NCBI GenBank assembly: GCA_017416285.1
Contig: JAFQCU010000018.1
Coordinates: forward strand, 1-47,768
DNA from: Clostridia bacterium
GTDB taxonomy: Bacteria > Bacillota > Clostridia > Oscillospirales > Acutalibacteraceae
Reading direction: 5' to 3'
DNA: 47,768 nt
Position 1 is the first letter of the stretch; every line of letters starts with the position of its first letter. A program made the translations under genes and the position numbers. Below the pieces are notes generated by a model that saw only the letters and a program-made list of their open reading frames with translations, ran no database searches and was not told where the DNA came from. Shown one piece after another: positions 1-47,768 of this stretch.

Positions 1-218
1 AAGTAGATTTCGCAGGACTCAACCCCAATCATATGAAAGAAATCATATATACAACATTGTGTGTAGATGGTGTTGAGGCATCAAATACAATCACATATAG
101 TATTGAATCGTATGTAGCACGTTATAGTGGTTCTAACACAGCACTTCGTGAAATGATTCAGGCAATGATGCAATATGGCGAATCTGCAATTGAATATGTT
201 GCTGAACAAGGTAAATAA
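1..218 (+). CDS. C-terminal end of an unidentified protein (5' truncated)
   Basis: The frame is open from base 3, before the first ATG at 33, so this is the tail of a gene that begins outside the window rather than a 61-residue protein. About 71 residues are visible and end at TAA 216-218. The tail (SYVARYSGSNTALREMIQAM followed by a MQYGESAIEYV segment) looks like an amphipathic helical end. By general impression it resembles the ends of large secreted or surface proteins of gut clostridia, but I do not recognise a named family. A strong intrinsic terminator follows 11 bp after the stop, which fits this being the last gene of its transcript. Confidence 0.6.
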   Translation, partial: VDFAGLNPNHMKEIIYTTLCVDGVEASNTITYSIESYVARYSGSNTALREMIQAMMQYGESAIEYVAEQGK

Positions 219-229
219 TTGTTAACTAA

Positions 230-257
230 AAAACGCACCCAATCGGGTGCGTTTTTG
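230..257 (+). terminator. Intrinsic terminator after the truncated gene
   Basis: A GC-rich stem AACGCACCC / GGGTGCGTT with the four-base loop AATC is followed by a run of T. It lies directly behind the stop at 218. Confidence 0.85.
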
Positions 258-654
258 TTATATAACGAAAACCATGCGATAGTCGTGTGGTACAGTAAAG
301 GTTTGGCGATGAATAGTAAAAAAGTTTTTAAAGTTCTTAGTCGACATTTGATGGGGTTGGTGAAATCTAACAAGGCGGTAGTATATGATGACATAGTGCA
401 TCATTAAACCTCCGAGGGACCAAACAGTACAGTGCGAGAGGTAGATTTTGTAAAGCAAAAGACAAAAAGAGTTAAGTATTATATTGAATTGGTTTGTTGG
501 TAATTAATAAAATATGCATGACTACTAGAAAACTCAAAAATATACTTGTGCGTCGTCTGTAGCAATTAGGGTTATACACGAAAACAATCCCCGCTGTGCA
601 CTGCATTTGAAAGGATATTATTAAAAGTTATCTATGAAGTGTAAAATTGAATTT
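258..654. other. Gene-free stretch, no recognisable content
   Basis: Short open frames exist on both strands but none has a ribosome site or a recognisable protein. One of them overlaps the terminator hairpin. The stretch lies beside a decayed insertion sequence and may be further decayed mobile DNA; I cannot name it. Confidence 0.4.
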
Positions 655-893
655 TCAACAACAAACTGACATCGCTTTTTGAGTGGTTTCGGTTTTGTAA
701 GCAACAATGCTGTTGTTATAAAAATCTCTAATGAAAATAGGCGCTCAATACCTTGCTTCGTGTGTATGTATGAAATAGTGTAATCCACTTCCGATTTTGT
801 CTTTCGACAGAAAAATATCCATATGATAGTATTCTCTATTCTACCATAGGGGTTCTTTTTTCTATTGTATGTTTTTACCAGACTTGTTGAATT
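655..893 (-). pseudogene. Decayed IS3-family element: terminal repeat plus transposase (orfB) fragment
   Basis: On the minus strand three different frames give, in order, pieces typical of IS3-family (IS150-like) orfB proteins: FSVERQNRKWIT, then SYIHTKQG, then RDFYNNSIVAYKTETTQKA. In intact elements these form one block resembling PNQKWVTDISYIHTKQGV..RDLYDNSIVAYKTGT, so at least two frameshifts have occurred. Bases 829-893 match the copy at 34351-34433 and look like the element's left end (minus strand: terminal repeat, A-rich run, then a stem-loop). The left end is joined directly to the middle of orfB, so orfA and the start of orfB are deleted. It lies just downstream of the FkbM-like gene. 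Confidence 0.65.
829..893 (-). repeat. IS3-family end repeat, copy 1
   Basis: About 65 bp similar to 34370-34433. Shared blocks on the plus strand are TTCTATTCTACCATAGG, GGTTCTTTTTT, CTATTGT, GTTTTTAC and GACTTGTT. The stem-loop is worn here (CCATATGATAG against CTACCATAGG), while the other copy keeps a perfect 12-bp stem. Confidence 0.7.
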
Positions 894-955
894 CTGAACT
901 AATGATTTGTCCGTTCCGGTACGCTTTAAGAAGAGTTTTTCACAGAAAATCAATT

Positions 956-1984
956 CTAGATAAAATAAAAATTTGTGTCCCAGGCGGGGAGGTATTTGAA
1001 GTGGCGGAGGTAGATTTTATAATCTTCTCTAATGTCCAAAACCGCCTTTGGTATGGTTATAAAATCATCGGTGCGGTGATAGGCGGATATAAGCATTTTG
1101 GGTTTGTGGTCTAAAATCGTTTGTGTGCCGCCTGTTATTGCGGAAACCTCTTCACCTTCAACGTCCATTTTTATATAGGTTGGGGCAAATTTGAGCGAAT
1201 CTACCGTTAATGCCTGAATTTCATCCTTACCATCGCCTAAAACCGAATTTCTGCCACCAAGCATTTTAAAGCTGACAGTATCGCATTTATCCGAAACACA
1301 GGCGTTGATGGGGAGGAAATCACGAAGACCTTCGGTGTTGTTTAAAAGCTTTTTAAAGGTCTTGCGGTCGGGCTCCATTGCTATGATGCTTTCGTAATCA
1401 GGGCAATTATTAATAAAGCTTAAAACCGTGTCGCCATTGTATGCGCCAAGGTCTAAAAAGCGTTCGTTTTTAAGCTTTAAAAATGAGGTGTATGGCTCGT
1501 TTTCATCAACCTGACATTCGAGCAAATAGTTTATCTTTCCGCTTAACTTATATTTTAAAATATTTTCAAAGGTTTTTCTGGAAATATCATCTGCAAGTCG
1601 TTCATACACCCACTTTAGCGTATCTGCGTTTTGGAGTAAAAAATTATAATCAAAAAGCCCGCCACCGATAACCGGAACCTCGGGGGCGTAAAGCTCCTGC
1701 TCGCTGCTGATTTTTAAAATATTTTCAATAACGTCAGAAAGACTGCTGCCAAAGCAGAGCAGCACAATCATATCACCAAATTTTGCTTTAAGCTCGCTAT
1801 AGCTTGAAATTTGGTGACCGTGAAATAGCTTGCGTTTAACAAAGCCGTCACTTGCGAAAACGCCTTTAAATTCAATACCTTTTTGGTTTAGTATATTAAT
1901 AATTTTGTCCGCTCCGTTACCCATACCGTAAAGCACGATTGGTTTCTGGGCGGTTTTTAAATATTCCCAAAGCTCAGTTTCCAT
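956..1984 (-). CDS. FkbM-family methyltransferase with N-terminal Rossmann-like domain
   Basis: 342 residues. The C-terminal half carries SAM-methyltransferase features of the FkbM family: motif I FLDLGAYNGDTVLSF at 176-190, acidic MEPD at 203-206, and the family signature YIKMDVEGEE at 270-279. The N-terminal 100 residues have their own nucleotide-binding-like strand-loop-helix (IVLYGMGNGADKII, 16-29), an arrangement seen in FkbM proteins tied to surface glycan or polysaccharide loci. Start ATG at 1984 follows AAAGGAAAAAATT. The target is unknown; methylation of a sugar or cell-surface glycan is an inference. It is a single gene, divergent from the LtaS-like gene, with an IS remnant just downstream. 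Confidence 0.8.
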   Translation of the reverse strand: METELWEYLKTAQKPIVLYGMGNGADKIINILNQKGIEFKGVFASDGFVKRKLFHGHQISSYSELKAKFGDMIVLLCFGSSLSDVIENILKISSEQELYAPEVPVIGGGLFDYNFLLQNADTLKWVYERLADDISRKTFENILKYKLSGKINYLLECQVDENEPYTSFLKLKNERFLDLGAYNGDTVLSFINNCPDYESIIAMEPDRKTFKKLLNNTEGLRDFLPINACVSDKCDTVSFKMLGGRNSVLGDGKDEIQALTVDSLKFAPTYIKMDVEGEEVSAITGGTQTILDHKPKMLISAYHRTDDFITIPKAVLDIREDYKIYLRHFKYLPAWDTNFYFI

Positions 1985-2050
1985 AATTTTTTCCTTTAGT
2001 TTTTTTATATTATATCATCTAGAAAGCAAAAGGGCAAGGCATTAAAAATA

Positions 2051-2079
2051 TTGATTTTTTGAAGATGAAGTGTTATAAT
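2051..2079 (+). promoter_or_regulatory. Promoter of the LtaS-like gene
   Basis: TTGATT, 17-bp spacer, TATAAT; the start codon is 42 bp further on. Confidence 0.75.
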
Positions 2080-2121
2080 TACTTTTATCTATGGCTTTTT
2101 TATATTTATAAGGAGTAGGTT

Positions 2122-4206
2122 ATGAACCGTAAAATCAGAGGACTTTCAAATTGGCTTATTAGTAAGCTTTATTTTACAGATGAAAACAAGGGCGAGGTTT
2201 TTGCAACTTTTCGATATGCGGCGATTTATTTTGTTGCACTTTTATATTGGGAAATTTTGCTTCGTTCACAAATCGGTTTTGAGGATATGACATTTTATTT
2301 TATATTCTTTTTACCGAGCATTTCAATGCTTTTAGCAACGCTTACAGGTTGGTTTAAAGAAAAATTAAAGGGCAACCGAATTTTGACACCTTTAATTATG
2401 CTGCTTCCGTTTGCGTTTTATGTAAGTCAGCTTGTTTATTTTCGCATATTCGGCTCACTTTTCTCAGTTTCAATGATGGGTGTCGGCGGCGACGCTATGA
2501 AGGATTTTGGCTGGGCGCTTTGGGACACAATTAAGGATTCTGTTCTTTGGATAATTCTTTGTCTTTTACCGGTTTTGGCTGCGGGAATTTACGCCGCAGC
2601 TTCACCAAAGCGTATTTTTGGCGGCTTTGGCATAAAAATTCATATTGCCTCATTTTTAAGCGTATTTGTTTTGTGGGGCTTGGCAGTATTAATGCTTTTA
2701 CCTTTTGGTAAGGGGGACTTTTCACCTTACCATGCGTACACTTCAAGCTATATTGATACCGATACGGCTTCTAGTCGCTTGGGTGTATTAACTAATTCTA
2801 TCGTTGAATTAAGTTATAAAATTTTTGGTGGCGGCGGTAAAGAAGAAAACACTTTGGTTGTTCCGAATGCGCCTGAAGAGCCTCCGATTGATACTACTCC
2901 CAACGTTATAGCCGGCCTTGATTTTGAGCAATTAAGGCTTACTACAACCGATGAGGGCAAGCAGGCGCTTTGCGATTATTTTGCTTCGCTTAGCGGCACA
3001 AATAAAAATGAATACACCGGCAGTATGAAGGATTACAACCTAATTTACATTACTGCCGAAGCGTTTTCAAGCTATGCTATTGACCCTGTGGTTACCCCAA
3101 CTCTTTATAAAATGAGTCAGGGTGGCATTGTGCTTAATAATTTCTACAATTCCTTTAAAAACACCACCACAAACGGTGAATATGCTTTTATGACCGGTCT
3201 CTGGCCGGACGTTTCCCGTGTAGCAAATGCGAACTCTACTGCGGGTAGCTTTGTGCAGTCTAAAAATAAGCTATTGCCCTTTACACTTGGCACTATGTTT
3301 GAAAACCGTGGGGTTAAAACTCACGCTTTCCATAACTTCCGTGGTTATTATTATCAACGCAATAAGACACATCCAAATTTAGGTTATACAAACCTTAAAT
3401 TTATGGGTCAGGGTATGAAATTTACTACAGCGTGGCCGTCATCTGACCTTGAAATGATGCAACAGTCTATTGATGACTATATAAACCAAGACCAGTTCCA
3501 TGCTTATTATATGACCTTCTCGGGCCATGGTCCTTATTCTAATGCCAATCCGATTGCGGTAAGGAATTATAACACCGTTAATAAGCTGTTGGAGGGCCGT
3601 GACCTTACTTGGGGTGCGAAGTACTACCTTGCAGCTAATTACGAGCTTGAAAAGGCTATGACGTATTTGCTGCAGCGCCTTGAAGAAGCAGGTAAATTGG
3701 ATAATACAATGATAGTTATTATCGGTGACCACTATCCTTATTATCTTGCTGATAATCACGTAAATTCTTTGGCGGGTAAAACGCTTGAGGCTAACTTTGA
3801 AAAATATAAATCAAGCTGCATTATGTACTGTCCCGGCATTGAAACAATACAAATTGATGCCCCTGTTTGTAATGTTGATATTTTGCCTACAGTGCTTAAC
3901 CTTTGGGGTATGGAATACGATTCACGCTTGCTTCCCGGTACGGATATTTTTGCAAGCAATACCCACATTGCTATGCTTTATAACAAGAGCTTTATTACCG
4001 AATACGTAAAATACAATGCGCAAAACGGTAAGGCTGAATGGTTGGATACTGCCAATAAGTTGACAGAGGCTGAAAAACAAAAGCACCTTGATTATTGTGT
4101 TGCGGTTACCAAAGCACGCTATACCGCTTCGCTTGACGTTATGAACGAGGATTTCTTCCGTTTTGTTATGAACGGGATAAAAATTGAGGAAGCTCCTGCC
4201 CAATAA
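2122..4206 (+). CDS. LtaS/phosphoglycerol-transferase-like sulfatase-family membrane protein
   Basis: 694 residues with several hydrophobic segments in the first 220 (around 25-50, 55-80, 90-115, 140-165 and 170-195), then a large predicted extracellular domain of the alkaline phosphatase/sulfatase fold. Visible motifs: strand YNLIYITAEAFSSY near 304, TTTNGEYAFMTG near 347 (the region of the catalytic Thr in LtaS), TFSGHGPY near 463 and the metal-ligand motif IIGDHYPY near 532. These fit enzymes that move glycerol-phosphate from lipid to teichoic-acid-like polymers. Close relatives also include phosphoglycerol transferases of other glycolipids, so lipoteichoic acid synthesis is likely but not certain. 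RBS AAGGAG lies before the ATG. The lipoprotein gene starts 22 bp downstream, probably in the same transcript. Confidence 0.82.
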   Translation: MNRKIRGLSNWLISKLYFTDENKGEVFATFRYAAIYFVALLYWEILLRSQIGFEDMTFYFIFFLPSISMLLATLTGWFKEKLKGNRILTPLIMLLPFAFYVSQLVYFRIFGSLFSVSMMGVGGDAMKDFGWALWDTIKDSVLWIILCLLPVLAAGIYAAASPKRIFGGFGIKIHIASFLSVFVLWGLAVLMLLPFGKGDFSPYHAYTSSYIDTDTASSRLGVLTNSIVELSYKIFGGGGKEENTLVVPNAPEEPPIDTTPNVIAGLDFEQLRLTTTDEGKQALCDYFASLSGTNKNEYTGSMKDYNLIYITAEAFSSYAIDPVVTPTLYKMSQGGIVLNNFYNSFKNTTTNGEYAFMTGLWPDVSRVANANSTAGSFVQSKNKLLPFTLGTMFENRGVKTHAFHNFRGYYYQRNKTHPNLGYTNLKFMGQGMKFTTAWPSSDLEMMQQSIDDYINQDQFHAYYMTFSGHGPYSNANPIAVRNYNTVNKLLEGRDLTWGAKYYLAANYELEKAMTYLLQRLEEAGKLDNTMIVIIGDHYPYYLADNHVNSLAGKTLEANFEKYKSSCIMYCPGIETIQIDAPVCNVDILPTVLNLWGMEYDSRLLPGTDIFASNTHIAMLYNKSFITEYVKYNAQNGKAEWLDTANKLTEAEKQKHLDYCVAVTKARYTASLDVMNEDFFRFVMNGIKIEEAPAQ

Positions 4207-4228
4207 ATCTTATTAAAGGGGATATAGT

Positions 4229-5482
4229 ATGAAGCGTATTTTGTGTTGTCTCTTTGCGTGTATGTTGGTTTTAAACCTTGTCGGCTGCGGTGGTGCCAGT
4301 TTATTTGGTACACCACTTATGGAGCCTATTTTGGTTTGTAAAAAAGTAGATGCAGAAGATATTAAGAATATTCCCGATAATGTTTTTCAATCTTTACACA
4401 ATTATGCGGGAGATATGGCAATATGTAAGAATTTTCCTTCGCAGAAAGTTGATACGGCATATTTCCTTGTTCAATATAAAACCACTGAAAATGTTATTGA
4501 TAAGTATGTCAAAATGCTTAGTCAGAATGGTTTCACCTTAATCGAAAAAGATGATGACCCCTATCTTTCCGATTGCAAGTGGCGCTTAAGGTGTGATACC
4601 GCTAAAGATGCATATCCATTGGCAGATTATGATGATAATTGCCATTTGGAAATTGAAGGTTATAGCAGTGGCAAGTTTTTTGTAAAATACTCTGGTGACC
4701 TTTTAATGCAAGACTTGGGCTTTAGAATTGACGGAAATCACATTGATGTTTTTGGACTTGGCAAATCTGCCACCGCAGGGCTTTATATTATGCCCGATGG
4801 CAGCTTTCAAACCAGTGACGGTCGCCTGAACGCACAACTTAATAAAGCAACTGTCATTCGTGATGGCAAAAAGTTGAAGGCAGATGCGCACTATAATCTT
4901 AACAAAAGCGAATGGCTTATGGTTAATGAATATCATCGCAATGAAGATTTTTTCTTTGCGGTTGACCCCGAATATACCGTACAAGGTGACTATTATTGGT
5001 GCTCAAGCTTCGTAGAGGGGCGTTACAGCTTTGTAGACGGCGACGCAGATAGGGTAATGGATAACGGTCATGGAGAAAATCCGTTTTTTGTTGTAGCTGC
5101 AAATAATCATCGTTATGGACCAACGCAAACTGACAATCGCTTTGAAAGTTTGTTTGTAAGGGTTATGTATTATAAAGAAGATGAAACGGCAGTTTATTAT
5201 ATATACGCCAAACTTAAAGATAGCGAACCTAGTGAAATCGAAGCGCTTTGTGCTATAAGTTTAAAGGTGGAAGAAGCGGAAGAAGAAAAACAAAGCGGTG
5301 GTTCTTCAATTTTTGATAAAGATGAATGCGGTGCTTGTTTTGGCGATGGCAAGTGTAATATGTGCGGCGGTAGCGGCACGAAAAGAACTTGGACAGGCGA
5401 TTCATATATAACGCAAGACTGCACCGGTGCCTTTTGCAATAACGGTCGCTGTAATCAATGCGGCGGCGATGGAGAAAGATAA
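4229..5482 (+). CDS. Lipoprotein with C-terminal DnaJ-like cysteine motifs
   Basis: 417 residues. A lipoprotein signal peptide is clear (hydrophobic stretch, then lipobox LVGC with Cys20). The middle has no family I recognise; it is rich in beta-strand-like and aromatic residues. The last 50 residues contain four cysteine clusters in the style of DnaJ zinc fingers: CGACFGDG, CNMCGGSG, CTGAFCNNG and CNQCGGDG. Such CxxCxGxG repeats bind two zinc ions in DnaJ, but here they would sit outside the membrane, without a J domain. It follows the LtaS-like gene by 22 bp with its own RBS (AAAGGGGATATAGT). Function unknown; a role at the envelope is inferred from the signal and the neighbour. Confidence 0.72.
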   Translation: MKRILCCLFACMLVLNLVGCGGASLFGTPLMEPILVCKKVDAEDIKNIPDNVFQSLHNYAGDMAICKNFPSQKVDTAYFLVQYKTTENVIDKYVKMLSQNGFTLIEKDDDPYLSDCKWRLRCDTAKDAYPLADYDDNCHLEIEGYSSGKFFVKYSGDLLMQDLGFRIDGNHIDVFGLGKSATAGLYIMPDGSFQTSDGRLNAQLNKATVIRDGKKLKADAHYNLNKSEWLMVNEYHRNEDFFFAVDPEYTVQGDYYWCSSFVEGRYSFVDGDADRVMDNGHGENPFFVVAANNHRYGPTQTDNRFESLFVRVMYYKEDETAVYYIYAKLKDSEPSEIEALCAISLKVEEAEEEKQSGGSSIFDKDECGACFGDGKCNMCGGSGTKRTWTGDSYITQDCTGAFCNNGRCNQCGGDGER

Positions 5483-5492
5483 AATGATATTA

Positions 5493-5534
5493 AAATTCAA
5501 TCCTTAGAAAACTTTTCTAAGGATTGAATTTTTT
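5493..5534 (+). terminator. Intrinsic terminator after the lipoprotein gene
   Basis: Long stem AAATTCAATCCTTAGAA / TTCTAAGGATTGAATTT with a short loop, followed by TTT. Confidence 0.85.
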
Positions 5535-5536
5535 AC

Positions 5537-5565
5537 TTGATTATTTTGTGCTGTTGTGATATAAT
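5537..5565 (+). promoter_or_regulatory. Promoter of tRNA-Arg
   Basis: TTGATT, 17-bp spacer, TATAAT, ending 28 bp before the tRNA. Confidence 0.75.
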
Positions 5566-5593
5566 AACCATTGCTGTAATAAACAGCCCATAT

Positions 5594-5670
5594 GCGCTGA
5601 TAGCTCAGTTGGATAGAGCATCTGCCTTCTAAGCAGAGGGTCGGGGGTTCGAATCCCTTTCAGCGTGCCA
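5594..5670 (+). tRNA. tRNA-Arg (anticodon TCT), CCA encoded
   Basis: A full cloverleaf can be drawn: acceptor GCGCTGA/TCAGCGT, D-stem GCTC/GAGC, anticodon stem TCTGC/GCAGA with loop CTTCTAA (anticodon TCT, reads AGA/AGG), T-stem GGGGG/CCCTT with loop TTCGAAT, discriminator G, then CCA. It has its own promoter and terminator. The accessory DNA begins right behind it, as is common at tRNA genes. Confidence 0.96.
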
Positions 5671-5671
5671 G

Positions 5672-5703
5672 AAAAAAGCATCGACTTTGTCGGTGCTTTT
5701 TTC
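5672..5703 (+). terminator. Terminator of tRNA-Arg
   Basis: AAAAAAGCATCGAC / GTCGGTGCTTTTTT stem with a TTT-type loop and a T-run. Confidence 0.85.
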
Positions 5704-5883
5704 AATGAAATTCGCCTTGTGGCGAGTGAAATATTACCTCGTAATATGAAATAGCTTCGCTATGAAATATTTGCTTCGCAAATGTTAAGAGGCGAATTTT
5801 ATTTCACTTTCTGCTAAAGCAGAAAATTTCACAATTCACGATAGTGAATTATTTCATATTTTCCGTAAGGAAAATATTTCATT
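5704..5883. repeat. Hairpin array A (seven hairpins, linker ATGAAAT / ATTTCAT)
   Basis: Seven small perfect hairpins of different sequence are joined by a near-constant 7-8 bp linker. Units: CGCC-TTGT-GGCG; ATATTAC-CTC-GTAATAT; AGC-TTC-GCT; ATTTGC-TTC-GCAAAT; then TTTCTGC-TAAA-GCAGAAA; AATTCAC-GATA-GTGAATT; ATTTTCC-GTAA-GGAAAAT. The linker is (A/G)TGAAAT after the first three hairpins and its reverse complement ATTTCA(C/T) from 5801 on, so the array turns round at about 5784-5800. The two arms can also pair with each other (AAATTCGCC near 5709 with GGCGAATTT near 5791). There is no coding sequence. Confidence 0.8.
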
Positions 5884-5959
5884 CTAAAATATGTAGGGGT
5901 TCGAACACATAGGTCAAAATTTCAAAAGGCTTCGAATTTGTGCTACCTTTCCAAAAAAT

Positions 5960-5988
5960 CCAAGTCTTCGGACTTGAATTTTTTTATC
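5960..5988 (+). terminator. Terminator-like hairpin between the two arrays
   Basis: CAAGTC-TTCG-GACTTG followed by AATTTTTTT. It may be a further array-type hairpin instead of a working terminator. Confidence 0.45.
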
Positions 5989-6188
5989 CATTGCGAAAGC
6001 AATGGTATATCATCAGCCGTTAGGCTGTATATCATCAAGGGCGGCTTTGCCGCCCTTGTATCTCATCACACCTTTAGGTGTGTATCAAAAATTCTTTCGC
6101 AATGATAATATACAAAGCGTTCAGCTTTGATGATATGCAATTCCTTGAGGAATTGATGATATACACGCCTTCGCCGTGATTTGATATG
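5987..6188. repeat. Hairpin array B (seven hairpins, linker TATATCATC / GATGATATA)
   Basis: Same plan as array A with another linker. Units: CCATTGC-GAAA-GCAATGG; AGCC-GTTA-GGCT; AAGGGCGGC-TTT-GCCGCCCTT; ACACC-TTTA-GGTGT; then AAAGC-GTTCA-GCTTT; CAATTCC-TTGA-GGAATTG; and a weaker CACG/CGTG unit. The linker reads (G)TATATCATC in the first half and GATGATATA(C) in the second. The middle (6082-6113) contains CTTTCGCAAT, the inverse of ATTGCGAAAG in the first hairpin. A 9-bp direct repeat, ATATGTAGG, stands at 5889-5897 and 6184-6192 on either side. Confidence 0.8.
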
Positions 6189-6216
6189 TAGGAATTTAAA
6201 TATATATCCCCAAAAT

Positions 6217-6258
6217 TAAAATAGCACCCTATTCCGCAAATGGAATAGAGTGCTATTT
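6217..6258. terminator. Terminator of the XRE gene (bidirectional)
   Basis: AAATAGCACCCTATTCC / GGAATAGAGTGCTATTT stem with loop GCAAAT. On the minus strand it overlaps the stop of the regulator gene and runs into a T-rich tract. Confidence 0.8.
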
Positions 6259-6456
6259 ATCTTTTCTGCCTATAAAGTAATCGGCTGACACTTTATAAAA
6301 TTCGCAAAGTTTAATTAAATCATCTATTTTTAATTCTGCTCTGCCTGTTTCAATATGGTTATAGCCTTGCTGAGATTTGTTGATAATTTTCGCAACTTGT
6401 AATTGTGTTAAATCATTATCTTCACGTAGTGCTTTCATTCGTTCTCGATAATCCAT
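6253..6456 (-). CDS. Small XRE-family HTH transcriptional regulator
   Basis: 67 residues that are almost entirely one Cro/C1-type helix-turn-helix domain: RMKALREDNDLTQLQVAKII, then KSQQGYNHIETGRAELKIDD, then LIKLCEFYKVSADYFIG. The QLQVAKIINKSQQGYNHIETG segment covers the two DNA-reading helices. Start ATG follows GAGGTGAAGTTTTT. It is divergent from a small unknown gene, and the space between them holds two copies of ACTCA-N5-TGAGT-type dyads, so it most likely represses its neighbour and possibly itself. The size and layout match phage or mobile-element repressors and SinR/ImmR-like regulators. Confidence 0.88.
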   Translation of the reverse strand: MDYRERMKALREDNDLTQLQVAKIINKSQQGYNHIETGRAELKIDDLIKLCEFYKVSADYFIGRKDK

Positions 6457-6491
6457 AAAAACTTCACCTCATTGCAAGTACATCATACATA

Positions 6492-6531
6492 ACTCACAAA
6501 TTGAGTATTGACATTTACTCAAAGATTGAGT
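6492..6531. promoter_or_regulatory. Two operator dyads for the XRE repressor
   Basis: ACTCACAAATTGAGT (6492-6506) and ACTCAAAGATTGAGT (6517-6531) are two 15-bp copies of the dyad ACTCA-NNNNN-TGAGT, 25 bp apart centre to centre. The second fills the space between the -35 and -10 boxes of the plus-strand promoter, so binding would block it. Assignment to the adjacent regulator is inferred from position. Confidence 0.75.
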
Positions 6532-6536
6532 ATAAT
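6508..6536 (+). promoter_or_regulatory. Promoter of the small gene at 6565
   Basis: Perfect TTGACA and TATAAT boxes with a 17-bp spacer, overlapping an operator dyad. Confidence 0.85.
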
Positions 6537-6564
6537 TTGACCAAAAATAAGTGTGAGGGATTTT

Positions 6565-6804
6565 ATGGAGGGTAGCAGAACAGAAAAAATATTTTTTATC
6601 GCTATGATAATGAAAAAATATAACTATGTAATAAATGAAACTATTAGTAAACGAATTAATAATTATGAGTTTCAAACGAATACTACTATCACACACGATG
6701 AAAAGCAAATAAAAATAAGTACAGAAACCAAAATTAAGGGAGTATACTATGTTTTAATTTTGTTTCCAAACGGTACATCTAAAGTAGACTTTGAATTTGA
6801 TTAG
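6565..6804 (+). CDS. Small protein of unknown function, XRE-controlled
   Basis: 79 residues from ATG 6565, chosen because GTGAGGGA sits 4 bp upstream; the GTG at 6553 in the same frame lies inside that ribosome site. I do not recognise a family. The protein is basic in the first half (IMKKYNYVINETISKRINNY) and ends in alternating beta-strand-like segments and an acidic tail (KVDFEFD). It is driven by a perfect sigma-A promoter that contains an operator, and is paired with a divergent XRE gene. That layout suits a gene kept off until a signal removes the repressor. Confidence 0.6.
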   Translation: MEGSRTEKIFFIAMIMKKYNYVINETISKRINNYEFQTNTTITHDEKQIKISTETKIKGVYYVLILFPNGTSKVDFEFD

Positions 6805-6856
6805 CTGGTATAATGAAAATTTAAATACAATTGATGATGAACCATAATTATAATGA

Positions 6857-6883
6857 AAACCCGCGGTGATTTCACCGCGGGTT
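6857..6883. terminator. Terminator of the aspS operon (bidirectional)
   Basis: AACCCGCGGTGA / TCACCGCGGGTT stem with a one- or two-base loop just beyond the aspS stop; on the minus strand TTTT follows. Confidence 0.85.
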
Positions 6884-6887
6884 AATA

Positions 6888-8672
6888 TTATTTATCACTT
6901 TTAATAATGCCGATTGAAAGCTCTGCAAGCTGCTTTTCATCAACGGGCGAGGGTGCGCCGGACATTAATTCACCTGTGTTTGAAACCTTGGGGAAGGCAA
7001 TAACGTCACGAAGTGAATCACAGCCGCACATAATCATTGTAAGACGGTCAAGACCAATACCCATACCGCCGTGTGGAGGTGCACCGTAACGGTAAGCATC
7101 AACGAGGAAGCCAAACTTTTCTGCTGCTTCTTCGTCCGAAAGACCGAGGGCTGCAAACATTTTCTTTTGAAGCTCGGGGTCAGAAATACGGATAGAGCCG
7201 CTTGATAATTCGGTTCCGTTAAGCACAAGGTCATAAGCCTTTGCAAATACCTTTTCGGGTGCGGTATCAAGATACTGAAGACATTCATCTAAAGGCGAAG
7301 TGAACGGGTGGTGCATTGCATCCCAGTTGCCTGTTTCCTCATTGTATTCGAAGAATGGGAATTCGGTAATCCACAAGAAGTTAAAGCCTTCGGGTATGAT
7401 TTCAAGACGTTTTGCAACGGTTAAACGAAGTGCACCAAGTACAGAAAGGCAAATGTTCTTTTTATCTGCCACGATAAGCACAACGTCGCCCTTTTCAGCG
7501 CCTGTGCGTTCAATAATGGCCGCCATTTCCTCTTCAGTCATAAACTTCGAGAAAGAACAGGTGGGGGTATCTTCAACCCAACGTATAAAGGCAAGACCCT
7601 TAGCACCGATACCCTTTGCATCTTCGGTTAATTTGTCAATTTCTTTTCTGGTGTAAACGCCTGCAGCATTTTTAGCGGTAATAGCACGCACTGTGCCACC
7701 GTTTTTAACGGTGTCCGCAAAAACGCCAAAGCCACAATTTTCGACAATGTCCGACAAGTCCTTAATTTTCATTTCAAAGCGAGTGTCGGGCTTATCACTG
7801 CCGTAATCGTTCATAGCTTCGGTATAGGTAAGGCGGGGAAGCGGTGTCGGAATTTCAACATTTAAAACTTCCTTGAAAAGACGGTTTATAAAGCCTTCAG
7901 CAATTGAAAAAACGTCCTCCATTTCCACAAATGACATTTCAAGGTCAATTTGGGTAAATTCGGGCTGACGGTCTGCACGCAAGTCCTCGTCACGGTAGCA
8001 ACGTGCAAGCTGCATATAACGGTCGAAGCCTGAAAGCATTAAAAGCTGTTTATAAAGCTGAGGCGATTGGGGAAGTGCAAAAAAGCTGCCCTTATGAACA
8101 CGTGAGGGAACAAGATAGTCACGTGCGCCTTCGGGTGTGGATTTAATAAAGGTTGGGGTTTCAATTTCAATAAAGCCGTTTTCATCAAAATAGTCACGTG
8201 TAACCTTTGCGATTTTGTGACGCATTAAAATGTTATTTTGAATAACGGGGCGTCTTAAATCAAGATAGCGGTATTTAAGGCGAAGCTCATCATTTGCAAG
8301 GCATTTATCCAAAATTTCAAAAGGTGTGGTTTCGCTGGCGCCCAAAACCTTAAGGGTTTCTACTTCAATTTCAATATCTCCTGTGGGGATATCGTGGTTG
8401 ATTGAAGAACGCATTCTAACCTTACCTTCTACCATAAGCACGTATTCGCTTCTAATGGCAGATGCTTTTTCGAAAATTGCCTTATCGGTATTATCGTCAA
8501 AAGCAAGCTGAACAATACCGGTTCTGTCACGCAAATCAATAAATATAAGTCCGCCAAGGTCACGCTGGCGTTGTACCCAACCGCAAACGACAACCTTTTT
8601 GTCTAAATCTTCTTTTCTCAGCACGCCGCAATAGTGGGTGCGCTTAAGTCCATCCATTCTGTCAAGTTGCAA
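6888..8672 (-). CDS. aspS: Aspartyl-tRNA synthetase
   Basis: 594 residues, normal for the bacterial class II enzyme with the GAD insertion. It attaches Asp to tRNA-Asp in the cytoplasm. An OB-fold anticodon domain comes first (VVVCGWVQRQRDLGGLIFID, RDRTGIVQLAFD), then class II motif 2 (RCYRDEDLRADRQPEFTQID), the GAD-type insertion, and motif 3 (GMGIGLDRLTMI). The start is TTG at 8672, because GGAGTG lies 7 bp before it; the ATG at 8657 has no ribosome site. It follows hisS by 12 bp as the last gene of the block, a common pairing in Firmicutes. I cannot tell from sequence alone whether it also charges tRNA-Asn. Confidence 0.97.
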   Translation of the reverse strand: MQLDRMDGLKRTHYCGVLRKEDLDKKVVVCGWVQRQRDLGGLIFIDLRDRTGIVQLAFDDNTDKAIFEKASAIRSEYVLMVEGKVRMRSSINHDIPTGDIEIEVETLKVLGASETTPFEILDKCLANDELRLKYRYLDLRRPVIQNNILMRHKIAKVTRDYFDENGFIEIETPTFIKSTPEGARDYLVPSRVHKGSFFALPQSPQLYKQLLMLSGFDRYMQLARCYRDEDLRADRQPEFTQIDLEMSFVEMEDVFSIAEGFINRLFKEVLNVEIPTPLPRLTYTEAMNDYGSDKPDTRFEMKIKDLSDIVENCGFGVFADTVKNGGTVRAITAKNAAGVYTRKEIDKLTEDAKGIGAKGLAFIRWVEDTPTCSFSKFMTEEEMAAIIERTGAEKGDVVLIVADKKNICLSVLGALRLTVAKRLEIIPEGFNFLWITEFPFFEYNEETGNWDAMHHPFTSPLDECLQYLDTAPEKVFAKAYDLVLNGTELSSGSIRISDPELQKKMFAALGLSDEEAAEKFGFLVDAYRYGAPPHGGMGIGLDRLTMIMCGCDSLRDVIAFPKVSNTGELMSGAPSPVDEKQLAELSIGIIKSDK

Positions 8673-8684
8673 GAAAAAACACTC

Positions 8685-9992
8685 CTATTCTGCTAATGCT
8701 TCAGTAAGGCTGTCAAGTGCGGATTTGTTTAAAGCCGCAAACAGTTCGTCACTGATATTTGAAAGCTTAACGGTGGTTTCCTCACCGCTTTGCATATTTT
8801 TAAGTCTTGCGCTGCCGCTGTCAATTTCGCTGTCGCCCAAAACCATTGTAAAGGTAGCACCTATTTTGTCGGCAAATTTCATCTGTGCTTTAAGCCCACG
8901 TGATGTAATGTCGGTTTGTACCTTAAAGCCGTCTGCCCTTAATAAAGCGCAAAGCTCACTTGCTTTAAGAGATGCGGCTTCACCCATTGTGGCAATGTAA
9001 AGCTCACAGGTGTTAATTTTCGGAAGCTCGGTCTTTTGGGCATCAAGCACAAGCATTAATCTTTCAATACCCATACCAAAGCCAAGTGCAGGAACCGAGG
9101 GACCGCCCATCTGGTTTACAAGCCCGTCGTATCTGCCGCCACCGCAAACTGTGCTTTGTGCACCGATATCACCCGAAACAAACTCAAATACTGTGCGGGT
9201 ATAATAGTCAAGACCACGCACAATATGGGGATTAACCGTATATTTAATACCGGCGGCATCAAGATGCTTTTTAACACCCCCAAAATGTGATTTACAGTCA
9301 TCACAAAGGTAATCAATAACAACAGGTGCGTTTTTAGCAAGGTCGGAACAAACGGGTGACTTGCAGTCCAAAATACGCATTGGGTTGCGGTCAAGGCGTT
9401 CCTTACAGGTTGCACAGAGAGTATCAAGATTTTCACTAAAATATTGCTTTAGGGCAGCCTGATAATTCTTGCGGCATTCGGGACAGCCGATAGAATTGAT
9501 TTCAAGCGAGATTTTTTCAATACCCACGCTGTCAAGCACCTGTTTAGCAAGCATAATAACCTCGGCATCGGCATTAGGAGAGGCTGCGCCAAAGCATTCA
9601 ACACCAAACTGATGGAATTCACGAAGTCTGCCCGCTTGGGGTTTTTCATAACGGTAGCAACCGCCGATATAACACACCTTTAAGGGAAGAGCGCCTTGAA
9701 CAAGCCCCTTTTCAATAGCTGAACGCACTACGCCTGCGGTAAGCTCGGGGCGAAGTGTTATAGAACGTCCGCCCTTGTCATCAAAGGTATACATTTCTTT
9801 TTGAACAACGTCGGTTGTATCACCAACACTTCTTTTAAAAACCTCGGTATGCTCAAAAACCGGCACACGGATTTCTTCAAAACCGTACATACGTGCGGTT
9901 TCAAGCATTTTGCCTTCAACAAACTGCCATTTTTGGCTGTCTTGGGGCAAAACGTCATTAGTGCCCTTTATGGCACGGTTAATTTCACTCAT
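8685..9992 (-). CDS. hisS: Histidyl-tRNA synthetase
   Basis: 435 residues, normal length. Class II enzyme that charges tRNA-His. Visible: IKGTNDVLPQDSQKW at the N terminus, motif 2 region CYRYEKPQAGRLREFHQFG, the histidine-specific RGLDYYTRTVFEF and GGGRYDGLV, and a C-terminal anticodon-binding domain. A cysteine-rich insertion (IGCPECRKNY .. CATCKERL .. CKSPVC .. CDDC) lies near 170-235; insertions with paired CxxC motifs occur in some clostridial HisRS and could bind zinc. RBS GGAG lies 8 bp before the ATG. No T-box leader is present: the gene follows mgsA by only 15 bp. Confidence 0.97.
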   Translation of the reverse strand: MSEINRAIKGTNDVLPQDSQKWQFVEGKMLETARMYGFEEIRVPVFEHTEVFKRSVGDTTDVVQKEMYTFDDKGGRSITLRPELTAGVVRSAIEKGLVQGALPLKVCYIGGCYRYEKPQAGRLREFHQFGVECFGAASPNADAEVIMLAKQVLDSVGIEKISLEINSIGCPECRKNYQAALKQYFSENLDTLCATCKERLDRNPMRILDCKSPVCSDLAKNAPVVIDYLCDDCKSHFGGVKKHLDAAGIKYTVNPHIVRGLDYYTRTVFEFVSGDIGAQSTVCGGGRYDGLVNQMGGPSVPALGFGMGIERLMLVLDAQKTELPKINTCELYIATMGEAASLKASELCALLRADGFKVQTDITSRGLKAQMKFADKIGATFTMVLGDSEIDSGSARLKNMQSGEETTVKLSNISDELFAALNKSALDSLTEALAE

Positions 9993-10007
9993 ATTTAATG
10001 CTCCAAA

Positions 10008-10412
10008 TTAGTGGTTAGATTTTACAATATCACGCCAGTCAAGGTCGCCACGCTCTAAACCGTGAATAAGCATTTCAGCGGTAGCAATATTTGTGGCAAC
10101 GGGGATATTATGAACGTCACAAAGGCGTAAAAGTGAACGCTCGTCGGGTTCGTTGGGTTTTGGGTTGAGAGGATCACGGAATAAGAGCAAAAGGTCGATT
10201 TCGTCACAACCGATACGTGAAGCAATCTGTTGTGAGCCACCCTGTGAGCCGCTTAAAAAGGAGGTTATCTCAAGCCCAGTCGCATCGGTAACAATTTTAC
10301 CTGTGCCACCGGTGGCAACAAGGTTATAACGGCTTAAAATACCGCAATAAGCAATGCAAAATTGTACCATAAGTTCTTTCTTTGCGTCGTGTGCGATTAG
10401 TGCAATTGTCAT
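10008..10412 (-). CDS. mgsA: Methylglyoxal synthase
   Basis: 134 residues, normal for the family. Converts dihydroxyacetone phosphate to methylglyoxal and phosphate, a bypass of lower glycolysis. Family motifs: IALIAHDAKKELMVQF, the phosphate loop ATGGTGKI, SGSQGGSQQIASRI and the catalytic LLLLFRDPLNPKPNEPD segment with its aspartates. RBS GAGAGG. It follows minD by 14 bp; mgsA next to the mre/min cluster is a recurrent Firmicutes arrangement. Confidence 0.97.
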   Translation of the reverse strand: MTIALIAHDAKKELMVQFCIAYCGILSRYNLVATGGTGKIVTDATGLEITSFLSGSQGGSQQIASRIGCDEIDLLLLFRDPLNPKPNEPDERSLLRLCDVHNIPVATNIATAEMLIHGLERGDLDWRDIVKSNH

Positions 10413-10426
10413 TTTTCATTTTCCTC

Positions 10427-11152
10427 TCATATTTTTTTTATTTTAGGAAGCAAAATATGCTCACCCATTAATCGTTTTGAAATTCTTATAAGCGCTTTCA
10501 TCGGCTTACCCTTTTTGGAAAGCTTAAGACCGTGTGAAAGCCCCTGAAGCTCAACGCTTACGGGTAAAACACCGATAAGCTGAAGCTGTGCCTCATCAAT
10601 AATATCATCAAGATTTTTATAAAATCTGCGTTTTAAAAATTTATAATCATAGCGGTTTATAATCAGTCGTGACTGGCAGCCCATTTTTGAAAGCAGGCCG
10701 CTTACAGTCGCCGCATCACGAACGGTCACTGCGTCGGGAAAAGCCACTGTTAAGAATAGGCTGTCCTTTGGGAGTGCTTCGTAAAGCGAAAAATCAATCC
10801 CTGCGGGAAAGTCAAAGATTATAATGTCGAACAAATCCTTAACGTTTGTCACAAAGTTTGCAAACAGGTAACTGTCAATCATGCCGGTTTTTTGTGGTGC
10901 AGGAACAAGAAATAAATTTTCATTAACCTCATAAACGGCGTCGAAAACTTCTCGTCCGTGCAAAATATCGGAAAGGTCAAGCACAACCTGATTATCAACA
11001 CCAAGCATTAAATCAAGGCAACGAAGACCTTCGTCCATATCAATAATTAAGGTTTTGTAGCCTTGGCACGAAAAAGCCAATGATAATCCGGCAGATACTG
11101 TGGATTTGCCCACACCACCTTTACCGGAGGTTACGGCAAAAATCTTACCCAT
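10427..11152 (-). CDS. minD: MinD-like P-loop ATPase (septum site selection)
   Basis: 241 residues. Deviant Walker A KGGVGKSTVSAG at the N terminus, IIDMDEGLRCLDLMLG (switch region) and IIIFDFPAG (Walker B) identify the MinD/ParA group; the position beside mreBCD and mrdA points to MinD. MinD normally recruits MinC to the membrane to block misplaced FtsZ rings. No minC or minE is visible in the window, and the C-terminal membrane helix is not textbook: the end reads RISKRLMGEHILLPKIKKI, basic and moderately amphipathic. It also has its own promoter inside the end of mrdA. A divergent MinD or a MinD-like positioning ATPase is possible. Confidence 0.85.
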   Translation of the reverse strand: MGKIFAVTSGKGGVGKSTVSAGLSLAFSCQGYKTLIIDMDEGLRCLDLMLGVDNQVVLDLSDILHGREVFDAVYEVNENLFLVPAPQKTGMIDSYLFANFVTNVKDLFDIIIFDFPAGIDFSLYEALPKDSLFLTVAFPDAVTVRDAATVSGLLSKMGCQSRLIINRYDYKFLKRRFYKNLDDIIDEAQLQLIGVLPVSVELQGLSHGLKLSKKGKPMKALIRISKRLMGEHILLPKIKKI

Positions 11153-11176
11153 TAAGGCACCTCACAATCAGGTAAT

Positions 11177-11205
11177 ATTTTAACATAACAGATATTTTTT
11201 GTCAA
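11177..11205 (-). promoter_or_regulatory. Internal promoter in front of minD
   Basis: On the minus strand TTGACA, 17-bp spacer, TAAAAT, immediately after the mrdA stop. It would give minD-mgsA-hisS-aspS expression independent of the mre genes. Confidence 0.7.
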
Positions 11206-13185
11206 TTAATCCAGAACAATAAAAGGTACGTCATATTCATCGGCGCTGCTTTTTGAGAAGAAGTAAGCGTCTAAAATATTTCGTACTACGGAACCTGCAG
11301 TATAACCGTGACCACCGTTTTCAAGTATAACTGCAATTGCGATTTGCGGGTTATCAAAGGGAGCAAAGGCAACGAAAACACCGTGGTCTGTAGCATTGTT
11401 CACCTGTGATGTACCTGTTTTACCGCCAACCTTTATGGGGTAATCGCTAAGCGCTTGACGGCCTGTACCTTCTTCTGTAACCGAAAGCATACCCGCCTTT
11501 ACGGCATCAAGAGTGCTGTCGCTGATTTGCACAGTGTTTTTAAGCTCAGGTTTTACCACCTTTACGGTTGAGGACATATCATAGCTTACAATCTTATCAA
11601 TAAGACTTACTTTATAATGGTCACCGCCGTTTGCAAGGGTTGCGGTGTAATTAGCAAGCTGTAAAGGTGTAAAAGCATTAAGCTGACCGATTGAAATCTG
11701 CAAGGTTGTACCGCCAACCTTGTCAGAATCGGGTTCTAATAAAAGTCCTGCGCTGTCGTTAACCTCAACACCGGTTTTAACACCAAGACCAAACTGCTTG
11801 AAGTAATCGGTAAGTGTGGTAGCACCCACACGTTTGCCCATTTCATAAAAAAAGTAGTTACAGCTTTTTGAAATTGCGGTTTTTAGGTTGATGTGGCCAT
11901 GATAGTGTAGGCATTGCGGCTTATAGTCGTTAAAGTAATCATACGTTCTTACGCATTTAACGGTTTCACCGTTTTTATAAACGCCCTTTTCAAGCGCCGC
12001 TACAGAAACACCGGGCTTTATTGTAGAACCAATGGGGTAAATGCCTTGAAAAGCACGGTCCATAAGCGGTTTTGCAGGGTCGCTTGCAAGCTCGTTATAG
12101 TTTTTATTCATAGTAGCAGAGTCATAGGTGGGGTAGTTTGCCGCCGCTAAAACCTTGCCTGTCGCTATATCAATCGCAACAGCGGTTGCCGCTTTACAGC
12201 TGCCACCCTTTGAGCGGAGTTCCTGCACCTTACTTGCTAAAGAATCCTGCGCCAGACGCTGAATATTTTTATCAAGTGACAGCATAATTGTTTTGCCGGC
12301 TATCGGTTCTTTTGTGATTTCACTTTCAATTATACTGCCCTTTGCATCAAGGTAATAGGTAATTTCGCCGTCAATACCACGGAGATACTCCTCACCCCAT
12401 TTTTCAATGCCGCTTTTACCTACCTTGTCGTTAAAGGAATAACCCTTTTCCTTGTAATATTCCCAGTCCTCTTCAAAAATCGGTCCTACACTGCCGATAA
12501 GGTTTACGGCCAGAGTTGTATCGGGATATTCACGGAAGGGAACAACGTCAATCGAAACGCCCTGAAGCATAAATGCCGATTCCGACACCTTGCGCATAAG
12601 CTCGGTGGGGATATCCTCGGCAAAGGTAAAGGGATAAGAAATGGAAAAGTCTAGAATTTCCATACTGTATCTTACACCCATAATTTTCCTTTGCTCGCTT
12701 TTTGAAAAGCCTTCAAGCTTGTAGCGCTTGACCATTTCGTCAAAGCAGTTTTGGGCGGTGGCATAATTTGCCAAGTCCAAGGTTTTTAAAAGCTTGTCGG
12801 TTTTTTCACCTTCTATATAGGTATAAGGCGATGCGGCAGTAATGGGAAGCTTGTCCGTATAAACGGCTTCATATTCTGTCGCAAGGTCGATAAGTGTTAA
12901 AATTATTGTATTTAAATTATCCTTTACGTAAGCTTTGTTGAATATTATGTTATAGCCGTCACGATTGACTGCAATCTGTCTGCCGTAGCGGTCAAGAATT
13001 TCGCCACGGGGGGCTTTTATAACGGCACTGTGCGAGCTTGCCGCACCATAGGGTAAGCTTTTTTTGAATTCGCCTGCGGCGGTAATCTGCAAAAAGTATA
13101 CTCTTGCGGTAAATAGCACAATCGCAGCTATCAGCAAAATGGATAATACGTTAATTTCAATTTGGCTTTTCTTTTTAAAAGGCAA
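11206..13185 (-). CDS. mrdA: Penicillin-binding protein 2 (elongation transpeptidase)
   Basis: 659 residues. One N-terminal membrane helix (around 10-32), a PBP dimerisation domain, then the transpeptidase domain with all three active-site motifs: STIK near residue 387, SCN near 440 and KTGTS near 587. It cross-links peptidoglycan along the cell length with MreBCD. The start is TTG at 13185 (AAAGGAAATTTCATC precedes it). It follows mreD by 15 bp. RodA, its usual glycosyltransferase partner, is not in this window. Confidence 0.94.
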   Translation of the reverse strand: MPFKKKSQIEINVLSILLIAAIVLFTARVYFLQITAAGEFKKSLPYGAASSHSAVIKAPRGEILDRYGRQIAVNRDGYNIIFNKAYVKDNLNTIILTLIDLATEYEAVYTDKLPITAASPYTYIEGEKTDKLLKTLDLANYATAQNCFDEMVKRYKLEGFSKSEQRKIMGVRYSMEILDFSISYPFTFAEDIPTELMRKVSESAFMLQGVSIDVVPFREYPDTTLAVNLIGSVGPIFEEDWEYYKEKGYSFNDKVGKSGIEKWGEEYLRGIDGEITYYLDAKGSIIESEITKEPIAGKTIMLSLDKNIQRLAQDSLASKVQELRSKGGSCKAATAVAIDIATGKVLAAANYPTYDSATMNKNYNELASDPAKPLMDRAFQGIYPIGSTIKPGVSVAALEKGVYKNGETVKCVRTYDYFNDYKPQCLHYHGHINLKTAISKSCNYFFYEMGKRVGATTLTDYFKQFGLGVKTGVEVNDSAGLLLEPDSDKVGGTTLQISIGQLNAFTPLQLANYTATLANGGDHYKVSLIDKIVSYDMSSTVKVVKPELKNTVQISDSTLDAVKAGMLSVTEEGTGRQALSDYPIKVGGKTGTSQVNNATDHGVFVAFAPFDNPQIAIAVILENGGHGYTAGSVVRNILDAYFFSKSSADEYDVPFIVLD

Positions 13186-13200
13186 GATGAAATTTCCTTT

Positions 13201-13710
13201 CTATGGTTTGATTCTGTCGATATATTTGTACAAAAAATAAAATGGGAAAATGAATAAAGCGGTCAGCACTGCCGAGGGCAGCGAAATTTCCAACAAGAAG
13301 GAAAGCCCGTTGGTAATCCCTTCCGAAAAGGTGTGAAAAATTGCCCATTGAAGCAAGTAATACATTACCGAGCATATGAGGGAAATAACCACAGCCGACG
13401 GTAGATTTTTATTAAAAAGTGTGCTTGACGACACCGACACAAAGGTGCCGATAAGCAACAATAAAATTGCATTAAAACAGTAGGTGCCGTGGGCAGAAGA
13501 ATCCATAATAAAACCCGAAAGCATACCCGCCATAGCCGCAGTCAATGGTGAATGATTCATTGAAAAGGCAACAAGCAGGGGTATTAAAAGGGTTGTGCCC
13601 GCACCAAAGATTTTAAAGTCGAGAAAATCGGAATAATGAAGTAATGAAATTATAAAAAACAACATTACATCAAAGGCAAATAATAAGGCTTTTTTAACGT
13701 TTTTGGTCAT
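13201..13710 (-). CDS. mreD: Rod shape-determining membrane protein MreD
   Basis: 169 residues from ATG 13710, one base after the mreC stop (13712-13714), with GGTGA in the end of mreC as ribosome site. A longer frame to 13752 would overlap mreC by 40 bp and is unlikely. The protein is mostly hydrophobic with five or six membrane segments and the small PLTAAMAGMLSGFIMDSS loop typical of MreD. It links the MreB filament to PBP2 in the membrane. Confidence 0.9.
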   Translation of the reverse strand: MTKNVKKALLFAFDVMLFFIISLLHYSDFLDFKIFGAGTTLLIPLLVAFSMNHSPLTAAMAGMLSGFIMDSSAHGTYCFNAILLLLIGTFVSVSSSTLFNKNLPSAVVISLICSVMYYLLQWAIFHTFSEGITNGLSFLLEISLPSAVLTALFIFPFYFLYKYIDRIKP

Positions 13711-13711
13711 A

Positions 13712-14572
13712 TTATTCACCAATTTCGTCAAGCAGGTTGCCTTGACCGTCAAATTCGGTTATTACCATAACCTGACGAAGCTCTTCAATATCGGCAAAGG
13801 GTGTAACAGTTGCATAAATTGAAGTGTTGTATTTATCGTTGCCTATGGTTTCAATTTTACCGATAAGCAAGCCTTTTGGGAAAATACCCTCACCCGAGGT
13901 TATAACATAGTCACCTATAGCAACACTGCAAGAACGTGCAAGGTTATAAAACTTGGTTTTGCCTGTTTTTGCAATTTCAAGGTCGCCCGAAATAATACCC
14001 GAATCGTTTGTGCGGTTATCAAGTGCACCAAGCGATAATTCGGGACTTAAAACGGTGGTAACCTTTGAGGTGGTAAGTCCTACCTGTGAAACAAATCCCA
14101 CAAGCCCTGCATCGGTGATAACGGGGTCATACGCCGAAACACCGTTTAAGGAGCCTTTATTGATGACAAAGCTTCTGTAAGGGTCGTCATTATCACGTGA
14201 AATAAGGGTTGCTTCTTTAAACTTAAAATCGGGATGCTCTTCTGCAATTTTTAAGTATTTTTTGTAAAATTCATTTTCTGCCTGAGTTTGCTGAAAATCG
14301 GCCAGTTGCTCACGTAAATCGTTAAGCTCTGCCTCAAGCTCGGCATTCTGGAGCATAATTTTATTCCCATCACGGTAAGCCGAAACAAAATCCTCAATAC
14401 CGTTCCAAATGCCGTTAACAACAGAACGGAATGGGGCGGTTATTGTGCCGACAATATTTGCTTGAGGGGATAACTGACTTCCGATTATTGAGAAAATAAC
14501 CGATACTGCAATTAAGGCAATTAAAACCGATAAAATGATTTTAAACTGTCTGCTGCGAAAGAAAAATCGCAT
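13712..14572 (-). CDS. mreC: Rod shape-determining protein MreC
   Basis: 286 residues: an N-terminal membrane helix (IILSVLIALIAVSVIFSIIG), a coiled coil (roughly 70-105, rich in Glu, Leu and Gln), then the beta-rich MreC domain (GSLNGVSAYDPVITDAGLVG, VTTVLSPELSLGA, ITSGEGIFPKGLLIGKI). It bridges MreB inside to PBP2 outside. RBS GGAGG lies 7 bp before the ATG. It sits 18 bp behind mreB. Confidence 0.95.
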   Translation of the reverse strand: MRFFFRSRQFKIILSVLIALIAVSVIFSIIGSQLSPQANIVGTITAPFRSVVNGIWNGIEDFVSAYRDGNKIMLQNAELEAELNDLREQLADFQQTQAENEFYKKYLKIAEEHPDFKFKEATLISRDNDDPYRSFVINKGSLNGVSAYDPVITDAGLVGFVSQVGLTTSKVTTVLSPELSLGALDNRTNDSGIISGDLEIAKTGKTKFYNLARSCSVAIGDYVITSGEGIFPKGLLIGKIETIGNDKYNTSIYATVTPFADIEELRQVMVITEFDGQGNLLDEIGE

Positions 14573-14590
14573 TATAATTCCTCCGAATAA

Positions 14591-15610
14591 TTATCTGAAA
14601 TGCTTACCACGACGGAAAACATAATTTTCAAAGCCCGAATTACCTTCAAGGCGTTTTGCTGTGCCTAAAACAACACAGTCAATGGGGTTTGCCGCAACAG
14701 TAACAGGCATACCTGTTTCTTCAGCAATAAGCTCGGCCAAGCCACGAAGCAAGGCACCGCCACCTGTAAGGGTGATACCACGGTCGATAATATCTGCCGA
14801 AAGCTCGGGCGGGGTCTTTTCAAGGGTAGAACGAATAATATCAATAATCTGTGTAATGGTATCTGCCATAGCGTTGCGAACTTCTTCTGAAGATATGATG
14901 ACGTTTTTGGGCAAACCGTCCACTTGATTTCGGCCCTTGATTTCAATGCTGGTTTCTTCTTCGTACGGCTTTGCAGAACCAATTTCAATCTTAATTTGTT
15001 CTGCGGTGCGTTCGCCAATTAAAAGGTTATGTTTTTTACGGATATAAGTAATGATGGCTTCATCTAAATCGTCGCCCGCTACACGTATAGACTGTGCGGT
15101 AACAATATCACCAAGGGAAATAACGGCAACCTCGCTTGTACCACCGCCAATATCAACAATCATATTGCCGGTTGCTTCCCAAACGGGCAAGCCTGCACCT
15201 ACGGCGGCAGCCATTGGTTCTTCAACTAAATCAACGTCAGTAGCGCCTGCCTGCTTTGCCGCATCATAAACGGCACGGCTTTCCACTTCGGTAACACCCG
15301 ACGGAACGCATATAACCATTCTTACTCGGTTAAAAAATGAGCCCTTAAGTGCTATTTTTACAAAACGCTTAAGCATGGCGGCAGTAACGTCAAAGTTTGC
15401 AATAACACCGTTTTTAAGCGGACGTACTGCAACGATAGAGCCTGGGGTGCGGCCAATCATGTCCTTTGCCTCTTGACCAACTGCACGCACGGCATCGTTT
15501 CTTATATCATAAGCCACAACCGATGGCTCTCTCATAATAATTCCTTTACCCTTAAGGCAAACAAGTGTGTTGGCGGTACCAAGGTCAACGCCTATATCTG
15601 TTGTAAACAT
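14591..15610 (-). CDS. mreB: Rod shape-determining protein MreB (bacterial actin)
   Basis: 339 residues. Actin-fold ATPase: phosphate 1 loop [13 protein letters not shown], phosphate 2 [19 protein letters not shown], adenosine motif [17 protein letters not shown], and [14 protein letters not shown]. It forms membrane filaments that guide the elongation machinery, so the organism is probably rod-shaped. RBS AGGAG. First of the four-gene mreB-mreC-mreD-mrdA group. Confidence 0.97.
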
Positions 15611-15623
15611 ATTTTTCTCCTGT

Positions 15624-16526
15624 CTATTGAATTTCGGGGATTATAAAGGTGATTGCACCATGAATATTTTCTACCGTAACGGTGCCCTCACCCTTGGCAT
15701 ATTCGCCGTCAAGGGTCCAAGCTACTTCCTCGTCGGTTTCAATTATAAATTTTTCACTGCGGAAAAATTCAATGCCCTCACGGTTGAATTCGTGCTTTAG
15801 TATGCCGTCAACCAGTGGCTGAAGCTTTACAATGTTATCGGGGTTGCGGATTAAAATAATTTCAAAAATACCGTCGTTTAAGCCAACGGGGGTTTTATCG
15901 TATTTAACAATGCCGCCAACCGAAAGCGAATTTGAAACCGCACCGAACAAAAAGTCGCCTTCTACGACACGGTCCTCGGTGGTGATTTTCATATGAATCG
16001 GTTTTATTGCGCCAAGGCTTTTAATTCCTTCAAAGAAATATGCACTTTGACCAAGCACATTTTTAATTTCCTGCGGGGTGGAATATGATGCGCCCGTAAA
16101 TGCGCCGAAGGAAGCGGTATATGAAAAATATTTATTGTTAAAGCGGCCAATATCAAGTCTGATTTTTTTGCCGCTTATAATATCGTTTGCGGCAGTTTCA
16201 ATATTGCGGGAAATATTAAGACCGCTCGACCATTCGTTTAATGTGCCCGAGGGAATATATCCAAGAGGAATATCGTTGCCCGAATTCATAATACCTTCGA
16301 TAACTTCGTTTAAGGTGCCGTCGCCACCGCAAACCACAAGCATATCAAAATCGTCGTGGTTTAATTTCTGAACGTATTGTGTGGCATCGCCTTTAGCTTT
16401 TGTAGGATAAACCGAAACAAGATAATCAGCGGCGGAAAAAATCTCCACAACCTTTAAAAGCTCGGTATACATTTTAGCTCTGCCAGAGCAGGGGTTGACA
16501 ATAAGCAATAATTTTTTGTTTTCCAT
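15624..16526 (-). CDS. Diacylglycerol kinase / YegS-type lipid kinase family protein
   Basis: 300 residues. The DAGK catalytic motif is clear: [12 protein letters not shown] at the N terminus, [16 protein letters not shown] near 65-80, and [12 protein letters not shown] near 94-105 (the usual form is GTxNDFA, so NEW is a variant). The C-terminal half is the beta-sandwich part ([32 protein letters not shown]). The family phosphorylates diacylglycerol or related lipids to recycle them to phosphatidic acid. It lies between tsaD and mreB with short gaps, and has RBS AGGTGA. The substrate is not readable from sequence. Confidence 0.9.
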
Positions 16527-16532
16527 TTTAAA

Positions 16533-17540
16533 TCACCTGTAATCAATTGGTAATGTGGCGGTTGCGTTAAGGGAAGTATCCGAAACGTTGCCGTCAAGAT
16601 ATTCGTAAATTGCCTGTGCACCCACCATCGCCGCATTATCTCCGCAAAATTTAAGCGGTGGGTAGTAAAGTGAATATCCTTTCTGCTTGCACTCCTCATC
16701 CAATCTTCGGCGAAGCTCGCTATTAGCTGAAACGCCGCCTGCAACAGCAATTTTGCAGTAGCCGGTTTTTTCGGCTGCCGCCATTGTGTTTTTTATAAGC
16801 AAATCACAAACACGCTCTCTGACAGTGGCGCACAATACGGGAACGTCAATATCGGTGTTTTTCTGATTCGCATTATGAACTAAATTTATAACCGCAGTTT
16901 TAAGCCCCGAAAAACTAAAATCAAGCTCGCCACCCGACACCTTCGGGTAGGGAAGCGGATATTTTTGATGGTCGGCTTTAGTTGCGATTTTATCAAGCGT
17001 AACGCCGCCCGGGTAGGAAAGTCCCATTTGGCGTGCCACCTTATCGAAGCACTCGCCTGCGGCATCATCACGTGTTTGACCGATTATTTCAAATTTTGTA
17101 TAGCTTTCAACCTTTGCAATCACGGTGTTACCGCCCGATACTAAAAGGCATAAAAACGGGGGCTTAAGGTCTGGGTGGGCAAGATAATTTGCCGCAATGT
17201 GCGAACGCAAATGGTGAACGGGTATAAGCGGTACACCAAGCGACATCGCAAGACCCTTGGCAAAATTAACGCCAACAAGCAACGCACCGATAAGACCCGG
17301 TGCAAAGGTTACAGCAACTGCCTCAATATCGTTATAGGTAAGTCCAGCTTCCTTTAAAGCTTCATCACATACTGCGCTTATAGCTTCGGTATGTCGGCGG
17401 GATGCAATCTCAGGCACGACACCGCCATATATTTTATGTTCTTCAATTTGGGTTGAAACAATATTGGAAAGCACGGTGCGGTCTTCTACAATCGCTACCG
17501 AGGTTTCGTCGCACGAGCTTTCTATTGCTAAAATTTTCAA
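16533..17540 (-). CDS. tsaD: tRNA threonylcarbamoyladenosine synthase subunit TsaD
   Basis: 335 residues, normal. ASKHA-fold protein needed for the t6A37 modification of ANN-decoding tRNAs. Motifs: LAIESSCDETSVAIVED, PEIASRRHTEAI, metal-binding HHLRSHIAAN, LVSGGNTVIAK and KFCGDNAAMVGAQA. The start is TTG at 17540, a few bases before which the fused phosphatase-acetyltransferase gene ends (AAAAGG serves as its ribosome site). Its usual partners TsaB and TsaE are not in the window; the RimI domain just upstream is the customary neighbour. Confidence 0.96.
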   Translation of the reverse strand: MKILAIESSCDETSVAIVEDRTVLSNIVSTQIEEHKIYGGVVPEIASRRHTEAISAVCDEALKEAGLTYNDIEAVAVTFAPGLIGALLVGVNFAKGLAMSLGVPLIPVHHLRSHIAANYLAHPDLKPPFLCLLVSGGNTVIAKVESYTKFEIIGQTRDDAAGECFDKVARQMGLSYPGGVTLDKIATKADHQKYPLPYPKVSGGELDFSFSGLKTAVINLVHNANQKNTDIDVPVLCATVRERVCDLLIKNTMAAAEKTGYCKIAVAGGVSANSELRRRLDEECKQKGYSLYYPPLKFCGDNAAMVGAQAIYEYLDGNVSDTSLNATATLPIDYR

Positions 17541-17544
17541 AATA

Positions 17545-18351
17545 TCAAAACCTTTTTGTCATAATAAGTGCATCTTCTTTGGGGGCGTCATAAAAGTTTT
17601 TGCGCACCCCTTCGGTTTTATAATCAAATTTTTCATAAAGCGAAATTGCGTTTTGATTACTAACCCTTACTTCCAAAGAAATAAAGCTTAAGGCTTCAAG
17701 CTTTGCCAAATCATCAAGCTTTGTCAAAAGCGCTGTGGCTATGCCAAGCTTACGGTATTCGGGCAAAACTGCAATGTTGGTGATATATCCTTCATCTAAT
17801 ATAACCGAAATACCAACATAGCCTAAAACACAACCGTTTTTCTCATAAACGTAAAACTTGGTGCGGTTATGCTGCGCTTCGATTATACCGTCCTTGGTCC
17901 ATGGGTGTGAAAAGCAGGCTTTTTCAATATTAACTATGCCGTCAATGTGGCTGTCATCTACATAAACAACCCTGCCAAATCGGTTATAAAGGGCTTTTAT
18001 AATTTCGTCACGGCATAAGCGGTAGGTGTCAATATCACCGCCGTAAGGGTCGCTTATACCATCGCCCAAAACCTCACATTTAATCCCAAGCGAGGTTAAA
18101 TATTCAGCGTGGTTTTTTGACATACAAACAATTAAATCAAAATCATCAATGTCACTTTTTGTAAGCTGTTTTGAAATATGACTGCTTATATCAATGTCAA
18201 TTTCACTCATGGCTTTTACAGAATTTTGTGAAGCCTTACTGCCATCAGCCGCAAGGCCACGGCTTTCGCAATTAAAGCCAAGGCTTTTTAAATACCCCTC
18301 TGCCGTGGGGCTTCGGCAGGTGTTACCGGTGCAAATAAATAATATTTTCAT
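17545..18351 (-). CDS. Fusion: low-molecular-weight (YwlE-like) phosphatase and RimI acetyltransferase
   Basis: 268 residues in one uninterrupted frame. Residues 1-127 are an LMW-PTP-fold phosphatase: active-site loop CTGNTCRS (Cys7, Arg13) and the acid loop DPYGGDIDTY (Asp101). Threonine in CTGNTCRS is the feature that separates protein-arginine phosphatases (YwlE) from tyrosine phosphatases, which usually have CxGNICRS. Residues 130-268 are a GNAT domain of the RimI type: acetyl-CoA loop VLPEYRKLGIATALL (195-209) and LEVRVSNQNAISLYEKFDYK near 226-245. RimI acetylates the N terminus of ribosomal protein S18. The polA stop overlaps the start by one base (TAATG) and tsaD follows, where stand-alone rimI usually lies. 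Confidence 0.88.
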   Translation of the reverse strand: MKILFICTGNTCRSPTAEGYLKSLGFNCESRGLAADGSKASQNSVKAMSEIDIDISSHISKQLTKSDIDDFDLIVCMSKNHAEYLTSLGIKCEVLGDGISDPYGGDIDTYRLCRDEIIKALYNRFGRVVYVDDSHIDGIVNIEKACFSHPWTKDGIIEAQHNRTKFYVYEKNGCVLGYVGISVILDEGYITNIAVLPEYRKLGIATALLTKLDDLAKLEALSFISLEVRVSNQNAISLYEKFDYKTEGVRKNFYDAPKEDALIMTKRF

Positions 18352-20873
18352 TACAGCTTGCTCCCAAGCCAGTTTTTGCCAAAGGCGGCATCGGCGGTTA
18401 AGGTGACTGCCATTTGTGTGGCGTTCTCCATTTCATATTTTAAAATGTCGCAAACCTTTTGGGCATCATTTTCAAAACACTCAACAATAAGCTCGTCGTG
18501 TACCTGTAAAATAAGCTTTGCGGTGGGAACCTCTTTTTCCAAACGGTTAAACACCTTTACCATTGCAAGCTTAATAACATCGGCTGCAGTACCTTGAATG
18601 GGTGCATTGCGGGCAACACGTTCGCCAAAAGCACGAATCATCCCGTTCGAGTTTTGAAGCTCGGGCAGATAACGTTTTCTGCCGAAAAGGGTGGTAACGT
18701 ATCCGTTTTGCTTTGCATCATTTATGGTGTTTTCCATATAAGAAGCAACCTTTGGGTAGGTGGCAAGATAGGATTTTATATAATCGTCGGCTTCCTTACG
18801 GGTTACACCGATATCCTTTGCAAGCGAAAATGCGCCAATACCGTAAACAATACCAAAGTTTACCGCCTTTGCACGGCTTCTAAGGGTTGGGGTAACCATT
18901 TCCACCGGTAAGCCGAAAACCTGTGCTGCGGTAGCGGTGTGAATATCGGTGCCGCTATTAAAAGCGTTTATCATGTTTTCATCGCCCGACATACTTGCTA
19001 ATACACGAAGCTCAATTTGTGAATAGTCGGCATCAACCAAAACCTTGCCATTCCCCGCAATAAAGAATTCACGAAGTCGCTTACCCTCGTTGGTTCTTAC
19101 GGGAATATTTTGTAAATTGGGCTCTAACGAGCTGATTCTGCCTGTGCGGGTTTCGGTTTGGTTAAAGGTGGTGTGTATTTTTCCGTCTTCACCGACACAT
19201 TCCTGAAGCCCGTCGGTATAGGTTGACTTTAATTTCGCAAGTGTGCGGTATTCAAGTAAAAGCGAAACGGCGGGGTGCAGGTGCTTTAATTCTTCGAGTA
19301 CCTCAGCATTGGTGCTGTAACCGCTTTTGGTTTTCTTTTTAGCGGGCAAGCCCAATTTTTCAAACAGGGCAACCCCTAACTGCTTTGGTGAGTTAAGATT
19401 GAATTCATAACCCACAGAATCGTAAATTTCTTTTTCGATAACGGCAATCCGGTCTGCCAGTTCGTTCGACATTTCACAAAGTCCGTCACTGTCAACCGAA
19501 AAACCGACAAGTTCCATATCGCCAAGCACCTTTGCAAGGGGCATTTCAATAGTCTCAAACAATTCTGTCTGACCGCTGCGGTCAAGCTCCTGTAAAAGCT
19601 TATCACAGCAATCGTCAAACAATGCGGCTTTTTTAATAAGCTCATCAGCCTCACCGTCAAAGCCGGGCATAACTGCGCCGTATTCCTGACAAAGGCGGTC
19701 AATATCATAGCCTGAAGCCGACGGGTTGCATATATACGCCGCTAACAAGGCATCAAATGTTACGTTTTCGGTTTGTTTGAATTTTTTATAAAGATTTTTA
19801 TAATCGTAAACACGTTTTTTAACCGATTTATCTTTTAATGTGTCGGCAATAAATGCTTCATCACAAGCAAAGGCAGCGCCGTCACTTATAACTGCCCACT
19901 CACCGTTTTCACAGTAAAGGGTTGCAGTATCATTAACCAAAGGCAAACCGCCAAGGGTTAGGCTTTTAGCCTCTGTTGCCGCTTCGGGGATTGGGGTGCT
20001 GTCAGCGTGAAGTCCCATTTTTTCCATAAGCTTAAAAAGCTCAAGCCCTGTCATAAAGCGGGCAAGCTTTTGTGTGTCCTGCGGCTTGTATTTGTAATCA
20101 TCAAGCTTGTCGCAAATCGGTGCAGTTTTGCAGATTGTGCCAAGCTCACGACTTAAATATGCGCTTTCCTTACCGGCGGTAAGCTTTGCTTTAACACCGT
20201 CTTTAATATCAAGCTTTTCAAGATTTTCGTAAATGTAATCAATGCTGTGAAAGCGTGAAATCAAGTCGTTGGCGGTTTTTTCGCCAACACCTGCAACGCC
20301 GGGAATATTGTCCGAGCTATCGCCCATTAAGGCTTTAAGCTCAATCATTTCATTAGGGGTAAGACCGTACTTTAAATCAAGCTCATCAACGGTGTAATTA
20401 ACAATTTCGGGCTTGCCCATTTTTGTGGTTGCAAGCAAAACACGGGTTTTGTCAGAAATAAGCTGTAACGAGTCACGGTCGCCTGTTGAAATAACACATT
20501 CGTTGCCGCTTTCTTCACAAAGGCGTGCAACGGTGCCTAAAATATCGTCGGCTTCGTAGCCTTCGCATTCGAGTCTTACATAGCCCGCCAAATCAAGCCA
20601 TTCTTTTAGAAGGGGCATTTGTTGACGTAATTCTTCGGGCATGCCCTTGCGTCCCGCTTTGTATGCATCATATTTCAGGTGGCGGAAGGTGGGTGCTTTG
20701 AGGTCAAATGCAACAACAACACCGTCGGGGGTCTCCATTTCCTCCAAGCGGTGTAAAATATTTATAAAACCGTATAAAGCATTAGTGTACTGACCGTTTT
20801 TTGTGGTCAGCATTTTAATGCCGTAAAATGCACGGTTTATTAAGCTGTTACCGTCGATAGCTAGTAACTTCAT
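18351..20873 (-). CDS. polA: DNA polymerase I
   Basis: 840 residues. The N-terminal 5' nuclease (LLAIDGNSLINRAFYG, ECEGYEADDILGT, LMGDSSDNIPGVAGVGEKTA) is followed by a 3'-5' exonuclease-like domain without the DxE metal ligands, so proofreading is probably lost, as in Bacillus and Thermus. Then comes the polymerase domain: motif A VDADYSQIELRVL near 614, motif B RSRAKAVNFGIVYGIGAFS, motif C QVHDELIVE near 791. Works in Okazaki-fragment processing and repair. It has its own promoter and leads the minus-strand block; its stop overlaps the next start. Confidence 0.97.
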   Translation of the reverse strand: MKLLAIDGNSLINRAFYGIKMLTTKNGQYTNALYGFINILHRLEEMETPDGVVVAFDLKAPTFRHLKYDAYKAGRKGMPEELRQQMPLLKEWLDLAGYVRLECEGYEADDILGTVARLCEESGNECVISTGDRDSLQLISDKTRVLLATTKMGKPEIVNYTVDELDLKYGLTPNEMIELKALMGDSSDNIPGVAGVGEKTANDLISRFHSIDYIYENLEKLDIKDGVKAKLTAGKESAYLSRELGTICKTAPICDKLDDYKYKPQDTQKLARFMTGLELFKLMEKMGLHADSTPIPEAATEAKSLTLGGLPLVNDTATLYCENGEWAVISDGAAFACDEAFIADTLKDKSVKKRVYDYKNLYKKFKQTENVTFDALLAAYICNPSASGYDIDRLCQEYGAVMPGFDGEADELIKKAALFDDCCDKLLQELDRSGQTELFETIEMPLAKVLGDMELVGFSVDSDGLCEMSNELADRIAVIEKEIYDSVGYEFNLNSPKQLGVALFEKLGLPAKKKTKSGYSTNAEVLEELKHLHPAVSLLLEYRTLAKLKSTYTDGLQECVGEDGKIHTTFNQTETRTGRISSLEPNLQNIPVRTNEGKRLREFFIAGNGKVLVDADYSQIELRVLASMSGDENMINAFNSGTDIHTATAAQVFGLPVEMVTPTLRSRAKAVNFGIVYGIGAFSLAKDIGVTRKEADDYIKSYLATYPKVASYMENTINDAKQNGYVTTLFGRKRYLPELQNSNGMIRAFGERVARNAPIQGTAADVIKLAMVKVFNRLEKEVPTAKLILQVHDELIVECFENDAQKVCDILKYEMENATQMAVTLTADAAFGKNWLGSKL

Positions 20874-20908
20874 TACATTACCTCTTTAAAATAAACATAT
20901 ATATTTTG

Positions 20909-20937
20909 ATTATAGCACTTTATTACTAATATGTCAC
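20909..20937 (-). promoter_or_regulatory. Promoter of polA and the downstream block
   Basis: On the minus strand GTGACA, 17-bp spacer, TATAAT, 36 bp before the polA start. Its -35 box stands 18 bp from that of the divergent dus promoter. Confidence 0.8.
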
Positions 20938-20955
20938 GCTATTTTTATAAAAAAA

Positions 20956-20984
20956 TTGACACTTTTTATATTTTTGGTTATAAT
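20956..20984 (+). promoter_or_regulatory. Promoter of dus (leaderless)
   Basis: TTGACA, 17-bp spacer, TATAAT. Only 7 bases separate TATAAT from the ATG at 20992, so transcription should start at or next to the A of the start codon. Confidence 0.8.
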
Positions 20985-20991
20985 CGGGTTT

Positions 20992-21963
20992 ATGAAGATA
21001 AAAAACATTGAAATTAAAGGTTTTGCCGCTCTTGCTCCAATGGCGGGTGTCGCCGACAGAGCAATGAGGGAAATATGTGTAAAATACGGTGCAGGTTTTA
21101 CTGTGGGTGAGCTTACAAGCTCTAAAGGTGTGTCGCTTGGGGATAAAAAATCCTTTGGCCTTTTGGCTTGTTCTGATAAAGAACGCCCGACCGCATCACA
21201 GCTTTTCGGCTGTGACCCCGAAACAATGGCTATTGCCGCCCAAAAGGCGCTTGATTTTAGACCCGATTTTATTGATATAAATATGGGTTGTCCCGCACCA
21301 AAGGTGGCAGGAAACGGTGGCGGAAGTGCTCTTATGCGTGACCCTGTTTTGGCTGAAAAAATTGTAAAATCTGTTGTAAATGCTGTGAATATTCCTGTAA
21401 CCGTTAAAATGCGAACAGGGTGGGACAGTGACAATTTAACCGCTGTCGAAATGGCAAAAAGATGCGAAAATGCAGGGGCTTCAATGCTTACTGTTCACGG
21501 CAGAACACGGGTGCAGATGTATGCTCCGGGAATAGACTTTGACACCATAAAATCGGTCAAAAAAGCGGTTAAAATTCCGGTCGTTGCAAACGGTGATATT
21601 ATCGATGGAAAATCGGCTAAAAATATGCTTGAAATCACGGGCTGTGACTATTTAATGGTGGGTCGTGCCGCACAGGGAAATCCCTTTGTTTTTGTGGAAA
21701 TTAACACTTTTTTAAGGGGCGAAAATTACACGCCGCCAACCCTTGAAAAAAGGTTTGAGGTGCTTATGGAGCAGGTCAATTTAATGCTTAAGTATAAGGA
21801 CCCCCACAATGCAATTTTAGAGTCGAGAAAGCACACGGCTTGGTATATGACAGGGCTTAAAGGTGCTGCAAATCTTCGCCGCATGTGTGGTGAAATCAGC
21901 AGTCTTTCAGATATTGAAAAAATTATTGAATTGGCACTTGAACAAAATAGAGATTTATGGTAA
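20992..21963 (+). CDS. dus: tRNA-dihydrouridine synthase
   Basis: 323 residues from ATG 20992. A longer frame back to 20956 would start inside the -35 box and is rejected. FMN-binding TIM-barrel of the Dus family: LAPMAGVADRAMREICVKYG, the catalytic NMGCPAPKVAGNGGGSALM with the active Cys, TVKMRTGWD, LTVHGRTRVQMY, VVANGDI and YLMVGRAAQGNPF. It reduces specific uridines in tRNA with NADPH. No ribosome site precedes the ATG, in line with a leaderless message. The dus paralogue (B type in Firmicutes) is not resolved here. yebC starts 28 bp downstream with a normal ribosome site. Confidence 0.93.
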   Translation: MKIKNIEIKGFAALAPMAGVADRAMREICVKYGAGFTVGELTSSKGVSLGDKKSFGLLACSDKERPTASQLFGCDPETMAIAAQKALDFRPDFIDINMGCPAPKVAGNGGGSALMRDPVLAEKIVKSVVNAVNIPVTVKMRTGWDSDNLTAVEMAKRCENAGASMLTVHGRTRVQMYAPGIDFDTIKSVKKAVKIPVVANGDIIDGKSAKNMLEITGCDYLMVGRAAQGNPFVFVEINTFLRGENYTPPTLEKRFEVLMEQVNLMLKYKDPHNAILESRKHTAWYMTGLKGAANLRRMCGEISSLSDIEKIIELALEQNRDLW

Positions 21964-21991
21964 ACTCTTATGGTTGAAAGGATGATTTTTA

Positions 21992-22723
21992 ATGTCAGGA
22001 CATTCTAAATGGAGTAATATTAAACGCAAAAAGGAAAAAACCGATGCTGCAAAAGCCAAGGTTTTCACTAAAATCGGTCGTGAAATTGCAGTTATTGTTA
22101 AGCAGGGCGGTGCAAACCCCGCTGAAAACAGCAAGCTAAAGGATGCTATTGCAAAGGCAAAGGCAGCGAATGTGCCTAATGAAAATATTGAAAGAATTAT
22201 TAAAAAAGCCGCAGGCGAGGGTGACGGTACAAACTATGAAGAGCTTATTTACGAGGGCTATGGTCCTTGTGGTGTGGCTGTTGTAGTTGAAACCCTTACC
22301 GACAACCGCAACCGTACCGCCGGCGAAATGCGCCACTATTTTGACAAATGCGGCGGTAATTTAGGTCAATCGGGCTCGGTTATGTTTATGTTTGACCGCA
22401 AGGGTATTATCGTAATCGAGGGCGAGGGTCTTAATGAAGATGCCGTTATGGAGGATGCTTTAGAAGCAGGCGCTGAGGATTTTGAATTCGACGGTGAAAT
22501 TTTTGAAATTTCTACCGCACCGAACGACTTAGGGTTAGTGCGTGATGCTCTTGAGGAAAAGGGCTACAGCTTCTTATCTGCCGAGGTTTCTTACGTTCCT
22601 CAAACCATGAGCACTATTGATGACAGCGAAATGGTTGTTAAGATGGAAAAGCTTATTGATATGCTTGAAGAAAATGACGACGTTCAAGCAGTTTGGCATA
22701 ACTGGGAAATGCCTGAAGAATAA
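21992..22723 (+). CDS. yebC: YebC/PmpR-family protein
   Basis: 243 residues, normal. The start MSGHSKWSNIKRKKEKTDAA is the hallmark of the family; NVPNENIERIIKKA, YEGYGPCGVAVVVE and LGQSGSVMFMFDRKG follow. Long annotated as a DNA-binding regulator; members of the family have more recently been linked to relief of ribosome stalling at proline-rich stretches, so its role may be translational. RBS GAAAGGATGATTTTTA. Probably cotranscribed with dus. Confidence 0.95.
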   Translation: MSGHSKWSNIKRKKEKTDAAKAKVFTKIGREIAVIVKQGGANPAENSKLKDAIAKAKAANVPNENIERIIKKAAGEGDGTNYEELIYEGYGPCGVAVVVETLTDNRNRTAGEMRHYFDKCGGNLGQSGSVMFMFDRKGIIVIEGEGLNEDAVMEDALEAGAEDFEFDGEIFEISTAPNDLGLVRDALEEKGYSFLSAEVSYVPQTMSTIDDSEMVVKMEKLIDMLEENDDVQAVWHNWEMPEE

Positions 22724-22726
22724 TAT

Positions 22727-22754
22727 AAAGCACCTCTGCGGAGGTGCTTTTTTA
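22727..22754 (+). terminator. Terminator of dus-yebC
   Basis: AAAGCACCTC-TGCG-GAGGTGCTTT stem followed by TTTT. Confidence 0.9.
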
Positions 22755-22869
22755 GTTAATAAGTAAAAGTAAAAAGTGAAAAGTTAAGGTGTCGGCGAAG
22801 CCGACGGATAAATATTTGTCGTTTTTTGTCGTTCTCCAAAATTTGCATAATGAAAATTACTGTTTGTGG

Positions 22870-22898
22870 TTGAAATTGCAAAAATGGTGTTGTATAAT
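22870..22898 (+). promoter_or_regulatory. Promoter of the DUF3048 lipoprotein
   Basis: TTGAAA, 17-bp spacer, TATAAT, 34 bp before the start codon. Confidence 0.8.
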
Positions 22899-22932
22899 GC
22901 AAAATGTAGTATATTAAGCGGAGGCAGATTTT

Positions 22933-23967
22933 ATGACTAAAAAGTTTTTAGCCGCCCTTTTAAGCCTTGCCTTTATATGTATGGCTGGCTGTGGCGGAAC
23001 TGATACAAATTCACAGGTGGATAACACCCCCTCTAAGCCTGAACCTGAACCCGAGCCAATTGTATTTGTCAACCCCTTGACAGGCATTGAAAATATTGAA
23101 AACGAGGAAGTTACATACCGCCGTCCTGTTGCTGTTATGATTAATAATATTTCGATTGCTCAAAAGGTACAGACAGGTCTTACACAGGCGGATATTGTTT
23201 ACGAAACCGAGGTTGAGGGTGGCATTACCCGTCTTATGGCAGTTTTTCAGGATATCACTAAGGTAGAGCAGTTCGGCACAGTTCGTTCGGCACGTTACCC
23301 TTATGTTGATTTGGCTATGGGTCATAATGCAATTTACGTGCACCACGGTCAGGACAATACATATTGCGCACCCCACCTTAAGGATACACAGGCATTTACA
23401 ATCGCATCAAATAATGCGGGTGCACGCATTAAAAACGGCCTTGCAACCGAGCATACGCTTTACGGCTATGGTCCTAAATTGTGGGACTGGCTTGGCACAA
23501 AAACCAAGTTTGATTTAGATGTAGATGCTGTTAAAACTTGGCAGAATTTTACTAAATCGGGTGAAAGCCTTACATTTGACAGTGTTGCAACCAACATTTC
23601 GGTACCGTTTTCTAATAGCTATAAAACTGTGTTTAAGTATGATGAAACTAATAAGAATTATGTAAGATATTTTAAGGACACACAGCGCCTTGATTATCTT
23701 ACCGCTGCACCCGAATGCTTTAAAAATGTTTTTGTGCTTATTACCGATATTACAAACTATCCTGACGGTTATCACAGACAGGTTGCGCTAGAGTCGGGCG
23801 AAGGCTGGTACTGTGTAAACGGCACCTATATGCCTATTCTTTGGTCAAAGGGTGCTGCAAGTGATTCCTTTAAGTTTACCGACGTAAACGGCAACACATT
23901 AAAGGTGAACCAAGGTAATTCTTGGGTATGCATTGCTAAAAAAGGCATTAACGTTACATTTGAATAA
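22933..23967 (+). CDS. DUF3048 (YerB-like) lipoprotein
   Basis: 344 residues. Lipoprotein signal with lipobox MAGC (Cys20), then an acidic proline-rich linker (about 30-45). The rest fits DUF3048 in two parts: the N-terminal domain with PVAVMINNISIAQKVQTGL, VYETEVEGGITRLMAVF, VRSARYPYVDLA and IYVHHGQD, and the C-terminal domain with NYPDGYHRQVALESGEGWY and NQGNSWVCI. Function of the family is not established; it is a widespread extracytoplasmic lipoprotein of gram-positive bacteria. Single gene with its own promoter and terminator. Confidence 0.88.
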   Translation: MTKKFLAALLSLAFICMAGCGGTDTNSQVDNTPSKPEPEPEPIVFVNPLTGIENIENEEVTYRRPVAVMINNISIAQKVQTGLTQADIVYETEVEGGITRLMAVFQDITKVEQFGTVRSARYPYVDLAMGHNAIYVHHGQDNTYCAPHLKDTQAFTIASNNAGARIKNGLATEHTLYGYGPKLWDWLGTKTKFDLDVDAVKTWQNFTKSGESLTFDSVATNISVPFSNSYKTVFKYDETNKNYVRYFKDTQRLDYLTAAPECFKNVFVLITDITNYPDGYHRQVALESGEGWYCVNGTYMPILWSKGAASDSFKFTDVNGNTLKVNQGNSWVCIAKKGINVTFE

Positions 23968-23974
23968 TTTTTTA

Positions 23975-24006
23975 AATAAAAGTCGCAACTGCGGCTTTTA
24001 TTTTTT
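23975..24006 (+). terminator. Terminator of the DUF3048 gene
   Basis: AATAAAAGTCGC / GCGGCTTTTATT stem followed by TTTT. Confidence 0.85.
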
Positions 24007-24030
24007 ACTATTTTTTGTGATATGTTACTA

Positions 24031-24059
24031 TTGATATTTTAAAGTTCAAGGTATATAAT
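24031..24059 (+). promoter_or_regulatory. Promoter of the antiporter gene
   Basis: TTGATA, 17-bp spacer, TATAAT, 40 bp before the start codon. Confidence 0.8.
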
Positions 24060-24099
24060 CAATTTTGCGAATTTTAGTTAAAACAGAGGCGTTTTAGTT

Positions 24100-25431
24100 A
24101 TGCAAATTTTAGTAACACTATCAATAGCCATTGTGGCAGGACTTTTAATGTCACGAATAACAAAGCTTTTCAAGCTTCCTGCTGTTACGGCTTATTTGAT
24201 TGCCGGTCTTATAATAGGACCTTACCTTTTGGGCAGTATTGATTTATCATTTTTGGGTATGGGCTTTAACCATATTGGTTTTTCTGCTGAAGACTTCGGT
24301 CTTACAGGTGGCGAAAAAAATGTCGCCTTAGAAATACTCAGCAGTGTTGCACTTGGCTTTATTGCTTTTGCCATTGGTAATGAATTCCGCATGAACGATT
24401 TAAAGGCTATCGGCAAGCAAGCGTTTGTTATCGGTATTTTGCAAGCGGTTGCGGCAACAATTTTAGTTGATGCAGCACTTATCGGGCTTCATTTTTTAAT
24501 GCCTAACGTTTTGTCAATTTCAAATGCGATTATCTTGGGTGCAATTGCTTCCGCTACAGCACCTGCGGCAACCCTAATGGTTGTAAGGCAGTATAAAGCA
24601 AAGGGTAAGCTTACCGACTTGCTTTTACCTATTGTTGCTTTAGATGATGCGGTTGGTCTTATAATCTTTTCGGTTTCATTCGGCATTGCACGTGCGATTG
24701 AAAGTGGTGAAATCAGCGTTATTTCAATGATTATAAACCCACTTATCGAGGTTACGTTATCGCTTTTACTCGGCGCTTTTATGGGCTGGGTATTCACTGC
24801 TTGCGAAAAGATTTTCCACTCAGGTTCAAAGCGCATGTCTTTATCTATCAGCTTTGTTTTGTTAACCGTTGCAATTTCAATGATTAAAATTGAAATTGGT
24901 GAAGTGCATATCGGTTTTTCATCACTTTTAGTTTGTATGATGCTTGGCACAGTGTTCTGCAATTTGTGTGATTTTTCAGCAGATATTATGGACCGTGCAG
25001 ACAAATGGACAGCACCGTTATTTGTAATGTTCTTTGTGTTAAGCGGTGCAGAGCTTCGTCTTGATATTTTGGCAGATGTTTGGGTGCTTGTTATCGGTGC
25101 GGTTTATATCTTAAGCCGTTCTCTCGGTAAATATTTGGGCACATTCGCAAGTGCAAAAATGGTTAAGTGCGACAAAAATATTCAAAAATACTTGGGTATT
25201 ACATTACTTCCTCAAGCAGGTGTTGCACTTGGTATGTCTGCAATAGTTATCACAACCTTGGGTAGTGAGGGCGTGTTAGTTAGAAATATAATTTTATTTT
25301 CGGTTTTAGTTTATGAAATTGTTGGTCCTATGCTTACTAAGATTGCTCTTACCAAAGCGGGCGATATTAAAGAAAAGACTACTGAAGGCTTTAACCGTAA
25401 GGAATTTCTTGCAAAACAAAATGTTAAATAA
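24100..25431 (+). CDS. CPA2-type cation:proton antiporter
   Basis: 443 residues, very hydrophobic with about 12 membrane segments and no cytoplasmic RCK/TrkA domain at the end. It belongs to the Na+/H+ exchanger superfamily: ITKLFKLPAVTAYLIAGLIIGPYLLG at the first helices (quoted in part: KLPAVTAYLIAGLIIGPYLL), ASATAPAATLMVV, and the ion-binding LDDAVGLIIFSVSFGIA with adjacent aspartates. These pump protons against Na+ or K+ across the membrane. The cation is not readable. Single gene between its own promoter and a shared terminator with lysA. Confidence 0.85.
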   Translation: MQILVTLSIAIVAGLLMSRITKLFKLPAVTAYLIAGLIIGPYLLGSIDLSFLGMGFNHIGFSAEDFGLTGGEKNVALEILSSVALGFIAFAIGNEFRMNDLKAIGKQAFVIGILQAVAATILVDAALIGLHFLMPNVLSISNAIILGAIASATAPAATLMVVRQYKAKGKLTDLLLPIVALDDAVGLIIFSVSFGIARAIESGEISVISMIINPLIEVTLSLLLGAFMGWVFTACEKIFHSGSKRMSLSISFVLLTVAISMIKIEIGEVHIGFSSLLVCMMLGTVFCNLCDFSADIMDRADKWTAPLFVMFFVLSGAELRLDILADVWVLVIGAVYILSRSLGKYLGTFASAKMVKCDKNIQKYLGITLLPQAGVALGMSAIVITTLGSEGVLVRNIILFSVLVYEIVGPMLTKIALTKAGDIKEKTTEGFNRKEFLAKQNVK

Positions 25432-25437
25432 TAATAG

Positions 25438-25468
25438 AATCCCCGCAACCTCGGTTGCGGGGATTTTT
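25438..25468. terminator. Bidirectional terminator between the antiporter gene and lysA
   Basis: AATCCCCGCAACC-TC-GGTTGCGGGGATT with T-run on the plus strand; convergent genes end on both sides. Confidence 0.9.
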
Positions 25469-26763
25469 TATACATCAAGTGAGCATATATCTTCAATAGT
25501 TTCTCGTTTTACGGCAATGTAATCTCCATTGCGTGACAACATTATAACCGGCGGGCGGGGGATACGGTTGTAGTTTGACGCCATTGAATAATTGTATGCG
25601 CCGGTAGTTAAAACCGCTAAAATTTCGCCACGTTCGGGCTTGGGAATTAAAACGTCGTTTTGAATAATATCGCCCGATTCACAGCATCTGCCTGCAATAG
25701 TTGCGTTAAAGTCTGCCGTATCATTTGCACGTGAAGCAAGCATTACGGTATAAGGAGATTCGTAAAGTGCGAAACGAGGGTTATCCGGCATACCGCCATC
25801 AATCGAAACGTAATTTTTATAACCCTTAATTTCTTTGACCGAGCCGACGGTGTAAAGGGTCATACCCGCATCTGCAACAATGCTTCTGCCGGGCTCCATC
25901 GCAATTTTGGGAACGCTGATTTTAAGCTCAGCACATTTTTTGTTAATAGCGTTTGCAACCTCGCCAATTTTTTCATCCAAATTAAGGCTTGGTTGATTTT
26001 CTAGGTATCTTACACCGAAGCCACCGCCTAAATTTAATATATCAGCGGTGTAATTTTGGGTGGTTTTAACGTGGTAAATGAAATCAAGCATTAATTCTGC
26101 CGCAGTTATAAATGGGCGTGACTCAAAAATTTGTGACCCAATGTGGCAATGAAAACCGCAAAGCTTAATATTTTCGCATTTTAAAACTGCTTCTACAGCT
26201 TGGTCTGCCATACCTGTGGCAATGGCGAAACCAAATTTAGAATCAACATTACCGGTCGAAATTTTTTGGTGAGTATGGGTGTCAATACCGGGGGTTATAC
26301 GAAGAAGCACCTTTTGAGTAATGCCCTTGTCACGAGCCATAAGGTTGACGGCTTCAATTTCTTCAAAATTATCAATTACGAAGTAACCGACACCGCTGTC
26401 AATCGCAAAGGCGATATCATAATCGGTTTTATTGTTGCCGTGGAAGAAGCAATTTGATATATTAAATCCTGCTGATTTTGCGGTATAAATTTCACCTGCA
26501 GAAACAGCATCAATACACATATTTTCTTCCTGCATAATGCGGTAAATTTGCTTACAGGAAAAGGATTTGCTTGCAAATTCGGGCGCACTTCCCACGGGGA
26601 AATATTTGTTGAAAGCCGCTTTATATTCTTTTATATGCTGACGGATTTTATTTTCATCCATAAGGTAAAGCGGTGTGCCGTATTTTTGTGCCAAATCCAC
26701 CGTATCAAAATTTGCAAACTGAAGGTGACCCTTTTCGTTTACCGTAATGTTGTTGCAAATCAT
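25468..26763 (-). CDS. lysA: Diaminopimelate decarboxylase
   Basis: 431 residues, normal. PLP enzyme for the last step of lysine synthesis (meso-DAP to lysine). Fold type III motifs: PLP lysine in EFASKSFSCKQIYRIM, GFHCHIGSQIFE, LNLGGGFGVRY, MEPGRSIVADAG, and CCESGDIIQ with the substrate Cys. RBS AGGAG. It lies 14 bp behind dapA under the lysine riboswitch, so the pair is switched off when lysine is plentiful. Confidence 0.96.
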   Translation of the reverse strand: MICNNITVNEKGHLQFANFDTVDLAQKYGTPLYLMDENKIRQHIKEYKAAFNKYFPVGSAPEFASKSFSCKQIYRIMQEENMCIDAVSAGEIYTAKSAGFNISNCFFHGNNKTDYDIAFAIDSGVGYFVIDNFEEIEAVNLMARDKGITQKVLLRITPGIDTHTHQKISTGNVDSKFGFAIATGMADQAVEAVLKCENIKLCGFHCHIGSQIFESRPFITAAELMLDFIYHVKTTQNYTADILNLGGGFGVRYLENQPSLNLDEKIGEVANAINKKCAELKISVPKIAMEPGRSIVADAGMTLYTVGSVKEIKGYKNYVSIDGGMPDNPRFALYESPYTVMLASRANDTADFNATIAGRCCESGDIIQNDVLIPKPERGEILAVLTTGAYNYSMASNYNRIPRPPVIMLSRNGDYIAVKRETIEDICSLDV

Positions 26764-26777
26764 TTAAAAACTCCTAA

Positions 26778-27665
26778 TTAAATGTTAATACCTGCTTTTT
26801 TCATTTCCTCAAATAATACCTTGCGGTGATTTTCTTCCATTGGTGTTAAGGGAAGGCGTAGGTAATCCTCGCACCAACCCATTTTAGCCATAGCCGCCTT
26901 TACGGGTATGGGGTTAACCTCGCAGAAAAGGGCATTGATAAGGGGAATATAATCGAGCTGCATTTTTGCTGCACCCTTAACATCGCCATCAAAGAATTTT
27001 TTGCACATTAAAGCACAGTCCTTGGGTAAAAGGTTTGAAAGAACAGAAATACAACCCTTACCGCCAAGCGACATAATGGGTATAATCTGGTCGTCATTAC
27101 CCGAATAAATGTCAATTTTATCGCCGCAAAGGTGAATGGTTTCAGCAATTTTTGAAATATTGCCGCTTGCCGCTTTAAGACCCACAATATTAGGGTGGTC
27201 TGCCAAAGTGGCAACGGTTTGGGGCTCAAGACCAACGCCTGTACGTGAGGGCACGTCATATAGAATAACGGGCACTGTCGAATAATCGGCAATTTGGGTA
27301 AACATTTTTATAAGACCGTTTTGGGTTGCCTTGTTATAGTAAGGTGTAACAACCAAAATAGCGTCAGCACCGGCTTCGCAAGCACAACGTGTAAGGTCAA
27401 GTGCGTATAAGGTATCGTTTGAGCCGGCACCCGCAATAATCGGCACACGCTTGTTTGCGTGCTTTACCGCAAAGGCAATAGCATCACGGTGCTCGTCGTC
27501 GGTCATGGTTGAAGCTTCACCTGTTGTACCGCAGACAACAATGGCATTGATTCCTTGTTCTATCTGCCAGTCAATAAGCTTGGCAAAAGCATCGTAATCA
27601 ATACCGTTTTCGGTAATGGGGGTGATAATGGCAGTAGCCATACCTTCAAAAACTGTTTTTTTCAT
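26778..27665 (-). CDS. dapA: 4-hydroxy-tetrahydrodipicolinate synthase
   Basis: 295 residues from ATG 27665, preceded by AGGAAG. The frame stays open to 27767 but that part overlaps the riboswitch terminator and codes for no family sequence. Aldolase-type barrel: FEGMATAIITPITENG, VVCGTTGEASTMTDDEH, VVTPYYNKATQNG with the catalytic Tyr, and IVGLKAASGNISKI with the Schiff-base Lys. It condenses pyruvate with aspartate semialdehyde, the first committed step to DAP and lysine. The gene is behind a lysine riboswitch and in front of lysA. Confidence 0.97.
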   Translation of the reverse strand: MKKTVFEGMATAIITPITENGIDYDAFAKLIDWQIEQGINAIVVCGTTGEASTMTDDEHRDAIAFAVKHANKRVPIIAGAGSNDTLYALDLTRCACEAGADAILVVTPYYNKATQNGLIKMFTQIADYSTVPVILYDVPSRTGVGLEPQTVATLADHPNIVGLKAASGNISKIAETIHLCGDKIDIYSGNDDQIIPIMSLGGKGCISVLSNLLPKDCALMCKKFFDGDVKGAAKMQLDYIPLINALFCEVNPIPVKAAMAKMGWCEDYLRLPLTPMEENHRKVLFEEMKKAGINI

Positions 27666-27691
27666 TTTTAAACACTTCCTTAAAAAGTACA

Positions 27692-27720
27692 ATAAAAAAA
27701 TAGCCGATTGCTCGACTACC
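27692..27720 (-). terminator. Riboswitch expression platform: terminator before dapA
   Basis: On the minus strand GTAGTCG-AGCAAT-CGGCTAT followed by seven T. It lies between the lysine aptamer and dapA and would form when lysine is bound. Confidence 0.85.
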
Positions 27721-27759
27721 AAAAAAACACAATAAACCATAAAGATATTGTTTAATTTT

Positions 27760-27919
27760 GATAGCACTCCGCAAATGCGACAGTAAAGCGGATATTATTC
27801 CGAATTACCAAGGAGCTGCCCGCCGACAGCAACTTTCGGCGACTGCCCCTTTCACAGTTACATTTTTCTGCCGAAATTAACATTAACTGCTACTGATGAC
27901 AAACCGCACCTCTATCTTA
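27760..27919 (-). promoter_or_regulatory. Lysine riboswitch (L box)
   Basis: On the minus strand the conserved L-box pieces appear in order: GATAGAGGTGCGG at the 5' side, GTGAAAGGGGCAGTCGCCG and AAAGTTGCTGTCGGCGG in the middle, and CTGTCGCATTTGCGGAGTGC closing with CTATC, which pairs with the first GATAG as stem P1. Length is about 160 nt, normal for this class. It has a promoter upstream, a terminator downstream and dapA-lysA as target. Confidence 0.93.
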
Positions 27920-27928
27920 TTGTCAACA

Positions 27929-27957
27929 ATTTACCATATAAACCGTACTTTGTCAAG
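27929..27957 (-). promoter_or_regulatory. Promoter of the riboswitch-dapA-lysA transcript
   Basis: On the minus strand TTGACA, 17-bp spacer, TAAATT; the aptamer begins about 10 nt further on. Confidence 0.8.
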
Positions 27958-28068
27958 TTAAAGTGAAATTTTTAATAAAAAATTTGAAAAAAATAATAAA
28001 AAATGTAGATTTTAGAAGCGAAATGTGTTAGAATATCTTGTAATATTTTTTGATTTAAGGTGAAATTA

Positions 28069-29259
28069 ATGAAAAGAAAAGTCGGTACAGTATCTCGTGG
28101 TATTCGTTGCCCTATTATCCGCAAAGGCGATAATTTGGCGCAAATCGTTACCGAAAGCGTAATTGATGCGGCTAATAGCGAAGGGTTTGAGCTTCGTGAC
28201 CGTGACGTTGTTGCAATGACCGAATCTATCGTTGCACGTGCTCAGGGTAACTATGCATCGATTGATGCAATCGGAAAAGATGTAAAGGAAAAATTTGGCG
28301 ACAATACAGTCGGTGTTATTTTTCCGATTTTATCACGCAACCGTTTTTCAATTTGTTTAAAGGGCATTGCTAAAGGTGCTAAAAAAATTGTTTTAATGCT
28401 TAGCTATCCGTCTGACGAGGTGGGAAACGCCCTCGTTACGTTAGACCAAATTGATGAAAGCGGAATTAATCCTTATAGCGACGTTTTATCGCTCGAACGC
28501 TATCGTGAGGTTTTTGGTTATCCCGTTCACGAATTCACAGGCATGGATTACGTTACTTATTATAAAGAGCTTATCGAAAGCTGCGGCTGCGAGGCCGAGA
28601 TTATTTTTGCCAATCAGGCAAAGGCTATTCTTGATTATACTGATTGCGTTCTTGTTTGTGATATTCACACTCGTGCCCGTACAAAGCGTATTTTAAGAGA
28701 AAACGGCGCTAAAATTGTTTACGGCTTTGACGAAATTTTAAATAAACCTGTTGACGGTAGCGGATATAATGCTAAATACGGTCTTTTGGGCTCTAATAAA
28801 TCAACCGAAGATACAATCAAGCTTTTCCCAAATGAATGTCAGGATTTGGTGGAGAACATTCAATCGCTTTTCCTTGAAAAAACGGGCAAGCATATTGAGG
28901 TTATGGTTTACGGCGACGGTGCTTTCAAAGACCCCCAAGGAAAGATTTGGGAGCTTGCCGACCCGTGTGTTTCTCCTGCATTTACAGCCGGCCTTATTGG
29001 TACTCCAAACGAAATTAAACTAAAGTACCTTGCTGATAATGATTTTAAGGATTTGTCGGGCGAGGCTCTTAAAGAGGCAATTTCAAAAAGCATTAAAGAA
29101 AAGCAGGATAATCTTGTGGGCAATATGGCTTCTCAAGGCACAACCCCACGACAGCTTACCGACCTTATCGGTTCACTTTGCGATTTAACAAGCGGCTCGG
29201 GCGATAAGGGTACACCCGTTGTTTTGGTGCAAGGTTATTTTGACAACTATACTAATTAA
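28069..29259 (+). CDS. CofE-like (F420-0:glutamate ligase family) protein
   Basis: 396 residues from ATG 28069, with AAGGTG 6 bp upstream (the in-frame GTG at 28060 is part of that ribosome site). The N-terminal part (IRCPIIRKGDNLAQIVTESV, RDRDVVAMTESIVARAQGNY, GDNTVGVIFPILSRNRFSI) matches the fold seen in CofE, which adds glutamate to coenzyme F420-0. Later segments GSGYNAKYGLLGSNKSTEDT and MVYGDGAFKDPQGKIWELAD also fit long CofE relatives found in clostridia. No other F420 gene is nearby, and clostridia mostly lack F420, so the actual acceptor is probably different. Single gene with its own terminator. Confidence 0.78.
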   Translation: MKRKVGTVSRGIRCPIIRKGDNLAQIVTESVIDAANSEGFELRDRDVVAMTESIVARAQGNYASIDAIGKDVKEKFGDNTVGVIFPILSRNRFSICLKGIAKGAKKIVLMLSYPSDEVGNALVTLDQIDESGINPYSDVLSLERYREVFGYPVHEFTGMDYVTYYKELIESCGCEAEIIFANQAKAILDYTDCVLVCDIHTRARTKRILRENGAKIVYGFDEILNKPVDGSGYNAKYGLLGSNKSTEDTIKLFPNECQDLVENIQSLFLEKTGKHIEVMVYGDGAFKDPQGKIWELADPCVSPAFTAGLIGTPNEIKLKYLADNDFKDLSGEALKEAISKSIKEKQDNLVGNMASQGTTPRQLTDLIGSLCDLTSGSGDKGTPVVLVQGYFDNYTN

Positions 29260-29268
29260 TTTTTTTGC

Positions 29269-29301
29269 AAAACAGTCCGATTTTTTTCGGGCTGTTTTTA
29301 T
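29269..29301 (+). terminator. Terminator after the CofE-like gene
   Basis: AAAACAGTCCGA / TCGGGCTGTTTTT with a T-rich loop and tail. Confidence 0.85.
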
Positions 29302-29313
29302 TATAAAAACATA

Positions 29314-29342
29314 TTGTTTTAGCTGTTGGTTTGTGTTAAAAT
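29314..29342 (+). promoter_or_regulatory. Promoter of the HEPN-NACHT locus
   Basis: TTGTTT, 17-bp spacer, TAAAAT, 31 bp before the first gene. Only one promoter is evident for both genes. Confidence 0.65.
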
Positions 29343-29373
29343 GTAAATACTAATATTTAAGGGAAGTGAAAAA

Positions 29374-32300
29374 ATGCCCGGCTCTCCGGTTGATGCAATT
29401 ATTAAGCATGCAATATCGAATATCGATTCTGTCAAGATTTTAAAGAGAAGTGTGGCAACCCTTCTCACGATTAATAAAGATGAAGTTAAAACATTTATAA
29501 CTGCAATTTGCGAAATTGATATATCGAAAGCGGCTGCTTTGCTTGAGGTTTTACCCGACGATTTAAAAGCCTGCTGTAAATCGATTGTTGATGAAAATTT
29601 CCAACAAATCGGTCATGACAAGAAAGCAATTACCTTGCAGGAGCTTTCGGGTATTCTGGAATTTGACCAACAGGATTTATTTTCGCAAGCTTTTCCGAAT
29701 ATAACTAAAGAGGTTATTAAGAAAGGCTTCGCATCATTTTCGGGCAAAAATAATTGCCGTTTTATGCGTATGTTTGTGCCCTTTAAGGAAAGCGAACTAT
29801 ACGAGGTTTGCGAAAATGCGTTTTGCGAATACTTAAACCATTATGAATCTTCTGCTAAAAATGAGCTAAAGTTATTATTGCCGCAGCTTTTTGAAATCGG
29901 TGCTGTTAAGCCAATTTCAAAGCTTTTAACAATACTCGGTACCGAGCATTTGAGCGAGCTTTATGACGGCGACCTTAAAACCGCTATGTCGGATTTGATA
30001 ATAGCCGACTGTCAAAGCATTGAAATTTGGGATGCATATTTTAATTTGTTTTTTAAGGAATCGCATAATGAAGAAACCGTTTTAGAGGACGGTCTTTGGT
30101 TTATGCAGTTAAATTGCTGTGATGAGATTTTAGATTCGGTAGCGGCAAGCTTTTTCCTTTATGCTATGGGCAAATTGCCATATTCACATCCTATTTTTGA
30201 AAACACGAGTTTGTTTGAGTACGTTGAAAATTTTCCAAACAAGCATATGTATATTTATGAGCAATATATTCGTGATTTGTGGCATAACCCAACCGAGCTT
30301 AAGTCAATGCTTAGTGCCACCGAAATTTGCAATCCGTTTTTTAAGAAGGCTTTGCGTCACGGTAAAAATCTGCTTATTAAAAATAATGCTGATGATAACT
30401 CGAACGTTTTTAATATGCTCGAACAATTATTCATAAACGGCGCCAGCTGTGAAGAAATTGTTTATATATTCTTCAACACGTTTTTAAAGCTTTATCTTAA
30501 CATTGAAGACTTGTTCCGTGTGGCTAACAGATATGACTGCACAAGTGAAATTTTAGAGGTTTTGAAGGAAATTACCTTTGAAGGCACCATTAAAAAATAC
30601 AACATCGGTGTGTTGGTTTTTGCTTCGGAATACTATTATTCAAAATCGCAGTATACAATATCGCTTAATAACACCGAGCTTTTGTACATACTTAAAATTA
30701 ACGAGCAATACGACTGCAGACAGCTCAAGGGACGTATTGTGGAATACAAAATAACCGGCTATTATAATGATATAATTCAGGTTGGCGTTTTCAGACAGCC
30801 CATGCTTGACAACGAAAAAGTGTGTGATGCTTCGCTTTGGGAAGAAAGTATTTCAAAGTTTTGTGAAAATATTGTAAAGCCAAGGTTTAAAAAGGGTTTT
30901 GATTTCCGTGAATTGCAAATATCGGATTTTTCCTGTAATGATTTTATGGAAAATTGCGATTTTTCACTTTTTACCGATGCTATAATGCAAAATCCCGAAC
31001 AGCTACCAAGGGTTTTAACATTTTTGAAAACTGCACAGTGGAATATTCTTTTTACAATTAATGATATTTCGATTTCGAGAAACCTTTACGGAGCACTTTC
31101 TAAATATTGTGACAAGGCCGTTGAAATGTTTAAAACGCTTTTTGAAGCGGATTTGGATATTGACAACATACTTGACTTGTATTTTAACAGCATTTATAAG
31201 GTTATAATTCCGTTTGATTGCTTTATTGCTTTAACGGAAAAGGAAAAGATGCTAAAAGCGCTTTATGACCGTAGAATTTATTGTAAATTGCTTGACGGTG
31301 AAAACCGCCATAAGTGCCGTTTAATGAATATTGCTTGCGGACCGGTTTGCGTTGTAGCAAATGCCAATTTGTTGGAGGATGGCCGCAGAATACCTGCAAG
31401 GTGTATTGATTATAAGGTGTATGATGACGGCGTTGGTAAAATTATTTTTGAGGATGTTTTAAGGGAAACAATGACCCCCGGCGCAAGAGGTGAATTGTTT
31501 GGCTATGTAGCACAGAATATAAAAATCAACAGCCTTAAAAGAGAAAGAATACGCTATTTGCCCGATGCAAGTGAGCTTGACGTGCGTGAAATTAAGTTTA
31601 ACCTTGTTTTAATGGCGGCGGCTTTCAAATTGCGCTCTAGTACCGGTGTAGAGCTTTTAAGATTTGTGCGTACTTTCGGCACAAAAAATCCTTACAGCTT
31701 TCAGCAGGACGTTAATATAGATACGTTGTATTTATATAAATTTTATTCACAGCAAGACAATACCGATATACGCAACCAAATTGCACAAATGATACTTAAT
31801 ATCTACACAGCAACCAATATGGCGGAAATATATCTTAATACCCATTATAAGTATTGTATGGATATTAAAGAGTTTGCTTTAACAATTTGCAAACGCCGAC
31901 CGGAACTAAGCCTTACTGTTGCTTCAATGTTCGATAATTGGGAATTTGACTGTGCGGTTGATAGTCAAGGTAATTTAGTGTCTTATATGGTGCCGCATAA
32001 ATCGGTTAGTGTCGGTAAGGAATATGCGCTTAAATGTGTAAGATGCCGACTGTCTGTTTTGTCTAACGGCAATATAAGTGCAAGGGTAACTTCTGTTTTA
32101 GATGATAGCCAAATACTGTACCCCGTATTGTTCAGCGCAATGGTTGGCAACGACGTTGAAGATATTTTGCCACACCTTAAAAATGTGTTAAAGGATATGG
32201 GCGAATACGATGATTTTACAATAAATAAAATGACGTATTTTGGCAATGCACAGCATTTTAAGGAACAATTATCAAAGGATACCATTAAAGCGATGGCGGA

Positions 32301-32691
32301 CAGAACCCGTCCCGACAAGGCAGAGCTTCTTGCCCGTGTTGATTATTCGGACATTCTTACATTGCTTGCAAAAAAACCAATAAATATTTTCGAGCTTACA
32401 AAGGCCGTCGAAAAGCTTATCGAAAAGAACAGTTCTAAAATGTCGGCTTATGAAATTGAGACTATCGTTTGTGAAATTACCGAAACCTTTATTGCCAGAA
32501 GCTATTATAAGGAAGAAATATTCAAGTTTTTGTTTAGGGTATTTTCGAGCTATTCCTATTATATAAGGGATAACGAAATTGTTGAAATTTGGATAAAGCA
32601 GTTAAACGACCGCTTCGGCGAAGAAGTATCTGCCGAATTTGAAAAACAAATAAAATCACAACACAGATATATTAAAAATGACAAATTTTAA
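29374..32691 (+). CDS. Large protein of unknown function (1105 aa), partner of a HEPN-NACHT NTPase
   Basis: I do not recognise a family. 1105 residues with no signal peptide and no membrane helices, so cytoplasmic. Most of it looks alpha-helical and repeat-like in character (1-430, 480-630, 730-860, 930-1105). Three stretches look beta-rich and could be small OB/S1-like or similar barrels: about 445-480 (YDCRQLKGRIVEYKITGYYN), 630-700 (CRLMNIACGPVCVVANANLL) and 875-925 (SVGKEYALKCVRCRLSVLSN). No ATPase, nuclease or protease motif is visible. RBS GGGAAGTG. The stop overlaps the next frame (TAATG), so the two proteins are made together. A target-sensing or scaffold role next to the NTPase is an inference from size and context. 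Confidence 0.75.
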   Translation: MPGSPVDAIIKHAISNIDSVKILKRSVATLLTINKDEVKTFITAICEIDISKAAALLEVLPDDLKACCKSIVDENFQQIGHDKKAITLQELSGILEFDQQDLFSQAFPNITKEVIKKGFASFSGKNNCRFMRMFVPFKESELYEVCENAFCEYLNHYESSAKNELKLLLPQLFEIGAVKPISKLLTILGTEHLSELYDGDLKTAMSDLIIADCQSIEIWDAYFNLFFKESHNEETVLEDGLWFMQLNCCDEILDSVAASFFLYAMGKLPYSHPIFENTSLFEYVENFPNKHMYIYEQYIRDLWHNPTELKSMLSATEICNPFFKKALRHGKNLLIKNNADDNSNVFNMLEQLFINGASCEEIVYIFFNTFLKLYLNIEDLFRVANRYDCTSEILEVLKEITFEGTIKKYNIGVLVFASEYYYSKSQYTISLNNTELLYILKINEQYDCRQLKGRIVEYKITGYYNDIIQVGVFRQPMLDNEKVCDASLWEESISKFCENIVKPRFKKGFDFRELQISDFSCNDFMENCDFSLFTDAIMQNPEQLPRVLTFLKTAQWNILFTINDISISRNLYGALSKYCDKAVEMFKTLFEADLDIDNILDLYFNSIYKVIIPFDCFIALTEKEKMLKALYDRRIYCKLLDGENRHKCRLMNIACGPVCVVANANLLEDGRRIPARCIDYKVYDDGVGKIIFEDVLRETMTPGARGELFGYVAQNIKINSLKRERIRYLPDASELDVREIKFNLVLMAAAFKLRSSTGVELLRFVRTFGTKNPYSFQQDVNIDTLYLYKFYSQQDNTDIRNQIAQMILNIYTATNMAEIYLNTHYKYCMDIKEFALTICKRRPELSLTVASMFDNWEFDCAVDSQGNLVSYMVPHKSVSVGKEYALKCVRCRLSVLSNGNISARVTSVLDDSQILYPVLFSAMVGNDVEDILPHLKNVLKDMGEYDDFTINKMTYFGNAQHFKEQLSKDTIKAMADRTRPDKAELLARVDYSDILTLLAKKPINIFELTKAVEKLIEKNSSKMSAYEIETIVCEITETFIARSYYKEEIFKFLFRVFSSYSYYIRDNEIVEIWIKQLNDRFGEEVSAEFEKQIKSQHRYIKNDKF

Positions 32692-32705
32692 TGGAGTTGA
32701 TTACA

Positions 32706-34334
32706 ATGCAGGAAATCAGCAAAAATGAATTAATGAGCGAGCTCGAATTAACCTTTCCAAAAGATAAAGTTGAGCAAATGGTTGAGCTTTATGAGCAATT
32801 TGCAAATTTAGACACCAATGTTGAAACCGGTATACGTTCGTTGTGGATGGAAAACGTTGAGGATTTCTATGGTGGTTCGGGCGACAGGGCTATGGCACAC
32901 AGTTATCTCATTAACAGTGAAAGCTTTTTCAAAAAGCTTTTATTCGTTGTTGATGAGGAAGCTTATAATCAATTAAATGCCGATAATAAGCTTTGTTTAT
33001 ATGAAACAATGAAAAAATTGGGATTATTTAAAAACGTGCCAAGTGGGTTAAAAATCGACAGCGGTGATTTGTCTTTGATTGCAAGCGAAAAAACCCGTGC
33101 GGCAGTAAGGGCATATAGGCTACGCAATAAATCTGCCCACACTTCTGAACGCTTGGCATCAAGCCGAATGCTTGCAAACGTTAACGACGTTATAAGCACC
33201 ACCATTGACGTTGTGTGGAAAAACCGTGTAATTATTCAAAATAAAATTAATAAAAGTATGGTTGCCAGTCAGGTTGGTATAACCACACTTTTAAAAAACA
33301 TTGTTAAGGAATATGAGGACGAGGCAAAAAACGGTTTTGTTTATTTCCCGCTTTTGTGGCAAGGCGAGGATCGTGACGGTCAAAACAAATATAAGCGTAT
33401 TGACATTACCGAGCTTGCTGATGAAAAGCATATTTTGCTTTCGGCTGATGCGGGCTGCGGTAAAACAACCTCGTTAAGGAATTTGGAATATCATTTGGCG
33501 AAGAGCTATTTGTCGGGCAATTCTAATAAAATTCCGGTTAATATTGCGCTTATTGATGAAAGTCCGGATGCAAAATTAAGGGATATTATTTGCCGCAAGC
33601 TTAATATTTCTAATACCTATTGTGAAGAATTGTTGAAAAAGGGTCTTATCTATCTTATGATTGACGGTCTTAATGAGTTTACTAACGTCGCTGAGTATAA
33701 GAAAAAATTTGTAATTTCAATCGAACACTTTTTCAATAACTTCCCGAACGTGCAGGTTATTGTCACAGACAGACAGTTTTCGGAAATTCCCATACGTGTT
33801 GAAAAAACATACCATTTAAAGCCTATGGAAAAGCAAGACGTTTTGGCTTATGCACAAACCAAGACAGAATGTAAAAAGGATGCTAATGTTCTTACTCTTT
33901 TGGAAGAGGTTTTGAATAAACAGGATTCCGATGAAATTATATACACACCGCTTGTTGTTAATCAGTTGGTGATTACGCTTGATACACACAAGAAAATACC
34001 CGATGATCTAATCGGCGGTTATCTGGAAGCGTTAATGACACGTGAATTTGTGGAAAAACGTGATGTTAACGCCGCCCCCGGAAAGCTTGATATGCTTTTA
34101 ATGTATCTTGCAGTAGCAGCGGAAGACGTTTTCACAATGAGCCTTGTGGAGGCTATGGATACGTGTAGTGAGGCTATCAAGCGTTACTGTATCGGCATAT
34201 CATCTGATGCGGGAATCAACCTTGCTGTGCAAATGGGTATTCTTAGAAAAGTTGGCGAGGATATAGAATTTGCTTCGCCTGAATATCAGTCGTATTATTA
34301 TTTAAAGGCTATATCACGAGGTGCCTATCGCTAA
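32706..34334 (+). CDS. Predicted HEPN-NACHT NTPase (STAND family)
   Basis: 542 residues from ATG 32706, with GGAG 9 bp upstream; the ATG at 32691 overlaps the previous stop and contains that ribosome site. NTPase core: Walker A SADAGCGKTTSLRNL near 246-260, Walker B GLIYLMIDGLNEF near 313-325 (hhhhDG.NE as in NACHT), and the sensor VQVIVTDRQFSE near 350-361. The N-terminal 180 residues are helical and hold RNKSAH near 140-145, an R-N-x3-H motif as in HEPN ribonucleases, followed by a long helix. The C-terminal 150 residues are helical (winged-helix-like) and short; no leucine-rich or TPR repeats. It could be an RNA-cutting defence effector whose NTPase switch responds to its partner. Confidence 0.78.
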   Translation: MQEISKNELMSELELTFPKDKVEQMVELYEQFANLDTNVETGIRSLWMENVEDFYGGSGDRAMAHSYLINSESFFKKLLFVVDEEAYNQLNADNKLCLYETMKKLGLFKNVPSGLKIDSGDLSLIASEKTRAAVRAYRLRNKSAHTSERLASSRMLANVNDVISTTIDVVWKNRVIIQNKINKSMVASQVGITTLLKNIVKEYEDEAKNGFVYFPLLWQGEDRDGQNKYKRIDITELADEKHILLSADAGCGKTTSLRNLEYHLAKSYLSGNSNKIPVNIALIDESPDAKLRDIICRKLNISNTYCEELLKKGLIYLMIDGLNEFTNVAEYKKKFVISIEHFFNNFPNVQVIVTDRQFSEIPIRVEKTYHLKPMEKQDVLAYAQTKTECKKDANVLTLLEEVLNKQDSDEIIYTPLVVNQLVITLDTHKKIPDDLIGGYLEALMTREFVEKRDVNAAPGKLDMLLMYLAVAAEDVFTMSLVEAMDTCSEAIKRYCIGISSDAGINLAVQMGILRKVGEDIEFASPEYQSYYYLKAISRGAYR

Positions 34335-34335
34335 G

Positions 34336-34354
34336 AGGTGAACGCAATGTATAA
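34336..34354 (+). pseudogene. Start of a lost third gene in the NACHT operon
   Basis: Directly behind the NACHT stop there is a good ribosome site GAGGTG, the spacer AACGCA, and ATG TAT AAA AAT. Four codons later the sequence enters the IS3-type end repeat and stops at TAG. This looks like the head of a further operon gene removed by insertion and deletion. It could also be chance. Confidence 0.4.
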
Positions 34355-34433
34355 AAATCCCCTATGGTAGTTTCTTCTATTCTACCATAGGGGGTTCTTT
34401 TTTTCTATTGTCCGTTTTTACTGGACTTGTTCA
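34351..34433 (-). repeat. IS3-family end repeat, copy 2
   Basis: On the minus strand it begins TGAACAAGTCCAG, then the A-rich run and a perfect 12-bp stem (CCCCTATGGTAG / CTACCATAGGGG). The same order is present in copy 1 at 829-893, where transposase pieces follow. Here no transposase remains. Confidence 0.7.
34359..34402. terminator. Terminator formed by the IS-end hairpin
   Basis: CCCCTATGGTAG, an 11-base loop, CTACCATAGGGG, then TTCTTTTTTTCT. It lies between the convergent NACHT and spoIID genes and has an ATTTTTAT tail on the other strand, so the IS remnant probably serves both. Confidence 0.8.
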
Positions 34434-34448
34434 TTTCACCGCAGTTTT

Positions 34449-35396
34449 TTAATAAATCTCCTCAATTTTACAGCCTTTATAATAATGGCATAATATTTCC
34501 TCAAATTCGGCGCCCTGTTGCGCCATGTAATTTGCACCGTTTTGACTCATACCAACCCCGTGGCCATAGCCGTAAACGGTAAATTTGAATGTTCCGTTAT
34601 TATAGCTTATATCAAAGCAAGCCGAATTAAGGTCTAACGCTTTACGTATTGCACTGCCTTTAATTTCGCTGCCGCAAAGTGTTACTGTTTTAACTGTGCC
34701 GGACGGTGTTTTTTGTGTGTTTTTAAAATAATTTGCTTCGTTGCCTTTGAATGTGATGTCGGGAAATGCTTTTTTAAGTTCAGCTGCCGTCACACTTTTT
34801 TCTGAAAGGTAATTGGGCGACAATTTATCACCGCTGCTGTCAACGCTTACAAGATACGGTCGACTGCCGCCCCATACGTTTTTGCATTCCTCGGTTACGC
34901 CTGAAGAAATTGCGTGATAAACCGACAAGACAATTTCACCGTTGTATGTAAGCGCAAGATTTTTGGTGCCTGCAACTGCGCCTTTAATTTTTTCAATGTA
35001 TTCATCGGCGTTTTCGCCCCATTTTTCACGTGCTTTAGCTTCGGTAATAAAGGCTTGGTCAACGGTGAAGTCATTGGTTATGTCATAGTCCTTGTCTGCA
35101 TTTGTAACCATTCGGTGCAAGGCAAAGGTATGTGCGGCAACTGCTTGTGCCTTTAAAGCCTCTACCTCGTAAAGGGCGGGCATTTCTGCCGCAACAACAC
35201 CAAAAATATAATCATCATACGAAATTTCGCTGATTTGATTTGTTTCGGTGTTTAAAATTTTAAATTTCTTCGTGGCGGTAACCTCTTCAAGTTTTACTGT
35301 ATCATTGACCGGTACGGATGGTTGTCCCAATACGGTTAGCGGCAGCAGTAATAAAAATATTATGAGCAATGCTGAAAAGCTTAATATTTTTTTCAT
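34449..35396 (-). CDS. spoIID: SpoIID/LytB-domain protein (sporulation peptidoglycan lytic transglycosylase)
   Basis: 315 residues with an N-terminal signal/anchor helix (FSALLIIFLLLLPLTVLG). SpoIID-domain motifs: YDDYIFGVVAAEMPALYEVE with the catalytic Glu, LKAQAVAAHTFALHRM, YHAISSGVTEE and the C-terminal YGYGHGVGMSQNGANYMA. In spore formers SpoIID, with SpoIIM and SpoIIP, thins septal peptidoglycan and drives engulfment by the mother cell. The gene stands alone here; no spoIIQ or spoIIID is next to it. This is the main sign that the organism belongs to a spore-forming lineage. It may instead be a SpoIID-like paralogue with a vegetative role. Confidence 0.88.
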   Translation of the reverse strand: MKKILSFSALLIIFLLLLPLTVLGQPSVPVNDTVKLEEVTATKKFKILNTETNQISEISYDDYIFGVVAAEMPALYEVEALKAQAVAAHTFALHRMVTNADKDYDITNDFTVDQAFITEAKAREKWGENADEYIEKIKGAVAGTKNLALTYNGEIVLSVYHAISSGVTEECKNVWGGSRPYLVSVDSSGDKLSPNYLSEKSVTAAELKKAFPDITFKGNEANYFKNTQKTPSGTVKTVTLCGSEIKGSAIRKALDLNSACFDISYNNGTFKFTVYGYGHGVGMSQNGANYMAQQGAEFEEILCHYYKGCKIEEIY

Positions 35397-35421
35397 TTTA
35401 AAACCTTCCTTTTAAATAAAG

Positions 35422-35450
35422 TTGACATTTCAAAAAAGACATATTATTAT
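35422..35450 (+). promoter_or_regulatory. Promoter of the membrane-protein gene at 35506
   Basis: TTGACA, 17-bp spacer, TATTAT. The first ATG (35461) is only 10 bp beyond it. Confidence 0.7.
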
Positions 35451-35505
35451 ATTTTATAGTATGCAATATTTATTCAGCTTATTACCTTGGAGGCTTTCGG
35501 TTGGT

Positions 35506-36270
35506 ATGATACAGAAAAACATAAGAATAAGCGCAGGTTTAATAATTGCCGCCTTTGTGTTAAGGCTTACACAGCTTTTCACAGTGATTGATTATAAAAC
35601 CGGTTTTTATAAGCGTAATTATGGCGTTTGGGGTTTAATTTTAACGGTTTTGGTTTTCGCTTTGTGTGTGGCAGCGGCGGTGGTTTCTCACAAATCACTT
35701 CACATAAATAAATCTAAAATGGTTAAAGCAATGCCGGTAATTTCCGCTTTGGTTTCGGCTTCGCTTTTGTATGAATTTTTTGCAGAAAAATTTACAATGC
35801 AGGGTATGGCATGGCAGGTAATTTTAATGAAGGTCTGTGGCCTTGCCGCCGCACTGTATTTTATGGTGATTGCCGCTTCGGCTTTAATAAAGTTTAAAAT
35901 TCCTGACCTTTTACATACCATTCCCACGTTTTATGTGGTGATGAGAATTGTTTGCTCGTTTATTAACATTTCATCGCTTTCACTGATTGCTGAAAATATT
36001 TTCTTTATTGCGGCGCTGTGCTGCACTTTGCTTTTCTTCGTAAGCTATGCCGCATTTTATTGCCTTGACGACCACGATAAAACCCTTAATTTGCGTACGG
36101 TTTTGGCATCTTCACTGTGTTGCGTAACGGCGGCATCTAACATAGTTGCCAACATTTTTGTGAAAAACGGCTATAATCATATTCCGCTTTATTCACAGCT
36201 TGTTTTAATAATGCTGTCATTGTTTATTGCGGCATTCGCCTTTAACGGAATTTTTGAAACTAGGGAATAA
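35506..36270 (+). CDS. Integral membrane protein of unknown function
   Basis: 254 residues from ATG 35506, chosen because GGAGG lies at 35489-35493 (12 bp away, somewhat long). The ATG at 35461 in the same frame has no ribosome site and would need a near-leaderless message. About seven or eight hydrophobic segments fill the protein (for example GLIIAAFVLRLTQLF, GLILTVLVFALCVAAAVV and LVLIMLSLFIAAFAFNGI). No family recognised and no charged catalytic motif in the loops. Divergent from spoIID and followed by its own terminator. A role in the envelope or sporulation is only a guess from position. Confidence 0.65.
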   Translation: MIQKNIRISAGLIIAAFVLRLTQLFTVIDYKTGFYKRNYGVWGLILTVLVFALCVAAAVVSHKSLHINKSKMVKAMPVISALVSASLLYEFFAEKFTMQGMAWQVILMKVCGLAAALYFMVIAASALIKFKIPDLLHTIPTFYVVMRIVCSFINISSLSLIAENIFFIAALCCTLLFFVSYAAFYCLDDHDKTLNLRTVLASSLCCVTAASNIVANIFVKNGYNHIPLYSQLVLIMLSLFIAAFAFNGIFETRE

Positions 36271-36271
36271 A

Positions 36272-36305
36272 AAAAGAGTATATTCTACAAAGGATATACT
36301 CTTTC
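36272..36305. terminator. Bidirectional terminator
   Basis: AAAGAGTATATTC / GGATATACTCTTT stem between two convergent transcripts, with A-run on the left and T-run on the right. Confidence 0.85.
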
Positions 36306-36306
36306 T

Positions 36307-36552
36307 TTAAAGTAAAATATACAGTAGTGCAAACAAAAGGCGCTTATCGGCTTTTTCATTTAAAAGCAAAAGTAAAAGCCCTAATATCAGCGTTAAATCG
36401 CCATCTGATTTAAGGCGGTTTAAAATGGGAATATCCAGTCCTAATGGTGAAGCGCTTTGTGGTTTTTGTGGCGGCGTAGGTGGTGCGTTTTTCTGCATTT
36501 TCAGCAGCTCGTCAATGGCACGCTGTTTTTGATTGTTAAATGCTTCGTTCAT
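36307..36552 (-). CDS. Small protein of unknown function, third of a three-gene set
   Basis: 81 residues. Start ATG overlaps the stop of the gene before it (ATGA), so translation is coupled. The first half is polar and proline-rich (KNAPPTPPQKPQS), the second half ends in a leucine-rich helix (LILGLLLLLLNEK then RLLFALLYILL). No family recognised. The leucine-rich end could be a membrane or protein contact. Confidence 0.65.
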   Translation of the reverse strand: MNEAFNNQKQRAIDELLKMQKNAPPTPPQKPQSASPLGLDIPILNRLKSDGDLTLILGLLLLLLNEKADKRLLFALLYILL

Positions 36553-36893
36553 AAAAGCTTACCTAAAATTCCGCTTTCCTTTATAAGCGGTAATAAATCT
36601 AAAAGCCGCAAAATTTTGATTGCGGTATCAACCTTTTCTTGCTTTGCCTCGCTTAAGTGCGGCTTTAATGCGGTCAGCAAGGCGGCTCTAGGGTCGTCGT
36701 TGTGGCTTTGCAGTCGGGATACAAGACCCATTATTTGCGAAAGCTCTCCAATGTCTGCAATACCGCTAAAATCGGGTTTTTCGGGTTCGGGCTCGGGCTT
36801 TTCGTTTAAAATGCTTTGTGCCATTTCCCGCACACGGTTCATGCTTTCAGGGTCGGACAATATTTCCGAAAGCTTTGCGCTCAAATCATCCAT
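36549..36893 (-). CDS. Small acidic helical protein, second of a three-gene set
   Basis: 114 residues from ATG 36893, preceded by GGTGG at 6 bp; a TTG start at 36905 in the same frame is less likely. The sequence is helical and charged: LSEILSDPESMNRVREMAQS, a Pro-Glu linker (EKPEPEPEKPD), then LKPHLSEAKQEKVDTAIKIL. The shape DPxxMxxVxxMAxS recurs in small hypothetical proteins of clostridia as far as I recall, without assigned function. It overlaps the first gene by 8 bp. Confidence 0.65.
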   Translation of the reverse strand: MDDLSAKLSEILSDPESMNRVREMAQSILNEKPEPEPEKPDFSGIADIGELSQIMGLVSRLQSHNDDPRAALLTALKPHLSEAKQEKVDTAIKILRLLDLLPLIKESGILGKLL

Positions 36894-37119
36894 TTTTTCC
36901 ACCAAAAAGCTTTAGAAGTGCCTGCGCCTGTGGGCTTTTTAGGATATCGCTCATTGCCTGCTTGTCGGACATAAGCTTCAAAAGCTTTTGCTTGTCTTCG
37001 GCTGAAAGGCTGTTGACAAGGCTATCCGTGTTGCCTGTTTTTACAGCGTTTTCCACGGCTTTTTTATCGATTTTACCGTTGTTTTTTAAAAGGTCGTTTA
37101 AAGGTTTGTTTTGATTCAA
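36886..37119 (-). CDS. Small charged protein, first of a three-gene set
   Basis: 77 residues if it starts at TTG 37119. The text GGGAGATGATTTTTTG matches the ribosome site and TTG start of the WalJ-like gene at 43786 (GGAGGTGATTTTTTG), while the upstream ATG at 37134 has no ribosome site before it. Content: KNNGKIDKKAVENAVKTGNT, then LSAEDKQKLLKLMSDKQAMS and a final KSPQAQALLKLFGG. Mostly helical and Lys/Asp-rich. Not recognised. The three genes overlap or nearly touch and must form one transcript. Confidence 0.6.
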   Translation of the reverse strand: MNQNKPLNDLLKNNGKIDKKAVENAVKTGNTDSLVNSLSAEDKQKLLKLMSDKQAMSDILKSPQAQALLKLFGGKNG

Positions 37120-37179
37120 AAAATCATCTCCCATAATATATTTATGTTAAAATTCGTTTTTTAGAATAGAGGTATTTTC

Positions 37180-37653
37180 TTGCGTGTTTTAGTTATTTCA
37201 GATTCGCACAAGCGAAGCGATGTTATCGAAAAGATTTTATATGCACAGCCCACTGCGGAGCATGTGTTTTTTCTTGGCGATATAGCAAGCGACATTGAAG
37301 ATTATACCTATATTTTCCCCGAAAAAAGGTTTTACATTTTGTCCGGTAATTGTGATTATTTTTCGACTTTTCCGTCTAGTAGTATCCAAAATATTGGCGG
37401 AAAGCGTATTTTTTACACTCACGGGCATACTTTAGGGGTTAAGTCTTCAACTGCTCATTTGCTTAAAACGGCAAAGGCTCAAGGGTGCGATATTGCACTT
37501 TTTGGTCACACGCACATACCCTTAACATTGTATGAAGATGGTGTGTGGCTTGTGAATCCTGGGTCATGCGGTCACCCACGAGAGGGAAGACCGACCTATG
37601 CTGTAATTGATATTGAAAATAATGGCGTTATGCCAATAATTATTGAGGTTTAA
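37180..37653 (+). CDS. YfcE/MJ0936-family metallophosphoesterase
   Basis: 157 residues from TTG 37180 (GAGG 8 bp upstream). Calcineurin-like fold with metal ligands in order: VLVISDSHKRSD, FFLGDIASD, ILSGNCDYFS (GNCD), YTHGHTLGV and ALFGHTHIP. Members hydrolyse phosphodiesters such as cyclic nucleotides in the test tube; the natural substrate is not known. It precedes queH by 2 bp, so the two are one operon. Confidence 0.93.
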   Translation: MRVLVISDSHKRSDVIEKILYAQPTAEHVFFLGDIASDIEDYTYIFPEKRFYILSGNCDYFSTFPSSSIQNIGGKRIFYTHGHTLGVKSSTAHLLKTAKAQGCDIALFGHTHIPLTLYEDGVWLVNPGSCGHPREGRPTYAVIDIENNGVMPIIIEV

Positions 37654-37655
37654 AA

Positions 37656-38216
37656 ATGAAGGTTTTATTACACACTTGCTGTGCTCCGTGCTCGCTTTCT
37701 TGCATTGGCCCTTTGAAGGACGAGGGCTTTACAATTGATTTATTTTGGTTTAATCCAAATATTCATCCCTACACCGAATATAAAGCCCGCCGTGACTGCC
37801 TTTTAAGCTATGCCGAAGAAATTGGTTTAACGGTAAGAGTTAAGGAAAATTATGGGCTTCGGGAATTTGTAAAAGCTGTGGCTGATGATATTGATAACAG
37901 ATGCAAATATTGCTATTATATTCGAATGTATGAAACCGCAAAATTTGCCCGTGATAACGGTTATGATGCTTTTACAACTACATTGCTTTGCAGTCTTTAC
38001 CAAGACCACGAGGGAATAAAGGCGACAGGCGAAAAGCTTGCAAAAGAATTTGGGGTAGAGTTTTTATACCGTGATTTTCGTGTTAATTTTAGAAATGGTA
38101 ATAATCTCGCACGTGAAAAGGGCTTTTATATGCAAAAATATTGCGGTTGCATTTTTTCTGAAGAGGACCGTTATCAAAAGCAGATATTAAAGGATAAAGA
38201 ACGCTTGACAAATTAA
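37656..38216 (+). CDS. queH: Epoxyqueuosine reductase QueH
   Basis: 186 residues. QueH (formerly DUF208) carries out the last step of queuosine synthesis in tRNA where QueG is absent. Motifs: LLHTCCAPCSLSCIGPLKDE with the CCAPC cysteines at the N terminus, FWFNPNIHPYTEYKAR, CKYCYYIRM, TTTLLCSLYQDHEGI and the C-terminal MQKYCGCIFSEEDRY. The cysteines bind an iron-sulphur cluster and metal. No other que gene is in the window. The stop lies inside the promoter of the thiT transcript. Confidence 0.93.
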   Translation: MKVLLHTCCAPCSLSCIGPLKDEGFTIDLFWFNPNIHPYTEYKARRDCLLSYAEEIGLTVRVKENYGLREFVKAVADDIDNRCKYCYYIRMYETAKFARDNGYDAFTTTLLCSLYQDHEGIKATGEKLAKEFGVEFLYRDFRVNFRNGNNLAREKGFYMQKYCGCIFSEEDRYQKQILKDKERLTN

Positions 38217-38233
38217 ATTTCAAGTAGTATAAT
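38205..38233 (+). promoter_or_regulatory. Promoter of the TPP riboswitch-thiT transcript
   Basis: TTGACA, 17-bp spacer, TATAAT. The -35 box is within the last codons of queH. Confidence 0.88.
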
Positions 38234-38242
38234 TTGGTTGCA

Positions 38243-38342
38243 ATTAGGGAGCTGGATGAAACTCCGGCTGAGAGGATGCCCGTTTTTAAAAACTATGGCT
38301 TCGACCGATTACCTGATGCCGATAATGCGGCCGTAGGTAAAT
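38243..38342 (+). promoter_or_regulatory. TPP riboswitch (THI element)
   Basis: Conserved pieces in order: TTAGGGAGC, GGCTGAGAGGATGCCC, GACCGATTACCTGATGCC and GATAATGCGGCCGTAGGTAA. A terminator follows at once and the next gene is the thiamine transporter thiT, as expected for thiamine control. Confidence 0.95.
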
Positions 38343-38356
38343 ACAGCACGTGTATT

Positions 38357-38390
38357 GCCGCAGGTTAAATTGCCTGCGGCTTTTTGTTTT
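38357..38390 (+). terminator. Riboswitch terminator before thiT
   Basis: GCCGCAGG / CCTGCGGC stem followed by TTTTTGTTTT. Confidence 0.88.
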
Positions 38391-38465
38391 GGCCAAAGCA
38401 AAAATAAAACTTTAAAACTTGTATTTCGGAACTGATTGCAAATATGTAATAAGGAGAAAAACAAA

Positions 38466-39023
38466 ATGAAAGAAAATGTTAAAAAACCAATTTACAAACT
38501 GTGTGAATCGGCAATGATGATTGCGTTGGCTACTGCCTTGTGCGCAATAGAAATTCAGGTTGGTGTGCTTGGTGGCTCTATTGACTTTGTAATGATACCG
38601 TTGTTCATTATCGCTTTTCGCCATGGCGTGGCTTACGGTGTGGGCAGCGGTTTGGTGTTTGGCCTTATCAAATGCCTTATTGGCGGCGGTATCGGTTATG
38701 GTCTTCCGTCGATTTTGCTTGACTATGTTTTAGCATATGGTGCAGTTGGCCTTGCGGGTCTTTTCAAAAGAAAAAATTGGGCTATTGAGGTTTCAACCTT
38801 TATAGGCTGTCTTGCACGTTTCGCAATTCATTTTATAAGCGGTATTACTATTTATATGATTACCGTTCCAACCGAGGTTGAAAGCATTGGTGTAACCTTT
38901 GCAAACCCCGTAATTTTTTCGATTGTTTACAATGCAATTTACATGTTGCCAAACACTGTAATTGCGGTTGTGGTTATGGCGCTTTTAAGATATCCGCTTA
39001 AAAAACTTAATCAAAAGTTTTAA
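38466..39023 (+). CDS. thiT: Thiamine ECF transporter substrate-binding subunit ThiT
   Basis: 185 residues from ATG 38466 (AAGGAG 9 bp upstream). Small membrane protein with about six helices. Features of ThiT: LCESAMMIALATALCAIEIQ at the first helix, GGSIDFVMIPLFIIAFRHGV, and GLIKCLIGGGIGYGLPSILL with glycine-rich loops. It captures thiamine and works with a shared ECF energy module encoded elsewhere. Behind a TPP riboswitch. Confidence 0.94.
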   Translation: MKENVKKPIYKLCESAMMIALATALCAIEIQVGVLGGSIDFVMIPLFIIAFRHGVAYGVGSGLVFGLIKCLIGGGIGYGLPSILLDYVLAYGAVGLAGLFKRKNWAIEVSTFIGCLARFAIHFISGITIYMITVPTEVESIGVTFANPVIFSIVYNAIYMLPNTVIAVVVMALLRYPLKKLNQKF

Positions 39024-39028
39024 GGGAT

Positions 39029-39183
39029 AAATTGGGGTTTATCGCACAGACTATATTGATATTTTGTAGGGACAGGCCTCCCGGACTGTCCGCAAATAAA
39101 GTGGTGTTTTAACGGGCAATCGGGGACGCTTGCCCCTACGTATTTGCAATAAAAATTCCGCTTAAGCATATCGATAAACTATA
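39029..39183 (+). repeat. Mobile-element-like repeat, copy 1 (with nested element)
   Basis: Left end AAATTGGGGTTTATCGC (39029-39045) and right end CGATAAACTATA (39172-39183) occur in inverted order at 42210-42293. The ends are partial inverted repeats of each other (GTTTATCG/CGATAAAC). Inside lies a second unit (39067-39140). Confidence 0.65.
39067..39140. repeat. Nested MITE-like unit
   Basis: It begins TGTAGGGACAGGC and ends GCTTGCCCCTACG: imperfect terminal inverted repeats. TATTT stands on both sides (39061-39066 region and 39141-39145) as a possible target duplication. No coding capacity. Confidence 0.5.
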
Positions 39184-39206
39184 TTTTTTTACATAAAATA
39201 TAACGG

Positions 39207-39243
39207 AAAAAGTGGCAGAAAGGCAAGGCTTCTGCCGCTTTTT
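39207..39243 (+). terminator. Terminator upstream of the rpmH promoter
   Basis: AAAAAGTGGCAGAA / TTCTGCCGCTTTTT stem; probably ends the thiT transcript. Confidence 0.75.
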
Positions 39244-39264
39244 GCTTTTGACATTAAATTTTTA

Positions 39265-39293
39265 TTGACTTTTTGGGCAGTTTTGGGTATAAT
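39265..39293 (+). promoter_or_regulatory. Promoter of rpmH
   Basis: TTGACT, 17-bp spacer, TATAAT. Confidence 0.85.
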
Positions 39294-39366
39294 TCTATTC
39301 TGTAAGGTTATGTATAAAGGAAATTCTGCTTACATAACGAAAAAGTTCAGTTAAGGAGGGTTTAAG

Positions 39367-39501
39367 TTGAAAAGAACATATCAACCGAAAAAGCTTCATC
39401 GTAAGAAAGAGCACGGTTTCTTAAAGAGAATGGCAACTGCAAACGGCCGTAAGGTTTTGGCACGTCGCAGAGCAAAAGGTAGAAAGAAATTGACATACTA
39501 A
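39367..39501 (+). CDS. rpmH: 50S ribosomal protein L34
   Basis: 44 residues, normal for L34. Starts at TTG 39367 behind AAGGAGGG. Typical basic sequence: [20 protein letters not shown], then [20 protein letters not shown] and LTY. First gene of the classic rpmH-rnpA-yidD-yidC-jag order. Confidence 0.97.
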
Positions 39502-39530
39502 AAGCCACTTATATGTGGCTTTTACTTTTG
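39501..39530 (+). terminator. Hairpin between rpmH and rnpA
   Basis: AAAGCCAC-TTATAT-GTGGCTTT, then TACTTTTG. It starts within the rpmH stop and ends 3 bp before rnpA. A partial terminator would keep L34 output far above RnpA. Confidence 0.7.
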
Positions 39531-39532
39531 TT

Positions 39533-39898
39533 ATGAGAATTCAAAAGTTAAAAGAAAATCGTGAATTTCGTCGGGCATATAATCGTGGTAAGGTTTTTGT
39601 TACTCCATATGCGGTGGTTTATATTACCAAAAACCGCACAGATGGGGTAAGGCTCGGCATTACTGTCGGTAAAAAAATCGGCAAGGCTGTTAAACGCAAT
39701 CGTGCAAAGCGTGTTATTACGGCCGCATTTTCTTCCGTCTTGCCTAAAATTCAGGACGGATTGGATTTTGTAATAGTTGCAAGAACCAGAATTTTAAAGG
39801 TTAAAAGCACCGAACTTGCATTAATTTTCGAAAAAACACTGGATACTGCAGGTGCTTTAAAAAACGACAATGAAAAAGATACTCATATTTCTTGTTAG
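39533..39898 (+). CDS. rnpA: Ribonuclease P protein component
   Basis: 121 residues from ATG 39533. Basic protein that helps the RNase P RNA mature tRNA 5' ends. Motifs: [40 protein letters not shown] (the RNR motif) and [12 protein letters not shown]. No ribosome site precedes the start: the bases upstream belong to a hairpin. An in-frame GTG at 39515 also lacks one. The end overlaps yidD by 29 bp. Confidence 0.94.
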
Positions 39899-40100
39899 GT
39901 TTTACCAAAAAAACATTTCTCCCAGAAAAATTGCTTGCTGCCGTTTCACACCTACTTGTTCTCAATATGCTATTGAGGCTATTTCTACTCACGGCGCAGT
40001 TAAGGGCACGGCCCTGAGCTTGTGGAGAATTTTACGCTGTAATCCTTTTTGTAAGGGCGGGTATGACCCCGTTCCGCCAAAAAAGGAAACAAAACATTGA
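39870..40100 (+). CDS. yidD: Membrane protein insertion efficiency factor YidD
   Basis: 76 residues. Family text is clear: [51 protein letters not shown] small membrane-associated protein that aids YidC. Lies between rnpA and yidC, overlapping rnpA. Confidence 0.96.
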
Positions 40101-40142
40101 TTTTAAAAATAACCATTTTCAAATGGATGGTGTATAGAAATT

Positions 40143-41183
40143 ATGGATAAGTTATTTGACATTATTAACATACCGTTCAGCTATATTTTGCGTTTTATTG
40201 CAGATATGAGTGGCGGTAACTTTGCAATAGCAGTTTTTGTTTTCACTTTGCTTATAAACTTAGCGTTTATTCCGCTTACAATTAAAAGCCAAAAATCATC
40301 TGTTCAGCAAATGCGCATTAAGCCCAAGCTTGATGCTTTGAAGGAAAAATGTGGTGACGACAAACAGAAGTACAGCATGGAAATGCAGGAGCTTTATCAA
40401 AAAGAAGGCATTTCGATGGGTGGCGGCTGTCTTCCCATGATTTTCCGTATGGTGGTTATGCTCAGCATTTACTGGCTCATTATGTCGCCTGTAACCTATT
40501 TGTCTGGTGTTGAAAAGGCCAAGGTAACTAACGTTAATACTGTGGTTAGCGAAAGCCTTAACAGTATCAAGAAAAAGGATGAGGACAAGTATAACGCCCT
40601 CACCAAAAAGCTCGATTGGAGCGCTAACAACGCTAACAATCAGCTTGGTATTATTAAAATCATTCGTGATGATGATAAGCTTGAGCTTTTGAAAGACAGT
40701 ATTCCCGCAAAGGAATATAAAAAGATTGATAAAGATTTGCAGTATATGATTAAAAAGGATAAGGAAGCCGATATCGACTTCACCTTGTTCGGTATTGACC
40801 TTACTGCAACACCTAAGTTTTCTATTGATATTTTTAACGCTTTTAATCGCACTTGGATTATGCCCTTGTTAGCATTTGCTGCGCAAATTCTTTCAAGTAT
40901 GCTTTCAATGATGCTACAGAAAAAGCAAAACCCTGACGCTCCCAACATGATGGGCATGATGCTCACAATGCCGTTAATATCGCTCTTTATCGGTTTTGGT
41001 TTCCCTTGCGGTGTAACCTTCTACTGGGCATGCTCTTCACTTATCGGCGGTGTTATTCAGGTTTTGGTACAACAGTTCTATGGTCCGCAGAAGCTTTTGG
41101 CTAATGAACGTGCAAAGGAACTTGTTAAGCAGTGCGAATTTGAAACTACACAGATTAAAAAGTTTGGCGAAATAGAAGATTAA
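40143..41183 (+). CDS. yidC: Membrane protein insertase YidC
   Basis: 346 residues, gram-positive YidC/SpoIIIJ type without the large periplasmic domain, but with a sizeable loop (about 125-225) between core helices. Helix 1 near 22-45 (NFAIAVFVFTLLINLAFIPL), coiled cytoplasmic hairpin with KLDALKEKCGDDKQKYSMEM, GGGCLPMIFRMVVMLSIYWL, then three further helices (MPLLAFAAQILSSMLSMML, PLISLFIGFGFPCGVTFYW, SLIGGVIQVLVQQF). It inserts membrane proteins alone or with SecYEG. Confidence 0.95.
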   Translation: MDKLFDIINIPFSYILRFIADMSGGNFAIAVFVFTLLINLAFIPLTIKSQKSSVQQMRIKPKLDALKEKCGDDKQKYSMEMQELYQKEGISMGGGCLPMIFRMVVMLSIYWLIMSPVTYLSGVEKAKVTNVNTVVSESLNSIKKKDEDKYNALTKKLDWSANNANNQLGIIKIIRDDDKLELLKDSIPAKEYKKIDKDLQYMIKKDKEADIDFTLFGIDLTATPKFSIDIFNAFNRTWIMPLLAFAAQILSSMLSMMLQKKQNPDAPNMMGMMLTMPLISLFIGFGFPCGVTFYWACSSLIGGVIQVLVQQFYGPQKLLANERAKELVKQCEFETTQIKKFGEIED

Positions 41184-41201
41184 TTTTAAGGAGGAAGTCC
41201 C

Positions 41202-42155
41202 TTGATTAAAGAGGCAATCGGCACAGGTCTTACTATAGACGAAGCCAGAGAAGATGCTGCTTTAAAGTTGGGCGCAGCAGACGATGCCGACGTTCAATTT
41301 GAAGTTGTTACATTCCCTAAAAAGAAGACATTAGGCCTTTTCGGTGGCTGCAAGGCAGAGGTTAAGGCATTTATTGAATTACCCGACGAAAAGCCCAAAA
41401 AGAAGCATGATAAAAAAGCTAACAAGCCGGCCGAAAAAAAGGCTGAGCCCAAGAAAAACGAAGTAAAGCCTGAAGAAAAAAAGGAAAAGGCTGAAAAGAA
41501 AAATGATTCCGCAAAGGAATTTGCTCCTGCGGTTGACATAAGCGAATTACCCGCTGACAGCCGTCCTGTAAAGGTGGTTGAATTCTTAAAGCCCATTTTG
41601 AAAAATCTCGGTTGCGAAAACGTAACCTTCAAGGTTTCAGAGCGTGAAAACGCCGCCCTTATTGAGCTTGAGGGTGACGGTCTTGGCGCAATCATCGGTC
41701 ACCGTGGTGAAACACTTGACGCACTTCAGTTTTTAGCAGGTCTTGCTTCAAACAATGGTGGCGGTTATTATAAGGTTTCGCTTAATATCGGCAACTACCG
41801 TGAAAAGCGTGAAGATACTTTAACTTCACTTGCTAATCGTATTGCACAGCAGGTTTTAAAAACCGGTAAGTGCAGAACCTTAGAACCAATGAACCCTTAT
41901 GAACGCCGTATAATTCATACTGCTGTTCAGGCTATTGATGGTGTTACAAGCGCATCATTTGGCGAGGGTGTAAACCGTCGTGTTGTTATCGGTAAAGAGG
42001 GAACCGAGCTTAAGCCCTTAAGAAACGATCGTTCACACGGCAGACGTGATGACCGTCGCAGAGGTGGTCGCCGCCCCAGCAATAAGGTTGAGGTTGCCCC
42101 CAACCGTGAACCTAAAAAGGATAGCGACATCCCGCTTTATGGTAAAATAAATTAA
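41202..42155 (+). CDS. jag: RNA-binding protein KhpB/Jag
   Basis: 317 residues from TTG 41202 (AAGGAGG 8 bp upstream). Three domains: Jag-N (IKEAIGTGLTIDEAREDAAL .. KKKTLGLFGG, 1-65), a Lys/Glu-rich linker (about 67-108), KH-like (LEGDGLGAIIGHRGETLDAL, 165-185) and R3H (MNPYERRIIHTAVQAIDGV, 230-250). The tail beyond 275 is Arg-rich (GRRDDRRRGGRRP), unusual and likely to bind RNA. With KhpA it forms an RNA chaperone that affects cell shape and division in gram-positives. Confidence 0.95.
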   Translation: MIKEAIGTGLTIDEAREDAALKLGAADDADVQFEVVTFPKKKTLGLFGGCKAEVKAFIELPDEKPKKKHDKKANKPAEKKAEPKKNEVKPEEKKEKAEKKNDSAKEFAPAVDISELPADSRPVKVVEFLKPILKNLGCENVTFKVSERENAALIELEGDGLGAIIGHRGETLDALQFLAGLASNNGGGYYKVSLNIGNYREKREDTLTSLANRIAQQVLKTGKCRTLEPMNPYERRIIHTAVQAIDGVTSASFGEGVNRRVVIGKEGTELKPLRNDRSHGRRDDRRRGGRRPSNKVEVAPNREPKKDSDIPLYGKIN

Positions 42156-42160
42156 TTGTG

Positions 42161-42194
42161 TATACCGAAGCCATTGTGGCTTCGGTATATTTTT
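42161..42194 (+). terminator. Terminator of the rpmH-jag operon
   Basis: TATACCGAAGCC-ATTGT-GGCTTCGGTATA followed by TTTTTTG. Confidence 0.9.
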
Positions 42195-42209
42195 TGTTAA
42201 TTTTTAAAT

Positions 42210-42293
42210 TATAGTTTATCGGGCAAGCCTAATGCGGAATTACGCATTACGCATTACGAATTACGAATTTCGCTCAGCGATAAACCCCAATTT
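42210..42293 (-). repeat. Mobile-element-like repeat, copy 2 (inverted)
   Basis: TATAGTTTATCG (42210-42221) and GCGATAAACCCCAATTT (42277-42293) are the two ends of copy 1 in reverse orientation. The interior differs: short tandem units of ATTACGCATTACGAATTACG type (42239-42270). Confidence 0.65.
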
Positions 42294-42338
42294 GCCCTTT
42301 GAATTTTTGTTACAATTTTGTCAATTCTTAATAATAAA

Positions 42339-42367
42339 TTGACAGGTGACAAAAAATAGTATATAAT
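42339..42367 (+). promoter_or_regulatory. Promoter of murA
   Basis: TTGACA, 17-bp spacer, TATAAT; the start codon is 75 bp on. Confidence 0.88.
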
Positions 42368-42442
42368 GTATTCGTTGATTTGCACCCTTAAATTTTGGGT
42401 ATAATTTATTTGTCAACAAAAATAGGAATAGGAGGGACATAA

Positions 42443-43729
42443 ATGGAAAAATTTGTGATTTCCGGCGGTAACCGTTTATGCGGTGAAGTCAGAATAAGCG
42501 GTGCCAAAAATGCCGCAGTAGCAATTCTTCCGGCAGTTTTACTTGCTGACAGTCCTTCAGTAATTGAAAATCTTCCTAACATATCCGACGTTACAAACAT
42601 TTTACACGTTTTGTCTGCGCTCGGCGCAAAGGTTAGGCTTATTAATAAATCCACAGTTGAAATTGACCCCACTAACGTAAATTCCTTTGTCGTTTCTCAG
42701 CAAATGGCGGAGGGTATGCGTGCTTCAAGCTATTTTTTAGGTGCGCTTCTCGGTCGTATGCGTAAAGCACGTGTTGCGCCTCCCGGTGGTTGCAACTTCG
42801 GTGTGAGACCTATCGACCAGCACATAAAGGGCTTTGAAATGCTTGGCGCAAAGGTGTCCTTTGAAAAGGGCATGGTTGACGCAAGGGCTATTGAGCTTCG
42901 TGGCAGCAGTGTGTATCTTGATGTTGTGTCGGTTGGCGCAACAATTAACATTATGCTTGCGGCAGTTAAGGCAACCGGCCTTACGGTTATCGAAAACGCC
43001 GCACGTGAGCCTCATATTGTTGACCTTGCAAACTATCTTAACTCTATGGGTGCCAACATTATGGGTGCGGGTACAAGTGTTATTAAAATCCGTGGCGTAC
43101 AGAGCCTTCAGGGCACAACCTACAGCATTATTCCCGACCAGATTGAAGCGGGTACCTATATGGCCGCAGCGGTTGCTACACGTGGCGACGTTATTATAAA
43201 TAACGTTACACCAAAGCACCTTGAATCGATTATTGCAAAGCTTCGTGAAACAGGCGCTGTTATTACTGAATATGATGAAGCGGTGCGTGTCACTATGGAC
43301 CGCCGCCCCAGAAAATGCAACGTTAAAACAATGCCTCATCCCGGCTTTCCTACTGATATGCAACCTCAAATTGCAACGGTTCTTGCCATTGCTGAGGGCA
43401 CCAGCATCGTAACCGAGGGTGTTTGGGATAACCGCTTCAGATATCTTGACCAGCTTACTCTTATGGGTGCTGACGTTCAGGTTGACGGTAAAACCGCTGT
43501 AATCACAGGTGTAAACGGTCTTTCTGCCGCACCCGTAAAGGCAGTTGACCTGCGTGCAGGTGCCGCAATGCTTATTGCGGGTCTTGTGGCTGATGGTGAA
43601 ACCGTTATTGAAGAAATAGAGCGTATTGACCGTGGCTATGAAGAGGTTGTGGAAAAATTTACCAGCCTTGGTGCCAATATTAAACGTGTTTATTATCCCG
43701 ACGGTATTGAAATTTTAAAGCAAGCGTAA
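42443..43729 (+). CDS. murA: UDP-N-acetylglucosamine 1-carboxyvinyltransferase
   Basis: 428 residues, normal. First committed step of peptidoglycan synthesis (enolpyruvyl transfer from PEP to UDP-GlcNAc). Motifs: SGGNRLCGEVRISGAKNAAV, RMRKARVAPPGGCNFGVRPI with the catalytic Cys (fosfomycin target) present, HPGFPTDMQPQIATVLAIAE and VDLRAGAAMLIAGLVADGET. RBS GGAGGGAC. Own promoter and terminator. Confidence 0.97.
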   Translation: MEKFVISGGNRLCGEVRISGAKNAAVAILPAVLLADSPSVIENLPNISDVTNILHVLSALGAKVRLINKSTVEIDPTNVNSFVVSQQMAEGMRASSYFLGALLGRMRKARVAPPGGCNFGVRPIDQHIKGFEMLGAKVSFEKGMVDARAIELRGSSVYLDVVSVGATINIMLAAVKATGLTVIENAAREPHIVDLANYLNSMGANIMGAGTSVIKIRGVQSLQGTTYSIIPDQIEAGTYMAAAVATRGDVIINNVTPKHLESIIAKLRETGAVITEYDEAVRVTMDRRPRKCNVKTMPHPGFPTDMQPQIATVLAIAEGTSIVTEGVWDNRFRYLDQLTLMGADVQVDGKTAVITGVNGLSAAPVKAVDLRAGAAMLIAGLVADGETVIEEIERIDRGYEEVVEKFTSLGANIKRVYYPDGIEILKQA

Positions 43730-43735
43730 AGTAAT

Positions 43736-43767
43736 ACAGGTCAACTGCGGTTGACCTGTTTATTTGT
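43736..43767 (+). terminator. Terminator-like hairpin after murA
   Basis: ACAGGTCAACTGCGGTTGACCTGT with a short T-rich tail. The next gene starts 19 bp later, so it may be leaky. Confidence 0.7.
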
Positions 43768-43785
43768 AATTTTGGAGGTGATTTT

Positions 43786-44574
43786 TTGTCAAGAATTTGT
43801 CCGCTTTACAGCAGTTCAAGTGGTAATTGTACATATATCGGCACGCAAAACGGCGGTATTTTAGTTGATGCTGGGGCATCGTTTAAGGGTATGTGCGAAG
43901 CTTTGGAAACAGCAGGTGGCAATATTGATGAAATCGCCGCTGTTTTTATAACTCACGAGCATGACGACCACGTAAAAGGGCTTAAAACGCTTTTAAATAA
44001 AACAAACGCTATGCTTTTTGCAAGCACAAAAACCCTTGAAGCATTGGCCGGATTAGATAAAATTCCCGCTAAAACAAAGGCTATCGCAATGGATGACAGT
44101 ATCATTGAAATCAGCGGTATTATGGCTCATAGGTTTGCCACCAGTCACGATTGTGAGGGCTCTAGCGGGTATAATTTTATTTTACCCGATAATAAAAAGG
44201 TTGCGGTTTGTACCGATAGCGGCATTATGACCGATGAAATGCGTCAGGCTTTATTGGGTAACGATTTGGTTTTACTTGAATCAAATCACGATATTGAAAT
44301 GTTGAAAAAAGGACCGTATCCGCCCTATTTAAAGGTGCGTATTTTGTCGGATTTTGGCCACCTTTCAAACAATGCTTGCGCAGGCGAGCTTTTCGGGCTT
44401 TTAAATTCGGGTTCTACAAGGTTTATTTTGGGGCATTTAAGTCAGCACAATAACACGCCAATGATTGCAAAAGCCACAGCCGAAGCGGCACTAATTAAAA
44501 ATGGGGCGCAAAACGGCAAGGATTATATTTTAACGGTTGCAAGACCACAAAATAACGGGGTGACGGTCATATGA
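43786..44574 (+). CDS. walJ: WalJ/YycJ-type metallo-beta-lactamase-fold hydrolase
   Basis: 262 residues from TTG 43786 behind GGAGGTGATTTT. Metal-binding motif THEHDDHVKGL near 57-67, with further ligands in HRFATSHDCEG, CTDSGIMTD and ILGHLSQHN. The start CPLYSSSSGNCTYIG is characteristic of the YycJ branch. WalJ is linked to cell-wall and DNA-repair coordination in Bacillus and Streptococcus; its substrate is unsettled. Overlaps rlmH by 4 bp (ATGA), and the pairing with rlmH is well known in Firmicutes. Confidence 0.88.
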   Translation: MSRICPLYSSSSGNCTYIGTQNGGILVDAGASFKGMCEALETAGGNIDEIAAVFITHEHDDHVKGLKTLLNKTNAMLFASTKTLEALAGLDKIPAKTKAIAMDDSIIEISGIMAHRFATSHDCEGSSGYNFILPDNKKVAVCTDSGIMTDEMRQALLGNDLVLLESNHDIEMLKKGPYPPYLKVRILSDFGHLSNNACAGELFGLLNSGSTRFILGHLSQHNNTPMIAKATAEAALIKNGAQNGKDYILTVARPQNNGVTVI

Positions 44575-45050
44575 TTAAGGTCACACTTATTGCAATGGGT
44601 AAGCTTAAAGAGGCATATTTACGGGATGCTGTTTCGGAATATACAAAGCGCCTTTCAAGATATTGCGATTTGGATATTATTGAGCTTGAGCCTGTAAAAC
44701 TACCCGAATCACCGTCACGGGCACAGGTTGAGGCGGCGCTTTCAAAGGAAGCCGAAATGATTTTTAGAAAAATTCCCAAAAATTGCGATATTTATCCCCT
44801 TTGTGTTGAGGGTAAGCAGCTTTCAAGTGAAGGTTTTGCCGAAAGGCTTAATTCGTTATCGCAGCAGGGCAGGGGGATTGCGCTTATAATCGGCAGCTCA
44901 TACGGTCTTAGTGAGCGGGTTAAGGCGGAGGCTACAATCCGTTTATCGCTGTCCTCAATGACCTTTCCGCATCAGCTTTTTCGGGTGATGCTGCTCGAAC
45001 AGGTTTATCGTGGCTTTAAAATTAATGAAGGCTCAACTTATCATAAATAA
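44571..45050 (+). CDS. rlmH: 23S rRNA pseudouridine-1915 N3-methyltransferase
   Basis: 159 residues, normal. SPOUT-fold methyltransferase: KVTLIAMGKLKEAYLRDAVS at the start, LCVEGKQLSSEGFAE, GIALIIGSSYGLSERVK (knot and SAM site), and the end LSLSSMTFPHQLFRVMLLEQ, VYRGFKINEGSTYHK. Translationally coupled to walJ. Confidence 0.97.
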   Translation: MIKVTLIAMGKLKEAYLRDAVSEYTKRLSRYCDLDIIELEPVKLPESPSRAQVEAALSKEAEMIFRKIPKNCDIYPLCVEGKQLSSEGFAERLNSLSQQGRGIALIIGSSYGLSERVKAEATIRLSLSSMTFPHQLFRVMLLEQVYRGFKINEGSTYHK

Positions 45051-45077
45051 ATATATATAATATATAATAAAAAATGC

Positions 45078-45106
45078 TTGACCTTTCAGGCGTAGTGTGG
45101 TATAAT
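45078..45106 (+). promoter_or_regulatory. Promoter of rpmG, inside the rlmH terminator
   Basis: TTGACC, 17-bp spacer, TATAAT. The -35 box enters the left arm of the hairpin and TATAAT lies in its loop. Confidence 0.75.
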
Positions 45107-45136
45107 AGCACTACCTCTGAAAGGTTCTTTTTTTTT
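45081..45136 (+). terminator. Terminator of rlmH
   Basis: ACCTTTCAG / CTGAAAGGT outer stem, GTAGTG / CACTAC inner stem, 11-base loop, then TTCTTTTTTTTTG. Confidence 0.85.
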
Positions 45137-45300
45137 GCAATAAGAACCGGTTTTTAAAGCTTTCAATATATTGCAATGTGCTTTTCACAAACCGCTAAAT
45201 ATGGTATGTGGTGCAATGATTGTCGGCTTGGACTGAGGGAGGCGTTTACTTTTACAAGAGTAAAAGCAAAAAATATTTCCGTAAAGCGGGAGGTGCCGTT
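45137..45300 (+). promoter_or_regulatory. Untranslated leader of rpmG
   Basis: About 165 bp without a gene. It contains the inverted pair TTGCAATA (45135-45142) and TATTGCAA (45170-45177), and a hairpin CTTTTAC-AAGA-GTAAAAG near 45249-45266. I see no tRNA, although a tRNA-Trp often lies near secE in Firmicutes. No known leader motif recognised. Confidence 0.4.
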
Positions 45301-45450
45301 ATGAGAGTTAAAATCACACTTGCTTGCACAGAGTGCAAACAGCGCAACTACAACACAATGAAAAACAAAAAGAACGACCCCGACAGACTTGAAATGAACA
45401 AGTACTGCAGGTTCTGCAAAAAGCACACCCTTCACAAGGAAACAAAGTAG
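45301..45450 (+). CDS. rpmG: 50S ribosomal protein L33
   Basis: 49 residues from ATG 45301 behind GGGAGGTG. It is the zinc-binding form: [11 protein letters not shown] and [14 protein letters not shown] give two CxxC pairs. Such forms are used when zinc is sufficient; a cysteine-free paralogue may exist elsewhere. In front of secE as in most Firmicutes. Confidence 0.97.
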
Positions 45451-45461
45451 GAGGCAGCTTA

Positions 45462-46157
45462 ATGAAATTATTAAATAAATCTTCTCAAATTGCCGCTGTT
45501 GTTTTCGGTCTAGGTGCACTTGTAATGTTTTTCCTTCCTTTCGTAGATGTTTATTCGAAAGGTGAGTTGGCAGGTTCTTACATCGCAGCTCAATGGGCAT
45601 TTGCTTCTAAGGTTGAATTTTTGGGCGCAAGCGTAAAATTAGCATACTCTGCTAAAATTTTATTCGCCTTTATTCTTACCGCATTTGCTGCTGTATTAAA
45701 CACTGTTGGCTTATTCGTTAACAAAAAGGGCATTCGTTACACGGTTTCAGGTGTTAGCCTTTTCACTGCCATTTACACATTGGTATGTATGTTAGGCGCA
45801 GAAACCAAGTTTGTTGACGTTCGTCCTATCGCCCCTGTTTCAAGTATTCATTACACTTGGTTTGCAATCATCATGGTTATTGCAATGTTCGTATTTGCAG
45901 CCTTTGCTATTGCTCACCTTTTTGTTGATGACTACATTGAAGCTAAGGCAAACGGCGGAAAAACTATTTTCCAACGTGTTGTTTTATTCTTCAGAGATTA
46001 TAAGAGCGAAATTAAAAAGATTGTTTGGCCCAACTTCAAGGAAGTTGTTAGAAACACTGTTATAGTTTTGATTATGTGCGCAGTTGTAGGCGTGCTTATC
46101 TGGCTTGTGGACTTTGGTTTAGGTCAGCTTTTAAATTTAATTTTAAACCTTAAATAA
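45462..46157 (+). CDS. secE: SecE with a four-helix N-terminal membrane extension
   Basis: 231 residues; usual gram-positive SecE has about 60-80. The C-terminal 64 residues are ordinary SecE: FFRDYKSEIKKIVWPNFKEV (176-195), the amphipathic helix with the conserved W-P, then one membrane helix (196-226). The first 165 residues add about four hydrophobic segments (8-30, 62-86, 94-112, 130-154) that I do not recognise from SecE. The frame is continuous, without a start near the core preceded by a ribosome site, and the start ATG follows AGGAGG. Located between rpmG and nusG, its normal place. Subunit of the SecYEG translocon. Confidence 0.9.
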   Translation: MKLLNKSSQIAAVVFGLGALVMFFLPFVDVYSKGELAGSYIAAQWAFASKVEFLGASVKLAYSAKILFAFILTAFAAVLNTVGLFVNKKGIRYTVSGVSLFTAIYTLVCMLGAETKFVDVRPIAPVSSIHYTWFAIIMVIAMFVFAAFAIAHLFVDDYIEAKANGGKTIFQRVVLFFRDYKSEIKKIVWPNFKEVVRNTVIVLIMCAVVGVLIWLVDFGLGQLLNLILNLK

Positions 46158-46173
46158 TCCTTGGAGGTAAATC

Positions 46174-46701
46174 ATGTCTGAAATACAAGAAGCAAAATGG
46201 TATGTTGTGCATACCTATTCAGGATATGAAAACAAGGTAGCCACTGACTTGGCAACAATGGTTGAAAGTCGTGGAATGCAGGATTTAATACAAGATATTA
46301 AAATTCCGATGGAAACCGTAACCGAAATTAAGGAAGATAAGGTTCGTGAAGTTGAACGCAAAATTTTCCCCGGTTATGTGTTAATTAAAATGATTGTAAC
46401 CGACGACAGCTGGTATGTTGTAAGAAACATTCGTGGTTGTACAGGCTTTGTGGGTCCGGCTTCTAAACCCGTTCCCCTTACCGATGACGAGGTTGCAGCC
46501 CTTGGCGTAGAAAAGCACAGCGTTGAGGTTGGTTATAAGGATGGCGATATTGTTAAAATTATCAGCGGTCCGCTTGAAGGTTACACCGGCACAGTTAAAA
46601 CGGTTGATACCGAAAACAACAGTGTTTGCGTTGTTCTTTCAATGTTTGGCAGAGAAACACCGGTTGAATTAGAACTTGACCAAATTTCTCTCGAAAATTA
46701 A
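46174..46701 (+). CDS. nusG: Transcription termination/antitermination protein NusG
   Basis: 175 residues, normal. NGN domain (AKWYVVHTYSGYENKVATDL .. RKIFPGYVLIKM .. WYVVRNIRGCTGFVG) and KOW domain (YKDGDIVKIISGPLEGYTGT). It travels with RNA polymerase and couples transcription with translation. RBS TTGGAGG. 16 bp behind secE. Confidence 0.97.
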   Translation: MSEIQEAKWYVVHTYSGYENKVATDLATMVESRGMQDLIQDIKIPMETVTEIKEDKVREVERKIFPGYVLIKMIVTDDSWYVVRNIRGCTGFVGPASKPVPLTDDEVAALGVEKHSVEVGYKDGDIVKIISGPLEGYTGTVKTVDTENNSVCVVLSMFGRETPVELELDQISLEN

Positions 46702-46730
46702 TTAGTTAATACGCAGAAATGCTTATTAAA

Positions 46731-46812
46731 CCCCGACACAAAGTGTGTCACGGTGGGAGGGACGGAATATGACCGCCCCGCCAGGTATCAGACTTAAGAT
46801 ACTGTTACCACG
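46731..46812 (+). promoter_or_regulatory. Structured leader before rplK
   Basis: Between nusG and rplK there are three short hairpins: GACACA-AAG-TGTGTC, GGGAGGG(AC)GG with CCGCCCCGCC, and GTATC with GATAC. A GTGGGAGGG segment is common in the nusG-rplK gap of Firmicutes and may belong to L1 or L11 feedback control; the exact site is not resolved. Confidence 0.45.
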
Positions 46813-46833
46813 AATTATGGAGGTGCAAATAAA

Positions 46834-47259
46834 ATGGCTCAAAAAATTACTGGCTACATTAAGTTACAAATCCCCGCAGGTAAGGCAACACCAGCTCCCC
46901 CTGTAGGTCCTGCTCTCGGTCAGCACGGTGTTAACATTATGGCTTTCACTAAGGAGTTTAACGAAAGAACTAAGAACGACGTTGGTCTTATCATTCCTGT
47001 AGTAATTACAGTTTATGCTGACCGTTCTTTCAGCTTCATCACAAAGACTCCCCCTGCAGCTGTTCTTATTAAGAAGGCTTGCGGTATTGAAAGCGCATCA
47101 GGCACACCTAACAAAACTAAGGTTGCTAAAATCACAAGAGAGCAAGTACAAAAAATCGCTGAAACCAAAATGCCCGACTTAAACGCTGCTTCTATCGAAT
47201 CTGCTATGAGCATGATCGCTGGTACAGCACGCAGCATGGGTATTGAGGTTGTAGATTAA
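46834..47259 (+). CDS. rplK: 50S ribosomal protein L11
   Basis: 141 residues, normal. Opening [20 protein letters not shown], then [20 protein letters not shown] and the C-terminal rRNA-binding part ([40 protein letters not shown]). Part of the GTPase-associated centre, needed for RelA activation. RBS GGAGGTG. Confidence 0.98.
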
Positions 47260-47307
47260 TTCTCTCTCGTGGGAGGAAAATTCCGATTAACCACTTGGAG
47301 GTAAAAA

Positions 47308-47768
47308 ATGAAACACGGTAAAAAATATAGTGAAAGCGCAAAGCTTATTGAAACCGGTAAGCTTTACGATGTTAACGAAGCTGCAGAATTGGTTGTAAAG
47401 ACCGCTACTGCAAAATTTGATGAAACGGTTGAAATTCACGTTCGTTTGGGTGTTGACTCCCGTCACGCTGACCAGCAGGTTCGTGGCGCTGTTGTTCTTC
47501 CCAACGGCACAGGTAAAACTGTAAGAGCTTTGGTTATCGCTAAGGGTGACAAGGCAGCAGCTGCTGAAGCTGCAGGTGCTGACTATGTTGGCGCTGAAGA
47601 AATGATCGCTAAGATTCAGAACGAAAACTGGCTCGACTTCGACGTAGTAATCGCTTCCCCTGACATGATGGGCGTTGTTGGTCGTCTTGGTAAGATTTTA
47701 GGTCCTCGTGGCTTAATGCCTAACCCCAAGGCAGGTACCGTTGCTCCCGACGTAGCTAAGGCTGTTAC
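47308..47768 (+). CDS. rplA: 50S ribosomal protein L1 (3' end outside the window)
   Basis: 153 codons are visible: [20 protein letters not shown] at the start, then [40 protein letters not shown] and [31 protein letters not shown]1 is also the translational repressor of the L11-L1 transcript in many bacteria. The last third of the gene is cut by the window end. Confidence 0.97.

Follow-up and report, generated by a model that had tools for sequence, protein, structure and literature searches.

How does a bacterial NACHT protein sense anything if its chain ends at the switch? NLR-like immune proteins normally have sensor, switch and executor fused. The locus considered here, part of a contig from a Clostridia bacterium (JAFQCU010000018.1, analysed as a single window of 47,768 nt), pairs a short NACHT NTPase with a separate, much larger protein. 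The upstream gene, P1 (29374-32691), encodes 1105 amino acids for which no family was found, and the downstream gene, P2, extends in its longest reading from 32691 to 34334 (547 aa); both were recovered in the ORF listing where the original prediction had placed them, and on the same strand, the plus strand, to which all coordinates below refer.

The stop of P1 and the first possible start of P2 overlap as TAATG. The sole P2 homologue, found in a genome of another genus of the same family (G865), starts with a GTG that aligns to Met6 of P2, and a GGAG is situated at 32693-32696, 9 nt 5' of the Met6 ATG; because of these two features, the true start is probably 32706 rather than 32691, giving a HEPN-like and NACHT NTPase protein of 542 aa (32706..34334). 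The junction that had been described therefore exists as an overlap but is probably wrong as the start of P2. Upstream, a hairpin followed by Ts at 29269..29298 (-17.1 kcal/mol, z -5.6) is a probable intrinsic terminator of an F420-ligase-like gene and probably sets the 5' limit of the unit, and a 15-bp hairpin followed by Ts at 34356..34396 (-24.4 kcal/mol, z -6.5), 3' of P2, is its probable closing terminator. A single operon, as originally proposed, is plausible with such terminators on both sides, although a consensus terminator scan listed neither hairpin, the second falling outside the limits of the scan because its loop is 11. The proposed single promoter found no support, since promoter-like matches were no more frequent than in shuffled sequence (25 against an expected 25.7), and the proposed locus end at 34354 lies 20 nt past the P2 stop. 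The GC content of the two genes (0.363 and 0.384) is lower than that of the flanks (0.404-0.408); third-position GC of the pair showed nothing distinctive.

P2 matches the Pfam NACHT family (PF05729) with 36.7 bits (E 4.8e-9) against a curated cut-off of 26.7, and its homologue also exceeds the cut-off (41.4 bits). The Pfam match and the homologue alignment place the Walker A motif, SADAGCGKTT, at residues 251-260 (33441..33470); the first Walker A glycine is replaced in P2 and present in the homologue, and GCGKTT is invariant. The acidic Walker B motif, LMIDGLNE (residues 322-329; 33654..33677), shares an invariant IDGLNE with the homologue, and an equally invariant TDR (residues 359-361; 33765..33773) contains what we take to be a sensor-1-like arginine, a role assigned from STAND NTPases generally. 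All motifs on which the assignment as a NACHT NTPase had been based are thus present. In the PADLOC models only partial matches were obtained, for P2 to mad8 (residues 225-303, E 3e-6) and PtuA (235-280), and for its homologue to mad8 (237-465), PDC-S68 (158-262) and GajB (112-174, E 0.025); no system model was matched over most of its length by P1 or P2, and P1 had no match at all.

The end of the P2 chain bears directly on the question. FASPEYQSYY (residues 527-536; 34269..34298) occupies the position at which an F-x-H-R-S-F-Q-E-Y-F phrase normally closes the winged helix, as judged from alignments to the end phrase of L070 and to the homologue. Only 11 residues follow it in P2 and 8 in the homologue, so that P2 carries no C-terminal sensor domain on its own chain and is short, as had been claimed. 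For comparison, 18 NACHT-hit ORFs were used (17 loci from the order and one from Kosakonia); the end phrase was found in eight, seven of which extend at least 205 aa beyond it, with one alternative of the search pattern designed around the form found in P2 and its homologue, where the usual histidine is missing, and the placement itself taken from the L070 and G865 alignments. Short chains also occur elsewhere: five of the 17 NACHT-hit ORFs of the order have only 227-307 residues past Walker A (P2 has 288), three of the five matching the NACHT profile only partly.

The large partner was described from the start as unassignable; searches at E up to 1 matched it to nothing in Pfam, NCBIfam, PADLOC and PHROGs, and the PDB gave nothing convincing. 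No housekeeping family match, which could have explained the locus differently, was found for either protein, and Pfam recognised neither an NTPase nor TPR or S1 domains in P1. Judged from profile alignments, P1 contains one unit present three times. Repeat r1 (residues 336-484; 30379..30825) consists of an F-F-N-T-F-L-K phrase followed by a less conserved segment, r2 (residues 573-716; 31090..31521) of a Y-F-N-S-I-Y-K phrase followed by a five-cysteine segment, and r3 (residues 791-932; 31744..32169) of a Y-L-N-T-H-Y-K phrase, again followed by a less conserved segment; the five cysteines of r2 (637, 648, 655, 659 and 677) are kept in both homologues. In hhalign, r1 aligned to r2 with E 1.8e-4 and to r3 with E 2.9e-3, scores reached by none of 60 column shuffles in either case; r2 against r3 was non-significant (8/60). 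Comparison of the second segments of r1-r3 with a four-domain S1 profile, made of four segments cut from rpsA, gave scores within the range of shuffles, with 12, 22 and 4 of 40 shuffles reaching the respective scores in what is a test of low sensitivity. The idea that P1 corresponds to the C-terminal domain of other NACHT proteins, here detached from its chain, was rejected, as no profile similarity to six such tails was detected. Several further matches were dismissed as chance: elongation factor Ts (E 0.17 and 0.45) and a CTXphi pIII-N1 match to a segment (E 0.14) for P1, Cbl_N2 for its homologue (E 0.011, below the cut-off), 'CAP repeat' for the repeat profile (E 0.0044), botulinum neurotoxin D light chain for P2 (E 0.025-0.076), TRAPP subunit 3 (E 0.36), and short P1 matches in three genomes (G488, G652 and G684; E 0.001-0.008), the first of which has two stops in its frame.

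Such a partner need not sense a ligand. P1 could act as a guard or inhibitor that keeps P2 inactive in a toxin-antitoxin-like manner, the HEPN RNase being freed once a phage damages P1 or the partner of P1. P1 comes first, in the same gene order, in both genomes that carry the pair, and RnlA, whose active-site helix fits P2 as described below, acts as the toxin in a toxin-antitoxin pair. We nevertheless consider this arrangement unlikely: an antitoxin of 1105 aa would be exceptionally large, the scheme leaves the NTPase switch of P2 without an obvious purpose, and the internal repeats of P1 would better fit a recognition platform.

The effector function is predicted to reside in the N-terminal domain of P2, where an R-N-x3-H motif, RNKSAH, occupies residues 145-150 (33123..33140) as expected from the original prediction and would form a HEPN active site. 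The homologue has RNETVH, and R145, N146 and H150 are invariant against a local identity of 38% around the motif. The pattern by itself is weak evidence for HEPN, because among 412 six-frame ORFs, a set that also contains spurious frames, 12 show RN-x3-H within their N-terminal 217 residues. The Rx4H of P2 and the helix that follows it align in ungapped register with R318/H323 of RnlA (RNase LS of E. coli K-12, the HEPN toxin of RnlAB). When the 20 residues after the motif were compared without gaps with those after RnlA H323, P2 outscored 287 of 288 decoy Rx4H sites and its homologue all 288. With longer windows the P2 score was reached by 3/287 decoys and 6/189 windows of its own domain, itself counted (26 residues), and by 7/281 decoys and 11/185 own-domain windows (30 residues); the homologue was reached by 0 and 1 decoys, respectively. 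Overall profile similarity to RnlA, unlike this local register, is weak (3/40 shuffles reach the hhalign score), and of the two HEPN proteins compared the other, MtlR, gave a negative result (38/40). RnlA is not known to contain an NTPase.

No HEPN family model in Pfam or PADLOC matched P2 or its homologue; we regard the domain as a predicted HEPN, supported by the conserved motif and the RnlA register. That it is instead a helical non-HEPN domain or a dead HEPN, with effector activity in P1 or elsewhere, would agree with these family searches, with the frequency of the motif among ORFs and with the existence of several HEPN families that do not have the motif (PMC3710099, Table 1). We consider this improbable, given three motif residues held invariant in a divergent stretch and the outcome of the RnlA register and decoy test.

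Beyond the source genome, the pair was found in G865 alone, where full-length homologues of P1 and P2 lie side by side, in unchanged order and with other genes around them; this arrangement indicates that P1-P2 is a conserved accessory unit, and a rare one. That the two genes fail to co-occur elsewhere, a finding that could have undone the original prediction, is thus not what was observed. P2 adjoins P1 downstream in both genomes, with a probable terminator after P2 in each, and neither gene was met without the other, a co-occurrence based on n = 2 among at most 967 genomes sampled. Identity to G865 is 35% for P1, 47% for P2 and 59% for the NACHT part of P2, and the faster divergence of P1 fits the expectation for a sensor. 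Among same-genus genomes, P1 was absent from 36 and P2 from 60; in one congener (G016) dapA and spoIID are kept with two other genes between them. In collections that may omit records very close to the source genome, neither viral contigs nor genome contigs and phages yielded usable relatives of the pair. Plasmids gave no match for P1 and only NACHT-region matches for P2 (2 records at E 1e-3, 120 at E 10) and its homologue (17 at E 0.1); a single match of the N-terminal domain (E 3) was attributed to chance.

Pfam recognised no defence genes among the 18 neighbours in the window, and none were seen around the G865 pair by eye and with two Pfam look-ups. At 14 congener loci, PADLOC analysis of 42 of the 72 ORFs flanking spoIID returned single members of three families, none of them among the eight flanking proteins followed up, and seven such proteins were metabolic, translation or signalling genes in Pfam; no defence hotspot is therefore claimed there, though one is not fully excluded. 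A host RNA-processing or stress-regulation module with no anti-phage role, which the housekeeping or unknown Pfam names of the window neighbours and those of the spoIID-flanking genes looked up would suit, is the least probable alternative in view of the very patchy distribution, no other sampled genome of the genus carrying the pair, and of a combination of domains that typifies conflict systems (PMC3710099).

Several known systems share parts of this design. The bNACHT anti-phage proteins are tripartite single chains with a C-terminal sensor (PMC12169576, PMC10952713); P2 resembles these NLR-related proteins in being a NACHT STAND NTPase whose N-terminus offers the effector position, but it lacks a C-terminal sensor tail, and a gene of its own encodes the 1105-aa partner. 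Proteins in which HEPN is fused to STAND-ATPase, TPR and S1 domains (Npun_F6454, MED222_16016 and Desac_1927; Swt1-like, Table 1 of PMC3710099) likewise combine a HEPN motif, a STAND NTPase and a large platform; in comparison with these proteins, known by description, P1-P2 forms two ORFs in both genomes with the partner upstream, and P1 has no TPR or S1 match. In two-STAND conflict systems, an inactive, eroded STAND fused to GT4 or HEPN is partnered by an active STAND (PMC8195603). P1-P2 is similar in joining a HEPN-bearing STAND protein to a second gene product; it differs in that the NTP motifs of the HEPN-bearing chain are intact and no NTPase was recognised in P1. The SAMD9 family, with AlbA, Sir2-like, STAND-like NTPase, TPR and OB-fold domains (PMC5445408), shares the theme of a STAND switch with a repeat platform but is single-chain with another effector, and P1 and P2 match none of its domains in Pfam. 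CARD-NLR systems such as LypABC are also multi-gene with an NLR-like ATPase at the centre (PMC13236601); Pfam recognised neither the peptidase nor the CARD-like parts of LypABC in P1 and P2, and the sections of that source consulted describe no HEPN. The parts of the open-licence PMC literature covered by our search contained no paper on a two-gene system of HEPN-NACHT and large partner.

On balance, we favour the view that P1-P2 is a rare accessory two-gene conflict cassette, probably anti-phage, in which an NLR-like device is split over two chains. In P2, a HEPN RNase-like domain at the N-terminus would be coupled to a NACHT switch, and the chain would end where most NACHT proteins carry their sensor; P1, with its thrice-repeated unit, would supply the missing platform, as sensor or scaffold, and bind the trigger. 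Formation of a P1-P2 complex would let P2 oligomerise with NTP, and the paired HEPN domains would then cut RNA, stopping growth or phage replication. More tentatively, we hypothesize a split bacterial NLR in which the P1 platform is an obligate separate subunit that licenses the HEPN-NACHT RNase P2, so that sensing and killing could evolve at different rates and be swapped independently. If true, P1 would add a partner family found in none of the searched libraries, and a natural two-part NLR would make sensing accessible apart from the switch and allow a direct test of whether a NACHT switch needs a covalently attached sensor.

The two open reading frames lie on the forward strand where they had been predicted: P1 (29374-32691; 1105 aa), a large protein, is followed by P2 (32691-34334; 547 aa), the predicted NTPase. 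The predicted TAATG junction holds insofar as the overlap allows P2 to be read from 32691; judged by comparison, the true start is more likely at 32706, because the GTG start of the only P2 homologue aligns to Met6 and a GGAG lies 9 nt upstream of the Met6 ATG. Of the proposed single operon with one promoter, the first part is favored: hairpins followed by Ts, detected by folding at 29269-29298 (after an F420-ligase-like gene) and 34356-34396 (after P2), suggest a transcription unit of P1 and P2 alone, with neither hairpin reported by a consensus terminator scanner. Promoter-like matches were no more frequent than in shuffled sequence (25 found versus 25.7 expected), and therefore no promoter is claimed. 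The gene immediately upstream (28060-29259) resembles F420-0:gamma-glutamyl ligase (PF01996, E 2e-56). Elsewhere in the window, a tRNA-Arg(tct) (5594-5670) is followed within about 35 nt by a Gut-1 RNA (RF01706, 66.9 bits; 5703-5773), and a lysine riboswitch (RF00168, 82.4 bits; 27754-27922, minus strand) immediately precedes dapA and a diaminopimelate-decarboxylase-like gene.

P2 is a NACHT NTPase, as had been proposed: it matches PF05729 in Pfam above the cut-off, and GCGKTT, IDGLNE and TDR, together with R145, N146 and H150, are invariant between P2 and its homologue in G865, a genome of another genus of the same family. PADLOC matches of both proteins are partial only. The chain comprises an N-terminal domain (residues 1-215), the NACHT core (approximately 237-400) and a remainder that ends in a winged-helix-like part, the last assigned from nSTAND_NTPase4 matches that are weak (E 0.11 and 0.032). 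Locally, the N-terminal domain shares 37-38% identity with the homologue, compared with 59% for the NACHT part.

The HEPN signature read into the R-N-x3-H motif (residues 145-150) gained support from these invariant residues, from a register shared with the HEPN RNase RnlA (E. coli RNase LS) and from a decoy test, but no HEPN model of Pfam or PADLOC matched the N-terminal domain of P2 or of its homologue. When its profile was compared with the C-terminal half of RnlA by hhalign, the alignment was confined to the helix following the motif (P2 155-170), with a weak score reached by 3 of 40 column shuffles; ungapped extension of that register places R145 and H150 on RnlA R318 and H323, which we take to be the catalytic pair. 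Comparison with MtlR was negative (38 of 40 shuffles reach the score). In the decoy test, the residues C-terminal to the motif were aligned without gaps to those C-terminal to RnlA H323 and scored, with Rx4H sites in other six-frame ORFs as decoys. Over 20 residues P2 scores 11 and the homologue 17, values reached by 1 and 0 of 288 decoys, respectively; the corresponding counts are 3 and 0 of 287 over 26 residues, and 7 and 1 of 281 over 30. Within the P2 domain, the motif site ranks first among 195 windows of 20 residues; at 26 residues 6 of 189 windows, the site included, reach its score, and at 30 residues 11 of 185 do. In the homologue's domain it ranks best at all three lengths. On this sequence evidence, the N-terminal domain is very probably HEPN.

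In STAND proteins, a phrase resembling F-x-H-R-S-F-Q-E-Y-F ends the winged helix, and the sensor starts after it. The aligned equivalent in P2 is FASPEYQSYY, after which 11 residues are left (8 in G865), in agreement with the original description of a short NTPase. The 18 comparators comprised 17 ORFs of the order that hit NACHT plus a Kosakonia protein; the phrase was detected in 8 of them, and 10 gave no such match. Past the phrase, seven of these eight extend for another 205-845 residues (L072 and L073 among them are closely related to each other). The eighth, L070 (G237, 8204-10408; 533 aa), ends 18 residues past the phrase, and what appears to be the rest of its tail is encoded in another frame 48 nt downstream; gene breakage or a frameshift is more probable here than a second split system. 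Shortness by itself is not unique to P2: at least 495 residues follow Walker A in 12 of the 17 order ORFs, 227-307 in the other 5, and 288 in P2. Three of the short ORFs, L078-L080 (G057, G299 and G218), are similar to one another (444-464 aa), lie within same-strand gene runs and have NACHT profile matches confined to its first part; they may not be NACHT proteins and are probably other P-loop proteins. After GxGK[ST], 506-1102 residues remain in six NACHT proteins from plasmids and in the one from Kosakonia. RN-x3-H was found before the NTPase in none of these seven, and anywhere in none of the 17 order ORFs.

P1 had been described as belonging to no assignable family. Searches of Pfam, PADLOC, NCBIfam and PHROGs with an E cut-off of 1 indeed returned no match, and none of its PDB matches was convincing. 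Profile self-comparison revealed a unit present three times (residues 336-484, 573-716 and 791-932). The first repeat pairs with the second (E 1.8e-4) and third (E 2.9e-3), each score exceeding 60 of 60 column shuffles; the second and third alone are not significant, 8 of 60 shuffles reaching the score. The shared part contains the phrase F/Y-F/L-N-T/S-x2-K; behind it lies a less conserved segment, originally considered putatively beta-rich. An RNA-binding OB fold here is only a guess, because these second segments match an S1 profile no better than shuffles. Five cysteines in the second repeat (residues 637-677, window 31282-31404; C-x10-C-x6-C-x3-C-x17-C), conserved in both homologues, form a possible metal site. 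Conservation is lowest in the first 100 residues (23%) and in 901-1000 (28%).

To assess distribution, P1 was searched in overlapping samples of 60 relatives, 394 order, 391 class and 300 family genomes, and P2, as a single query, in 99 relatives and 391 class genomes; the genome handles span G000 to G966, which caps the number of genomes covered at 967. P1 was present in two, the window's own and G865; three short weak matches in the class sample were taken as chance. The single P2 query found its own genome only. Two-row profiles detected G865 but not the sole other genome of its genus (P1), and G865 only among 26 of its relatives (P2). In contrast, PF05729 itself occurs in 19 of 295 genomes of the order. 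In G865 the homologues of P1 (L089:8280-11585; 1101 aa, 35% identity over the full length) and P2 (L089:11609-13237; 542 aa, 47% identity) lie side by side in the same order, so the pairing recurs in a second genus, with a probable terminator 3' of the pair. The flanking genes there differ from those of the window, two being named by Pfam. The closest spoIID found is that of the congener G016, which retains dapA (93%) and spoIID (65%) with neither P1 nor P2 between them. The interval holds two genes, one resembling a transporter and the other an acyltransferase, both identified from their sequences rather than by a family search. The F420-ligase-like gene was likewise not found in the 18-kb stretch of G016 that contains dapA and spoIID. 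Because of the different flanks in G865 and the retained genes without the pair in G016, P1-P2 is, on two genomes, an accessory unit found at different places. Both frames being intact at 35-47% identity indicates, as far as two sequences can, selection on both proteins.

Bacterial NACHT proteins are described as carrying effector, NACHT and C-terminal sensor on one chain (PMC10952713, PMC12169576). HEPN-STAND fusions that also include TPR and S1 parts, or cold-shock-like OB parts, were catalogued in 2013 (PMC3710099); another report describes a two-STAND system in which an inactive STAND carries a fused HEPN (PMC8195603), and the DefensePredictor study reports validated systems with NACHT or HEPN domains (PMC13092281). 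P1-P2 resembles a split version of the single-chain NACHT proteins and HEPN-STAND fusions and is not assigned to either group, because it lacks their one-chain feature. The original observation is confirmed and its interpretation partly supported, from two examples. The strongest rival holds that P1 is a guard or inhibitor that restrains P2. The sensor scheme favored here starts from what appears to be a NACHT switch joined to a HEPN-like RNase without a visible sensor of its own, whose gene comes right after that of a large repeat protein and was never found without it; that P1 diverges faster than P2 is compatible with a sensor under pressure. In its simplest form, P1 would detect an infection product and nucleate P2 oligomers, in which the HEPN domains would pair up actively and cleave RNA.
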